Source: a bacterium (GTDB taxonomy: Bacteria > Myxococcota_A > UBA9042). Taken from it: a DNA stretch of 49,088 bases. Below, piece after piece: positions 1 through 49,088 of the stretch. The DNA is taken from positions 1 to 49,088 of the forward strand of contig JAUIAC010000013.1 in the NCBI GenBank assembly GCA_030425545.1, written 5' to 3'. The position numbers and the translations under genes are program-made. The notes beneath the pieces are model-generated. The model had not been told where the DNA came from and did no database searches. It was given only the letters and a program-made list of their open reading frames with translations. The stretch's first letter is position 1. Each line of letters opens with the position of its first letter.

Positions 1-350
1 GTCCCCAGGCGAAAGAGCCCCTCCGGGCCAGCCTGCAGCGGTGCGACGCTGAGGCCGAGACGATAGCGCGGCGAGAGCACCGCCATCACGCTGCCCTCGC
101 CGCCCAACAGCCCACTGGTGGCGTCCGCGGCGGCGCCGTCCGTCTCCGACACGTTCAGGGCCGTCACCGTCGCGCTCGCCGTGGCCTCGTCCTTGGCCGC
201 GGCCTGCGCGAGCCCGCCAAAGCTCAGCCGCGCTGGAGGGTGGAGCGTCGTGCCACAGCCGCTCAGCAGCAGCGTCGCCGCGCCGAGCGCGAGGGTCAGC
301 ACGACGACGCTGCGCGGAGTGCGTTCGGTGCGGTGCGGTGGGGAGACCAT
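1..350 (-). CDS. Lipoprotein, N-terminal part (runs off the left edge)
   Basis: An open frame on the minus strand begins at the ATG at 350 and stays open to base 1, giving about 116 residues without a stop. The N-terminus has a basic stretch (HRTERTPR), a hydrophobic helix and the lipobox LLSGC, so this is an exported lipoprotein attached at a Cys near residue 31. The visible mature part (about 85 residues) is Ala-rich and then reads like beta-strand sequence (MAVLSPRYRLGLSVAPLQAG). I recognise no family. It is divergent from the GDPD lipoprotein gene at 563, and the 212-bp space between them probably holds both promoters, although I could not identify either. The 3' end lies outside the window. 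Confidence 0.7.
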   Translation of the reverse strand, partial: MVSPPHRTERTPRSVVVLTLALGAATLLLSGCGTTLHPPARLSFGGLAQAAAKDEATASATVTALNVSETDGAAADATSGLLGGEGSVMAVLSPRYRLGLSVAPLQAGPEGLFRLG

Positions 351-562
351 GGCCCATTGATAGCGGATTCCTCGCGGCTCAGCCATGGGCCCAGGCCGTG
401 GTCCACAGCGTCGCGGAGCGGCGACACGCGGCGCCGTCCGCGGACGGGGCGCGTCACGGCGCCGGGTCAGCGTGGCGCTGCCGCTCCCTGCCTCCCCGAG
501 AACGCGAGAAACGGGCATCCTCCTGGGCGCGCGGCGACAGCTCCCGCGCGCTGGAGCTCGTC

Positions 563-1591
563 ATGCTGCCTGCCACGCCCCCGAGCACACGCGAAGGCCC
601 ACGTGTACGCCGCCCTCGCCCCCTCCCCCGCACGGCGGCCGCGTGGGCGCTCGCGCTCGGGCTGTGTGCCGTGGCGCTCATCGGGTGCTCTGCGGACGCC
701 GACTCGACGGGCGCAGCCGAGGCTGACGCCGCGAGCGGAGACGCCAGCGCAGCGGACGCCCCCAACGGGGCGGACGGGGCCGGGGCCGACGGGGCCGGAG
801 TCGACAGCGCCGCGGCGTGGCAGCCGGACCCGAGGCTGCTGGCCGAGGGCGTGCTCAACATCGCCCACCGCGGCGGCAAGACCGAGCGGCCCGAACACAC
901 CCTCGCCGCCTACACCAACGCGCTCGAGGCGGGCGCGGACCTCATCGAGCTGGACGTGCACCGCAGCAAGGACGGCGTGCTGGTGTCGATTCACGACGTC
1001 ACCGTCGACCGCACCACGGACGGCAAAGGGGCGGTCAAGGACCTGACCTGGGCGCAGCTGAAGCAGCTCGACGCGGGGTACTCGTGGTCCAAGGACGGCG
1101 GCAAGACGCACCCCTTTCGCGGCAAGGGGCACACCATCGCGCGGGTCGACGAGACCCTGGACGCCTTTCCCAACGCGCTCATCTCGGTGGAGATCAAGCA
1201 GTACGACCCGAGCATCGTCGACGACCTGGTGGCCCTCTTCACGCTCAAGGGCGCCATGGGCCGGACCATCTTCTCGAGCTTCGCCGACGCCACCACGGCG
1301 AAGCTGCGGGAGCGGGCGCCCACCGCGCTGACGGCCATGGCCATGGGCGAGCTGCTGCTCTTTCGCGCCATGGACGACTCAGAGGTCGCTGACTACGTGG
1401 CGCCCTGCCGCTTCGTGCAGCCACCGGAGGACATGGTGGACGCGGCCTTCATGACTCGGGCACACGCGGTGGGGCTGAAGGTGCAGCCGTGGACCGTGAA
1501 CAAGGCGGAGCGCATGAAGGCGCTGCTGAAGCTGGGCATCGACGGGCTCTTCACCGACGACCCACGCACCTTCGCCGGGCTGCTGCCATGA
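563..1591 (+). CDS. Glycerophosphodiester phosphodiesterase-type lipoprotein
   Basis: This 342-residue GDPD-family TIM-barrel enzyme is predicted to hydrolyse glycerophosphodiesters to glycerol 3-phosphate and an alcohol at the cell surface or in the periplasm. The family signature is clear: AHRGG, then PEHT, ELDVH with HD about 16 residues later, EIK in mid-protein, and QPWTVN followed by GIDGLFTDDP at the end. I chose the ATG at 563 because it places a signal sequence ending in the lipobox LIGC near residue 39. The frame is open upstream to 338, but that stretch does not look like protein. An Ala/Asp-rich linker separates the lipobox from the catalytic domain. The stop overlaps the start of the next gene (ATGA), so the two are probably co-translated. 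Natural substrate unknown. Confidence 0.88.
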   Translation: MLPATPPSTREGPRVRRPRPLPRTAAAWALALGLCAVALIGCSADADSTGAAEADAASGDASAADAPNGADGAGADGAGVDSAAAWQPDPRLLAEGVLNIAHRGGKTERPEHTLAAYTNALEAGADLIELDVHRSKDGVLVSIHDVTVDRTTDGKGAVKDLTWAQLKQLDAGYSWSKDGGKTHPFRGKGHTIARVDETLDAFPNALISVEIKQYDPSIVDDLVALFTLKGAMGRTIFSSFADATTAKLRERAPTALTAMAMGELLLFRAMDDSEVADYVAPCRFVQPPEDMVDAAFMTRAHAVGLKVQPWTVNKAERMKALLKLGIDGLFTDDPRTFAGLLP

Positions 1592-3150
1592 CCGGCGCCG
1601 CTCGGCTCGTTGGGCGCTCTGCGGCGCGCGCCGCGTGGCCGCTCGCCCTCTGCTGCGCTGCGGTGCTGTGGAGCTGCGGCGGCGACAGCGACGCCCGTCG
1701 GGCGGCGGCGGACGCCTCGACAAGCGAGGGAGATGCAGGCGACGCGGAGGCTGGCGACGGCCACCCGAGCACCGGCATGGGGAGCGACGGCGCGGGGAGC
1801 GACGGCGCGGGGAGCGACGGCGGGGGGCGCCCGGTCGGAGACGCCTCGGCTGCGGACGCGGCGGTGGGGCCCTTGAGCCCGGATCCCAAGCCCACCAGCG
1901 CGATGCCGCCCGTGCCCGGTGAGCTCTCCATCCACCAGCTGGACCTGCCCGTGGGCCTGGTGCCCAAGCTGGGGGAGGCGGCGATCCTGGTGGGGCCCAC
2001 CGGCGAGCTGACCCTGCTCGACATCGGCAACACCAAGCACGACGACGAGGTCCGTGAGGCGGTGGAGGCCCTCAACACCCAGTGGTTGACCCCCGCGCGC
2101 GGCTACCCGCGGCAGCGCGGCAAGCGTGAGGTGGAGTGGGTCGTGCTGACGCACTTTCACGGCGACCACATCGGCGCTGCGGAGAGCCTGCTCAGCGGCA
2201 AGGGCGCGCTCTCGGTGACCCGAGGGGTGGTCTTTCGCGGGCACGTGGACCTGGGTGAGGGCGCCAACCTGAACCGCTGGGAGGAGCTGTGCCAGGTGGT
2301 GGCCAAGCTCCCGGCGGCGCGCCGCTTCCCGCTCTGCACGGCCGCGTCGGTGCCCCCCTGCGACCAGGGCAAGCTCAAGGGCGCCTACCCGGCCGTGGCC
2401 TGCGCGGGGCTGCGCCGGGGCAAGCTCGACGACCCCAGCGACGACGCCACGCCGGGCCCGGGGGGCAAGCTGGGCGCGCCGAGCTGGCTCGACCTGGGCG
2501 GCGGTGCGCGGCTCACGCTCGTCGCGGCCAACGCCCGCTGCACCGGGCCTGGCGACGCGGAGACCGCGCTCAGCTTCGGCCACGACGAGGGCAACGAAGA
2601 GAACGGTCGCTCGCTGGTGGGCCTCGTGTCCTACGGCGCCTTTCGCTACCACTTCGGCGGCGACCTGACGGGCTCCGGCAAGCCGGGCGAGCCCGACGTG
2701 GAGAGCGCCCTCGCGCAGACCAGCGGCCCCCGCTTCTGGGCGGGGCCCGGCGGCAAGGCGCTCGGGGTCGACGTGGTGCACGCCCACCACCACGCGCGCA
2801 AGACCAGCAGCAACGCCACCTTCGTCGCGGCGGTCGCGCCCAAGGACGGCCTCGGACGCAACGTGGTCGCCGGCATCAACAGCGCCTACCTCGGCTCACC
2901 CAACGACGCCGTGGTCGCGCGCTTCGCCAGCGGCGGGCGCCTGGGCGCGGGCCACTTCTGGGTCACCAAGACCACCGTCGGCGGCATGGACGCCAGCGAC
3001 GACCTGATCGTGGCCGACGGCGAGGTGCGGGTGCGCACCTTCGCCAAGGGCGCCGGCTACCGCGTCCAGGCCTGGGGCGGCAAGTCGAAGCACAGCCAGC
3101 CCTACGCCGCGCTCCGCAGCGGCCAGCAGTTGTCGCCAGCCGGCCCATAG
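1588..3150 (+). CDS. Metallo-beta-lactamase-fold hydrolase, lipoprotein
   Basis: This 520-residue exported lipoprotein has the lipobox LWSC after a short hydrophobic segment. A low-complexity linker follows that includes three tandem 15-bp repeats (1781-1825) encoding GSDGA-type units. The catalytic domain has a metallo-beta-lactamase Zn-binding motif THFHGDHIG at about residues 189-197. It then has a GGDLTG segment that could supply the bridging Asp, and a HAHHHARK segment near residue 397 that could supply the distal His. The layout resembles ComEC/Rec2-like and related MBL hydrolases, but no substrate can be read from the sequence. The start ATG overlaps the stop of the GDPD gene (ATGA). 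Two surface-anchored hydrolases made together suggest extracellular phosphoester degradation, which is an inference. Confidence 0.82.
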   Translation: MTGAARLVGRSAARAAWPLALCCAAVLWSCGGDSDARRAAADASTSEGDAGDAEAGDGHPSTGMGSDGAGSDGAGSDGGGRPVGDASAADAAVGPLSPDPKPTSAMPPVPGELSIHQLDLPVGLVPKLGEAAILVGPTGELTLLDIGNTKHDDEVREAVEALNTQWLTPARGYPRQRGKREVEWVVLTHFHGDHIGAAESLLSGKGALSVTRGVVFRGHVDLGEGANLNRWEELCQVVAKLPAARRFPLCTAASVPPCDQGKLKGAYPAVACAGLRRGKLDDPSDDATPGPGGKLGAPSWLDLGGGARLTLVAANARCTGPGDAETALSFGHDEGNEENGRSLVGLVSYGAFRYHFGGDLTGSGKPGEPDVESALAQTSGPRFWAGPGGKALGVDVVHAHHHARKTSSNATFVAAVAPKDGLGRNVVAGINSAYLGSPNDAVVARFASGGRLGAGHFWVTKTTVGGMDASDDLIVADGEVRVRTFAKGAGYRVQAWGGKSKHSQPYAALRSGQQLSPAGP

Positions 3151-3208
3151 CGCAGGCTCGGCCGCCGGGTGGGCGTCCTGCCGCGCCGCCCCAGCCCACG
3201 GAGCCGCC

Positions 3209-4372
3209 ATGCGAGTCCTCGCCACCGCCAGCGCCGGAACCCAGCGCCTGCTCGCCAGCGAGTGCGGCGACCTGGGCCTGCGCCCCCGCAAGGTCAAGGC
3301 CCACGGCGTGGAGCTGGACCTCGACTGGGCCGGCGTCGCCCGCGCGCTGGTGCACCTGCGCGTGGCCCAGCGGGTGCTCGTGTTCCTGCACCAGTTCCCC
3401 TGCGACGGCGCGGAGTCGCTCTACGACGGGGCCCGCGCGGTGCCCTGGGGCGACTGGCTCGAGCCGCGCCAGCGCATCGCCGTCGCGGCGACCGGGCGCC
3501 TGCCCAACCCCCAGCGCGCGCGCCGCGGCGGCGCTCTGACCAACCATGTGTTCGCCAGCCAGCGGATCAAGGACGCGCTCTGCGACCAGCTGCGCGAGGC
3601 CACCGGCGAGCGCCCCTCCGTGGACCTCGACCGCCCCGACCTCCGCATCGTGGCGCGCTTCTCCGGGGACGGCTGCTCGCTGTGGCTCGACCCGGCGGGC
3701 GCCGCCCTACACCGGCGCGGCTATCGCCAAGACGCGGGCGACGCGCCGCTGCGCGAGACCCTGGCCGCCGCCATCGTGCGTGCCACGGGGTGGCCCTGGC
3801 AGCGCGAGCGCCCGTTCATGGACCCCATGTGCGGCTCGGGCACGCTGCTCATCGAGGCTGTGAGCATGGCCTTGGAGCTCGCCCCTGGCCGCAGCCGCGA
3901 CTTTGCGGCGACCCGGTGGCGGCGCCAGGGCAGTGAGCTCGGTGGGCTGCTGCGTGACGCCCAGGCCGAGGCGGTGACCCACGCGGCCCAGTCGGCGCGC
4001 CAGGGCATCCAGCTGGACGTGGTCGGCCAGGATCTGGACCCGCGCATGCTCGACATCGCGCGCAACAACCTGAAGCGCGCGGGGGTGGCTCGGTGGGTGC
4101 AGCTTCGGCGCGCGGACGCCTGCCACATGCCGGCGCCCAGGCCGGGCACGGTCCTGGTGAGCAACCTGCCCTACGGCGAGCGCATCGGGGGGCCCGACGT
4201 GGGCCTGCTCTACGAGGCCCTCGGTCGCCACTGGGCCGGATTTCAGGGCTGCGAGGCTCACCTGCTGGTGGGCAACGAGCACTTCGAGCGGCACTTCGGC
4301 CTCCGCTGGAGCGACCGGCTCGCGCTGACCAACGGCAGCCTGCCCGCGGCCCTGCACCGCTACGTCCTGTAG
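3209..4372 (+). CDS. RlmL-type THUMP-domain rRNA (guanine-N2) methyltransferase
   Basis: This 387-residue class I RNA methyltransferase of the RlmL/YcbY N-terminal half type is expected to methylate a guanine N2 in 23S rRNA using SAM. The N-terminal part (about residues 1-165) matches a ferredoxin-like plus THUMP region. The catalytic half has the SAM motif DPMCGSGTLLIEA near residue 208, an acidic GQDLDPRML motif, and NLPYGERIG, the (N/D)PPY-type motif typical of N2-G methyltransferases. E. coli RlmL is about twice as long because it is fused to RlmK, and this protein lacks the second half, as in many non-enteric bacteria. The ATG at 3209 follows GGAG, about 8 bases upstream. It lies 58 bp after the MBL gene and converges on the SLC13 gene with only 14 bp between stops. 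Confidence 0.9.
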   Translation: MRVLATASAGTQRLLASECGDLGLRPRKVKAHGVELDLDWAGVARALVHLRVAQRVLVFLHQFPCDGAESLYDGARAVPWGDWLEPRQRIAVAATGRLPNPQRARRGGALTNHVFASQRIKDALCDQLREATGERPSVDLDRPDLRIVARFSGDGCSLWLDPAGAALHRRGYRQDAGDAPLRETLAAAIVRATGWPWQRERPFMDPMCGSGTLLIEAVSMALELAPGRSRDFAATRWRRQGSELGGLLRDAQAEAVTHAAQSARQGIQLDVVGQDLDPRMLDIARNNLKRAGVARWVQLRRADACHMPAPRPGTVLVSNLPYGERIGGPDVGLLYEALGRHWAGFQGCEAHLLVGNEHFERHFGLRWSDRLALTNGSLPAALHRYVL

Positions 4373-4386
4373 CCGGGCCGCCAGGG

Positions 4387-5973
4387 CTATCTCAGCTGCG
4401 CCCACGCCGGGACCGCGCCGAGATCGATGCCCATGGCCGGGCCCGCCAGCAGCCAGAAGACGACGACCACCAGCACCACCCCCGCCACGTTGAGCCACAC
4501 GCCCGCGCGCACCATGTCGCGGATGCGCACGTGCCCCGACCCGAAGACGATGGCCTGCGTCGGGGAGCTCACCGGCATCATGAACGCGCAGCTGGCCGAC
4601 AGCGTCGCCGGGATCATCAGCGCGCGCGGATCGATGCCCAGCGCCGGCGCGGCGTGAGCCAGGATCGGCAGCACCAGCGTGGTGGTCGCCGTGTTGGACG
4701 TCAGCTCGGTGAGGAAGGTCAGCGCCACGCACACCGCCGCGATGAGCACCACCGGGGCCACGCCAGCGAGCCCCCGCACGCTCTCGCCGATGGCCAGCGA
4801 GAGCCCGGAGGACTTGAAGCCGCCGGCCAGCGCGAAGCCCCCGCCGAAGAGCAGCAGCAGCGCCCACGGCGTGCGCTGCTGCGCGGTGTCCCAGTCGAGC
4901 AGCGTCTCGCCCGGCCGATCGCGCGAGGGCACGATGAAGAGCAGCATGGCGCAGGCCACCGCCACCGAGCCGTCGCCGAGCGACTTCAGCCCCAGCGCGC
5001 CCCGCCAGCCCGGCAGGGTCACGGCGCCCAACCGCAGGTCCGAGCCGGTGACCCAGAGCAGGGCCGCCACCGCGAAGATGGTGCCCGCGAGCCACTCGTC
5101 GCGGCGCACAGGACCGAGCGACTGCAGCGCCGTCGGCTGGTCCGCGCCCCCTCTCGCGCCCTCGCCCGCCTGCCACGCCTCGCCCGCCTCGGTGCCGAGC
5201 AGGTCGCCGCTGGGCAGCCGAAACACCACCCGCGAGAGCAAGAGCCACGCCACCCCGAGGAAGAGCAGCGCCACCGGCAGGCCCAGGGTCATCCACTGCG
5301 CGAAGCCGACCTCCGGTGCCGCCGGGAAGGCCTTGCGGAAGACCTCCAAGAACACGAGGTTGGGCGGGGTCCCCACCGGCGTGGCCATGCCGCCGATGTT
5401 GGCGCTGTAAGCGATGCCGAGCATGAGCGCGGTCTCGAAGCCGCCCAGGTCCTTGCCCCGGGAGCGCGCCTCGTGGATGACGCTCAGGCCGATGGGGAGC
5501 ATGACCATGACGCTGGCCGTGTTGCTGATCCACATGCTGAGCAGCCCGCTGGCGAGCATGAAGCCGAGCAGCAGCCGCGACGCCTGGGAGCCGATGGCCC
5601 GCACGATGGCGAGCGCGATGCGCCGGTGGAGCCCGCTGCGCTCCAGCCCCAACGCGAGCATGAAGCCACCGAGGAAGAGGAAGAGGATCGGCTTGCCGTA
5701 GCTCACCGACACCGCCTTGAGTGGGGCGATGCCCGCGAGGGGCAGGAGCACCAGCGGCAGCATCGCCGTGACTGGGATCGGCACCACCTCGAACACCCAC
5801 CACGTGGCCATCCACACCGCGACGCCGGCCATGGCTGGCACCAGCGGACGCCCCGGAACCGTGGGCAGGAGCAGCCACACCGCCGCGGCGAGCAGGACGC
5901 CCGCGAGGCCGAGGACCGAGCGGCGCGCCCAGAGCGGCTGGGGTGCGGTGGCGGGCTGCGGTGGCGTGGTCAT
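4387..5973 (-). CDS. SLC13/DASS family anion (dicarboxylate) transporter
   Basis: This 528-residue polytopic membrane protein belongs to the divalent anion:Na+ symporter family, which imports C4-dicarboxylates, citrate or sulfate. The two family SNT signatures are both present: [11 protein letters not shown] in the first half and [11 protein letters not shown] in the second. Each sits next to a re-entrant region such as [15 protein letters not shown]. About eleven to twelve hydrophobic segments are visible, with a long hydrophilic linker in the middle (roughly residues 245-290). The start overlaps the stop of the upstream aldolase gene (ATGA at 5970-5973), so the pair is a two-gene operon on the minus strand. 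The coupling suggests that it imports a substrate, or exports a product, of the aldolase. The exact anion cannot be told from sequence. Confidence 0.9.
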
Positions 5974-6971
5974 CGGCGCTGGGCGAGGTCGAGGGCGACG
6001 TCGACGATCATGTCTTCCTGACCGCCGACCATGCGGCGCCGCCCGAGCTCCACCAGGATGTCGCGCGAGTCGACCCCGTAGCGCTCCGCCGCCCGCTCGG
6101 TGTGCAGCAGAAAGGACGAGTAGACCCCTGCGTAGCCCAACATCAGCGCGCGTCCGTCGGTCTGGACCGGGCGCACCTGAATCGGGCGGACCAGCTCGTC
6201 GGCCGCGTCCATGAGCGGATAGAGCGCCACGCCCGAGTCGATGCCCATGCGGTCGGTGACGGCGATGAGGGCCTCGAGCGGCGTGTTGCCGGCCCCCGCC
6301 CCCATGCCGGCGAGCGACGCGTCGACCCGGTCCGCGCCCGCCTGAATCGCCAGCACCGTGTTGGCCACGCCGAGGCTCAGGTTGTTGTGGTTGTGGAAGC
6401 CGATCTGGCAGTCGAGCGCCTGCCGCAGCGCGCCCACCTTCTCGCTCGCGTCGTGCATGAGCATCGCGCCCGCGGAGTCGACGACGTACACACAGTGGGC
6501 GCCGTACTGCTCCATGAGCTTCGCCTGCGCGACGAGCTCGGCGGTCGGGATCATGTGCGCCATCATCAAGAAGCCGACCACGTCCAGGTCGCGCGCGCGC
6601 CCCGCCTCGATGTGCTGCCGCGAGATGTCGGCCTCGGTGCAGTGGGTCGCCACGCGGATGGTGTCGACGCCGCAGTCCTTGGCCATGTCCATGTCGTCGA
6701 TGGTGCCGATGCCGGGCAGCAGCAGCGCGGCGAGCCGAGCGTGCGAGAGCACCGCCTTCACCGCCGTGAGGTACTCCGCCTCGGTGTGCCGCGAGAAGCC
6801 GTAGTTCACCGAGTTGCCGTTGAGCCCGTCGCCGTGGCTGACCTCGATGAGGTCGACCTTGGCCTCGTCGAGCCGGCGCGCGATGCCGACCATCTGCGCC
6901 ACGGTGTACTGGTGCGACAGGGCGTGCATGCCGTCGCGCAGGGTCACGTCGTTGACGATGAGCTTGGCCAT
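5970..6971 (-). CDS. 4-hydroxy-2-oxovalerate aldolase-type enzyme (DmpG/HMGL family)
   Basis: This 333-residue TIM-barrel pyruvate-dependent aldolase of the BphI/DmpG/MhpE group reversibly cleaves 4-hydroxy-2-oxoacids to pyruvate and an aldehyde using a divalent metal. The Arg-Asp-His set of the first strand is present ([14 protein letters not shown]), as are the metal-binding [11 protein letters not shown] motif and the [16 protein letters not shown] segment. I took the ATG at 6971, giving [14 protein letters not shown]. The frame is open upstream to 7157, but that part is not protein-like. In known pathways this enzyme channels its aldehyde to an acylating acetaldehyde dehydrogenase encoded next door. 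No such gene, and no other meta-cleavage pathway gene, is in the window; instead the gene is coupled to an SLC13 transporter. It may act on a different oxoacid. Confidence 0.88.
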
Positions 6972-7222
6972 GGCGGGCTCCGGGCTGGGGGCGGGCGGCC
7001 CAGCGGCTGGGCCCCGCGAGACTACGACAGCGAGGTCCGTCAGGCGACCCGGCGAGCGGACGGAGCCGTGACCGCTCGAGGGCCGCGACCGCGGCGCCGA
7101 GGACGGCGCTTGTGGCGCGGCGCCGGGTCTGTCGTCCGCGACGCGCGGTGGATGCACGGGGGGGTGGAAAGCGCTACCTTTCGGCCGCCGCGGCTCGACT
7201 GTCCCCGCGGCGTGGAGGTGCC

Positions 7223-7897
7223 ATGCGACCCCGTTTCACACCCCGTGGCCTCACACCCCGTGGCCTCAAACGCCTGGGACTCAAACCCCTGGGCCTCGCA
7301 GCGGTCGTCTGCGCGCTGCTGCTCGCGGCCGCGTGCGGCACCGAGAGCACCAGCGCCGACCCGGTCGTGGGCTGGAAGGCCAAGGGCGTCACCGTGCTCG
7401 CCGGCGCGGGCTGCAACGGCCACGACAAGACCTGCCCGGGCGCCACCGGCCCGGCGTTCACGCTCGACGACTTCAACCCCACCAGCGCCACCACGGGCCA
7501 GCCGGTCGATCTGGCCAAGGGCAGCGGCAAACCCCGGGTGGTCGCCCTGCTGGCGGGCTGGTGAAGCTACTGCCGCGCCCAGGCTGGGCGCATGAACGAC
7601 ATGAGCAAGGAGCTCTCCGCCGCCGGGATCGACGTCGACTTCGTCGCGGTCAACGCCCGCGACGCGGCTGACTACCAGGCCGACCTCGCCAAGATGGGCG
7701 ACTTCGCCATGGTGCAAGACACCGACGCGCTGCGGGTGTGGGACGCCATGGGCGGCCACAAGGACGACTTCTACCTCTACCACTCCGACGGCACCCTAGC
7801 GGTGCACCTGCCCGAGGGCGGCACGCTCGACACGGCGCTGAGCGGCGACAGCGAGGGCTACGCCACCTTGCGTGGGGCCGCTGCGGCGCTGAAGTAG
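7223..7897 (+). CDS. Thioredoxin-like selenoprotein, lipoprotein (Sec encoded by TGA at 7562-7564)
   Basis: The frame from the ATG at 7223 (GGAGG about 6 bases upstream) reads to an in-frame TGA at 7562 and continues in the same frame to 7897. Read through, it gives 224 residues with U114 in AGW-U-SYCRAQ. This is the catalytic loop of thioredoxin/redoxin proteins, where the usual residue is Cys (WCxxC). C117 is the resolving Cys, so the centre is UxxC. Downstream sequence ([10 protein letters not shown], then [17 protein letters not shown]) continues the fold on both sides of the TGA, which argues against a broken gene. A perfect hairpin lies at 7575-7591. The N-terminus is a lipoprotein signal (lipobox AAAC), so the domain works outside the inner membrane. 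Its basic region is built of four 15-bp tandem repeats. A CNGHDKTC segment may form a second thiol pair. Confidence 0.85.
7575..7591 (+). promoter_or_regulatory. Candidate bacterial SECIS hairpin of the thioredoxin-like selenoprotein
   Basis: The stem gcgccc (7575-7580) pairs perfectly with gggcgc (7586-7591) around the loop aggct. The loop starts 16 nt after the TGA. This matches the described bacterial SECIS pattern: a short stem, a small apical loop with a G in its first two bases, and a spacing of about 16-37 nt from UGA. It would recruit SelB with Sec-tRNA. The element lies inside the coding sequence. Confidence 0.75.
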
Positions 7898-7952
7898 GGC
7901 CTCAAGCGAGGCCGAATTGCTGGCGCGCCAGCCGTGGACCACCGGAGACGCC

Positions 7953-8927
7953 ATGGGGATTCGGTCTCGACCTGCCGTTGCGCGACGGGCGCAGCGGGCA
8001 CGTGTGGGGGCGACCCTGCGCTTTGTGCTGGCGGTCGCGGCGCTGGCCTTGACCCTGGTCGCCCACAGCCGCCCTGCGCAGGCCGTCACGGGGCTGGACA
8101 CCCAGCTGGTCCAGCGCGTCATCGCCGAGGTGGTCCAGCGCGTCCCGCTGAAGGACCTGACCCGGCTCGCGGTCGCGACGACCCGCCGGGCCGTGAGCCT
8201 CGGACCGCACGTCGGCGTCGCGCTCGGCACGGGCGTGCCACAGGGGGTCGACACGCCCTTGTCCTTTGGACTCACGGGCGTGGTGTTCAGCAACCCGATG
8301 TTGAGCCTGGACCAGATGAAGGGGCTCGCCGTCGAGCTGCTCGAGCACGAGCTCAACACCACGCTGCGCACGCAGATCCGCGGTCGGCTCAAGGGCAAGG
8401 TGGCGAGCTCGGTCTTCGACGTGGTGCGAGCCGGCGTCAAGCGCGCGCGAAAAGAGGGGCTCGAGGCCGGCGTGAAGGCCGGCGCTCAGGTGGGCGCGGC
8501 GGCGGGAAAGTCGGCGGTCAAGCAGCTCCGCGAGGCGGACTATGAAGCCATCGCGCGGGAGATCTGGGGACGTCTGTCGGCCCGGTTGAAGGCGCGCTTG
8601 CTCACCGACGACACGCTCCTGCCGAGCCCGAAGTTCGGGCTGTGGTTGGCCATGGCCCGCCTGCCTCGGAGCGAGGCGTGGCAGGTGCGGCTCGGGACCG
8701 GCGTCGGCCTGTCCAAGCTGACGCTCGGCCCCACGCTGAGCGTGCATACGGCGAGCCCCCGGAGCGTGGCGCTGGGGCTCGAAGCGACGGTCAACGCCCA
8801 CGTCGGCCGCGGCCCGCGGCCCTGGCATCTGCAGGCCTTCGCCCGCTACGAGTGGTTCCTGCTGAGCCACGCCGCCTTCGGTCACCAAGGCGCGGTCGGC
8901 CTGCGCTGCGTCTTCGACCTGCTGTAG
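7953..8927 (+). CDS. Secreted protein of unknown function between the two selenoprotein genes
   Basis: This 324-residue protein starts at the ATG at 7953, with GGAG about 9 bases upstream. It has a long basic n-region, a hydrophobic core and a probable signal peptidase I site at RPAQA near residue 44. The middle (about residues 120-210) is helical and charged, with a Gly/Ala-rich stretch (EAGVKAGAQVGAAAGKSAV). The last 100 residues alternate hydrophobic and polar residues (WQVRLGTGVGLSKLTLGPTL, then LQAFARYEWFLLSHAAF), which would suit beta-strands of an outer-membrane or periplasmic protein. I do not recognise the family. It lies 55 bp after the first and 165 bp before the second selenoprotein gene, on the same strand, so the three may be co-expressed. 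Confidence 0.75.
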   Translation: MGIRSRPAVARRAQRARVGATLRFVLAVAALALTLVAHSRPAQAVTGLDTQLVQRVIAEVVQRVPLKDLTRLAVATTRRAVSLGPHVGVALGTGVPQGVDTPLSFGLTGVVFSNPMLSLDQMKGLAVELLEHELNTTLRTQIRGRLKGKVASSVFDVVRAGVKRARKEGLEAGVKAGAQVGAAAGKSAVKQLREADYEAIAREIWGRLSARLKARLLTDDTLLPSPKFGLWLAMARLPRSEAWQVRLGTGVGLSKLTLGPTLSVHTASPRSVALGLEATVNAHVGRGPRPWHLQAFARYEWFLLSHAAFGHQGAVGLRCVFDLL

Positions 8928-9092
8928 CCGTCCGCTGGGCTGACCCGCCCGTGCCCAGTCCAGCGCAACGCGCCGCCAGCGAAGTGCGCCGTCCGCGACG
9001 GATTCGCCCCTGCCGTTGTCACAAAGGGGGCGGACGACCGACCCTGGTCCTCAAGCAAAGGCACCGCTGCCGTCGCCACCTGGAGCGCAACC

Positions 9093-9902
9093 ATGACCCG
9101 ACCCGACCTCGCCCTCGCCACGCTGAGCCTGCTGCTCGTGACGGCGACCTGGGTGAACTACTTTCGCCGGGTGCCTTCGGGCAACGTCCCCGCCCGGCCT
9201 GTGGGCTCCATCGCCGCCCAGGGCGCGGGGCTGGTGCTGGCCGCGCTCGCGCTCGTGGTCGCTGGCTTCCCGCCCGGCGTCGCTGTCCCCGTGTTGGCCG
9301 GGTCCGCCGCGCTCTTCGCCGCCCTCTTCCTGTGGCTGCTGACCCAACGGGCGACCCCGGTGGGCGACCTGCGCGTCGCGGTGGGCGACCGGGTGCTCGC
9401 CTTCACCGCGCCGCGGGACACCGGCGCCGCCTTCCACACCGACGAGCTGCTGGGCAAGCGCACGCTGCTCAAGTTCTTCCGTGGCAGCTGGTGACCCTAC
9501 TGCAGCGCCGAGTTGCGGCGCTTTGAGGAGATGGGACCCGACCTGGCGCGCTACGGCGTGCGCGTCGTCGCCTTGAGCAAGGACTCGGTGCAGGCCGCCG
9601 CGGCGCACCGACAGCGCGACGGGCTCACCCTTGGTCTGCTCGCCGACCCGGAGCTCAAGGTGATTCGGCAGTACGGTGTCGAGCACCACAAGGCGGTCGA
9701 GTTCTCGACCGGCTCGTTCACGCTCTTCGGCATGCCGCTGGCGTTGCTGCCCTCGTTCAAGACCATGGCGATCCCGACCTCGCTGCTGGTCGACGAGCAG
9801 GGCGTCATCCGCTGGGTCGATCAGACCGACGACTATCGCCTCCGCAGCAGCGAGGCCCGCGTCCTCGAGGCCGTCGCGGCGGCCTTCGATCCCGTCGGTT
9901 GA
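9093..9902 (+). CDS. Membrane-anchored peroxiredoxin-like (AhpC/TSA fold) selenoprotein (Sec encoded by TGA at 9492-9494)
   Basis: The frame from the ATG at 9093 (GGAG just upstream) meets an in-frame TGA at 9492 and then continues to 9902. Read through, it gives 269 residues with U134 in FFRGSW-U-PYCSAEL. AhpC/TSA-like thiol peroxidases of this group carry RGxWCPYC here, so U134 replaces the peroxidatic Cys and C137 completes a UxxC centre. Residues 1-90 contain two or three hydrophobic segments and anchor the domain in the membrane. The C-terminal half has typical features such as VVALSKD, LLADPELKVIRQYGV, and PTSLLVDEQGVIRWVDQTDDYRLR. A perfect 7-bp hairpin follows the TGA. The likely role is reduction of peroxides at the membrane. 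Conserved fold on both sides of the TGA argues against a pseudogene. Confidence 0.87.
9504..9522 (+). promoter_or_regulatory. Candidate bacterial SECIS hairpin of the peroxiredoxin-like selenoprotein
   Basis: The stem agcgccg (9504-9510) pairs perfectly with cggcgct (9516-9522) around the loop agttg. The loop starts 16 nt after the TGA, exactly as in the element at 7575-7591, and again begins with AG. Stem length, loop size and spacing fit the described bacterial SECIS pattern. The sequence is coding as well, so part of the pairing could be due to high GC. Two independent copies with the same geometry make chance unlikely. Confidence 0.77.
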
Positions 9903-10236
9903 CCCCGACGCCGGACCTGCTCGAAGCACCTGCCGGGCCCCTTCGCGTCCACGCTGTCTGCCGGCGAACGACCGGCTGACTCCCTCGTGATGTCCGCCCC
10001 TTTGGGCCTGCGCCAGACGCCCGGCCCCAGCGGCCTCATGGCGAATCTGTACGGGGTTCAACCACCCCAGGCGGACTCGAACGCTCGCGTGTTCTCGTTG
10101 CTTTCACCAACAAAACCATGCACAAGGCGAGCAACCATGACACAGGTTCGCCGGTGCTCGCACGCCGGGTTGTCCCCGACCTGTCTCGGCACGCAACGCT
10201 GCCACGGTCTTCGCTCGGTCACCCGTGAGGATCCCC
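9903..10236 (+). other. Intergenic region upstream of the giant lipoprotein gene
   Basis: These 334 bp hold no convincing gene. A stretch of lower GC around 10080-10145 is the most likely promoter area for the gene at 10237, but I see no clear -35/-10 pair. A 5-bp hairpin (ggggt/acccc, about 10053-10068) and a pair gttgct/agcaac around 10097-10135 are weak. A T-loop-like tcgagt string on the minus strand near 10075 does not belong to a tRNA, because its flanks do not pair. Confidence 0.4.
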
Positions 10237-13200
10237 ATGCCTATCGCCCCTCGACGCTCCCTCAGGACGCCACGCGCCCCCGCTCGTGCGCTCGCCTGGC
10301 TCGCCCTGCTCGCGCTCACGGGCGGCTTCGCTGGCTGCGCCGGCGACAGCGCCGAAGACAGCGGCGGCGCCACGACGGACGTCGCGGTCGACGACGGTGG
10401 GACGCTCTCCGACGGCGCCGTGGCCGATGTCGCGGCCACGCCCTGTGAGCCCACCGGCGACGAGGTCTGCAACGGCGCGGACGACGACTGCGACGGCAAC
10501 ACCGACGGCGCGGTGTGCGACGACACCTTCTGGGGCGAGGGCAAGTCCGGCCACACCGGCTTCAAGGACACCAAGGTCACCGGCGACACCAGCGGCGACG
10601 AATACGAGGCCGACGCGGAGACCACGGTCGAGACCGGGGCCTTCGGCGACACCACCGTCAAGGGCAAGGTGGTGAAGAAGAAGGGCGAAGAGGGCACCAC
10701 CTTCTGCCTCGAGGGTGAGGCGGAGGCCAAGGGGCCGGTGCAGGTCAGCGGTGCGACGCTGCAGGTGTGCAAAGACGCCAAGGGCGAGGTGAAGACCACC
10801 TTCAAGGGCAAGCTGACCCTCGACGGCGAGAGCGCGGACGTGACCGGCACCGTCGAGGTGGGCAAGGACGGCAAGACCACCGCCAAGGCCGACAAGATCA
10901 AGCTCCTCGGGCAGGACCTGGGCGACGTGACCCTGGTCTGGGGCAAAGACGGCGTGGTCACCGTGACCGCCACCGGCGAGCTGGACTACCTGGGCCAGCA
11001 GCTGCCCTTCACCGCGACGGGCACCGTCGTGCCGAAGGCCGCCAAGTCCGGCGGCAAGACCGACGCGGCAGGGGCGGCGGCGGACGGCGCCAGTGAGCTC
11101 GCGCTGACCTTCACCAAGCCGAAGGACGCCCAGCTCGTGGGCGGCACCGTGGGCGTGCTGGCGAGCCAGCTCTCGGGCAAGATCTCACGCCCCAAAGACG
11201 GCCAGAGCACCACCCAGCTGCTCGGCAGCAGCGCGCCGGTGAAGCTGGGCGACGTGGCCGAGGTCACCAGCTACAGCGTCGACGCCGAGCGTGTCGCGGG
11301 CGGCAAGTGGGCCGTCAAGCTGGCGTTCTCGGGGCTGGTGGCGCCGCTGCCGGAGCTGACCTTCACCGGGCTCTTCCAGGAGGCGGCCAAGAAGGCCTGC
11401 CTGAGCGTGACGGTGCCGGTGAAGGCGCCGAGCGGCGACCTCGACCTGACGGCCACGCTCTGCAGCGCGCGGGTTGGCGAGCAGAACGAGCACACAGTGA
11501 CCTTCTCGCTCGCCGCGGGCGTGGGGCCGCTCGGCACGGTCGCCCTCGACGGCACCTTCGTGGTGGGCAGCAAGCAGCTGTGCTTGCAGGGCGCCACAGG
11601 CCACGCGGTGCCCGGGGTCCAGGGCGCCCTGGGCGGCGACGCCACGCTCCAGGCCAAGGGCTGCGTGAAGATCAGCGACAGCGGCGGCAAGAAGTCGCTC
11701 AGCCTGGACGGGCCGGTCACGGTGAGCGCCGAGGTCAGCCTCGACGCCGTCGGCACGCTCACCCTCGCAGGCAGCTACGACAAAGACGGCGCGGGCGGCA
11801 AGGGCAGCCTGTGCGTGTCGGGCCAGGTCACCGGCGACCCGAGCAAGTGGCTGCCGCTCCAGGGCGTGACCTTCCTGAAGGCCGCGGCGCAGACCTGCTT
11901 TGTGGGCAAGGCCTTCAGCGATCTCGCGCTGAGCGCGACCTTCCGCGTGGGCAAGGCCGGCGACCCGGCCGCCGTGGTGCTGACCGCCACCGGTACGGTC
12001 GGCGCTGGCGCGGGCACATGCGCCGCCAAGACGGCCGGCAAGCCTGTGGACGCCGCGGCCTGCGCCCACCTCGAGAGCCAGTTCCTCGCGACCCTCGACG
12101 ACCCGCGCAAGCACAAAGACGCGCGCTACGTGTGGCTCGGCAAGCGCTGCGTCGACACCGACAGCGCCGACAAGGCCAGCTGCAGCGCCGCGGGCGGCAC
12201 CTGGGACACGCAGCTCACCTACGGGCTCACCGTCGCCACCGCGCCGCTGTGCAAGGGCGCGGGCGGCGCCTGCGCCTGGTCGGCCTCCTGCGCCATGAGC
12301 GCCGCGTGCACCCAGACCTGGACCCCCTTCGCCGGCATCGCCAAGGCGCCCGCCAAGCTCAAGGGGCTCGGTCTGAGCGACCTGGCCGGCGGCGTGCTGG
12401 TGGCCGACGGCGTGGCGCGCCTGCACGTGCGCGGCAAGGTGACCACGGGCGGCGGCGCGCTGACCCTGGTGCCCAACCCGGCGGGCGGCGACCTGCTCAC
12501 CCTGAACCAGCTCGAGCTCACCGCCGCCATCGCCACCGACGGCACCTTCCACGCCGGCGTCGCCGGTGAGGGCGGGCTCGACCTCGGGCCGGTGAAGGCG
12601 GATCTCTGGGCCGAGGGCGCGGTCGACCAGAGCGGCGTGCGCTTTGCCGGGCGCGCGCTGCCGGTGTGCAACAGCGGCAGCTGCAGCTTCCCCACCTGGG
12701 CGCCCTTTGACGACGTGGTCGGCAAGGGCAACCTCGCCATCACCGCCAAGGGCGCGCGCGCGGGCTTCCGCGTGCTGTGGGACGCCAAGACGGCGCCCGA
12801 CGCGCCGGCCTTCGAGGCCGTGCTGCAGACCGCGGCCGACATCAGCCTGCTCGCCAACGCCAAGGCCACCGTGTCGACGCTGCTGCGCGGCGCCTGGCCC
12901 AAAAAGGGCGCCGGTCAGGACAGCGGCGGCAAGGGCGGCGGCCCCGTGTTCACGGCCATCGCGCAGCTGCAAAAGCTCAGCATCACCGCCGGCCCGCACA
13001 CCATCGAGCTCGGCAAGCCCGGCCCCGCGGGCGCCAAGGTGGCGCCGGTGCTCTTCCTCGGCTCGACCGCCAAGGTCACCGACCTGACGCTGGACGCCGC
13101 CGTGGTGCCGGACCTCGCGGCCCTGCCCGACCTGTCGGCCACTGGCGCGACCTTCGACGTGCCCAAGGGCGTCACCGTGCGCGCGGCGGCGGAGATCGGC

Positions 13201-16200
13201 GCGGTCAAGCACCTGTTCAAGAGCGCCTACGGCCAGCTCGACGTGACCATCGCCTCGAGCACCAAGTTCGGCGTGCACGCGATCCTCGGCATCGACTGGC
13301 CGCTCATCAAGCCCGAGCACGGCGTGCCCGGCATCTACGACGCTGGCTTCAAGCAGGTGGAGGCCAAGGTCGACGTCGACGGCGCCACGGTCTTTGTCGC
13401 CGTGGGCGGCAAGGCGACCATCACGCCCAAGAACAAAGACGGGAAGAAGAACCCGGAGACCCTGACCGCGTCGGGCTTCTTCGAGGTCGACTCCACCGCC
13501 TCCATCGGCGGCACCCTCGCGCTCAAGGGCCTGTGGGTCGAGCCCTTCTGGCTGCCCAACGTCGCGGTCATGGACATGGGCCTGTCGCTCAAGCTGCAGG
13601 TGGCCGTGCCCCCGTACCCGACCGCGTTTGGCTACACCGGCAACGGGCTGCTGCTCAAAGACAAGCTCTACGCGCCCTTCCCCAAGATCACCCGCGACAA
13701 GCAGAACAACCCGGTCGGCGTCGACGCCCAGGGCCAGCCCATGGCCAAGCTGCCCGACAACGTGGTCAACGTGGGCCAGACCTTTTACTTCGACCAGGCG
13801 CCCAGCACTTCGGGCTTCTGCGCCGGGCCGGCCTGCCTGAGCCTGCCGCCCGTGCTGGTGCGCATCGACCGCCAGAACATCGGCACGAAGGACCTGGTGC
13901 AGGGCGCCAACCTGCTGCTCGGCTTCCTGTCGACCCTCAAAGACGTGGCCCTGGCCAAGGACTCGCCGCTCAAGGTCTACGACCCGGTCAACAAGACCTA
14001 CACCTCGGCCGGCGCGCTCTTCGCCCCCCTCGGCAAGCACCTGCCGCTCGACAAGGGCATGCCCACCATCGACGTGTCGCCGTTTTCCGCGACGCTCAAG
14101 CGCGGGCTGGTATACGTGTCGACCCACGAGCAGAACCGCTTCGACATCGACTGGCCCTTTGGCTTTCGCGCCAAGCTCGACGCGGAGATGACCCTGCCGG
14201 CCAAAGAGCCGGTAACGGGCACGCCCTTCCCCGACGGCGGCAAGACCAAGAGCGTCAAGCTCGACGGCTACCTGGACCTCGACGGCATGCAGCTCACCGG
14301 CCGCCTGTCGCCGCTGAACATCAGCGACACGGCCTCGTTCGCCGCCAACCCCTACCGCCGCGTGGCCGCGCTGGGCGGCGGCGCGCTGACGGTGGCGAGC
14401 CCGGCCAAGGGCTGGGACACGGCCGAGCTGTGGGTGCGCGACGACCAGCTGCAGGCCGGGCAGGCCGGCGCTGTGGTGCTGCGGCAGGTCGCGGGCAGCG
14501 GCGCGAGCGAGGCGGGGCTGGAGCTGCGGGTCGACGAGCTGGCCTCGCCGTGCGCGCCCAACGCGGACACGCCCGTGGATCTCGACGGCAAGCCGCTCGA
14601 CTGCAAGGCCAAGCTCGGCCGCCTGCGCCTGCTGGTGAAGAACCCGGGCGTCGCCAAGCACCCGCTGCGCGTGGTCGCCTCGCAGGTGGGCGTGCTGCCC
14701 GCCAAGACCTGGACCCACGTGGCTGTGGTGCACCGCGCGGGGCAGTACCGCCTGCTGGTCAACGGCGGCGCGGTCGGGGTCACCGACACGGCCTGGGGCA
14801 AAGACGGCGAGGCGGGCACGGCAGACGATCTGCCGCTGACCCAGGGGCCCACCACGGGCGGCACGCAGACCTTCGGCGCGGGCCTCGACGGCCTCGACGA
14901 CGTGCGGCTGTGGAAGGGGCAGCGCTCCCCGGCGCAGCTCACGGCGTGGAAGCGCGGCCTGCCCAAGGGCTACCACACCGACCCGGCGCTGCTCGCGCGC
15001 TACGAGCTCGACTACGACGACAAGGCCTGGGCCGACAAGGCGGGCGTGTTCGCGCATGACACCCGCACGCCGGCGCAGGGCGCCCAGGCCCACCACGGCC
15101 GTCTGACCGGGGGCGCCAAGGTGGTGGTCGACACCGCCGACCAGGACCTCTTCTTCCGCCTGAGCCTGCCCGTGAGCGACCCGAAGGCCGCCGGGGTGTG
15201 GCTGCGGGGCGGCATGGCCGTGTCGCTGCCGGGGCCGCTGGCCAAGGTCATCGGCACGCCGGTGCTCCAGACGGCCGCCGAGGTGCAGCTCGGCGCGGGC
15301 AAGGCCGCGGCGCGCCTGTACACCCGGCACCTGCCGCTGCTGCCGATCCCGAAGGTGGGCGTCTTTGTGGCGACGGGCGACGGGCCCAACAACGTGGCCG
15401 GCGACTTCGACGACGGCCTCTTCTTCGAGGCCGACGCGCTGGCCAAGCCGGCGCCCAACCTCGACGCGAGCGCCCTGCTGGCCTTCGACGACGCCCAGGG
15501 CAAGCTTCACCCCATCGCCGGGGTCACCGCGCGGCTGGGCTGCCTGAAGAAGGTGCCCAAGGCCGGCCAGACCGGCGTGGCGGCCTACGACGCGGTGTTC
15601 ACCACCGGCTGCGCCAGCATCGCCGACACCGACGCGTTCTTCCTCGCGAAGCTCGGCGACAAGGGCAAGCTCAGCATCCCCACCGGGGTCCAGGGCGACC
15701 TGGGGCTCACCGGCCGCTTCCGCTTCTCGACCCTCGACGCGGCGCCAGAGGTGGCCATCGACGGCGGGCTGGAGGTCTTCGGCAAGAAGATCGCCGGCGC
15801 CTTCCTGCGGGCCAACACCCAGGGCGTCTCGGCCGAGGCCGGGCTGGATCTCGGCAGCGTGCACGGCGTGCAGCTCGGCGCGGCCGCCAAGGTCAAGGTC
15901 ACCTACGACTGGGCGCCCGCGCGCCTGTGCGGCTCGGGCAGCACGCAGGTGGCGGTGCCGCAGTTCGCGACCTTCGCGGGCAACGTGGAGGCGTGCTTCG
16001 GCAGCAAGCCCTACGCCAAGTTCGCCGGCAGCGCCTCGGCGGCGACCCTGCTGGGCGTGCCGCTCGCGGACGTGGCCGTGGTGCTCACGAGCGCCGAGGG
16101 CCTGCGCGTCGACAAGGCGCGCTTGCAGATCCCCCAGCTCTTCGACGCGAACCTGAAGGGCCACTTCAAGACGCCCAAGGACTTCAGCCTGCTCGGCAGC

Positions 16201-18135
16201 AGCAGCTTCGGGCCCGGCAACGCCTGGCTGCTCAACCTCAAGACCAGCGCGCTGCTGCGCTACGACAGCAAGGGCCCGCTCGCCCGCCTCACCGCCGCGC
16301 TCGACACGAGCAAGACGGGCAGCTGGGCCACGGGCACGGTCGCCGGCGAGTTCTCCTTCGTCGGCAAGACGCCCTACTACGCCCTGGTCGGCGACGCCGC
16401 GCTCAAGCCGCGCGGGTTCAAGCTGGCCGGCGGGCGCTTCTGGGTGTGCAAGCCCAAGAGCAAGGCGTCGGCGCCGGCCGAGTGCAAGAGCACGAGCGGC
16501 TTTGGCCTGCGCGGGGTCATCGACCTCGGCCTCGCCAAGAGCACGCTCACCGGCGCGTTCACCTTCGGCGGCATCCACGGCAACAGCAGCTACGACGGGG
16601 TCACCCTCACGGGCAGCGTGTCCGGTGGTTTCCACAAGCACCTGTCGCTCAGCGGCACGGCCACGGTGGTGCACACCTGGCCCTCGCTCGCCGGGCTCAG
16701 CAAGGCCGAGGTCAAGGGCAAGCTCAATGGCTTTGGCACCGGCGTGAACGTGGTCGGCACCTTCTCCGCCGACAGCTACGGCCGCCCGTCGAACCTGTAC
16801 CTCAAGGGCAGCGGCACGCTGAAGGTGCCCGCGCCGGGTGGGCCCTACACCCTGTCGAGCGGCAGCTTGTGGGCGCGCTGGACCGGTAACAAGTCGAGCG
16901 CGGGCGCGAGCGGCAAGCTCAAGATCCCGGCCACCACCGTGACCGTGAGCGCCGGCATCTCGAGCGCGGGCAGCTACGCGTTCAGCGGCAAGCAGCACCT
17001 CTACGTCGGCAAGGCCAAGCTGGGCTACGGCACCGCCTCGTTCAGCGACAAGGCCGGCGTGCGCTTCAAGGGCAGCCTCTACGCGCCCTTCTACGGCAGC
17101 TTCGACGGCGCCGTGAGCCGCTACGGCAACACCTACTTCCTGAGCAAGGTGAGCATCGGCACCACGTCGCTCGGCCTGCATGGCACGTGGACCTACCGCG
17201 GCTGCGTCTACAGCGGCGCCGACACGACCACCGGCTGCAAAGGCCTCAAGAGCGGCCAGTTCTCATGGAGCGGCAGCGCGAGCTGGTCCCTCGCGGGTGT
17301 CTCCAAGCTCGCCTTCAAGGGCGCGGCGACCGGCGGCTCGACCGCGCTCAGCGTCTCGCTGACCGGGGGCGGCAACGTGGCGCTGCCAAGCGGGTTCAAG
17401 CTCACGAGCGGTGATTGGTACTTCGACAGCAAGTCCAAGCAGGTGTGCTTCAAGGGCGCGCTCTTCGGCAAGAGCTTCCCGTACCGCTGCCTGACCAAGC
17501 CGGGAAGCTGGAGCTTCACCACCTCGGCCAGCGTGCCGTGGAGCTGGTACGTCTCGGCGCTGCCCTCGGTGTCCGGCAAGGCCGTGGTCGCCTGGAACAC
17601 GAAGTCCATCGCGGCTAGCAGCTACATCAGCTTTGGCTTCCTGGGCTTCTCGTACAAGGGCATGGCGACGGTGAACTCGGCTCAGAAGATCGCCAAGTTC
17701 CACTCAGAGACGGCGCAGAACATCTCGATCATCTACTCGGTCAAGCCCAGCTTCTCGGTCGGCAAGCCCTCGTGGTGCTCGAGCTGCTGCTCCTGTTCGT
17801 ACCCCTGCCCCACCTGGGACAACCCCACCAAGACGTGCAAAAAGAGCTGCCCTGGGCTCTGCGGCAGCAAGCCGGTGAGCGTGAAGTGGTCGGTCAGCAA
17901 GAAGAGCATCGGCGGCAAGATGGTGCTCGACGTCAACGGCTCGTCGATGTCGCACAAGTGGTGCGGCACGCAGGACTGGGGGATCTTGAAGGTGAAGAAC
18001 AAGTGCGTCGGCGTCTCGGCGAACCGCACCATCAACTTCTGCGGCAAGCCCTTCTACCTGCCGCTGAACTTCAGCTTCAAAGACCCCTTCGTCGGCAAGA
18101 CCTGGGGCTACAACGCGTGCAGCGTGAAGTTCTAG
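10237..18135 (+). CDS. Giant surface lipoprotein with MopE-type motif, LamG-like domain and Cys-rich C-terminus
   Basis: This single frame of 2632 residues starts at the ATG at 10237; a GTG at 10225 is a less likely alternative. The N-terminus is a lipoprotein signal with the lipobox GFAGC, followed by a short acidic linker. Next is CNGADDDCDGNTDG near residue 76, the metal-binding motif found in MopE and many myxobacterial surface proteins. Most of the rest is Gly/Lys/Thr-rich, repetitive beta-type sequence with recurring SGxVTG, LKGxLxLDG and GKAxFSG phrases and no membrane segment. A LamG-like module lies at about residues 1370-1570 (TWTHVAVVHRAGQYRLLVNG, then LDDVRLWKG). The end is Cys-rich (WCSSCCSCSYPCPTW near 2512) and probably disulfide-bonded. 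The role is unknown; size, anchor and repeats point to a surface or adhesion protein. Confidence 0.85.
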   Translation: MPIAPRRSLRTPRAPARALAWLALLALTGGFAGCAGDSAEDSGGATTDVAVDDGGTLSDGAVADVAATPCEPTGDEVCNGADDDCDGNTDGAVCDDTFWGEGKSGHTGFKDTKVTGDTSGDEYEADAETTVETGAFGDTTVKGKVVKKKGEEGTTFCLEGEAEAKGPVQVSGATLQVCKDAKGEVKTTFKGKLTLDGESADVTGTVEVGKDGKTTAKADKIKLLGQDLGDVTLVWGKDGVVTVTATGELDYLGQQLPFTATGTVVPKAAKSGGKTDAAGAAADGASELALTFTKPKDAQLVGGTVGVLASQLSGKISRPKDGQSTTQLLGSSAPVKLGDVAEVTSYSVDAERVAGGKWAVKLAFSGLVAPLPELTFTGLFQEAAKKACLSVTVPVKAPSGDLDLTATLCSARVGEQNEHTVTFSLAAGVGPLGTVALDGTFVVGSKQLCLQGATGHAVPGVQGALGGDATLQAKGCVKISDSGGKKSLSLDGPVTVSAEVSLDAVGTLTLAGSYDKDGAGGKGSLCVSGQVTGDPSKWLPLQGVTFLKAAAQTCFVGKAFSDLALSATFRVGKAGDPAAVVLTATGTVGAGAGTCAAKTAGKPVDAAACAHLESQFLATLDDPRKHKDARYVWLGKRCVDTDSADKASCSAAGGTWDTQLTYGLTVATAPLCKGAGGACAWSASCAMSAACTQTWTPFAGIAKAPAKLKGLGLSDLAGGVLVADGVARLHVRGKVTTGGGALTLVPNPAGGDLLTLNQLELTAAIATDGTFHAGVAGEGGLDLGPVKADLWAEGAVDQSGVRFAGRALPVCNSGSCSFPTWAPFDDVVGKGNLAITAKGARAGFRVLWDAKTAPDAPAFEAVLQTAADISLLANAKATVSTLLRGAWPKKGAGQDSGGKGGGPVFTAIAQLQKLSITAGPHTIELGKPGPAGAKVAPVLFLGSTAKVTDLTLDAAVVPDLAALPDLSATGATFDVPKGVTVRAAAEIGAVKHLFKSAYGQLDVTIASSTKFGVHAILGIDWPLIKPEHGVPGIYDAGFKQVEAKVDVDGATVFVAVGGKATITPKNKDGKKNPETLTASGFFEVDSTASIGGTLALKGLWVEPFWLPNVAVMDMGLSLKLQVAVPPYPTAFGYTGNGLLLKDKLYAPFPKITRDKQNNPVGVDAQGQPMAKLPDNVVNVGQTFYFDQAPSTSGFCAGPACLSLPPVLVRIDRQNIGTKDLVQGANLLLGFLSTLKDVALAKDSPLKVYDPVNKTYTSAGALFAPLGKHLPLDKGMPTIDVSPFSATLKRGLVYVSTHEQNRFDIDWPFGFRAKLDAEMTLPAKEPVTGTPFPDGGKTKSVKLDGYLDLDGMQLTGRLSPLNISDTASFAANPYRRVAALGGGALTVASPAKGWDTAELWVRDDQLQAGQAGAVVLRQVAGSGASEAGLELRVDELASPCAPNADTPVDLDGKPLDCKAKLGRLRLLVKNPGVAKHPLRVVASQVGVLPAKTWTHVAVVHRAGQYRLLVNGGAVGVTDTAWGKDGEAGTADDLPLTQGPTTGGTQTFGAGLDGLDDVRLWKGQRSPAQLTAWKRGLPKGYHTDPALLARYELDYDDKAWADKAGVFAHDTRTPAQGAQAHHGRLTGGAKVVVDTADQDLFFRLSLPVSDPKAAGVWLRGGMAVSLPGPLAKVIGTPVLQTAAEVQLGAGKAAARLYTRHLPLLPIPKVGVFVATGDGPNNVAGDFDDGLFFEADALAKPAPNLDASALLAFDDAQGKLHPIAGVTARLGCLKKVPKAGQTGVAAYDAVFTTGCASIADTDAFFLAKLGDKGKLSIPTGVQGDLGLTGRFRFSTLDAAPEVAIDGGLEVFGKKIAGAFLRANTQGVSAEAGLDLGSVHGVQLGAAAKVKVTYDWAPARLCGSGSTQVAVPQFATFAGNVEACFGSKPYAKFAGSASAATLLGVPLADVAVVLTSAEGLRVDKARLQIPQLFDANLKGHFKTPKDFSLLGSSSFGPGNAWLLNLKTSALLRYDSKGPLARLTAALDTSKTGSWATGTVAGEFSFVGKTPYYALVGDAALKPRGFKLAGGRFWVCKPKSKASAPAECKSTSGFGLRGVIDLGLAKSTLTGAFTFGGIHGNSSYDGVTLTGSVSGGFHKHLSLSGTATVVHTWPSLAGLSKAEVKGKLNGFGTGVNVVGTFSADSYGRPSNLYLKGSGTLKVPAPGGPYTLSSGSLWARWTGNKSSAGASGKLKIPATTVTVSAGISSAGSYAFSGKQHLYVGKAKLGYGTASFSDKAGVRFKGSLYAPFYGSFDGAVSRYGNTYFLSKVSIGTTSLGLHGTWTYRGCVYSGADTTTGCKGLKSGQFSWSGSASWSLAGVSKLAFKGAATGGSTALSVSLTGGGNVALPSGFKLTSGDWYFDSKSKQVCFKGALFGKSFPYRCLTKPGSWSFTTSASVPWSWYVSALPSVSGKAVVAWNTKSIAASSYISFGFLGFSYKGMATVNSAQKIAKFHSETAQNISIIYSVKPSFSVGKPSWCSSCCSCSYPCPTWDNPTKTCKKSCPGLCGSKPVSVKWSVSKKSIGGKMVLDVNGSSMSHKWCGTQDWGILKVKNKCVGVSANRTINFCGKPFYLPLNFSFKDPFVGKTWGYNACSVKF

Positions 18136-18176
18136 CGCCCCGCGAGCAGGCCGGAATCTGGCGCAAATCGTGACCT

Positions 18177-18196
18177 GTGGCACCGTCGCGGTCACG
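18177..18196 (+). repeat. 20-bp motif shared with the region before the diiron/P450 operon (copy 1)
   Basis: The sequence gtggcaccgtcgcggtcacg here and the copy at 24470-24489 agree at 18 of 20 positions. Both lie in non-coding sequence shortly before the first gene of an operon. It could be a promoter element or operator. The start resembles the -24 part of a sigma-54 promoter (tggcac), but the matching -12 GC is missing, so I assign no factor. Confidence 0.25.
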
Positions 18197-18248
18197 TGGG
18201 TTCGCGTCTGAGTCTTGTGGCCCCACGCCCTCACCCCCCGAGCGTGCC

Positions 18249-19763
18249 GTGGCCGATCCCGTCGTCTTTGTCAGCTACAGCCACCAGGACCAGGGCGCCC
18301 TGAGCGCGTTCCTGTCGGCCCTGGACGCCACCGGCATCGAGCGCGACCTCGTGTGGTCGGACCGCGACATCGACGCGGGCGAGCGCTGGAGTGAGCGCAT
18401 CGACGCCGCCATCGACAGCGCCCAGGTGGCGGTGGTGCTGGTGTCACCCGCCGCGCTGGCGTCGGCCTTCATCCGCGACAAGGAGCTGCCGCCGCTGCTC
18501 ACCGCCACGGAGCGGCCCAGCGGCGCGCTGGCCCTGCTCTGCCTGCACCTGAGCACTTCCGACGCGAGCGAGATCCCGGTGCGCTTCTTTCACCCGCGCG
18601 ACGGACGGGTGCGCGAGGCGCTGCTGACCGACTTTCAGGGGCTCAACGACCCGCAGCACCCCCTGGACACCCTCGCAGAGCCGATCCGCGTCGAGGTGCT
18701 CGCGCGCGCCGCGGAGACTGTGGCGCGGCTGGCCCGGTCTCGCACGGCGCGCTTCGACCTCAACCAGACGACGACCCCGGTCAGCGCCGCCAACGACGCC
18801 GCCGCCCGCCTCGCGCGGGTGCTGGCGCGACCCGAGGTGCGGGCGCAGGCGGTGAGCTTCTCGGACCAGTTCGACGCGGCGCGGCAGCGCATCGCCCGGG
18901 TCGCGGACCTGAAGGACCTGCACGACCTGCTGCACACGGCGCGCATCCGCTGCTTCGAGCCCATCGAGTCCGAGCTGGCGACCATGCTGGACCCGGAGCT
19001 GACGGGCGAGGCGGTGTGGGAGGCCTCGCTGGAGCTGGTGGACACGGCGGACGCCATGGTCGAGTGGCTCGCCCGAGACGCGGTGGAGGCGGCGGACCGG
19101 GTCTGGATCACCCAGTTCAACAAGGCCGCCCACCGGCTCCAGCGCGAGGTCGAGCAGCTCGCCGATCGACGCCGGCTGCCGAGCATGCGGGTGCTGGGCC
19201 AGGTGCTGCGCACGCGCCTGCCCGCGGTGAACCAGCGCCTGCTCGCCGCGGCCAGCCAGCTGCCCCTCGACCCGCTGACCGCGAGCCTGGACCGCATCGC
19301 CGCGTCCTTGGCGGGTGTGGAGGCGGGGGGCGTGGGCGACCTGGAGGCGAGCCGCGCCCGGCTGAGCGCCGTGACCGAGCAGCTCACCGCCGTGAGCCTG
19401 GAGCACGACCGCTGGCAGCAGCTGGACCTGCAGATCACCGTGGGCGGACTCGAGGACATGCTCGACGCCGAGCCGGAAGAGGCGGCGGACTTCTGGGACT
19501 CCCTGGGCATGAACGACCTGGTGGATCTCTGCTGTACGGACCCCAACGACCGAGCCCACGCCGCTGTGCGCCAGCGCGCCGAGCTGCTCCAGGCGGCCTT
19601 GCGGAGCGGCGACACCCGCAAAGCGCCGGCGCTGCTCCGGCGGCTGCGGACCCGCGTGGCGGTCCACTTTTACAAGGTCGACGTGCACCTGCGCCGCGTC
19701 TGCGACGAGCTGCGCGCCCTGGCGGGGCCCATCGACGGCCTGCTCGCCTGGCTGAAGGAGTAG
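18249..19763 (+). CDS. TIR-domain protein, predicted NADase effector
   Basis: This 504-residue protein has an N-terminal TIR domain (about residues 3-150). Visible are the beta-A motif VVFVSYSHQDQ, the DRDIDAGERW segment, and SPAALASAFIRDKEL. In the last, E79 stands where TIR NADases carry the catalytic Glu. Such domains hydrolyse or cyclise NAD+ and in bacteria serve in defence. Residues 160-504 are helical and charged with no family I recognise; they may receive a signal or form oligomers. I chose the GTG at 18249 because it begins directly before the TIR fold. The longer GTG start at 18177 would add an unconserved stretch that coincides with the shared 20-bp motif. The next gene starts 3 bp after the stop, so the two are tightly co-expressed. 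Confidence 0.87.
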   Translation: MADPVVFVSYSHQDQGALSAFLSALDATGIERDLVWSDRDIDAGERWSERIDAAIDSAQVAVVLVSPAALASAFIRDKELPPLLTATERPSGALALLCLHLSTSDASEIPVRFFHPRDGRVREALLTDFQGLNDPQHPLDTLAEPIRVEVLARAAETVARLARSRTARFDLNQTTTPVSAANDAAARLARVLARPEVRAQAVSFSDQFDAARQRIARVADLKDLHDLLHTARIRCFEPIESELATMLDPELTGEAVWEASLELVDTADAMVEWLARDAVEAADRVWITQFNKAAHRLQREVEQLADRRRLPSMRVLGQVLRTRLPAVNQRLLAAASQLPLDPLTASLDRIAASLAGVEAGGVGDLEASRARLSAVTEQLTAVSLEHDRWQQLDLQITVGGLEDMLDAEPEEAADFWDSLGMNDLVDLCCTDPNDRAHAAVRQRAELLQAALRSGDTRKAPALLRRLRTRVAVHFYKVDVHLRRVCDELRALAGPIDGLLAWLKE

Positions 19764-19766
19764 GTC

Positions 19767-22622
19767 ATGACGACCACGGTGGCTGACCTGAAGATCCCGG
19801 CGCTCTACGCGTCGCTGCCCGCGCTGCGCAAGGTGCACGTGCAGCTGGTGACGGCCGTGCGGCGCGCGCGGGGGCCCCAGGCGCTCGAGGAGCTGCTGCG
19901 GGACTTCCTGCGCGCGGCGGCGGAGACCGGGTGCGTGCTGCACGACGACGACGAGCGCGAGGTGGCCCAGCGGGTCATCGACTACTGGGTCACCACCTTC
20001 ATCCGGGAAGACTGGGAGCCGCCCGTCGAGACCTTGGCAGACTTCGACCTGACCCGGGCGCCCGAGCTGCCGGAGGGCGCGTGCCCCTACGTGGGGCTCG
20101 CCGCCTTCGACGAGGGCGACGCCGAGCGCTTCTTCGGGCGCGAGGGCGAGGTCGCCGAGCTGGTGCGCCGGCGCATGGAGGACGGCCGCCGGCTGCTCGC
20201 GGTCATCGGGCCGAGCGGCAGCGGCAAGTCGTCCCTCGTGCAGGCCGGCGTGCTGCCGGCGCTGCGCAAGGCGGTCGACCGGGCGGCGGCGCGCGAGGGC
20301 GACGCGGCGAACGCGGGGCTGGGCGCGGAGCTGCGCGTGCACCGCATGGTGCCCACCAAGCGACCGCTGCAGGCCCTGGCCACCACCATGGGCAGCCGGC
20401 AGCCCGACACCGACGCGCTCGCCTTCGCCAACAGCAGCGAGCAGGCGGTGCACCTGGCGCGCGTCGAGGCGGGCCACACGCTGCTCATCGTCGACCAGCT
20501 CGAGGAGCTCTTCACCCTGTGCCCCGCGGTGGAGCAGCAGCGGGCCTTCGCCTCAGCGCTGCTCGACATGAGCCGCGACCAGCAGGCCAACACGACCGTG
20601 CTCTTCACCCTGCGCAGCGACTTCGAGGAGCGGCTGGCGGCGCTGCCGGATCTGCACAGCGCGGCGCGGGAGGGCACGCTGCGGCTGCCGCCGCTGTCCG
20701 CGGCCGAGCTGCGCGCGGCGGTGGAGCGGCCCGCCAACGCCGTCGGGCTGAAGTTCGAGGCCGGCGTGGTCGAGCAGCTGGTCGACGAGGTGCAGGGGGA
20801 GTTCGCCGCCCTGCCCCTGCTGCAGTTCACGCTCCGCGCCCTGTGGCAGCGCCGCACGCGCAACCTGATCCCCATGCGCGCCTTCACCGAGACAGGAGGG
20901 GCCCGGCGCGCGTTGGAGAAGGCCGCCGAGGCCGTGTTCTCAGCCCTCATCCCCGAGGAGCAGCAGTGCGCACGCCGGATCTTCGCGCGGCTGGTGCAGA
21001 GCAGCGCGAGCTTCGAGTTCACGCGGCGCCGCGCGCTCCGCAGTGAGCTGCGCAGCCTCGAAGATCCGAGCCGCGTCGACCGTGTGGTCGACCGCTTCAT
21101 CGCCGCCCGCCTGCTCTCGTCGCGCCCGATTCAGCGCGACGCCGTCGTTGAGATCACCCACGAGGCGCTGGTGCGCAACTGGCCGCGCCTGGTGGGCTGG
21201 CTCGAAGACAACCGACACGTCCTGCGCCAGCACGCGCAGCTGCAGGTGGCCCTGGCGGCCTGGCGCGAGGGGGGCGAGCACGACCACGACCTGCTCAGCC
21301 CTGGGCGGGTCGCGGCCTTCGCCGAGCTCTCCGACCTCGACGGCGACGAGAAGGACTTCCTCGCCCGCAGCCAGGCGCTGTGGAAGGCCCAACGCAAGGC
21401 CAAGGCGCGGCGCACGCAGCTCGCCATGGTCGGCCTGGTCGTCGCCGCGGGGGTGTCCGGCCTGGGCTGGTGGCAGGCCCACGAGGCGCGCGACGTCGCC
21501 GAGCAGCACAGCAGCAAGCTGGCGAACCAGAAGGCCGCGTCCGACAAGAACGCCGCCGACGCGGTCGCGGCGCGCAAGGAGGCGGCGCGCGAACGGGACC
21601 TGGCGCGAGAGCAGGAACGCCAAGCGCTGAAGGCCAAGGCCGAGGCGGACGCCCAGCGGAAGAAGGCCGACGAGCTGGCGAAGCAGCTGCGCCAGAGCAA
21701 CCAGCTGGTGGAGCGCGACCTGGCCAGCGCCAACGACCAGCAGTTCGACAACCTCGAGCTGCTCGTCGCCATGGTGGAGCGGGGTCTGCCCGCGGTGCCG
21801 GTGGTGCGCCACACCGACTCGACATCGCTCATCTTCGGCCGCTTCGCCGACGCCCAGCGCGACGTCGCGCAGGTGCGCTACGCAGCCGAGCGGGCGGACA
21901 AGCGCATCGCCCTCTTCGAAGGCTTGCTCAACCGCAAGGGCCGCCGCGTGTTCGACGCCAAGTCGGCGAGCGCTTCCCAGAAGGCCCGCTATCACCGGCT
22001 GCGCGTGCTGCGGCTCCGCGTGAAGCTGCTCAAGCGCAGGGTCAAGTGGGTGCTGACGCAGCTCAAGTCCCGCGGCCAGCAGCTGGCCAACAGCCGCACC
22101 CGCATTCAGCAGCTCCGGGAGCGGGCGCGCGAGCGTCGGGCGTCGCTACAGCGCTCGGTGGAGATCCGACGCGAGCTGGCGCCCACGCTGCGGCCGCTGC
22201 GCAAGCTCGCCCAGAGCAAGGCGCCCGAGTGGCAGCGGACCCTGATGCGCGAGACCCTGACCCAGGCCAAACCCTACGCCGCGGGCGACGACAGGGCGCT
22301 GGCCATCGACGCGTCGTGCGGGCTGTGGCGCTCGGGCAAGGACCGCCCCGGCGTGAGCGCGTGCTACCTGCGGGCGGAGCGCAACGCGGCCACGGCCTCG
22401 CTGCGGCGGCTGCTCAAGCTGCGGCGCATGTGGAACGACTACCGCCACGCCATGACGCTGAAGGGAGAGCCGCGCCGGCGCCTGCTCAAGCGAATCGCGA
22501 GCGTCGCCGCGGCGCTGGGCCCCACAGAGCCCGGCGCCGTGCGGCTGATGCAGCGCATCCACGCGGAGCGCATGCGTGAGGACGACCTGGACCTGCGGCA
22601 GCGCATGAAGACGGCGAAGTAG
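19767..22622 (+). CDS. nSTAND-type NTPase with membrane segment and coiled coils
   Basis: This 951-residue protein begins with a helical region of about 90 residues, perhaps an effector-associated adaptor. The signature CPYVGLAAFDEGDAERFFGRE then opens a novel-STAND NTPase domain. Walker A is GPSGSGKSS (148-156) and Walker B is LLIVDQLEELF (about 239-249). The winged-helix-like end includes VEITHEALVRNW. A hydrophobic segment follows at about 552-572 (LAMVGLVVAAGVSGLGWW), then long Ala/Lys/Glu/Arg-rich coiled coils through about residue 800. No WD40 or TPR repeats are seen, unlike many STANDs. STAND proteins act as nucleotide-driven switches that sense a trigger and oligomerise. Its place between a TIR protein and an RCK-RyR membrane protein suggests it is the sensor or hub of a defence module. 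Confidence 0.88.
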   Translation: MTTTVADLKIPALYASLPALRKVHVQLVTAVRRARGPQALEELLRDFLRAAAETGCVLHDDDEREVAQRVIDYWVTTFIREDWEPPVETLADFDLTRAPELPEGACPYVGLAAFDEGDAERFFGREGEVAELVRRRMEDGRRLLAVIGPSGSGKSSLVQAGVLPALRKAVDRAAAREGDAANAGLGAELRVHRMVPTKRPLQALATTMGSRQPDTDALAFANSSEQAVHLARVEAGHTLLIVDQLEELFTLCPAVEQQRAFASALLDMSRDQQANTTVLFTLRSDFEERLAALPDLHSAAREGTLRLPPLSAAELRAAVERPANAVGLKFEAGVVEQLVDEVQGEFAALPLLQFTLRALWQRRTRNLIPMRAFTETGGARRALEKAAEAVFSALIPEEQQCARRIFARLVQSSASFEFTRRRALRSELRSLEDPSRVDRVVDRFIAARLLSSRPIQRDAVVEITHEALVRNWPRLVGWLEDNRHVLRQHAQLQVALAAWREGGEHDHDLLSPGRVAAFAELSDLDGDEKDFLARSQALWKAQRKAKARRTQLAMVGLVVAAGVSGLGWWQAHEARDVAEQHSSKLANQKAASDKNAADAVAARKEAARERDLAREQERQALKAKAEADAQRKKADELAKQLRQSNQLVERDLASANDQQFDNLELLVAMVERGLPAVPVVRHTDSTSLIFGRFADAQRDVAQVRYAAERADKRIALFEGLLNRKGRRVFDAKSASASQKARYHRLRVLRLRVKLLKRRVKWVLTQLKSRGQQLANSRTRIQQLRERARERRASLQRSVEIRRELAPTLRPLRKLAQSKAPEWQRTLMRETLTQAKPYAAGDDRALAIDASCGLWRSGKDRPGVSACYLRAERNAATASLRRLLKLRRMWNDYRHAMTLKGEPRRRLLKRIASVAAALGPTEPGAVRLMQRIHAERMREDDLDLRQRMKTAK

Positions 22623-22646
22623 CGCAGCCGCCACGAGGACTCGCCC

Positions 22647-24392
22647 ATGGTCACCGCGAAACAGCGACGCGTGCGACGCCTGCAAGCCGGCGTGCTCGGT
22701 GTGCTCTACGTGCTGGTGTTCGCCCTGGGGTACTGGGGGCACGCGCTGCAGTGGCAGGCCGACAAGGTGTCGCCGGTGGCGTGGCACGACCTGGTCTACG
22801 CCACGCTGCAGCTCTTCATCTTCGAAGGCAACGCGCCCGGCGTCACCGTCCCGCAGCTCTGGATCGCCCAGTTCCTGGCCCCCGGGGTGGCGCTGCTCTC
22901 CGCGGCCGCGGCGGCGTTGACCCTCTTCGCCGACAGCTGGCACGGGTACCGGCTGGGCCGGGCGCAAGGCCACGTGGTCGTGTGTGGCGCCGGGCAGCAG
23001 GGCGAGACGCTCGCGCGTGGGGCGCTGGCCGAGGGCCGCGAGGTGGCGGTCATCGACGCGGACGGCACGGGCGCGGCGCTGCTGGCCCTGCGTGCGCTGG
23101 GGGCCTGGATCGTCGCCGGCGACGCCTCGGATCCCGACGTGCTGGCGCTGGCCCGGGCCGAGCGAGCCGCCGTGCTGGTGGCCCTGTGTGGCGACGACGA
23201 GGCCAACGTCGCCGTGGGGCTCGCGGCCCAGCGTGCGGCTGGGGAGCTCGGCCGCGAGGGCGACGACCCGCTGCGGATCTTCGTTCAGGTCAGCGACCCC
23301 GGCCTCAGCGACGTGCTGGCGCGTCAGACCGCCCTGGCGCAGGTGCCAGGCGCGCCGCTGCAGGTGTTCGACGCCTACACCATGGCCGCCCGGCGCTTCC
23401 TCTCCGCGCACCCCTTGGAGCGTGGGCTCACCGGGCCGGACGACCCCCGCTGCGTGCACCTGGTGGTGCTCGGCTTCGGCCACATGGGCCAGCGGCTGGC
23501 GCTGGCCGCGCTGCGGCTCGGGCACTACGCCAACGGTCGCCCGGTCCGCGTGACCATCGTCGACCGTGACGCGGCCCGAGTGTGGCACGGGCTGCACTGG
23601 CGCTACCCCAGCGTGGAGGAGACCTGCGACGTGCGGGTGATCACGGGCGACCTCTTCGACCCCGACGTCCGCGCGCAGCTCGAGCGCGGCGTGGCGGACG
23701 AGCTGCGCACCTACGCCGTGTGCTTTGACGCCGACGGGCCCGCGGTGTCCGCCGCGCTCCGGCTCAAGGACCTGCTCAGCAGGCAGCCCGACGCGCGCCT
23801 GGCGGTGCGGCTCAGCGACAGCGATCGCTTCGGCGGTCTGCTGCTGGGCGACATGCCGGCGGAGACCGACATCGTCATCCTCGGCACCCACGCGCAGGCC
23901 GCGGACCTGAGCGAGCTCCTGGACGACCGGCTGAACACCCAGGCGCGCGCGGTGCACGAGGCCTACGTGCGCCACCGTCGCGAGACAGAGACGTCGCCCG
24001 CGGGCCCGTCGATGCAGCCCTGGCGCTCGCTGGACCCGGACCTGCGCGACGCCAACTGCCAGCAAGCGGACCACATCGCGGTGAAGGCGCGCGCGATCGG
24101 CGCCGAGGTGGTCGACGGGCCCGGGCCCGAGCTCTCGCTCAGCGACGACGAGGTGGAGCTGCTGGCGCAGATGGAGCATCGCCGCTGGGTGGCAGACCGC
24201 CTGCTGGCTGGCTGGACCGCTGGCCCTCGGGACAACGCCGCGCGGGTACACCCGAGCCTGGTGCCCTGGGGTCAGGTCGACGAAGCCACCCGGGAGTACG
24301 ACCGCAACGCGGCGCGCCAGCTGCCCGAGCTGCTGCGTCTGGCGGGGCGCCACGCGCGTCGGTCCTCATCAGGCCGAGGCGACGCGGACTGA
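22647..24392 (+). CDS. Two-TM membrane protein with tandem RCK (TrkA-N) domains and C-terminal RyR domain
   Basis: This 581-residue protein begins with TM1 (about 13-34), a short loop with YATLQLFIFEG in the place of a pore helix, and TM2 (about 72-95). Two Rossmann-like RCK domains follow (HVVVCGAGQQGETLA near 109-123 and HLVVLGFGHMGQRLA near 271-285). This order is that of MthK-like channels, but the K+ filter TVGYG is absent. The C-terminus (about 505-566) matches the RyR domain known from ryanodine receptors and bacterial proteins: MEHRRWVADRLLAGW, then VHPSLVPW and TREYDRNAARQLPELL. RCK and RyR domains are both linked to ligand control of ion flow. The gene starts 24 bp after the nSTAND gene. 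I infer a ligand-gated membrane effector responding to a TIR-made nucleotide. Confidence 0.87.
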   Translation: MVTAKQRRVRRLQAGVLGVLYVLVFALGYWGHALQWQADKVSPVAWHDLVYATLQLFIFEGNAPGVTVPQLWIAQFLAPGVALLSAAAAALTLFADSWHGYRLGRAQGHVVVCGAGQQGETLARGALAEGREVAVIDADGTGAALLALRALGAWIVAGDASDPDVLALARAERAAVLVALCGDDEANVAVGLAAQRAAGELGREGDDPLRIFVQVSDPGLSDVLARQTALAQVPGAPLQVFDAYTMAARRFLSAHPLERGLTGPDDPRCVHLVVLGFGHMGQRLALAALRLGHYANGRPVRVTIVDRDAARVWHGLHWRYPSVEETCDVRVITGDLFDPDVRAQLERGVADELRTYAVCFDADGPAVSAALRLKDLLSRQPDARLAVRLSDSDRFGGLLLGDMPAETDIVILGTHAQAADLSELLDDRLNTQARAVHEAYVRHRRETETSPAGPSMQPWRSLDPDLRDANCQQADHIAVKARAIGAEVVDGPGPELSLSDDEVELLAQMEHRRWVADRLLAGWTAGPRDNAARVHPSLVPWGQVDEATREYDRNAARQLPELLRLAGRHARRSSSGRGDAD

Positions 24393-24469
24393 GCGCCACA
24401 GCCGCGGTGGCCGCACCGGCGTGAAACTTCGTGCATCGAAGGATCTCCCGACGACGCGCTGCGTCATCC

Positions 24470-24489
24470 GTGGCACCCTCGCGGTCGCG
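24470..24489 (+). repeat. 20-bp motif shared with the region before the TIR gene (copy 2)
   Basis: This copy reads gtggcaccctcgcggtcgcg and differs from the copy at 18177-18196 at two positions. It lies in the 200-bp gap between the RCK-RyR gene and the diiron protein gene, 103 bp before the latter's start. The rest of the gap shows no gene and no clear terminator. Confidence 0.25.
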
Positions 24490-24592
24490 ATCGCCCCGCG
24501 GCGGCTGAACAGACCCCTCTGACCCAACTGGTCGCACCCTCGCACGCCCGCGCGCAGGTGGTTTTCGCCCGCCCCGTCTCCAGGAGTCCGCC

Positions 24593-25450
24593 ATGACGTC
24601 CTCGTTCTACGCCACGCTCCCTACCCGCGGCGACGGGCTGTTGCACGACTACACCGCGCACCTCCTGCAGCGCGACGGCGCGCTGATCGGCCGCGACCGA
24701 CTCGAGGTGCGCGAGCAGCAGTGCGACCGGCTCGACACCAGCGGCGTGGTGTTCGACGGGCCCATCGACACCGCCCTTTTTGAGCGTCAGTACCGCAGCT
24801 ACGACAAGCGCGCGGAGGTCAGCGACGAGCTCCAGGCGCTGCTGGCCTTCGTCAAGATCAACGCGGGCGAGGCCTACGGTGTCGAGGTCATGGTCCAGGG
24901 CAAGCCGGAGCTCTTCGAGGGCGACGGCGCCAAGGAGAAGACGGAGCGGGTGCTGCTGGCCGAGGAGCACTACCACACCCGTCTGCTGGTGGGCGCGCTG
25001 AACCACTTCCCCGGGCTGGGCGAGGGCGAGGCGTGGATCCCGGCGGCGCCGATTCGCATCCTGGTCCACGGCCTGCTGCGCTGCCCCGAGGCCGTCTTCT
25101 ACCCCGTGTTGCTGGCCTCTGAGCTCGCTGGGATTCAGGCCTTCACCTGGGTGCTCAACCGGCTCCCGACGCTCTTCCCCGACCACCCGGAGGTGCGCGA
25201 CTCCCTCGAGGAGCGCCTGTCGGAGGTCATCGTCGACGAGATTGGTCACATCGCTTACAACCGCGTGCTGGTCGGCCCCGGCGGCATGCGATTCGCCCGC
25301 TGGCTGGCGCCGCAGATCCTCCGCGGCATCGTCATGAACGCCCCTGAGCTGAAGGCGCTGGGGCTCGACGCACGAACTCAAAGGGACCTGCAGTCCCTCG
25401 ACCTGCACGACGTGCCGGAGCACATCCGCAGCCGCGCGTGGTTTGTCTGA
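24593..25450 (+). CDS. Ferritin-like diiron oxygenase-type protein
   Basis: This 285-residue helical protein shows a plausible complete diiron ligand set: E93 (NAGEAYG), E125 and H128 (AEEHYHTR), E177 (ASELAG), and E216 and H219 (VDEIGHIAYNR). The E, ExxH, E, ExxH pattern is that of ferritin-like oxygenases such as AurF-type N-oxygenases and related hydroxylases or desaturases. The overall length is also close to AurF. I cannot assign a substrate. The ATG at 24593 has GGAG about 9 bases upstream. Its stop overlaps the start of the SDR gene (TGATG), and two further genes (P450, SRPBCC) follow with overlaps. It is therefore the first enzyme gene of an oxidative tailoring operon. The diiron assignment rests on motif spacing alone. 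Confidence 0.7.
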   Translation: MTSSFYATLPTRGDGLLHDYTAHLLQRDGALIGRDRLEVREQQCDRLDTSGVVFDGPIDTALFERQYRSYDKRAEVSDELQALLAFVKINAGEAYGVEVMVQGKPELFEGDGAKEKTERVLLAEEHYHTRLLVGALNHFPGLGEGEAWIPAAPIRILVHGLLRCPEAVFYPVLLASELAGIQAFTWVLNRLPTLFPDHPEVRDSLEERLSEVIVDEIGHIAYNRVLVGPGGMRFARWLAPQILRGIVMNAPELKALGLDARTQRDLQSLDLHDVPEHIRSRAWFV

Positions 25451-26427
25451 TGCGCGCGCTGGTCACCGGGAGCACCGGTCACATCGGGCCCCACGTGGTG
25501 CGGGCGCTGCTGGCGGCTGGCCATCAGGTGCGCGCCGGCGTCCACGGCGACGCGACCATCCTCGACGGCCTGGACGTCGAGCGGGTCGCTGTCGACGTGC
25601 GGGAGCGCGCCACGCTCGACCGGGCCATGGTGGGGGTCGACGCGGTCGTGCACCTCGCGGCCTTCATCTCCGTGGAGCCGGACGACGAGGCGATGATGCA
25701 GGCGGTGAACGTGCACGGCGTGCGCAACACGGCAGAGGCCGCGCTCGCCGCGGGCGTGGACCGCTTCGTGCACGTGAGCTCGGTGCACGCGTACGCCACA
25801 TGGCGGCTGGCCGCCCCCTTGACGGAGTCCGGTGCGCGCGCGCTCGGGCCGGAGAACCCGGCGTACGACCGCTCCAAGGCGCGCGGCGAGCAGGCGCTCC
25901 GGGCGGTCATGGCCCAGGGGCTGCACGCGACCATCGTCAACCCGGTCGGGGTCGTGGGGCCGGGGGACCATCGGCCCAGCCTCATGGGCGCCACGATGCT
26001 GCAGATGTACCGCAAGGAGCTGCCTGTCCTGCCCACCGGCGGCTTCTGCTGGGTCGACGTCCGTGACGTGGCCGACGCCGCCGTCGCAGCCCTGGACCGG
26101 GGCGCGCCGGGGGACAACCACCTGCTGAGCAGCGACACGCTGACGCCCAAGGACTTTCACCGGCTCGCCTGTGAAGCGGGCGGCGGCGGAGCGGTGATGT
26201 GGTTGCCCAACGCCATGCTGCGCCCGATCCCGCGGCTCGCCAACGCCTTGGGGGCGCGTCGCTTGCTGCCCAGGGGCTTCACCTCGGACGCGCTCTACAC
26301 CTTGGCCACGCGGCTCGATGTCGACAGCAGCCACGCCCGGCAGCGGCTGGGCTTCTCGCCGCGGCCGATGGCACGCTCGGTCGCGGACACCTTCGCCTGG
26401 TGGCGCGAGCGCGGGGTCTTGTCATGA
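25450..26427 (+). CDS. NAD(P)-dependent extended SDR (epimerase/dehydratase family)
   Basis: This 325-residue extended short-chain dehydrogenase has the nucleotide-binding motif TGSTGHIG at residues 6-13 and the catalytic pair Y139 and K143 in AYDRSKARGE. NPVGVVGPGDHRPS follows, typical of the NAD-dependent epimerase/dehydratase and dihydroflavonol reductase-like groups. The ATG at 25450 shares one base with the preceding TGA, and the stop overlaps the P450 start (ATGA). In this operon it probably oxidises or reduces a hydroxyl/keto group of a small hydrophobic molecule that the P450 and diiron enzyme also act on. A 3-beta-hydroxysteroid dehydrogenase-like role is possible but not provable here. 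Confidence 0.87.
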   Translation: MRALVTGSTGHIGPHVVRALLAAGHQVRAGVHGDATILDGLDVERVAVDVRERATLDRAMVGVDAVVHLAAFISVEPDDEAMMQAVNVHGVRNTAEAALAAGVDRFVHVSSVHAYATWRLAAPLTESGARALGPENPAYDRSKARGEQALRAVMAQGLHATIVNPVGVVGPGDHRPSLMGATMLQMYRKELPVLPTGGFCWVDVRDVADAAVAALDRGAPGDNHLLSSDTLTPKDFHRLACEAGGGGAVMWLPNAMLRPIPRLANALGARRLLPRGFTSDALYTLATRLDVDSSHARQRLGFSPRPMARSVADTFAWWRERGVLS

Positions 26428-27812
26428 GCGCCCTCCCGCCCGGCCCCAAGGGCTCTGCGCTGAGCCAGACGCTGCGCTTCTCGGGCGATCCCTACGGGTT
26501 CTTGAAGTCGGCGCCGCTCGAGATCGGCGACCCCTTCACGTTCACCATGCTCGGCGAGGGCGCCATGGTGCTCTTCAGCCAGCACGAGCACATCCGCCAG
26601 ATCTTCGCCCTGCCGCGCAAGGACCTGCGCAGCGCCAACGAGACCGTGCGCTTTCTGCTCGACGAGCGGAGCATCGTCTTTCTCGAAGGCGAGGAGCACC
26701 GCCACGCGCGCAAGGTGATGTCCACGCCCTTCTCGGGCCGGACGCTGGAGGGCTACGCCCGCTCGATCCACGCCGCGACGGTGCACGAGCTCTCGGGCTT
26801 CGCCGACGACGCGCTGGTGCCCTTGCACGCGGCCTTCCAGCACGTGACCTTCGACGCGCTGCTCGAGGCCATCGTCGGTGTCGAGGAGGCGGGGCGCTTC
26901 GCCGAGCTGCGCGGGCACCTGCTCTCCTATGTCGACGGCGCGCTGACCCCGGCCATGTTCGCCGCCGCCATCACCGTTGGCCCCTGGCTGCAGCGCCACA
27001 CCGCCAAGGCCGTCGCAGCGAAGTCTGCGACCCTGCGCGCCGGCGGCTCCCCCAGCGCCTGGGGGCCGCTCGGCAGCCGAACGTCGACCCTCGCCCGGTG
27101 CGCGGTGCTGCTCCACGAGCTGGTACGAGAGCGACGCGAGAGCGGGGCCCAAGGCGCGTCGGTGCTGGACCGCTTCCTCCAGCGCCCCGGGCCCGACGGG
27201 GAGCCCGTCCCCGACCACGACATCGTGCAGGAGCTGCTCACGCTCTTCGTCGCTGGGCACGACACCACCAGCATCGGCCTGACCTGGGCCATGGTCGCCC
27301 TGCTCGACCACCCGGAGGTCGTCGCGCGCGTCCGCGAGGAGGTCGCGCCCTTCATGGAGCCTGAGCCCGACCTCGCGGGACTGGCGCGCTGCGCCTATCT
27401 CGACGCCGTGGTGTCCGAGTCGCTGCGCTTCTACCCGCCCTCGCCGCTGGTGCCCCGCCGCGCGGTGGTCGACGTGACCATCGGCGGGGTCGAGCTGCCG
27501 GCGGGGACCCGCTTCGGGCCCAACATCATCGGCGCCCACTTCTCGGAGGAGGCCTGGGGAGACCCGCACGTCTTTCGGCCCGAGCGCTTCCTCGACGAGC
27601 ACCCGTCGAGCGCCTTTGTCCCCTTCGGTGGCGGCCATCGAAAGTGCCTGGGCGCCGCGTTCACGCGCTTCGAGATGCGCATCGTGCTCGCCCGGCTGCT
27701 CACCGACTTCGACGTGACGCCCGGGCCCAAGCACAGCCGCGACGCCAGCGTTCACGGCATCCTCATCGGCACCAAGAAGCCCCTGAAGGCGCGGGTGCGG
27801 AGGCGGACATGA
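26424..27812 (+). CDS. Cytochrome P450
   Basis: This 462-residue P450 has all the class hallmarks. The I-helix oxygen-activation motif AGHDTT is at about 277-282, the K-helix ExxR is E332-R335 (ESLRFYPP), and PERF is present. The heme-binding loop FGGGHRKCLG has the axial Cys at about residue 408. The AGHDTT and PERF context resembles class-II-like, CYP4/CYP102-related bacterial P450s rather than CYP101 types. A redox partner is not encoded in the window. There is no membrane anchor. Overlaps with both neighbours (ATGA at 26424 and 27809) show translational coupling. It likely hydroxylates the substrate handled by the diiron protein and SDR; the substrate is unknown, with a lipid, fatty acid or terpenoid possible. 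Confidence 0.95.
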   Translation: MSALPPGPKGSALSQTLRFSGDPYGFLKSAPLEIGDPFTFTMLGEGAMVLFSQHEHIRQIFALPRKDLRSANETVRFLLDERSIVFLEGEEHRHARKVMSTPFSGRTLEGYARSIHAATVHELSGFADDALVPLHAAFQHVTFDALLEAIVGVEEAGRFAELRGHLLSYVDGALTPAMFAAAITVGPWLQRHTAKAVAAKSATLRAGGSPSAWGPLGSRTSTLARCAVLLHELVRERRESGAQGASVLDRFLQRPGPDGEPVPDHDIVQELLTLFVAGHDTTSIGLTWAMVALLDHPEVVARVREEVAPFMEPEPDLAGLARCAYLDAVVSESLRFYPPSPLVPRRAVVDVTIGGVELPAGTRFGPNIIGAHFSEEAWGDPHVFRPERFLDEHPSSAFVPFGGGHRKCLGAAFTRFEMRIVLARLLTDFDVTPGPKHSRDASVHGILIGTKKPLKARVRRRT

Positions 27813-28384
27813 GCCGGTCGAAGACCGCGCTGCTGGCCGGGTTCACCTGGTCCGGCGGCACCTGGGTCGGCGAGCTGCGGGCGCCGCCGGTCGACATCGC
27901 GGCGCCGCCCGAGCGGGTGTGGGACGTGCTGGTCGACTTCGCCGCGTATCCCGACTGGAACCCCTTCAACCGGGGGCTGACCTGCGCAGGGGAGCTGGGC
28001 GACCCGGTGGTGCTCGACGTCGCCTGGGCGCCCTACGGCGACACGCTCAAGCCCACCGAGCTCACCATCACCGAGCGGCTCACCGTCTGGGAGCCCGGTC
28101 GCTGCCTGGCCTACGGCGAGCGCTACGGCCCCTTCCACGAGACCGAGCGCCGCCACCTGCTGACAGCCACCGCGACCGGCACGCGCTACGAGACCTGGGA
28201 GGCGTGGCACGGCTGGCTCACGCCCCTGGTGAGCCGCGTGTACGGCGAGCGCATCTTGGCCGGCTTCATCGCTGGGGGGCACGCGCTCCGAGACCGCGTG
28301 GAGGCTCAGACAGAGGTCGTGAGATCTCCGACCACCCGCGAAGAGGCTGAGATCCTTGGCTCAAAGACGGCGTCTGCGCCCTGA
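27809..28384 (+). CDS. SRPBCC (START-like) ligand-binding protein
   Basis: This 191-residue protein has the SRPBCC/polyketide-cyclase-like fold signature. It reads VDIAAPPERVWDVLVDFAAY followed by PDWNPFNRG near the N-terminus, alternating strands in the middle (TELTITERLTVWEPGRCLAY), and an amphipathic C-terminal helix. Such proteins form a hydrophobic pocket for lipids, sterols or polyketides and act as binding proteins or cyclases. The start overlaps the P450 stop (ATGA), making it the fourth gene of the diiron-SDR-P450 operon. It may present or shape the hydrophobic substrate. The C-terminal tail after about residue 165 is polar and probably disordered. No terminator is visible in the 93 bp before the next gene. 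Confidence 0.82.
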   Translation: MSRSKTALLAGFTWSGGTWVGELRAPPVDIAAPPERVWDVLVDFAAYPDWNPFNRGLTCAGELGDPVVLDVAWAPYGDTLKPTELTITERLTVWEPGRCLAYGERYGPFHETERRHLLTATATGTRYETWEAWHGWLTPLVSRVYGERILAGFIAGGHALRDRVEAQTEVVRSPTTREEAEILGSKTASAP

Positions 28385-28477
28385 TTCAGGGGCTGCGCCG
28401 ACCGTGCTCGCTCGCCGCCGTGTCCTGAACATGGTTCAATAGCGCGCTCACGGACGGAGCACGGGCGGAGCACAGGG

Positions 28478-29530
28478 ATGACGGACCCACACCACCAGCC
28501 TGCGCGCCACCGGAGGCCCCTCGCGGCCGCGCTTCTGGCGACCCTGGTGGTGGCTTGCGCTGCGCAGCCCGACACAGAGCGCGACGCGGACGGGGCGGCC
28601 GACGCGCCGACGGCGGGCGCTCCGGCCGACCTGGCCCCGACGCCGACCACACGTGACTTCCTCGTGACCTCCATCTGGTTCGACGTCCCGGAGGGCATCG
28701 CGGCGCAGCCGGAGACCGTGGCCAACCCCTGCGGGTTGAAGAAAGGCACGGACAACTCCACTTACCAGCCGCTGCAGCTGGCCGGGCTGCGGGTCGACGG
28801 CTTCGACCTGGACGGCGCCGACTCGCAGGGCGGCGGCCCCTGCCCCCACAGCGACTACCTCAGCCCCGCGGGTGTGCCCGGCGTCGACTACGGCTTCCTG
28901 CACGTCATGGACATGATCCGCCCCGCCCGCCCCGGGCAGACCATCGAGGTCGTGCTGCGCTCGGCGCCGTCGCAAGGTCTGGTCCGCATCGGCATCCGCA
29001 TGAGCGGCGTGGACGACCTGGAGAACGACGACGCGGTCGAGGTCCGCATCGTCACCACCGCGGAGGCGCCGCTCAAGGGCGCCAACGGCGAGATCCTCGC
29101 CGGCAGCTCGGTCGCGGTCGACCCTGATCCCGCGTTTCGCTCCACGCTGCCCGGGCGCATCGTCGACGGCGTGCTCCACGCGGGGCCCGGGGACGTCACC
29201 ATGGGCAAGATTAACCTGCTGGTGGCCCAGGACCGCGTCATCGCGCTCAAAGACGTGCGCGTCCGCGCCACCCTCGAGCCCCTGGCGACGGGCGGTCTCG
29301 CGGTCGACGCCCGCATCGCCGGGTGGTGGCAGCGGGACTCCATGGTCGAGGCCATCGGCAAGGCGATCCTGACCATCGGGGCCAACCCCGGGGAGCTGAA
29401 GTGCGTGCTCGACAAGCACGCCGACCACAGCCTCGACGGCGCCACCTGCGACGCCATGTCCACCATGCTGCGGGCGCGGGCCGTGTCCGGCTTCATCACG
29501 GGCCTGCCCGACACGTCGGGAGCACCATGA
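28478..29530 (+). CDS. Lipoprotein of unknown function preceding a DUF1592/DUF1552 pair
   Basis: This 350-residue exported lipoprotein has a basic n-region (HQPARHRRP), a hydrophobic segment and the lipobox VVAC at about residue 27. An Asp/Ala-rich linker follows. The mature part contains four or more Cys that may form disulfides (NPCGLKKG, GGPCPHSD, ELKCVLDKH, GATCDAM) and a mainly beta region (FLVTSIWFDVPEG, then KDVRVRATLEPLATGG). I recognise no family. The stop overlaps the start of the DUF1592-type gene (ATGA), and that gene overlaps the DUF1552 gene, so the three are one translational unit. The mature domain may be a partner of the two DUF proteins on the cell surface. Confidence 0.82.
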   Translation: MTDPHHQPARHRRPLAAALLATLVVACAAQPDTERDADGAADAPTAGAPADLAPTPTTRDFLVTSIWFDVPEGIAAQPETVANPCGLKKGTDNSTYQPLQLAGLRVDGFDLDGADSQGGGPCPHSDYLSPAGVPGVDYGFLHVMDMIRPARPGQTIEVVLRSAPSQGLVRIGIRMSGVDDLENDDAVEVRIVTTAEAPLKGANGEILAGSSVAVDPDPAFRSTLPGRIVDGVLHAGPGDVTMGKINLLVAQDRVIALKDVRVRATLEPLATGGLAVDARIAGWWQRDSMVEAIGKAILTIGANPGELKCVLDKHADHSLDGATCDAMSTMLRARAVSGFITGLPDTSGAP

Positions 29531-31263
29531 CTCGGCGCACCACCCAGGGGCGCGCGGGCGTCTCCCAAGCGGGTGTTGGCCTGCGCGCGCTGGCGCTCGT
29601 GACCCTCGCCGCAGTCGCGGCCTGCGGTGAGCGCCCCACGGGCGCAGAGGTCGACGCGCCGCTCGGCCCGGCGGTGACGGTGCGGGACTTCGCGCCGGGC
29701 CCGGTGGCCATGCGTCGGCTGACGCGCGCGCAGTACGTGGCCACCCTGCGGGGGGTGTTCGGCCAGGACCTCGAGGTGCTGCCCCCCACCGAGGTGGACG
29801 TGGTGGTCGAGGGCCTGCTCACGGTGGGCGCCACGGTCGCCTCGGTCACGCCGGCCGGCATGGAGGGCTACCTGCGCACGGCGCGGCAGGTGGCCGCGGC
29901 GGTGTTGGCGCCGGGCCGCCGGGCGGAGGTGGCCGGGTGCGAGCCGGCGGACGCGTCCGAGCCCGACGACGCCTGCGCCGGCACCTTCGTGGCGGCCGTG
30001 GCGCCGCTGCTGCTGCGGCGCGCCCTCTTGCCGGGCGAGGCGGCGAGCTTCGTCACCCGCGCGCGCGGCGCGACCGAGACGCTCAACGACTTCTGGGCGG
30101 GGCTCGAGGCGGTGTTGGTGGGGTGGCTGATCAGCCCCGAGTTCCTCTTCATCCAAGAGCGCGCCGAGTCCGCGGCGGGCGCCGTCTCTGCGGCAGGCGT
30201 GCGGCTGACGCCGACGTCACTGGCGTCGCGGCTGAGCTACTTCTTCTGGGGACGGGGCCCCGACGCCGCGCTGCTCGACGCCGCGGCCGACGGCAGCCTG
30301 GCGACGCCCGAGGGCTACGCCGCGCAGGTCGACCGCCTCGTGGCCGACTCGACCCAGCTCGAGCGGGGCGTCCGCGCCCTGTTCACCGACCTGCTCGGGC
30401 TGAGCGAGCTGCCGGCTGTCGACAAGGACCACACGCTCTTTCCCGCGTTCACCGCGGCCGCGCTCGAAGACGCCCAGGAGCAGACGTTGCGCACCGTCGT
30501 GGACCACCTGCTGGTGCGGCGCGGCGACTACCGGGACCTCTTCACCACGCGCCACACCTTCATGACGCGGAACCTGGGCCCCATCTACGACGTGCCCGTG
30601 GCCAAGGACTGGCAACCCTTCACCTTTCCCGAAGGCGGCGCCCGGGCCGGCCTGCTGAGTCAGGTCAGCTTCCTGGCGCTCAACGCCCGCGCCGTGCGCT
30701 CGTCGCCGGTGCTCCGCGGCGTCTTCGTGCTCGACCGGCTGCTCTGCATCAAGATCCCGCCGCCGCCGCCCGACGTCAGCTTCGACAGCGTCGCGACGGG
30801 CGGCAACAACGCCCCGACGGCGCGGGAGCGGCTGGCGCAGCACCGGGTCAACCCGAGCTGCAGCGGCTGCCACAAGGTCATGGACAACATCGGCCTCGCG
30901 CTGGAGAACTTCGACGCCATCGGCCGCTTCCGCACCACGGAGTCGGGCGCGCCCATCGACACCAGCGGGGAGCTCATGGGCGCGAGCTTCGTCGACGTGC
31001 GTGGCTTTCACCTCGCGCTGCGCAACGACCCCAACCTGCCCAAGTGCATGGTGCAGAAGCTCTTCATGCACAGCGTCGGCCGGGAGATCGTCGGGGCGGA
31101 GGTGCCCCTGATCAACGCCCTCAACGCCGACTTCGAGCGGGCCGGCTATGACCTGGTCGCGCTGATGCGGAACATCGCCCTCAGCCACGGATTCCAAGCG
31201 ACGGCGGGGCCCAGGCAGCGCGACACGGACCGGGCGACGACCGGCGGGGGGAAGGGCCCATGA
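29527..31263 (+). CDS. DUF1592/DUF1588-type lipoprotein with CxxCH motif
   Basis: This 578-residue protein belongs to the large exported family (DUF1587/1595/1592/1588/1585 modules) common in Planctomycetes and Myxococcota, whose function is not known. It starts with a lipoprotein signal (lipobox VAAC). The opening module is RRLTRAQYVATLRGVFG, and the DUF1592 part contains SRLSYFFWGRGPDAALLDAA. The DUF1588/1585 part contains NPSCSGCHKVMDNIGLALENFD near residue 442, then GREI toward the end. CSGCH (445-449) is a typical c-type heme or cytochrome-like site, so a redox role outside the cytoplasm is possible. The start overlaps the upstream lipoprotein gene and the stop overlaps the DUF1552 gene (ATGA at 31260). 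Confidence 0.9.
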   Translation: MTRRTTQGRAGVSQAGVGLRALALVTLAAVAACGERPTGAEVDAPLGPAVTVRDFAPGPVAMRRLTRAQYVATLRGVFGQDLEVLPPTEVDVVVEGLLTVGATVASVTPAGMEGYLRTARQVAAAVLAPGRRAEVAGCEPADASEPDDACAGTFVAAVAPLLLRRALLPGEAASFVTRARGATETLNDFWAGLEAVLVGWLISPEFLFIQERAESAAGAVSAAGVRLTPTSLASRLSYFFWGRGPDAALLDAAADGSLATPEGYAAQVDRLVADSTQLERGVRALFTDLLGLSELPAVDKDHTLFPAFTAAALEDAQEQTLRTVVDHLLVRRGDYRDLFTTRHTFMTRNLGPIYDVPVAKDWQPFTFPEGGARAGLLSQVSFLALNARAVRSSPVLRGVFVLDRLLCIKIPPPPPDVSFDSVATGGNNAPTARERLAQHRVNPSCSGCHKVMDNIGLALENFDAIGRFRTTESGAPIDTSGELMGASFVDVRGFHLALRNDPNLPKCMVQKLFMHSVGREIVGAEVPLINALNADFERAGYDLVALMRNIALSHGFQATAGPRQRDTDRATTGGGKGP

Positions 31264-32588
31264 GCTGGACCCGACGACGGCTGCTCAAGGGCATGTTGGG
31301 GGGCGCCGCGGTGACGGTGGCCCTGCCCCTCTTCGACGCGCTCTTCGACGGCAACGGGGAGGTGCTGGCGCAGGACGGCAAGGCGCCGACGCGCTTCGGT
31401 ACCTGGTTTTGGGGATGCGGCGTCAACCCCAAGCGCTGGGTCCCGGCCAAAGAGGGCGCGGGCTACGACCTGCCGGTGGAGCTGGCCTTGGGTGTCCAGG
31501 GCTTCGCCGACAAGGTCAGCGTGCTGACGGGCTTCGACACGCCGCTCAACAGCCGCAACAACTTCCCGCACTACTCGCCGCCCATGGTCACGCTCACGGG
31601 TGACGCGCCGGTGAACGACCACCACGTCCCCCGCGCCACCTTCGACCAGGAGATCGCGGCGGTGCTGAGCGCCAACGCCCGCTTTCGCACCCTCGACGTC
31701 AACGCAGAGGGGGGCAAGAGCTCCTGGAGCGCGGCCGGCACGGGCGCGACGACCCCGACCATGGGCTCGCCGCTCGAGCTCTACCAACGTGTGTTCGGCG
31801 AGGGCTTCCAGGTGGGGAGCGAGGGCTTCGTGCCCGATCCGAAGGTGATGGTGCGCAAGAGCGTGCTCTCCGCCGTGATGGAGGACAGCAAGCGGCTCAA
31901 GTCCGAGCTCGGCAGCCACGACCAGCACCGGCTCGAGCAGTACTTCACCGCGGTCCGGCAGCTCGAGAAGCAGCTCGACCTGATGCTCAGCGCCCCGCCC
32001 GACCTGGCCGCCTGCGCCCAGCCGCCGTCGACGAGCAAGGGCAAGCCCTCGCTGCTGGTGTCCCAGGTGGTGGCCAACCACAAGCTGCTCACGGACCTGC
32101 TGGTGCTCGCGCTGGCGTGCGATCAGACGCGCGTCTTCAACATGACCCTGTGGCGGCTCTTCTCCGACGTGCGCTACCCCGGCGAGCAGGTCGGCTACCA
32201 CGCGCTCACCCACGACGAGGCTGTGGATCCGAAGCTGGGCTACCAGCCCCTGAGCCAGCGCTTCTTGCAGGAGGCCATGGGCTGCTGGCGCTACCTGCTC
32301 ACGTCATTGGACGAGATCGACGAGGGCGACGGGACCCTGCTCGACCACATCGCCGTGTTCGCCCACTCCGGGACCGAGTTCCCCAAGGAGCACGGCACCC
32401 AGAACCTGCCGATGATGGTGGCCGGCTCAGCCTCGGGGGCGCTCAAGACCGGGCTGCACGTCCGCGGCGGCGCGTCGTCGACGGCGCGCGTGGCGTTGAC
32501 GCTGCAGCAGGCCATGGGGGTGCCCGTGAGCGGCTGGGGCGTGGGCGACAACCAGACCAGCTCGCCGGTGGTCGAGCTCTTGGCGTAG
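31260..32588 (+). CDS. DUF1552 exported protein
   Basis: This 442-residue protein has a Tat-type signal (WTRRRLLKGMLGGAAVTVALP) and matches the DUF1552 family in its conserved openings (RFGTWFWGCGVNPKRW, then KVSVLTGFDT and HYSPPMVTLTGD). In the C-terminal part it has GTLLDHIAVFAHSGTEFPKEHGTQNLPMM-type sequence. Residues such as H in FPHYSPP and in NDHHVPRATFDQ could bind metal. The family is nearly always paired with DUF1592-type proteins, and a sulfatase/phosphatase-like fold has been suggested for it, but no activity is established. Tat export implies folding or cofactor insertion in the cytoplasm. The start overlaps the upstream gene. It converges on the FAD oxidoreductase gene with 40 bp between stops. 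Confidence 0.9.
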   Translation: MSWTRRRLLKGMLGGAAVTVALPLFDALFDGNGEVLAQDGKAPTRFGTWFWGCGVNPKRWVPAKEGAGYDLPVELALGVQGFADKVSVLTGFDTPLNSRNNFPHYSPPMVTLTGDAPVNDHHVPRATFDQEIAAVLSANARFRTLDVNAEGGKSSWSAAGTGATTPTMGSPLELYQRVFGEGFQVGSEGFVPDPKVMVRKSVLSAVMEDSKRLKSELGSHDQHRLEQYFTAVRQLEKQLDLMLSAPPDLAACAQPPSTSKGKPSLLVSQVVANHKLLTDLLVLALACDQTRVFNMTLWRLFSDVRYPGEQVGYHALTHDEAVDPKLGYQPLSQRFLQEAMGCWRYLLTSLDEIDEGDGTLLDHIAVFAHSGTEFPKEHGTQNLPMMVAGSASGALKTGLHVRGGASSTARVALTLQQAMGVPVSGWGVGDNQTSSPVVELLA

Positions 32589-32628
32589 TCGGACCCTCCC
32601 GTCCCGGCGAGGGCTCCGTGGCGGCGCC

Positions 32629-34236
32629 CTACCCCTTCGGCAGCTTGCGCAGGAAGTTCATCGCCGCGAGCGGTTCGGCCGCCACCGCCGCCATCATGCC
32701 GCCCATCATCGCGCCGATGACGCCGACGCTGGTGATCTCTCCGCCGCCGAAGTAGAGGCCAGGGATCGGGCTCTGGGGCCGCAGCGCGTCCACGGCGAAG
32801 CGCTCGGGCGTCGGCTCGATGCCGTAGATGGAGCCGTGCATCGGCCGGCAGAAGTGGTCCGTCGACAGCGGCGTCGACAGCTCGACGTAGTCCACCATGT
32901 CGCGCAGCTCGGGCATGTGACCCAGCAGCTGCTCGAGCAGCACGTGCTGCATCTTGGCCTTGAAGGCGTCGTAGTCCTCGCCGCGCTTGCGCCAGGTGCT
33001 GTCGCGCCAGGGCTCGAAGGTCTCCCAAGGCACAAAGGTGACCACCTCGCCCGTGTGGCGCACGTCGGGGCCGGGGTCGTGGTTCGGGTCTTTCAGCGAG
33101 GGAAAGCTGCAGTAGAGGATGTCGGCGGTGCCCAGGTCCTCGGCGTTGGAGACGTCCCAGGCGTCGAAGTCGAGGCTCCACGTGTCGTAGAACCACTTGT
33201 TGGCGGAGCCGGCCCCGGCCTTGCGGATGTCGCCCTTGAAGCCGATGTACAGGCACACATGGGCGGAGGCCGGGCGCAGCTTGGCGACGTCCTTCGCCCA
33301 GGGCTGCTCGCGGATGGCCTGCGGCAGCAGGCGCCGCACGGTGGACTGCACCCCGGCGCAGCTGACGATCTGCTTGGCGCTGAAGGTGCGCCCGTCCTTG
33401 AGCGCCACGCCGGTGGCCTTCTTGCCGGTGAGGGTGATCTCCTCGACGTCGGCCATGGTCACGGTCCAGCCGCCCGCGTCGGACACGGTCTGCAGCAGGT
33501 GCTCGGCGATGGCCCCGGAGCCGTCGACCGGGTAGTAGCCGCCGTACCAGAAGTGCTTGACCACCAGCGCCTGCATCACCCACGACGAGCGCTTGGGGAT
33601 GGAGCCGTAGTAGCCCCACTGCGCCGCGAAGACCATGCGCAGCTTGGGGTTGTCGGTCAGCGCGCTGATGACCTCGAGCGTGGTCTGGCTGAAGTCGAGC
33701 TCGTCGCCCTTGCCGATGAAGCCCGAGAGCAGGCTCAGCTTCCGCGGCAGCGAGCGGCGCATGTAGTAGCTCTGCATCGCGCGGCAGGTGTGGCGGACCT
33801 TGGCGATGTAGGCGTCGATGGCCTCCTCTTCGTCGGGGAACGCGGCCACCAGGTTGGCGCGGAACTTGTCCCGCGTGTCGGGGAAGTCGATGCGCAGCCC
33901 CTCGGGGAAGACGAACTCGTCATAGGTCTCGCCCAGCGACGCCCACTTGAGCTTGCCGTCGGTCAGGGCGTGCAGGATCTTGCCCGGCTGACTCCGGGTC
34001 GTGACCTCGCCCACCGCGTGGACGCCGACGTCCCACAGGTAGCCCTTGCGCTTGAAGGTGTGGGTGAAGCCGCCCGGCACGTAGTGCTGCTCGAGCACTA
34101 GCACCTTCTTGCCGAGCTTGGCGAGCAGGGCTGCGGCGGTCATGCCGCCCATGCCTGAGCCGATGACGATGACGTCGTACTGAGCGCCCTCAGGCGCGCG
34201 GCGACTCCACGGTAGGGCGCGTCGTTGGCTGGGCAT
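32629..34236 (-). CDS. Phytoene desaturase/CrtISO/RetSat-like FAD oxidoreductase
   Basis: This 535-residue flavoprotein has the dinucleotide-binding motif VIVIGSGMGGMTAAALLAKL near residue 21. The family context continues with VLVLEQHYVPGGFTHTFKRKG and WDVGVHAVGE, and the end motif is GLYFGGGEITSVGVIGAMMGG. This is the carotenoid isomerase, retinol saturase and phytoene desaturase superfamily, which saturates, desaturates or isomerises polyene chains using FAD. The true substrate is not determined by sequence. I took the ATG at 34236, which has AAGGAG about 7 bases upstream. The frame is open to 34380, but that part is low-complexity. It is divergent from the exported protein gene at 34461, with 224 bp between. 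No other carotenoid gene is in the window. Confidence 0.88.
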   Translation of the reverse strand: MPSQRRALPWSRRAPEGAQYDVIVIGSGMGGMTAAALLAKLGKKVLVLEQHYVPGGFTHTFKRKGYLWDVGVHAVGEVTTRSQPGKILHALTDGKLKWASLGETYDEFVFPEGLRIDFPDTRDKFRANLVAAFPDEEEAIDAYIAKVRHTCRAMQSYYMRRSLPRKLSLLSGFIGKGDELDFSQTTLEVISALTDNPKLRMVFAAQWGYYGSIPKRSSWVMQALVVKHFWYGGYYPVDGSGAIAEHLLQTVSDAGGWTVTMADVEEITLTGKKATGVALKDGRTFSAKQIVSCAGVQSTVRRLLPQAIREQPWAKDVAKLRPASAHVCLYIGFKGDIRKAGAGSANKWFYDTWSLDFDAWDVSNAEDLGTADILYCSFPSLKDPNHDPGPDVRHTGEVVTFVPWETFEPWRDSTWRKRGEDYDAFKAKMQHVLLEQLLGHMPELRDMVDYVELSTPLSTDHFCRPMHGSIYGIEPTPERFAVDALRPQSPIPGLYFGGGEITSVGVIGAMMGGMMAAVAAEPLAAMNFLRKLPKG

Positions 34237-34460
34237 GGGGAGCTCCTTGCGGCGGGCTGATGCGGCCAGGGTTGTAGCGCACAGGGCCGGGGTTGTCGTG
34301 GGCGTCGTCGCTGGGGTCGCCGTGGACACGCCGTGGACTCGTCTCGGCCGCGCGGTGGAGCGTTGGCCGTGGACGCTCACCCTCGCCTTCCGGCATGGTA
34401 GCGGCCCAGCGGCAGAGCGCCGCGACCCTTCGACTGGACCACTTCGCCATGGAGCCGCCC

Positions 34461-35198
34461 ATGTCCTCGACCCCGACCGCTCTCCGCCGCCCTGCGTCGG
34501 CCCTCCGACCGCTGCGCACGCCGCTGGGCGTCGCGCTCGCCACCCTGCTCGGGCTCACCCTGGTCCTCGCCGCGACCGCGCCGGAGGCCCGCGCCCGTGG
34601 GGCCCGCGGCGTGAAGAAGCTGGCGATGAAGCGCTTCGACTGCGGCGCGCGCGAGGTCAAGGTGCTGGGCACGGCCAAGGCGCCCGGCAAGGGTGGCGCG
34701 GCCCTGGTGCGCTTGCAGAACAGCGACGTGCCGGTGTGTCAGCTGCTGATCCTCGACGGCCCGCCGCGCCGGGCCAAGAGCGTGGTGCGCGCCGTGCGGC
34801 TGCCGGTGTGCGCGGCCTATGACAAGGAGGCGCGCCAGGCCAAGCTCGACGTGGTGCCCTTCACCAGCCGGGTCAGCGCCTACCGCGTCAGCGTCTTCAG
34901 CAAGCGCATGGACGCCATCGCCAAGGGCGTCGAGAAGCGCCGCTTCTGGGGGCTCTACGCCGACATGGGCACGGGGGTTGGCGCCGTCTTCGAGCGCACG
35001 TCGACCTCGTTCAAGAGCCAGGTGAACAAGGCGATCAACCAGAGCGAGGTCTGCGAGGCGCCGACGTTCTCGGTGGCCGACAAGCCGACCAAGCTGAGCG
35101 TCCAGTGCGTCAGCGAGACCATGCTCGGCGGGGCGGCCACACGAAAGCGTACGACCGTGAACTACACGTGGAGCGGCACGCGTTTCTCGCTGCACTGA
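34461..35198 (+). CDS. Exported protein of unknown function
   Basis: This 245-residue protein has a signal peptide (MSSTPTALRRPASALRPLRT, then a long hydrophobic core ending in a likely ARA cleavage site near residue 37). The mature part is basic, with several conserved-looking Cys (RFDCGAREV, VCQLLILDG, LPVCAAYDK, SEVCEAPTF and SVQCVSETM). I recognise no family. I preferred the ATG at 34461 because GGAG lies 9 bases upstream; an ATG at 34449 in the same frame is possible. It is followed by a separate gene at 35285 on the same strand. Periplasmic location is likely. Confidence 0.72.
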   Translation: MSSTPTALRRPASALRPLRTPLGVALATLLGLTLVLAATAPEARARGARGVKKLAMKRFDCGAREVKVLGTAKAPGKGGAALVRLQNSDVPVCQLLILDGPPRRAKSVVRAVRLPVCAAYDKEARQAKLDVVPFTSRVSAYRVSVFSKRMDAIAKGVEKRRFWGLYADMGTGVGAVFERTSTSFKSQVNKAINQSEVCEAPTFSVADKPTKLSVQCVSETMLGGAATRKRTTVNYTWSGTRFSLH

Positions 35199-35284
35199 GC
35201 GGCACGCGTCTCGCGGCCAGGGGCTGCGCCTGAGCGCGCGGGCTATGGCATAGTGCGCCCGACTTCAACCCGACGTCGGGGGGC

Positions 35285-38200
35285 ATGCACGTGCTGACGC
35301 TATCCATCTCAGGTTCCCGTGGCGGCTGCGTCCGTCTGCCCTGCGCCAGCGGCGCGCCCGAGCCCGCTGCGCACGCTCAGCGCGGCGCGAACGCACGTCG
35401 CGTCGCGCGGCGGCTGACGCTGCTGCTCGCGCTCGTCGTCGCCGCGGCGGCCTGCGACGACACGCAACCCGACACATCCAACGCCGACACCTCGACCGCC
35501 GACGCCTCGAACCCCGACACGCTGGGCGTCGACACGCAGACCGACGCCGGCGCGCAAGCCGACACCACCGGGCCAGACACCGGGCCAGCCGACGTCAGCG
35601 GCGACGACTGCAGCAAGCCCTCCGACTGCAAGGGCGCGCTGAAGACGTGCCAGCAGTGGACCTGCAACCTCGGCGCCTGTGTCGCCGTGGGCGCCCCCGA
35701 CGGGGCCATCTGCCAGGACGGAGACGCCTGCAACCCGGGCCTGTGCAACACCGGCGTGTGCAAGTCCAAGCCCGTGAGCTGTCCCACCGCCAGCGCCCCC
35801 TGCCGGGTCAACGCGTGCCACCCGGCCACCGGCAAGTGCAGCGAGACGGACGCGGCCGACGGCGCGGCCTGCGACGACGGCCAGGCCTGCTCGCAAGACG
35901 ACACCTGCCTGGCCGGGGTGTGCCAGGCCGGCAAGGGCGCCTGCGAGTGCAAGAGCGACGCCGACTGTCCGGACGACAAGGACCTGTGCAACGGCGTGCC
36001 CTACTGCGACACCCAGGCCGGCAAGTGCGCCACCAACGCGGCGACCACGGTGACCTGCCCCACCGGCAAGGACACCGCGTGCGCCAAGAACACCTGCACG
36101 CCGGCCACGGGGGCGTGCGCCATGGCGCCGCAGCCGGACAAGACGCCCTGCGACGACGGCGATGTGTGTACGTCGGGTGACGCGTGCGCCAAGGGCGCGT
36201 GCGTCGCGGGCGAAGACACCTGCGGCTGCAAGAAGGACGCGGACTGCACCGACGACGGCGACGCCTGCAACGGCACGCCCTTCTGCAACCTGGCGTCGGG
36301 CAAGTGCCAGAACAACCCGGCGACCGTGGTGGTGTGCCCCTCAGCCGCCGACACGGCGTGCGTCGCCAACCTCTGTGAGCCGAAGACGGGCGCCTGCAGC
36401 CTGACGCCGACCAACGACGGCAAGGCCTGCGACGACGACAACCCCTGCACCCCCGACGAGACCTGCAGCAAGGGCGTGTGCGACAGCAAGACCAACAAGT
36501 GCGCCTGCGCGGTGGACGCCGACTGCGCCAAGCAAGACGACGGCGACCTCTGCAACGGCACGCTCTACTGCGACCAGGTGACCAAGAACTGCAAGCCCAA
36601 CCCCGCCACCAAGGTGACCTGCCAGACCGTCGACAACACCGCCTGCAGCGTGGCCAAGTGCGCGCCGAAGACCGGCCAGTGCTCGCTTCAGCCGTTGAAA
36701 GACACCACCCCCTGTGACGACGGCAACGCCTGCACCACCGGCGACGCCTGCGCCAAGGGCGTGTGTACGCCAGCCGCCACCGCGCCAGAGTGCGTGTGCA
36801 CGGCCGACGCCGACTGCGCCAAGTTCGAAGACGGCGACCTCTGCAACGGCACGCTGGTGTGCGACAAGGCCAAGAAGCAGTGCATCGTCGACCCCAAGAC
36901 CACCGTGTTCTGCCCGAGCGGCAACAACACCCAGTGCGCCCACAACGTCTGCGATGCGAAGACCGGCAAGTGCGCCATGACGCCCGCCAACGTCAACAGC
37001 GCCTGCGACGACAAGCAGCCCTGCACCGTGGTCGACCGCTGCGGCGCCGACGGCACCTGCAAGCCGGGCAACGACGTGTGCGAGTGCGGCCCCCACAAGC
37101 CCAAGGTCGACTGCGACGCGACCAAGGGCGACGGCGACGTGTGCAACGGCACGCTGTGGTGCGACACCACGGCCCTGCCCTTCAAGTGCGCGCCGAAACC
37201 CAAGAGCGCGGTGACCTGCAAGACGGTGGACGACACCTTCTGCCAGGCGAACACCTGCGACAAGAAGACCGGCGTCTGCAGCCTGCAGCCGGTGGCCGCC
37301 AACGTGGCCAAGCCCTGCGACGACGCCAACCCGTGCTCGGTGGCGACCGTGTGCCAGGGCGGCGTGTGCAAGGGCGGCACCAGCAAGGACTGCGACGACA
37401 AGAACCCCTGCACGCAGGACGCCTGCGCCAAGGCCTCGGACTGCACCCACGCGCCGCTCACCGGCGCCGCCTGCGACGACGGCAAGCCGTGCACCGGGCC
37501 CGACAGCTGCAACAAGGGCGTGTGCGGCGGCAACCCCAAGAGCTGCGACGACAACAACCCCTGCACCATCGACGCGTGCGACGACACCCAGCCGGGCGGC
37601 TGCATGCACCCCCCCACCACGGCGCCGTGCAGCGACGGCGACGCCTGCACGAGCGGCGACAGCTGCAAGGCCGGCAAGTGCGTCGGCGGCGCCGCCAAGA
37701 GCTGTGACGACGGCAACAGCTGCACCGCCGACACGTGCGACACCAAGACCGCCGCGTGCAGCAACAAGGGCAGCTCGGGCGGCAGCTGCAGCCTGATCGG
37801 CAGCGTGGCGGGCACGTGCGACGTGGGCGTGTGCAAGGCCAAGGCGCCCTGCGACCTCGTCACCCGCGAGCTGCCCTACGGCGGCGCCGCAAACTCGGCC
37901 TCCGAGCACGTGGTGTCGTTGGCGGCGGGGGGCCACGCCGTGGCGGGGCGGGAGCGGAGCCAGGGCGGCAAGTGGGTCCCCTTGGTGGCGCGTCTCGACG
38001 ACAACGGCGCGCCGCTGTGGACGTGGCGCGAGACGGGCGCGCAGAACGACGAGGCCGTGGCGCACGCCGTGCTCGACGTCGGTGACGGCGGCCCGCTGGA
38101 CGACGGGACCTCGAGTGTCCTGGCCGTTGGGGTGAGCAACCTGGCCAACACGCCGCTCGGCGCGGTGTGGCGGCTGAGCGCGGCCGGGAAGCTGATCGAC

Positions 38201-41200
38201 AAGACCACCTTCGGCGGGGCGGGGGCCGACCGGCTGCGCGACGTGCGGCGCTTCGGCGACGGCCTGGTGCTCACCGGCGACACGTCGACCCAGAGCAACG
38301 GCAAGACCGACTGCTGGGTGCTGCGGACCACCGGCGCCAAGCCCAAGGTGGTGTGGGACGTGCGCTTTGGCGGCAGCGGCGCCGAGTCGTGCTACGCGGT
38401 GCGCACCCAGGGCACGAGCGTGCTCGCGGTGGGCGCCACGGAGGGGGTCGGCACGTCGACGGACGCGTACGCCGTGCTGGTCGACAGCGCCGGCAAGCTG
38501 CAGTGGAAGAAGGCCTACGGAGGCAAGGGCACGCAGCGCTTCTACGCCGCGGCGGCCTTGGGCGACGGCCGCTGGCTCGCGGGCGGCACCAGCAAGGACG
38601 GCACCGAGGCCGGCTACCTGACCCGGCTCAGCGCCTCGGGCGCGCAGGAGGCCACCGTCTACCCCAAGGAGCTGCGCGAGTTCTCGGGGCTGCACGTGCA
38701 CGCCAACGGCAGCGTGTCAGCGCTGGGCCAGACCGTGCCGCTGATCACCGGCGGCAGCTTCGACCTGACGGTCCGCGCCACGGTGCTGGCGCGGCTGTCG
38801 TCCAGCCTGAAGGTGACGTGGAGCCAGGGCTTGCCGGCGACCGCGGCGGTCGATGTGCACGCCAAGCTGCAGCTCGACGGAGACCGCCTGCTCTTCGCGG
38901 GCTCGCGCCACACCGACATCGAGAGCGACGGCAAGAAGGAGCTCCAGGCGTTGGCCCTGGCCACCGACGCCTGGGGCCACGCCACGTGCGCGTCGGCTGG
39001 GCTGTGCGCGCACCCGGCCTACCGCTTCTGCGACGACGGAGAGCCCTGCACCACCGACACCTGCGTGCCGGCCAGCGGCTGCAAGCACGCGCCGGTGGCC
39101 GGCTGCGCGACGGCGGCGGCGAGCCTCGACCTCGACCATGACGGCCTCGCCGGCAGCGCGGACCCCTGCCCCAGCGTGTGGAACCCCGACGGCGACAAGA
39201 CAGCCTGCGCGCCGGCCGGCACGCTGCTGAACGGCGCCGTGAACGTCACCCTGAGCGAGCCGGGCGCCGCGCCGGGCTACAGCGGCCGGCGGCGCACCAA
39301 CGAGGTCGTCGAGGTCGCCCTCGCCAACGGCCTCGCCCACGACAGCGCGCTGGAGGCCTGGTGGCGCTTCGACGGCAACACCCTCGACTCCAGCGGCAAG
39401 AAGCGCCACCTCGACAAGGCGGGGGGCACCTACGCGCCGAGCGGTCTGTCGTCGCAGAGCCACGCCTTCCGCGTGCGTGGGCCCAAGAACTCGACGAGCG
39501 GCTTCGACGACCTGGTCACGACCGACCTCACGGTGGCGCTGTGGGCGCGGGCGGTCCGCGACGACGACGGCGCGAGCTGCACGTTCGTGCAGGCCTCCGG
39601 CGCGGCCGCGGCGCTCAAGACCGAGGGGCACCTGCAGCTCAAGGTCGACGACGACGGCGCGCTGCGCATGAGCTACGGCACCCACGACGGCAGCTTCGCC
39701 GGGCCCGGGGTGGCCGGGCTGCGCAGCGAAGACGCGCAGGTGACTCAGCTCGACCAGTGGCACCACTACGCCCTGGTCTCGCGCATGGGCCAGCCGGTGG
39801 TGGCCTACGTGGACGGGGTGTCGGTGCCGCTGAAGTCCGACGGAGGCGACCCGCTGAGCGCCGACTTCCCGGTCGGGCTGGAGTACTTCAAGGTCGGCGA
39901 CGACAGCGGCGGCACCGGCGACTGCGCGGTGACGGTGGACGACCTGCTGCTCTTTTCGCGGCCCCTCAGCGAGCCCGAGATTCAGGCGCTGGCGCAGTCG
40001 CGCGCGCCCTATCGCACCCTGCTCAAGGCGCCCAAGTCGCCGACCTTTGGCGGCCTCAAGATGACGGAGCGCACCCCCTGGGACAGCGCCCCCCACCTGA
40101 CCCACAGCGAGGTGGTGGGCAAGCGCCCGCTGGGCCCCGACGACCTGACCGACGCCCTGGGCTACTGGCGCTTCGACGGCAAGCCCACCAACGAGATCCA
40201 AGGCAAGAGCGACGCCAAGCCGGTGGCGGTGGACTGGGTCGACGGCGGCTTCGCGGTCGCCGACAAGGCCGCGCGCTTCAACGGCAAGACGAGCTACATG
40301 ACCGTCACGCAGGCGGAGTCGACCGTGACCGACTTCACCGTGGAGGCGTGGTTTCGGGTCGAGGCCCCCAGCCCCCCGCGCATGTACCTGGTGGACACCC
40401 GGGCGACGCAGTCGTCGGCCAAGTCAGGCGTCGCCCTGCTGCTGGACACCCAGCCCGGGACGCGCAACTACCGCCTCGGCCACATGGTGTCCCACGGCGG
40501 CACCAACTATCAGGGCTACTACACCACGACGCTGGACACGGGCTGGCACCACACCGCGCTGCGCCGGCAGTCGGGCAAGCTGACCATGTTCCTCGACGGC
40601 GTCGCGCTCAACGCGACCTGGGCCAAGGGCGACACGGTGACGTCGGCGCTCAAGCTCTTCGGCAGCAAGCCCGCCCGCTTCGGCTACTACGGGGCCGGCA
40701 CGCTAGGGGCCGACTTCAAGACCTACGGCTTGTTCGGCGCGCTGGACGAGGTCGCGATCCACGCCACGGCCGTGAGCGACGACGCCCTGGCCCGACGCGT
40801 GGCGGGGCCGCCGCGGATCCGCTTTCTGGCGAGCACGGGCGCCAGCGTGGCCAGCGAGGGCTACCTCTACCACCAGTACGCGCTGGTGGAGGACGGCGCC
40901 AAGCACACCCCGCCGACGCTGCTGGCCCTCGACAAGAAGACGACGTGCAGCGGCCTGCTCTCGCCCTGCTTCGGGATCGTCGGGTGGTGGCGCTTCGACG
41001 GCTTTGGCGCGCTGGCGCTGGACGCCACCACGGGGCGTCGCGTCGGCACCCTCAAGGCGGGCGCCGTGCAGACCGGCGCGGCGGCCCTCTTCCCGACCGC
41101 AGAGGCGCACGTGGACCTGGGCTTGTGGAAGGCGCCCTTCATCGGCGGCGACTTCACCGTCGAGTGGCTCGGCGCGCTGACGAGCACCTCGGCCAACGCG

Positions 41201-41572
41201 GCGGCGGTCCTGCTCCGTCGCGAAGGCCACGCCCCGGGCCTGCGCATCCAGAGCGGCAAGTTCGCGCTGGACGCGGCCCCGAACGCGACGGTGTCCGGCG
41301 GCGCACCCAAAGCCCGCGTGTCGCAGGCGCTCGCGGCGGTCTACGACGCCTCGGCCAAGCTGGCGCGACTGCTGCTCGACGGCGCCAAGGTCGGTGAGTC
41401 GACGGTGACGCCCGCAGGCAACACGCTCCCGCTTCGCCTGCTGCTCGGCAAGGGCGCGGGCACCGCGGGCCACATCGGCCGCGCGTCGAGCCTGCGCATC
41501 TTCTCGCGGCCGCTGGCGACCGACGAGCTCCACCACCACCCCGCGACGACCTGGGCGCCGGCGAAGAAGTAG
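35285..41572 (+). CDS. Giant Cys-repeat and LamG-domain surface lipoprotein
   Basis: This frame of 2095 residues has a long basic n-region and a lipobox AAAC near residue 57, followed by a Thr/Asp-rich linker. Residues of about 100-850 are Cys-rich. Five tandem units of about 95 residues start near 35941, 36223, 36502, 36790 and 37079. Each has CxCxxDADC, CNGT(L/P)xC, a TACxxxxC stretch and CDDGxxCTxxDxCxxG. Shorter CDDxNPCT half-units follow. A Gly-rich region (nt 37900-38980; GGAGADRLRDVRRFGDGLVL-like phrases) resembles a propeller. DLDHDGLAGSADPCPS is a TSP3-like calcium motif. Three LamG domains follow (about nt 39340-40000, 40130-40790, 40975-41550), each opening with WWRFDG or YWRFDG. 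The domains suggest adhesion or glycan binding at the surface. The ATG at 35285 follows a run of Gs. Confidence 0.87.
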   Translation: MHVLTLSISGSRGGCVRLPCASGAPEPAAHAQRGANARRVARRLTLLLALVVAAAACDDTQPDTSNADTSTADASNPDTLGVDTQTDAGAQADTTGPDTGPADVSGDDCSKPSDCKGALKTCQQWTCNLGACVAVGAPDGAICQDGDACNPGLCNTGVCKSKPVSCPTASAPCRVNACHPATGKCSETDAADGAACDDGQACSQDDTCLAGVCQAGKGACECKSDADCPDDKDLCNGVPYCDTQAGKCATNAATTVTCPTGKDTACAKNTCTPATGACAMAPQPDKTPCDDGDVCTSGDACAKGACVAGEDTCGCKKDADCTDDGDACNGTPFCNLASGKCQNNPATVVVCPSAADTACVANLCEPKTGACSLTPTNDGKACDDDNPCTPDETCSKGVCDSKTNKCACAVDADCAKQDDGDLCNGTLYCDQVTKNCKPNPATKVTCQTVDNTACSVAKCAPKTGQCSLQPLKDTTPCDDGNACTTGDACAKGVCTPAATAPECVCTADADCAKFEDGDLCNGTLVCDKAKKQCIVDPKTTVFCPSGNNTQCAHNVCDAKTGKCAMTPANVNSACDDKQPCTVVDRCGADGTCKPGNDVCECGPHKPKVDCDATKGDGDVCNGTLWCDTTALPFKCAPKPKSAVTCKTVDDTFCQANTCDKKTGVCSLQPVAANVAKPCDDANPCSVATVCQGGVCKGGTSKDCDDKNPCTQDACAKASDCTHAPLTGAACDDGKPCTGPDSCNKGVCGGNPKSCDDNNPCTIDACDDTQPGGCMHPPTTAPCSDGDACTSGDSCKAGKCVGGAAKSCDDGNSCTADTCDTKTAACSNKGSSGGSCSLIGSVAGTCDVGVCKAKAPCDLVTRELPYGGAANSASEHVVSLAAGGHAVAGRERSQGGKWVPLVARLDDNGAPLWTWRETGAQNDEAVAHAVLDVGDGGPLDDGTSSVLAVGVSNLANTPLGAVWRLSAAGKLIDKTTFGGAGADRLRDVRRFGDGLVLTGDTSTQSNGKTDCWVLRTTGAKPKVVWDVRFGGSGAESCYAVRTQGTSVLAVGATEGVGTSTDAYAVLVDSAGKLQWKKAYGGKGTQRFYAAAALGDGRWLAGGTSKDGTEAGYLTRLSASGAQEATVYPKELREFSGLHVHANGSVSALGQTVPLITGGSFDLTVRATVLARLSSSLKVTWSQGLPATAAVDVHAKLQLDGDRLLFAGSRHTDIESDGKKELQALALATDAWGHATCASAGLCAHPAYRFCDDGEPCTTDTCVPASGCKHAPVAGCATAAASLDLDHDGLAGSADPCPSVWNPDGDKTACAPAGTLLNGAVNVTLSEPGAAPGYSGRRRTNEVVEVALANGLAHDSALEAWWRFDGNTLDSSGKKRHLDKAGGTYAPSGLSSQSHAFRVRGPKNSTSGFDDLVTTDLTVALWARAVRDDDGASCTFVQASGAAAALKTEGHLQLKVDDDGALRMSYGTHDGSFAGPGVAGLRSEDAQVTQLDQWHHYALVSRMGQPVVAYVDGVSVPLKSDGGDPLSADFPVGLEYFKVGDDSGGTGDCAVTVDDLLLFSRPLSEPEIQALAQSRAPYRTLLKAPKSPTFGGLKMTERTPWDSAPHLTHSEVVGKRPLGPDDLTDALGYWRFDGKPTNEIQGKSDAKPVAVDWVDGGFAVADKAARFNGKTSYMTVTQAESTVTDFTVEAWFRVEAPSPPRMYLVDTRATQSSAKSGVALLLDTQPGTRNYRLGHMVSHGGTNYQGYYTTTLDTGWHHTALRRQSGKLTMFLDGVALNATWAKGDTVTSALKLFGSKPARFGYYGAGTLGADFKTYGLFGALDEVAIHATAVSDDALARRVAGPPRIRFLASTGASVASEGYLYHQYALVEDGAKHTPPTLLALDKKTTCSGLLSPCFGIVGWWRFDGFGALALDATTGRRVGTLKAGAVQTGAAALFPTAEAHVDLGLWKAPFIGGDFTVEWLGALTSTSANAAAVLLRREGHAPGLRIQSGKFALDAAPNATVSGGAPKARVSQALAAVYDASAKLARLLLDGAKVGESTVTPAGNTLPLRLLLGKGAGTAGHIGRASSLRIFSRPLATDELHHHPATTWAPAKK

Positions 41573-41610
41573 GCGCACCGGGCAAGAACGACAGGGCAAG
41601 AGACGGGGCG

Positions 41611-42042
41611 CTAGACCTCGCGGGCGGCGACCACCAGCCCCGCGATCAGCGCGAGCCCGCCGGGCGGCGCCAGCAGCACCGTGGCCAGCCCCGGGTCGCC
41701 GTCGTGAATCCACACGCCGCCGAGCAGGAAGCCGCCCGGCAGGAGCACGGTCGCCACGCGCAGCAGCTTGGTCGCCCGCGCACGCCGGGCGTCGTCGCCA
41801 GGGCCCAGCGCCTTGAGCGTCGCGCCCCAGGCGATGTGAAGCAGGCAGAGCAGCGTCCCGTGGGCGTGCCCCAGGGTCCACATCAGCCTGCGGACCTCGT
41901 TGCCGACGTCGAGATACAGGCCGGCCTTGAACCCGTGCAGGCCCTCGAGCGCGAGGCCCACCAACGTGAAGAACACGAGCCCCCGCCAGCCGAAGCGCAG
42001 CTGCGCGCGGGGGTCATGCAGTGCGAGCTTGTCAGTGGCCAT
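41611..42042 (-). CDS. Small integral membrane protein, function unknown
   Basis: This 143-residue protein has four predicted transmembrane helices: GLVFFTLVGLALEGL, an MWTLGHAHGTLLCLLHIAWG segment, VATVLLPGGFLLGG, and VLLAPPGGLALIAGLVVA. The GHAHGTLL motif in the second helix and HDGDP before the last are notable, and the His residues could bind a metal or heme. I recognise no named family. I chose the ATG at 42042 because GGGAGAG lies about 8 bases upstream and the protein then starts with MATDKLAL; the longer frame to 42096 is not supported. It lies 87 bp downstream of leuS on the same strand and converges on the giant lipoprotein gene with 38 bp between. Confidence 0.78.
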   Translation of the reverse strand: MATDKLALHDPRAQLRFGWRGLVFFTLVGLALEGLHGFKAGLYLDVGNEVRRLMWTLGHAHGTLLCLLHIAWGATLKALGPGDDARRARATKLLRVATVLLPGGFLLGGVWIHDGDPGLATVLLAPPGGLALIAGLVVAAREV

Positions 42043-42129
42043 GGCGCTCTCCCAGGGGACGCGGCCAACAGTGCCCTGTCGCGCCCGCACTGACAACGCA
42101 GGCTGCCTCTCGTGGTGGAGCGAGTCCGG

Positions 42130-44712
<2,583 letters not shown>

Positions 44713-45189
44713 GGTCGGGCTCCTGGTCGCGTGGCGCGGGCACGTCGCGGCAGAGGGGCCACGAGCGCGGGCGAGACGATGCCGTCCAGCGGCGCGGGGT
44801 TCAAGGTCCAGCCCGTCGACCGGGCGGCGCGCCCGCAAGTACGACTGCGCCGGTCTACTTTCACCTTTCTTCATCCAAGATCGTCCAGTGGCGAAGGACT
44901 TGTGACAGTGGCCACAATCTCGCCGAAATCCGCTCGCAGCCCGCCGCGGATTGAACCGGCAATATCGGTAAAAGCGCGTGCAATTTGGCGGCGCTTTCGC
45001 CGGTGGGCCGTGCATTTCAGCCGGGAACTGCTATCGTGGGCGCGTCTGTCCCGGCCGCTGTTCCCCGACGGTGGCCTATCCGGCTCTCGAGCCACGAGTC
45101 TCCCCCCGCTGTACCCAAGCTCTGATCCGTCTTTTGCGTGTCGCCGCGGCGTCCGCGAGGCGGCGCTGTGCCATCCGGCGCGGAGACCC
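44713..45189 (+). other. Intergenic region between leuS and the RiPP precursor gene
   Basis: This 477-bp divergent region has lower GC in its middle (about 44850-45040) than the flanking genes and should hold both promoters. A string ggaact at 45024-45029 followed 14 bases later by gtctg (45044-45048) resembles an extracytoplasmic-function sigma promoter about 145 bp before the precursor ATG; this is weak. A TTTC-rich patch near 44858-44875 would be in the leuS leader on the minus strand. No convincing T-box, tRNA or small gene is seen. A Cys-containing open frame at 44978-45220 overlaps the precursor gene and is probably spurious. Confidence 0.45.
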
Positions 45190-45420
45190 ATGCCAAAGCA
45201 CCCTGAATTCGACGCGCTGACGCACGAGGCGTCGGACGCACCAGAACGTGACACACCCACCGACGAGCCAACGCCCGACGTGGTGCGCAAGCCCTACGCG
45301 AAGCCGAGCTTCGTGGTGGCGTCGTTCCGGCGCTTCTTCATGGTGTGCTCGAACAACAGCAACAGCTGCGCCGGCGGCCCCTTCGTCAAGCCGCCGAACA
45401 ACGCCAAGGCCTGCTCATGA
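45190..45420 (+). CDS. RiPP precursor peptide
   Basis: This 76-residue peptide has the layout of a ribosomal natural-product precursor. It has an acidic Asp/Glu/Pro-rich N-terminus (about 1-32) and then KPYAKPSF (34-41). This is the YxxP motif that RRE (B1/PqqD-like) proteins bind in lasso-peptide and related leaders. A basic/aromatic stretch (ASFRRFFMV) follows, then a Cys/Asn/Pro-rich C-terminus with Cys at 53, 60 and 75 (CSNNSNSCAGG, then PFVKPPNNAKACS). The C-terminal part is probably the core. GGAG lies about 8 bases before the ATG. The stop overlaps the B2 gene (ATGA), so precursor and protease are coupled. The core has neither Gly1 nor Asp/Glu in lasso position. The cleavage site is unknown, perhaps between residues 42 and 53. 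Confidence 0.85.
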   Translation: MPKHPEFDALTHEASDAPERDTPTDEPTPDVVRKPYAKPSFVVASFRRFFMVCSNNSNSCAGGPFVKPPNNAKACS

Positions 45421-45725
45421 GCGACGCGCACGCTGCACGCGCGCCTCAGCTCGGCGCGATCCCGCGGCGCGCCTGGGTGCGGCTCCCGCCCCGCGTCAGC
45501 GCGGCGATCGGACGGCGGGTCGCGCAGGCCCGCCACCGCGCGCTGCCGAACCAGACGTGCATGGACCACGCCGCGTTCCTCGCCCGCTGGTACGCCGCCA
45601 CGGGCGTCGCCGCCACGACCTACTACGGCGTCCGCGCGGAGGACGGCGGGGTGAAGGGCCACTGCTGGACCGCCCCCTCGGACGCGCCGGTCCCGACCAC
45701 GTGGACCGTGATCCACGCCGAGTGA
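45417..45725 (+). CDS. Lasso-B2-like (transglutaminase-fold) leader peptidase
   Basis: This 102-residue protein resembles the lasso-peptide B2 family (transglutaminase-like Cys protease). The catalytic Cys is C48 in NQTCMDHAAFLARWYAATG, where B2 proteins have CLxRSLALxxLLRRRG. A GVR strand follows, and the His is H82 in VKGHCWT, the counterpart of AHAWV. The third acidic residue cannot be fixed by eye. B2 enzymes cut off the leader after the B1/RRE protein has bound it. It is small but close to the usual B2 length. The start overlaps the precursor stop. An extra Cys next to H82 (GHC) replaces the usual Ala and is unusual. Confidence 0.78.
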   Translation: MSDAHAARAPQLGAIPRRAWVRLPPRVSAAIGRRVAQARHRALPNQTCMDHAAFLARWYAATGVAATTYYGVRAEDGGVKGHCWTAPSDAPVPTTWTVIHAE

Positions 45726-45776
45726 CCCGCGCCCCGGCGCCCCCTCGTTCCTCCCCCCGCCCCTGGAGGTCTACCG

Positions 45777-46073
45777 ATGTCTGAGTCCACCCCGCTGGCC
45801 CCGACGGCCGTGCTCACGGTCAACCGCGCGCTGCCACAGCGAGAGCTCATGGGGCAGCACATCTTTGTCAATCCGCGGCGGCGCGAGACGGTGACCCTCG
45901 ACGAGCTGGCCACGTGGCTGGTGACCCAGGTCGACGGCGCCACCCCCTTGATCACCATCGCCGAGCGCTGCGCGGCCCAGTTCGACGTCAGCGCCAAGCA
46001 AGCCCTTGGGGACACGCGAGATCTCTTCGAGGGCCTGATGCTGGTGGGCCTGCTCAAGCCGGTGGGACCGTGA
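45777..46073 (+). CDS. PqqD-like RiPP recognition element (RRE) protein
   Basis: This 98-residue protein fits the PqqD/lasso-B1 fold. A beta-hairpin start (QHIFVNPRRRETVTLDELATWL) precedes three helices that include DGATPLITIAERCAAQF, VSAKQALGDTRDLFEGLMLVGLL. In PqqD proteins the DGxxxxxxI and DxxxFxxxLxxxGLL pattern is characteristic and is seen here. The protein should bind the YxxP leader of the precursor at 45190 and present it to the enzymes. GGAGG lies about 8 bases before the ATG. A GTG start of the next gene overlaps its stop (GTGA), so it is translationally coupled to the kinase-like gene. Confidence 0.85.
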   Translation: MSESTPLAPTAVLTVNRALPQRELMGQHIFVNPRRRETVTLDELATWLVTQVDGATPLITIAERCAAQFDVSAKQALGDTRDLFEGLMLVGLLKPVGP

Positions 46074-46741
46074 CGTGGAGCGCCGCCAACCCCGCGGCGT
46101 CGCTCGCGGCTGACTCGCCCTTCGAGGTCGCCCCGAGCACCGCGCGGCTGCAGGTGCGCTGGCACGACGACGGCTGCGAGGCCCACACCCAAGGCGTCCC
46201 GGCCTTCTCGTGGCGCCTCGGCCAGCCGCCAGAGCTCTCGCCGGAGGCCTACGCGTCCCAGGCCTGGCGCGACTACACGCGCTACCTGATGCACCGCACC
46301 AGCCTGGAGTTCACCGGCGGCGGCACCCTCCACGCCTCCGCTGGCCGCGTCGGCTCCCGCTCTCTGGTGTTCTGCGGCGCCAGCGGCGCAGGCAAGTCCA
46401 CGCTCTACGGTCACTTCAGCCCCGAAGACCGGATCCTGGACGAGATCTGCGATCTGCGCCTGAGCGAGAGTCGCGCCCGCTTCGCCCTCTACCCCGACGC
46501 GCCGCCGGTGGCCGCTGTGTGCCTGCCCGTGCACAGCGACCACTTCGAGCTGGTGCCGGTGCCGCCGGTACGCGCGCTGCACACCATGCTGCCCGAGGTC
46601 TACCCCGGCCTCTGGTTTGGGCACCGCCCCGAAGCGGTCGTCGACTTTCTCTCCTCGCTGCTCGAGACGGTGCCCGTGTTCGAGCTGCACACCCCCAAGG
46701 ACCCTCACGTGGTCCAGTTCCTCCGGGAGTTTTGGTCATGA
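46070..46741 (+). CDS. HPr-kinase-like protein of a RiPP cluster
   Basis: This 223-residue protein has a P-loop GASGAGKST at 103-111, directly after the strand SRSLVFCG, as in HPr kinase/phosphorylase-fold proteins. Acidic residues (DRILDEICDLRL) follow about 10 residues later. The N-terminal 100 residues have a beta-rich region and RYLMHRTSLEF. Relatives encoded in lasso-peptide clusters phosphorylate the precursor's C-terminal Ser. Here the precursor ends in Ser (AKACS), which would fit, but this is an inference. The start is a GTG overlapping the PqqD-like stop, and the stop overlaps the radical SAM start (ATGA). Confidence 0.82.
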   Translation: MTWSAANPAASLAADSPFEVAPSTARLQVRWHDDGCEAHTQGVPAFSWRLGQPPELSPEAYASQAWRDYTRYLMHRTSLEFTGGGTLHASAGRVGSRSLVFCGASGAGKSTLYGHFSPEDRILDEICDLRLSESRARFALYPDAPPVAAVCLPVHSDHFELVPVPPVRALHTMLPEVYPGLWFGHRPEAVVDFLSSLLETVPVFELHTPKDPHVVQFLREFWS

Positions 46742-47781
46742 TCCCACAGAGCCTCTCCGACAAGATTGACGCCGGCCGTGTGCCTGTGTCGATGCAGCTC
46801 GAGATCACGCGGCGGTGCAACTGGCGCTGCGTCCACTGCTACGCCATCCCCAAAGACGAAGGCGTGGAGAGCGAGCTGTCGACGCAGCAGATCTACGATC
46901 TGCTCGACGAGGCCTGGGACCTCGGGACCTTCATGCTCTCCATCACCGGTGGCGAAGCGACCCTGCGGCCCGACTTCGTCGACATCGTGCGCTACGCCTG
47001 CGAGCGGGGCTTCGCGGTGACCATCTTCACCAACGCGTCGCTCATCGACGACGCCATGGCCCGGACCCTGGTGGAGCTGGGGGTCGTCGAGTTTCAGGTC
47101 TCGGTGCTGGGCGCCAGCCCGGAGGTCCACGAGCGCATGGCGCAGCGGCGCGGGAGCCACGCGGCGGTGTGGGCCGGCGTCCGTGCGCTGGTGAAGGCGG
47201 GGGGCAACGTGCTGCTCAAGTCGTCCGCCATGCGGGACAACGCCCACGAGATCGCGGAGATCCACGCCCAGGCCGACCAGCTCGGCGTGGGGCACATGAC
47301 GACCCCCGTGTTGCTGCCTCGCTGGCCCGGCGATCCCGAGATCGACGGCATGCGGCTCAAGGGCGAGGCGCGCAAGGAGATCATCGACCTGCAGGCGGGC
47401 TGGCAGATGGCGCTCCACGCGTCCGAGGACGAGCACCCACGCAGTGAGCACGAGATTTCTGGGGCCAGCAGCCCCGGGTGCCGCTCGGGCACCAGCACCA
47501 TGTCCATCGGGGGCAACGGCAAGGTCTACCCCTGCAACACGCACCCGGCCGACGTCGGTGACACGCGCGAGCGTTCGCTGAAAGAGATCTGGGCCGACTT
47601 CTCGGGCTTCTCGCAGGTGATGGAGACCGACGACGCGGCCATGGAGCCGGGCGCCATCGCCGACGACGCGTTCACGTGTCCGATGGTGACCTACTCCGCC
47701 CGCAAAGAGGCCCGCTCGCCCGCGAGTCAGCGCGTGGCCATGGGCAAGCTCTCGCTGGGCGCGCGGCTGATCCGAGGCTGA
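46738..47781 (+). CDS. Radical SAM enzyme, PqqE/SPASM-like, of a RiPP cluster
   Basis: This 347-residue enzyme has the [4Fe-4S] motif CxxxCxxC at C27, C31 and C34 (CNWRCVHC), then the SAM-binding TGGEATLRPD. The architecture is that of peptide-modifying rSAMs such as PqqE, AlbA-type and MftC-like enzymes. Three Cys appear in the C-terminal part (SPGCRSG, VYPCNTHP and FTCPMV). This is fewer than a full SPASM domain with seven or eight, so it may hold only one auxiliary cluster. It probably makes a C-S, C-C or C-O link or epimer in the Cys/Asn-rich core. It is the last gene of the cluster, with no transporter after it. The start overlaps the kinase-like gene. Confidence 0.9.
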   Translation: MIPQSLSDKIDAGRVPVSMQLEITRRCNWRCVHCYAIPKDEGVESELSTQQIYDLLDEAWDLGTFMLSITGGEATLRPDFVDIVRYACERGFAVTIFTNASLIDDAMARTLVELGVVEFQVSVLGASPEVHERMAQRRGSHAAVWAGVRALVKAGGNVLLKSSAMRDNAHEIAEIHAQADQLGVGHMTTPVLLPRWPGDPEIDGMRLKGEARKEIIDLQAGWQMALHASEDEHPRSEHEISGASSPGCRSGTSTMSIGGNGKVYPCNTHPADVGDTRERSLKEIWADFSGFSQVMETDDAAMEPGAIADDAFTCPMVTYSARKEARSPASQRVAMGKLSLGARLIRG

Positions 47782-47829
47782 GCCGAGCGCAGGCAGACGC
47801 CGGAAGACGGCGCCCTGGGCCGGCGGTGG

Positions 47830-48636
47830 CTACTGCTTCTTGCAGGTCCCGTCGACCTCGTCGGTGGCGCCGACACAGGCCAGGCCGGCGGCGCACAGGG
47901 CTTGCGTCTTGTCGCACTCGGCGCCCTCCGGCAGCCCGGTGCAGGCGAAGGCCTCGCCCGACTTGGTGCACGCCCCGCCCAGCTCCTTGCAGTCGATGAG
48001 GTAGGGCTGCGTCCCCGCGCAGTCGAGCACCAGCTTGCCGTCCTTGCAGGTGCCGGCGTCCGAGTCGGCGCAGGTGCCGACCTTCTCCTGGCAGGTCACG
48101 CCCTTGCTGTGGATCACGCAGCCGGGCGCCTCGCCGCCGCAGAAGGACCACTCCACGTCGCCGTCGTCGGACTCGTAGAGGCACTCTTCCCCGGCCTTCA
48201 TGGCGCAGTCGGCGCCCCAGTCGGGCGCGATGACGGCGCACGTGGCAGCGCCGACGTCCTTGAACTGCGCAGCGCAGTCGTAGGTGGCGTCTTTGCCTTC
48301 CTCGCACATCAGCACCTTGTCGCCCTCGCACTTGCCCTCTTCCGGGTAGGTGCAGGTGGCCGCCCCCCCAGCGTCGGCGGCCGTGCCTGCGTCGGCTGCG
48401 CCGCCTGCGTCGCTGCCGGCCGCGTCGGTGCCTGCCGCGTCGGCGCTGCCTGCGTCCGCGCCGCCTGCGCCGGCGTCGGCGAGGCCGGCGTCGGCGGCCC
48501 CCGCGGTGTCGGCAGCCCCGCCAGCCGCGGTGTCCGTGGCGGTCCCGGTGCCCGCAGCCGAGCTGCCGCACCCGGCCGCTGTCAGCGACCCGAGGGCGAT
48601 GATGAAGGCCAGGCTCGAAGGACGGACGATGGACAT
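47830..48636 (-). CDS. Cys-rich lipoprotein of unknown function
   Basis: This 268-residue exported lipoprotein has lipobox TAAGC near residue 23. An unusually long linker of about 60 residues follows, made almost only of Ala, Gly, Asp, Ser and Thr (for example ADAGSADAAGTDAAGSD). The C-terminal domain holds many Cys in CxxGKCEGDKVLMC-like and CKDGKLVLDCAGTQ-like pairs and is probably disulfide-stabilised on the surface. GGAG precedes the ATG at 48636. It converges on the radical SAM gene with 48 bp between, so it probably does not belong to the RiPP cluster. No family recognised. Confidence 0.85.
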   Translation of the reverse strand: MSIVRPSSLAFIIALGSLTAAGCGSSAAGTGTATDTAAGGAADTAGAADAGLADAGAGGADAGSADAAGTDAAGSDAGGAADAGTAADAGGAATCTYPEEGKCEGDKVLMCEEGKDATYDCAAQFKDVGAATCAVIAPDWGADCAMKAGEECLYESDDGDVEWSFCGGEAPGCVIHSKGVTCQEKVGTCADSDAGTCKDGKLVLDCAGTQPYLIDCKELGGACTKSGEAFACTGLPEGAECDKTQALCAAGLACVGATDEVDGTCKKQ

Positions 48637-48666
48637 GGGGACGCTCCAGGGTGAGGGGGCCGTGGC

Positions 48667-48826
48667 CTAGCAGACTGCGCCTTTTCTCCGTTCTTGCGGC
48701 CACGCCGGTCAGTCTGCTGGGAAGGGGAAGCCACGGCTTGCCGTGGCTGGGGGCGCTCGTAGCCCCCCCAAAAAACAGAAAAGCTAGCAGATTGCGGCGA
48801 CAATCAACTTCGCCGCAGTTTGCTAG
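48667..48826. repeat. Nested inverted-repeat region, MITE-like ends
   Basis: This 160-bp non-coding stretch is bounded by ctagcagactgcg (48667-48679) and its inverted partner cgcagtttgctag (48814-48826), 12 of 13 positions matching. An inner direct copy ctagcagattgcg is at 48784-48796, and cagtctgct at 48710-48718 pairs with agcagactg at 48669-48677. A perfect 8-bp hairpin agccacgg/ccgtggct lies at 48729-48748 with loop cttg. Next to it gggggc/gccccc (48749-48767) forms another stem. GC content is lower than in neighbours. It may be a small palindromic element or just terminator plus promoter structure. Confidence 0.55.
48770..48826 (-). terminator. Intrinsic terminator for the partial minus-strand gene
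   Basis: On the minus strand the 16-bp arms at 48811-48826 and 48784-48799 form a stem with two mismatches and an 11-nt loop. The T-rich tract cttttctgtttttt follows (48783-48770). This is the expected form of a rho-independent terminator. It lies 25 bp after the stop of the gene ending at 48851. Confidence 0.75.
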
Positions 48827-48850
48827 TCTGCCGGGACCTCAGGGCGGCTG

Positions 48851-49088
48851 TCATCTCTGCGGTGAGCGGGTGGGCGTGGCGGAGGGCGTGGCGGTGGCCG
48901 CGGCGGGCGGTGCGTCTCGAGGTGGCACCCGCAGCCAGATGCGCAGCACGACGTGCTCGCCGTCGGCGCGGAGGTGGCCCGCGTGGTTGCTGTCCCAGGC
49001 CAGCATGGGCGTCCGCAGCTCGGCGACCTGCCGCCAGGGCGCGCTGCGCAACAGGCGGGCGCACAGCGGGTCGCGCCCGGGGCCCACC
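48851..49088 (-). CDS. C-terminal end of an unknown protein (runs off the right edge)
   Basis: This minus-strand frame is open from the right edge to a TGA at 48851. About 78 residues are visible, including AELRTPMLAWDSNHAGHLRA, GEHVVLRIWLRVPPRD and a Pro/Ala/Thr-rich tail (ATATPSATPTRSPQR). The strand-like alternation and the terminator just downstream support it as a real gene end. The start and any domain are outside the window. A second frame open at 48804-49064 is less protein-like. Family unknown. Confidence 0.5.
   Translation of the reverse strand, partial: VGPGRDPLCARLLRSAPWRQVAELRTPMLAWDSNHAGHLRADGEHVVLRIWLRVPPRDAPPAAATATPSATPTRSPQR

Follow-up and report, generated by a model that had tools for sequence, protein, structure and literature searches.

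Does the single TGA in the open reading frame at 7223–7897 of the 49,088-nucleotide stretch of DNA analysed here (the window), which comes from a myxobacterium-like bacterium, end a gene, or is it read as selenocysteine (Sec); and if it is so read, to which proteins is the product related and what might it do?

A lipoprotein gene with one in-frame TGA

The translation of 7223–7897 starts MRPRFTPRG and ends ALK; its sole internal stop is the TGA at residue 114, in a redox site that reads LLAGWUSYC. A preliminary description of this DNA had placed the TGA at the first Cys of a WCxxC motif, with coding sequence on both sides, in a gene for a lipoprotein. Translation and the presence of TGA at this position in 39 homologues confirm the first point, and codon usage and a signal peptide with lipobox bear out the other two. 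The predicted features of the gene are as follows.

7214–7219 (+): possible ribosome binding site GGAGGT, about 3 nt upstream of the ATG (by eye from the sequence)
7223–7897 (+): selenolipoprotein gene, 224 residues with Sec at 114 and a TAG stop (translation, Pfam, codon usage, homologues)
7223–7336 (+): signal peptide with basic n-region and hydrophobic core (sequence and lipobox scan)
7337–7339 (+): lipobox Cys, residue 39, the predicted lipidated residue 1 of the mature protein (lipobox scan)
7439–7894 (+): thioredoxin-fold (SelP_N/ResA-like) domain (Pfam, AlphaFold2 model, VIA structure comparison)
7562–7564 (+): Sec-UGA codon, first residue of the UxxC redox motif, U114-S-Y-C117 (homologue alignment)

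A codon-usage score trained on the window's own genes supported the frame both 5' and 3' of the TGA, which had the highest two-sided coding score of all TGAs in the window. The TGA at 9492 came second, and these two, each at a UxxC site, were the only ones with clear coding on both sides. The lipobox was found by pattern match as LLLAAA/CG, a weaker form with Ala at −3; a lipobox Cys was detected by the same scan in nearly all relatives, often followed by a low-complexity linker. Export and lipid anchoring of the window protein are therefore very likely. Short imperfect direct repeats (cctcacaccccgtggcct...) lie at 7230–7290 in the signal-peptide coding region.

A SECIS hairpin maintained by compensatory changes

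The preliminary description had reported a hairpin starting 16 nt after the TGA. Its 6-bp stem and AGGCT loop were recovered, but it is the apical loop that starts 16 nt past the TGA; the stem starts at 10 nt.

7575–7591 (+): bacterial SECIS hairpin, stem GCGCCC 7575–7580 / GGGCGC 7586–7591, loop AGGCT 7581–7585

An extra closing A-U pair (7581/7585) is also possible. Published rules for bacterial SECIS elements specify a loop of 3–9 nt, a stem of 4–16 bp, a spacing of 16–37 nt, a G in the first two loop positions and a minimum free energy (MFE) of −7.5 or lower (PMC13188914). The window hairpin, at −12.0 kcal/mol (z −2.28 against synonymous-codon shuffles), conforms in loop, stem, G, spacing and energy, as had been proposed.

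Covariation was analysed over an 8-bp helix in 35 aligned genes; a further gene, L023, was excluded because it keeps the TGA but has its best hairpin 8 nt further out. Standard pairs occupied 91.8% of cells, and double changes were seen in six of the eight base pairs (49 cells versus 11.6 in shuffles). The covariation score was 0.501 compared with 0.106 for shuffled alignments, a value reached by none of 500 shuffles; as a control, sliding the partner strand by 1–3 nt abolished the signal, and RNAalifold recovered the same helix unprompted. Judged from these aligned sequences, the SECIS hairpin is kept by compensatory changes. Against synonymous-codon shuffles the hairpin was more stable than expected in Sec genes (mean z −1.91, n = 39), whereas the Cys homologues showed no extra stability (mean z +0.21, n = 9) and lacked the SECIS hairpin. 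The signal was confined to the hairpin proper: folding energy of the whole region (z −1.02) and 54-nt MFE compared with codon shuffles (mean z −0.43) were both uninformative. The alignment also showed Q-A-G in Sec forms versus Q-S-G in the closest Cys forms, which fits the RNA element constraining the protein; the SECIS thus seems to shape the protein sequence as well.

Conservation of the TGA across the family

Homologues were found in 40 of 52 related genomes searched, and nearly all the strong ones contained exactly one TGA. Profile search and alignment across these Myxococcota-type genomes showed U in the active-site position of 39 homologues and C in that of nine, so that Cys homologues, which the preliminary description had suggested seeking, do align at the TGA; three of them (L025, L029 and L042) have continuous frames. 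Coding sequence 3' of the TGA was conserved, with family residues kept on both sides. A DNA pattern combining the TGA with the hairpin, run over approximately 85,000 species genomes, gave 35 matches, 31 within the family and four by chance; the 31 were in metagenome-assembled genomes (MAGs) named Myxococcales, Polyangia/Polyangiaceae, Deltaproteobacteria and (unclassified) Proteobacteria. An earlier contig scan with single-protein peptide patterns had given no matches. Of 282 genomes sampled from the phylum, 51 gave a match to the family profile at E ≤ 1e-20; most matches carried a single TGA, and some lacked a TGA. Codon-position differences between homologues were saturated for most pairs.

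The window's own genome carries three further TGA-bearing paralogues (L054, L060 and L065, on contigs C699, C908 and C407). In the one on C908, CDD/CTTDTCD motifs recur in a long N-terminal part rich in Cys, so that the domain is also found in large proteins.

These data bear on two simpler readings of the TGA. The assembly is MAG-derived and fragmented, and a single change would turn TGC into TGA, so one could suppose that the TGA arose in an ordinary Cys gene through decay to a pseudogene or through an error of sequencing or assembly; the same TGA, however, recurs across dozens of assemblies made independently, some of them MAGs named as Myxococcota or 'Deltaproteobacteria', with conserved coding 3' of it and a covarying hairpin, and the conserved TGA with its SECIS refutes this reading, to which we give almost no weight. 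Termination at the UGA would yield a 113-residue secreted fragment and a separate small ORF (7592–7897), for which an ATG start does exist at 7592; but the thioredoxin fold would then be cut within its active site, the three Cys homologues named above run through continuously and the hairpin is absent from Cys genes, which makes a true stop extremely improbable.

Selenocysteine machinery

The preliminary description had named selA, selB, selC and selD as genes to look for in this genome, and the first three are present: tRNA-Sec (76.9 bits, TCA anticodon), selB (244.5 bits, just above the cut-off of 242.25) and selA (351.9 bits), which runs off contig C420 and continues at the end of C30. No selD was detected in the window's own assembly (945 contigs, 92% complete); the gene is strong in two genomes of the same genus (G001 and G003; L093, L094), where it has an in-frame TGA itself. 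Where a genome had a strong TGA homologue (25 genomes), selA was present in 24 and tRNA-Sec in 23, compared with 17 and 14 of the remaining 27 (Fisher p 0.005 and 0.002 respectively, shared ancestry being ignored). One genome with TGA homologues, G039 (87% complete, 770 contigs), yielded neither selA nor tRNA-Sec.

Some bacteria recode UGA, and this precedent is what a variant code or suppressor tRNA inserting Cys or Trp would have in its favour; no present result points there. Against it, the only two TGAs in the window with clear coding on both sides both lie at UxxC sites, the genome has tRNA-Sec, selA and selB, and only the TGA genes carry the SECIS; we regard such recoding as scarcely credible. 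Insertion of Sec at U114 via the UGA, as predicted from these features, is close to certain.

Fold and active site

Four Pfam models, SelP_N, Redoxin, AhpC-TSA and Thioredoxin, scored over cut-off with the window protein. The AlphaFold2 model of the mature domain (pLDDT 89.4, pTM 0.85) had its best structural matches in DsbE/ResA proteins (3gl3: VIA Z 17.4, rmsd 2.0, 137 aligned residues; VIA Z to ResA, 16.5), with peroxiredoxin (Prx)-type folds ranking next and AhpE, Bcp and GPX4 among the matches. The protein shares with ResA, TlpA and DsbE (CcmG) its fold (VIA Z 16–17), a membrane-anchored and exported state and the position of the redox site within the fold. It differs from them in having Sec for the first Cys and, apparently, the Asp of an invariant KDD at the cis-Pro position; its bit scores were far below the corresponding NCBIfam cut-offs, none of which was reached (TlpA 28.6 versus 230, DsbE 21.6 versus 123, ResA 17.1 versus 170). 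In a 30-row alignment, the UxxC positions, QAG after UxxC, an Asn, a Gln-Asp and the Lys-Asp-Asp were invariant. The Pro of 1lu4 aligns with the Asp of the window protein's KDD, so that the protein is not a plain ResA; from this alignment the thioredoxin cis-proline appears to be replaced by the invariant Lys-Asp-Asp, a loss which counts against plain ResA or thioredoxin chemistry.

The nearest NCBIfam model was NF053656, redoxin_TUGYCR (seleno)protein, which matched all 40 family members (best E 2.2e-22); the window protein scored 62.1 bits against its cut-off of 100 and is therefore a relative rather than a member. Most likely, the window protein belongs among the known UxxC thioredoxin-fold selenoproteins. 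The preliminary description had singled out an exported Sec lipoprotein as notable, which holds in part: exported bacterial selenoproteins are already known, among them E. coli Fdh-N and Fdh-O, whose catalytic subunits are periplasmic (PMC3160892), and the DsbA- and DsbG-like families covered in a review (PMC13188914).

Likeness to selenoprotein P

The family size, a second selenoprotein gene downstream and a likeness to animal selenoprotein P go beyond the preliminary description. SelP_N (PF04592) was the top Pfam match of the window protein, at 42.3 bits against a gathering cut-off of 23.2, and matched 37 of the 40 family members at E < 0.001 (best 4.6e-16). It matched no protein in 14 control genomes, including those of E. 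coli and B. subtilis, species known to have DsbE and ResA. The human selenoprotein P N-domain scored 77.5 bits against the family profile, a figure to be taken only as a lead; the best solved PDB chain of any kind, ResA, scored 28.5 bits. By these profile comparisons the family is closer to the front domain of animal selenoprotein P than to ordinary bacterial thioredoxins.

Like the family, the N-domain of selenoprotein P has a thioredoxin fold and a UxxC motif with Sec first, and is exported. The window protein ends after the thioredoxin domain with a single Sec, and is without the Cys-rich region and the multi-Sec C-terminal selenium transport domain of selenoprotein P; the family further differs in its lipid anchor and in a bacterial SECIS inside the gene.

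Fold recognition had tied selenoprotein P to TlpA/ResA, its origin being called unclear (Lobanov et al., 2008; PMC2397514), and a 2026 catalogue has no selenoprotein P family among prokaryotes. In the literature on Myxococcota selenoproteins and bacterial selenoprotein P we found only a remark on 'Prx-like 2', a group of bacterial UxxC selenoproteins from the marine GOS metagenome with weak similarity to pfam04592, which had no strong homologue in genomes of that time and includes UxxU members and domain fusions (GOS, 2008; PMC2398784). The present family, in which no UxxU form was seen, may be the genomic counterpart of this prior art, the two being compared by description only.

Neighbouring genes and a second selenoprotein gene

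About 14 relatives, of both Sec and Cys forms, are followed directly on the same strand by a gene for a di-haem cytochrome c, which has two CxxCH sites and ends in a rhodanese domain (for example L112:5076–6338, L139:462–1535 and L034:2025–3077). Most members paired in this way have one more Cys, in an SCG motif N-terminal to the redox site; the window protein does not have it. The window copy has no cytochrome c-rhodanese neighbour, and the gene directly downstream (7917–8927) gave no Pfam match. After it comes the gene that holds the second TGA with clear coding on both sides; this gene lies 1.2 kb downstream of the first.

9093–9902 (+): second selenoprotein gene, Prx-like (AhpC/TSA-type), with N-terminal membrane segments and U134 (TGA 9492–9494)

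The redox site of its product reads GSW-U-PYC, and AhpC-TSA matched at 88.7 bits. A same-genus homologue (L071) is 70% identical and keeps the TGA, and both genes contain the SECIS-like hairpin AGCGCCG-AGTTG-CGGCGCT. A conserved operon of the two window selenoprotein genes was considered and rejected, as they lie on separate contigs in G001. Further downstream, 10225–18135 (+) encodes a putative secreted lipoprotein of 2636 residues, repeat-like and with many Lys and Gly.

Proposed mechanism and function

We propose that SelB carrying Sec-tRNA-Sec, held at the hairpin, would insert Sec at the UGA, and that the chain would then be exported and lipidated at Cys39, facing the periplasm. U114 would act as the attacking selenolate and C117 as the resolving thiol, giving a selenenylsulfide; such UxxC redox chemistry is likely, if slightly less so than export and anchoring. 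With this pair the protein would reduce oxidised thiols, per-sulfides or peroxides. Electrons would probably come from a putative periplasmic thiol relay; in the sub-branch with the conserved neighbour, that neighbour, the di-haem cytochrome c-rhodanese protein, would probably be the partner, pointing to a role in sulfur or cytochrome-thiol redox reactions.

Which substrate is reduced is where the alternatives come closest. A membrane-surface peroxidase acting on lipid peroxides or H2O2, a thioredoxin-fold selenoenzyme resembling GPX4 rather than a thiol-disulfide reductase, would account for the AhpC-TSA and Redoxin scores, the AhpE, Bcp and GPX4 structural matches, the KDD in place of the thioredoxin cis-proline and the membrane anchor. 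The peroxiredoxin motif PxxxTxxC/U is absent, however, the site reading LLAGWUSYC; UxxC centres are of the disulfide type, the structure matches best to ResA and DsbE, and the neighbour in the sub-branch is a cytochrome c-rhodanese protein. Such a peroxidase is thus a serious but less probable reading, and on the basis of fold and neighbours we somewhat favour reduction of disulfides or per-sulfides. The conserved pairing with the cytochrome c-rhodanese gene hints at a testable, Sec-dependent redox step in the periplasm that involves sulfur or a cytochrome.

Given bacterial genes with sequence matches to the selenoprotein P N-domain, whose exported products have Sec at the same UxxC, the origin of selenoprotein P becomes testable by tree. 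That the Myxococcota selenolipoproteins are the bacterial sister group of the animal N-domain, or even the lineage that donated it, is a speculative proposal that we think rather unlikely as it stands. If it were true, the selenium carrier would derive from a UxxC selenoenzyme that bacteria exported and that already used Sec, and the Sec-rich tail of selenoprotein P would be a later addition in animals.

Follow-up and report, generated by a model that had tools for sequence, protein, structure and literature searches.

A radical SAM, HprK-like kinase and PqqD operon with a lasso-B2-like peptidase gene, a predicted variant of a recurrent RiPP module

Gene content and catalytic motifs of the operon

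What kind of peptide would be made by an operon in which a lasso-type leader peptidase (B2), a RiPP recognition element (RRE) and an HprK-like kinase are joined by a radical SAM (rSAM) enzyme and not by a lasso cyclase? The question is raised by five intact open reading frames on the + strand, which span positions 45190-47781 of the window (the whole 49,088-nucleotide stretch of DNA analyzed). All five genes proposed by the sequence-only reading were recovered by ORF and domain analysis: a precursor peptide gene (45190..45420, 76 aa) with the leader motif R-K-P-Y36-A-K-P39, a gene for a predicted transglutaminase-like leader peptidase resembling lasso B2 (45417..45725, 102 aa), a PqqD-like RRE gene (45777..46073, 98 aa), a gene for an HprK-like P-loop kinase with a GTG start (46070..46741, 223 aa), and an rSAM maturase gene (46738..47781, 347 aa). 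The reading had also described the whole set as packed with ATGA/GTGA overlaps, which was correct for three of the four junctions (ATGA, GTGA and ATGA), whereas the B2 and PqqD genes are separated by 51 bp, and GGAGG precedes the PqqD ATG. The GC content at third codon positions was 0.86-0.95 across all five frames and 0.94 in the adjacent LeuRS gene, which shows that the frames are coding and did not arise by chance in GC-rich DNA. Since both flanking genes, LeuRS upstream and a lipoprotein-like gene downstream, lie on the - strand, the five genes form a self-contained unit; neither a lasso cyclase nor a transporter was found within it, and no export gene linked to it was seen. The GC content of the cluster is in line with that of its surroundings and thus gives no sign of recent transfer. 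The downstream gene (47830-48636, - strand), convergent with the rSAM gene, encodes an Ala/Gly/Asp-rich N-terminus followed by a Cys-rich domain, and a 2095-aa secreted-type ORF at 35285-41572, rich in CxDGxxC repeats and containing LamG-like segments, possibly encodes a large surface protein.

The B2 protein matched Transglut_core3 at E=1.5e-8. Its match to lasso_biosyn_B2 (E=1.1e-5), at 25.9 bits, did not reach the 33-bit cut-off of NCBI; against Pfam PF13471 it scored 35 bits, above the cut-off of 26. The PqqD domain was recognized at E=2.5e-8, and its relatives in the PDB include PqqD (3g2b) and the lasso protein TfuB1 (6jx3). The rSAM enzyme contains Radical_SAM (6e-28) and SPASM (3e-7) domains, with the CxxxCxxC motif at 27/31/34; its SPASM part is reduced and has only the cysteines C248, C266 and C314. 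By the SPASM ligand scheme, we take these three to be the ligands of auxiliary cluster I, with cluster II lost, and the enzyme probably holds one auxiliary FeS cluster. Its closest solved relatives include the thioether-forming SkfB, PqqE and the CteB-type structure 5wgg.

The kinase carries the three elements of HprK-like RiPP kinases, namely a histidine (H88), a P-loop of the form GxxGxGK[ST] (GASGAGKS, 103-110) and an acidic pair (D124-E125). By itself it gave no significant HprK match; a profile of 35 relatives, from which it and its closest counterpart (L001, see below) had been left out, retrieved it at E=2e-20. H88, S105, G108, K109 and T111 were invariant in 37 kinases, and the acidic pair was widely kept. 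Its profile matches in the PDB include PEPCK and HprK, and among the top PDB matches of its AlphaFold model were many ATP-PEPCK structures (HprK/PEPCK fold), at E>0.05; the models of the kinase and the rSAM enzyme, built from two-sequence alignments, were poor (pLDDT 47-48). The motif together with the acidic pair that follows it matches that of BsfK (H148-G163-G166-G168-K169-S170-D186-D187, partly validated by mutation), which together with B1 has been proven to phosphorylate a peptide Ser (PMC10368454). By analogy, the window protein is a probable peptide kinase.

A second five-gene copy and the wider module

The sequence-only reading had called for a search for clusters with the same five genes, and one was found when about 85,000 genomes were scanned with the rSAM. 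This copy, L001, comes from another phylum, in a Lentisphaeria MAG, and has the five genes in identical order; its contig is 5.7 kb long and could be misbinned. Identities with the window are 24% for the precursor, 36% for B2 (in which C48 and H82 are common to both), 27% for PqqD, 35% for the kinase and 38% for the rSAM enzyme; the L001 B2 gives a weak Pfam match (E=0.0032). The two precursors have in common PYxxP, FxRFFxxC, three Cys and a penultimate Cys, so the predicted leader motif and the Cys-bearing core were indeed kept. Intact genes maintained at 24-38% identity speak for a functional unit rather than a decaying one. The contig, which stops 21 bp beyond its rSAM gene, holds no cyclase either. 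The notion of a RiPP locus without a cyclase, in which rSAM chemistry is predicted and the kinase probably acts on a peptide, is thereby strengthened by a conserved unit. In a tree, the window and L001 formed a fully supported pair; in the clade beside it, those precursors that were found end in Ser. A third five-gene cassette did not emerge from 388 genomes of the phylum of L001 and 379 of the window's own: the precursor profile gave chance-like or distant matches only, and the rSAM profile, which was also run on 48 genomes from the order of L001, nothing nearer than E about 1e-54. A plasmid collection contained only rSAMs of ≤31% identity. With the precursor alone as a query against 4,098 small ORFs, phmmer returned a locus of the host's phylum, L095 (E=1.2e-5), and L001 (E=1.8e-4).

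When the same 388 and 379 genomes were searched with rSAM profiles of the window and L001, 25 further loci were obtained, all of them distant (E 1e-46 to 1e-54). Though chosen by rSAM alone, these had an HprK-like kinase in 22 cases and PqqD in 18, on the same strand and within 3.5 kb, and at 10 of the 25, mostly directly before the kinase, a small ORF combines [Y/W]xxP with Cys in its core. The linkage of rSAM and kinase is specific, since none of the six other rSAM genes of the window's own genome has an HprK-like kinase within 1.5 kb. That genome has a second rSAM/kinase module on another contig (L005/L089), without a second B2. Hence, judged by gene content and motifs, rSAM, HprK and PqqD with PYxxP/Cys precursors are a recurrent module present in at least two phyla, and the window, where all four parts are linked, is a variant of this widespread and scarcely described peptide system, distantly related to the SynChlorMet families of NCBI. 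Two ideas of the sequence-only reading find no support in view of this recurrence: that lasso clusters were the source of the kinase and the RRE, and that the cyclase has been replaced by the rSAM enzyme. Unlinked homologues, which that reading had regarded as contrary evidence, were seen among distant relatives only, as at L095:3962-5056, where the 10 kb retrieved contain a window-like precursor and a kinase but no rSAM.

What distinguishes the window, according to these comparisons, is the B2 peptidase and an rSAM enzyme without the cysteines of auxiliary cluster II. Most relatives keep the SPASM pattern CGAG...PC...CxxC...CxxC, the CxxC...CxxC part of which is missing from the window and L001. 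An S24/S26-like peptidase accompanies 21 of 38 relatives, and L092, missed by the motif filter, is a 22nd (some of the 38 were found via the kinase and so are not independent for that gene). No such peptidase was found in the window or on the short contig of L001, and the B2 gene is confined to these two within the set studied. The simplest reading of this distribution is that the leader peptidase varies by subtype, S24/S26-like in most and lasso-type B2 here; the B2 would then be the sole lasso-like newcomer in the module, sitting where relatives have the S24/S26 peptidase.

Other members of the set show further arrangements. L066, L068, L073, L072 and L065, all from the phylum of L001, mostly have the order PqqD-rSAM-precursor-kinase and cores with L-x-x-GCK and a Gly-Ser end, which makes them a coherent family of their own. 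The 5 kb retrieved for L097 (genome G089) contain a tandem pair of HprK-like kinases and a PqqD, and no rSAM.

The predicted core and the nature of the product

Lasso leaders bear Tyr(-17) and Pro(-14) (PMC10368454), and the core starts were set by applying this spacing to the precursors of the window and L001. In both, the distance from the leader Pro to Cys1 is 14, so that a conserved Cys falls at +1 and cleavage in the window would occur at V52/C53, ahead of this Cys. The window thus has the leader spacing of lasso precursors along with an RRE; position -2 is Met in the window and Leu in L001 instead of the lasso Thr(-2), and a hydrophobic Ile/Val(-2) has been described from Bradymonadales, Acidobacteriaceae and Sphingomonadales (PMC10368454). 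The predicted cores, CSNNSNSCAGGPFVKPPNNAKACS from Cys53 of the window (24 aa; calculated M of the unmodified peptide, 2366.02) and CGTGSVQGCTGQGMIHNHGHQCI in L001, are 23-24 aa long and share Cys1, Cys8/9, a penultimate Cys and Ser5. Neither contains Asp or Glu, and hence none at core position 7-9. Across the set, 22 precursors have Y/W-x-x-P in common, and nearly all have a core Cys. FxRFFxxC of the window and L001 aligns with AFERQxLxC of relatives, which gives it the look of a leader or junction motif, and FxRFF precedes the predicted cleavage site. Ten of the 22 precursors, including that of the window, end in Ser, a feature that follows clades with three changes on the kinase tree. L001 ends in Ile, and phosphorylation of a C-terminal Ser was therefore rejected as a rule for the five-gene subtype.

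Read in this way, the likely product is an rSAM-crosslinked, possibly Ser-phosphorylated Cys peptide. That the locus is a RiPP operon of the rSAM/HprK-kinase/PqqD type, making a crosslinked, possibly Ser/Thr-phosphorylated Cys peptide released by B2, is the reading we favor and consider moderately probable. From the observed gene content, conservation, catalytic motifs and leader spacing, we infer an order of steps, a crosslink type and sites of modification and cleavage as follows: (i) PqqD would bind the PYxxP leader and present the peptide to the enzymes; (ii) the rSAM enzyme would crosslink the core by radical chemistry, most likely through a thioether that involves one of the three Cys, a type favored by the Cys residues common to the cores and by the presence of SkfB/CteB-type enzymes among the closest solved relatives; (iii) the HprK-like kinase would place a phosphate on a core Ser or Thr, the candidates being Ser5 (both copies) or the C-terminal Ser24 (window); and (iv) B2, guided by PqqD, would cut 13 residues past the leader Pro and release a 24-aa peptide with an N-terminal Cys. 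BsfK, for comparison, phosphorylates core Ser3, aided by its RRE (PMC10368454), and the target of other lasso kinases is a C-terminal Ser.

An ordinary product of the sactipeptide or ranthipeptide type, in which the rSAM enzyme would form Cys thioethers only and the kinase-like protein would be an ATPase or helper, agrees with the Cys-rich cores, with SkfB, CteB-like enzymes and PqqE among the closest solved structures, and with the lasso-like discrete RREs that RRE-Finder (PMC7470986) reports to co-occur with rSAM and to cluster with sacti- and ranthipeptides. However, the rSAMs of that type are SPASM enzymes with two auxiliary clusters, and the cluster II cysteines are absent from the window and L001. 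A helper role is also hard to reconcile with the invariance of the catalytic His and P-loop residues, with the proven activity of the homologous BsfK, and with the Ser ends of almost half of the precursors, the very site used by other lasso kinases; overall, we regard it as unlikely. The chances are rather low, too, that the rSAM enzyme makes a C-C crosslink (for instance in the FxRFF stretch) or another non-thioether change, leaving the Cys to form disulfides: C-C bonds are made by PqqE-type enzymes and FxRFF is identical in both five-gene precursors, but this stretch has the appearance of a leader motif upstream of the predicted cut.

A lasso cluster without its cyclase, or with a cyclase acting in trans and the rSAM as a neighbor or tailoring enzyme, would account for the split B1/B2, the HprK-like kinase and the Y(-17)xxP(-14) leader, which match the bsf phospho-lasso cluster (PMC10368454), and for a core of lasso-like size that begins with Cys. 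Yet without Asp or Glu in either predicted core no isopeptide ring can form, and L001 keeps the five-gene unit but has no cyclase gene. The Asn_synthase (PF00733) proteins of the window's own genome are on other contigs, and at least two of them begin with MCGI, as ordinary asparagine synthetases do; the only PF13471 match reported in this genome at E≤0.01 is the B2 of the window. A lasso peptide was thus rejected as very improbable, and the claim of a non-lasso core is now firmer than when it was first made. Maturation of a PQQ- or mycofactocin-like cofactor from a disposable scaffold peptide, suggested by PqqD and the PqqE/MftC-like rSAM, was rejected as scarcely credible because scores fall far under the PqqE, PqqD and MftC cut-offs, the core has neither Glu-Tyr nor a C-terminal Val-Tyr, and these pathways have no kinase.

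Relation to known systems and to neighboring surface proteins

The bsf cluster of Bradymonas sediminis (PMC10368454) resembles the window in its discrete RRE, B2 and HprK-like kinase (H...GxxGxGKS...acidic pair), in the Tyr(-17)/Pro(-14) leader with a hydrophobic residue at -2, and in an adjoining FG-GAP protein such as stands beside several relatives of the window locus. It differs in having a cyclase, a transporter, a nucleotidyltransferase and a Gly1/Asp8 core, whereas in the window an rSAM is present, a cyclase is missing, and the core carries three Cys but no acidic residue. SynChlorMet, defined in NCBIfam by the kinase-like ScmC and the rSAMs ScmE and ScmF, also joins rSAM to an HprK-like protein, and distant matches were obtained to ScmC for 32 of 37 family kinases and to ScmE for 27 of 31 rSAMs. 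The window rSAM scored 77.8 bits against ScmE and 69 against ScmF, with a cut-off of 400 each; its kinase did not match ScmC, and neither kinase nor PqqD matched any other Scm family. With scores below the Scm cut-offs and one rSAM gene plus B2 in place of two named rSAM families, membership was rejected. No literature on SynChlorMet was found. About 300 lasso-type discrete RREs that co-occur with rSAM, likewise split and without a lasso cyclase, have been reported by RRE-Finder (PMC7470986), though only in aggregate and with neither a kinase nor a B2 protein named by those words. Finally, SkfB, CteB and PqqE-type enzymes share the rSAM core, the C-terminal SPASM/Twitch part and the guidance by an RRE, whereas the window enzyme keeps just the three SPASM cysteines and has lost CxxC...CxxC.

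What is already known are therefore the pieces, namely RREs beside rSAMs (PMC7470986), the SynChlorMet families, and kinase, B1 and B2 in the bsf lasso cluster; a description of kinase, B2, RRE and rSAM together was not found in the literature searched, and a system of exactly this type has no characterized product or enzyme. A new RiPP class is possible, with a moderate chance, and the crosslink chemistry is not readable from sequence. One tentative form of such a class would be a 23-24-aa Cys1 peptide in which an rSAM-made C-S ring replaces the lasso isopeptide, with a phosphorylated ring Ser and release by RRE and B2. The ring-sized Cys1-Cys8/9 spacing, the penultimate Cys and the single-auxiliary-cluster rSAM would fit this mosaic of lasso and radical pathways, which we hold to be doubtful as a whole, and a ring of lasso-like size could be built on Cys. 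The operon would tie lasso-type leader processing (RRE and B2) to rSAM chemistry and peptide phosphorylation in five genes, a set small enough for whole expression. It also exposes a recurrent, largely undescribed module of rSAM, HprK kinase, PqqD, S24/S26-like peptidase and PYxxP/Cys precursor, whose leader peptidase differs among members, and makes it testable whether HprK-like RiPP kinases are older than lasso pathways or spread independently of them.

Giant secreted repeat proteins, judged by eye as FG-GAP, DUF11-like or Ig-like, adjoin many kinase-rSAM clusters, among them L005/L089, L014, L016, L024, L066, L072, L081, L082 and L087. The bsf lasso cluster, too, has an FG-GAP protein at its border (PMC10368454), and the peptides may act together with a surface protein.
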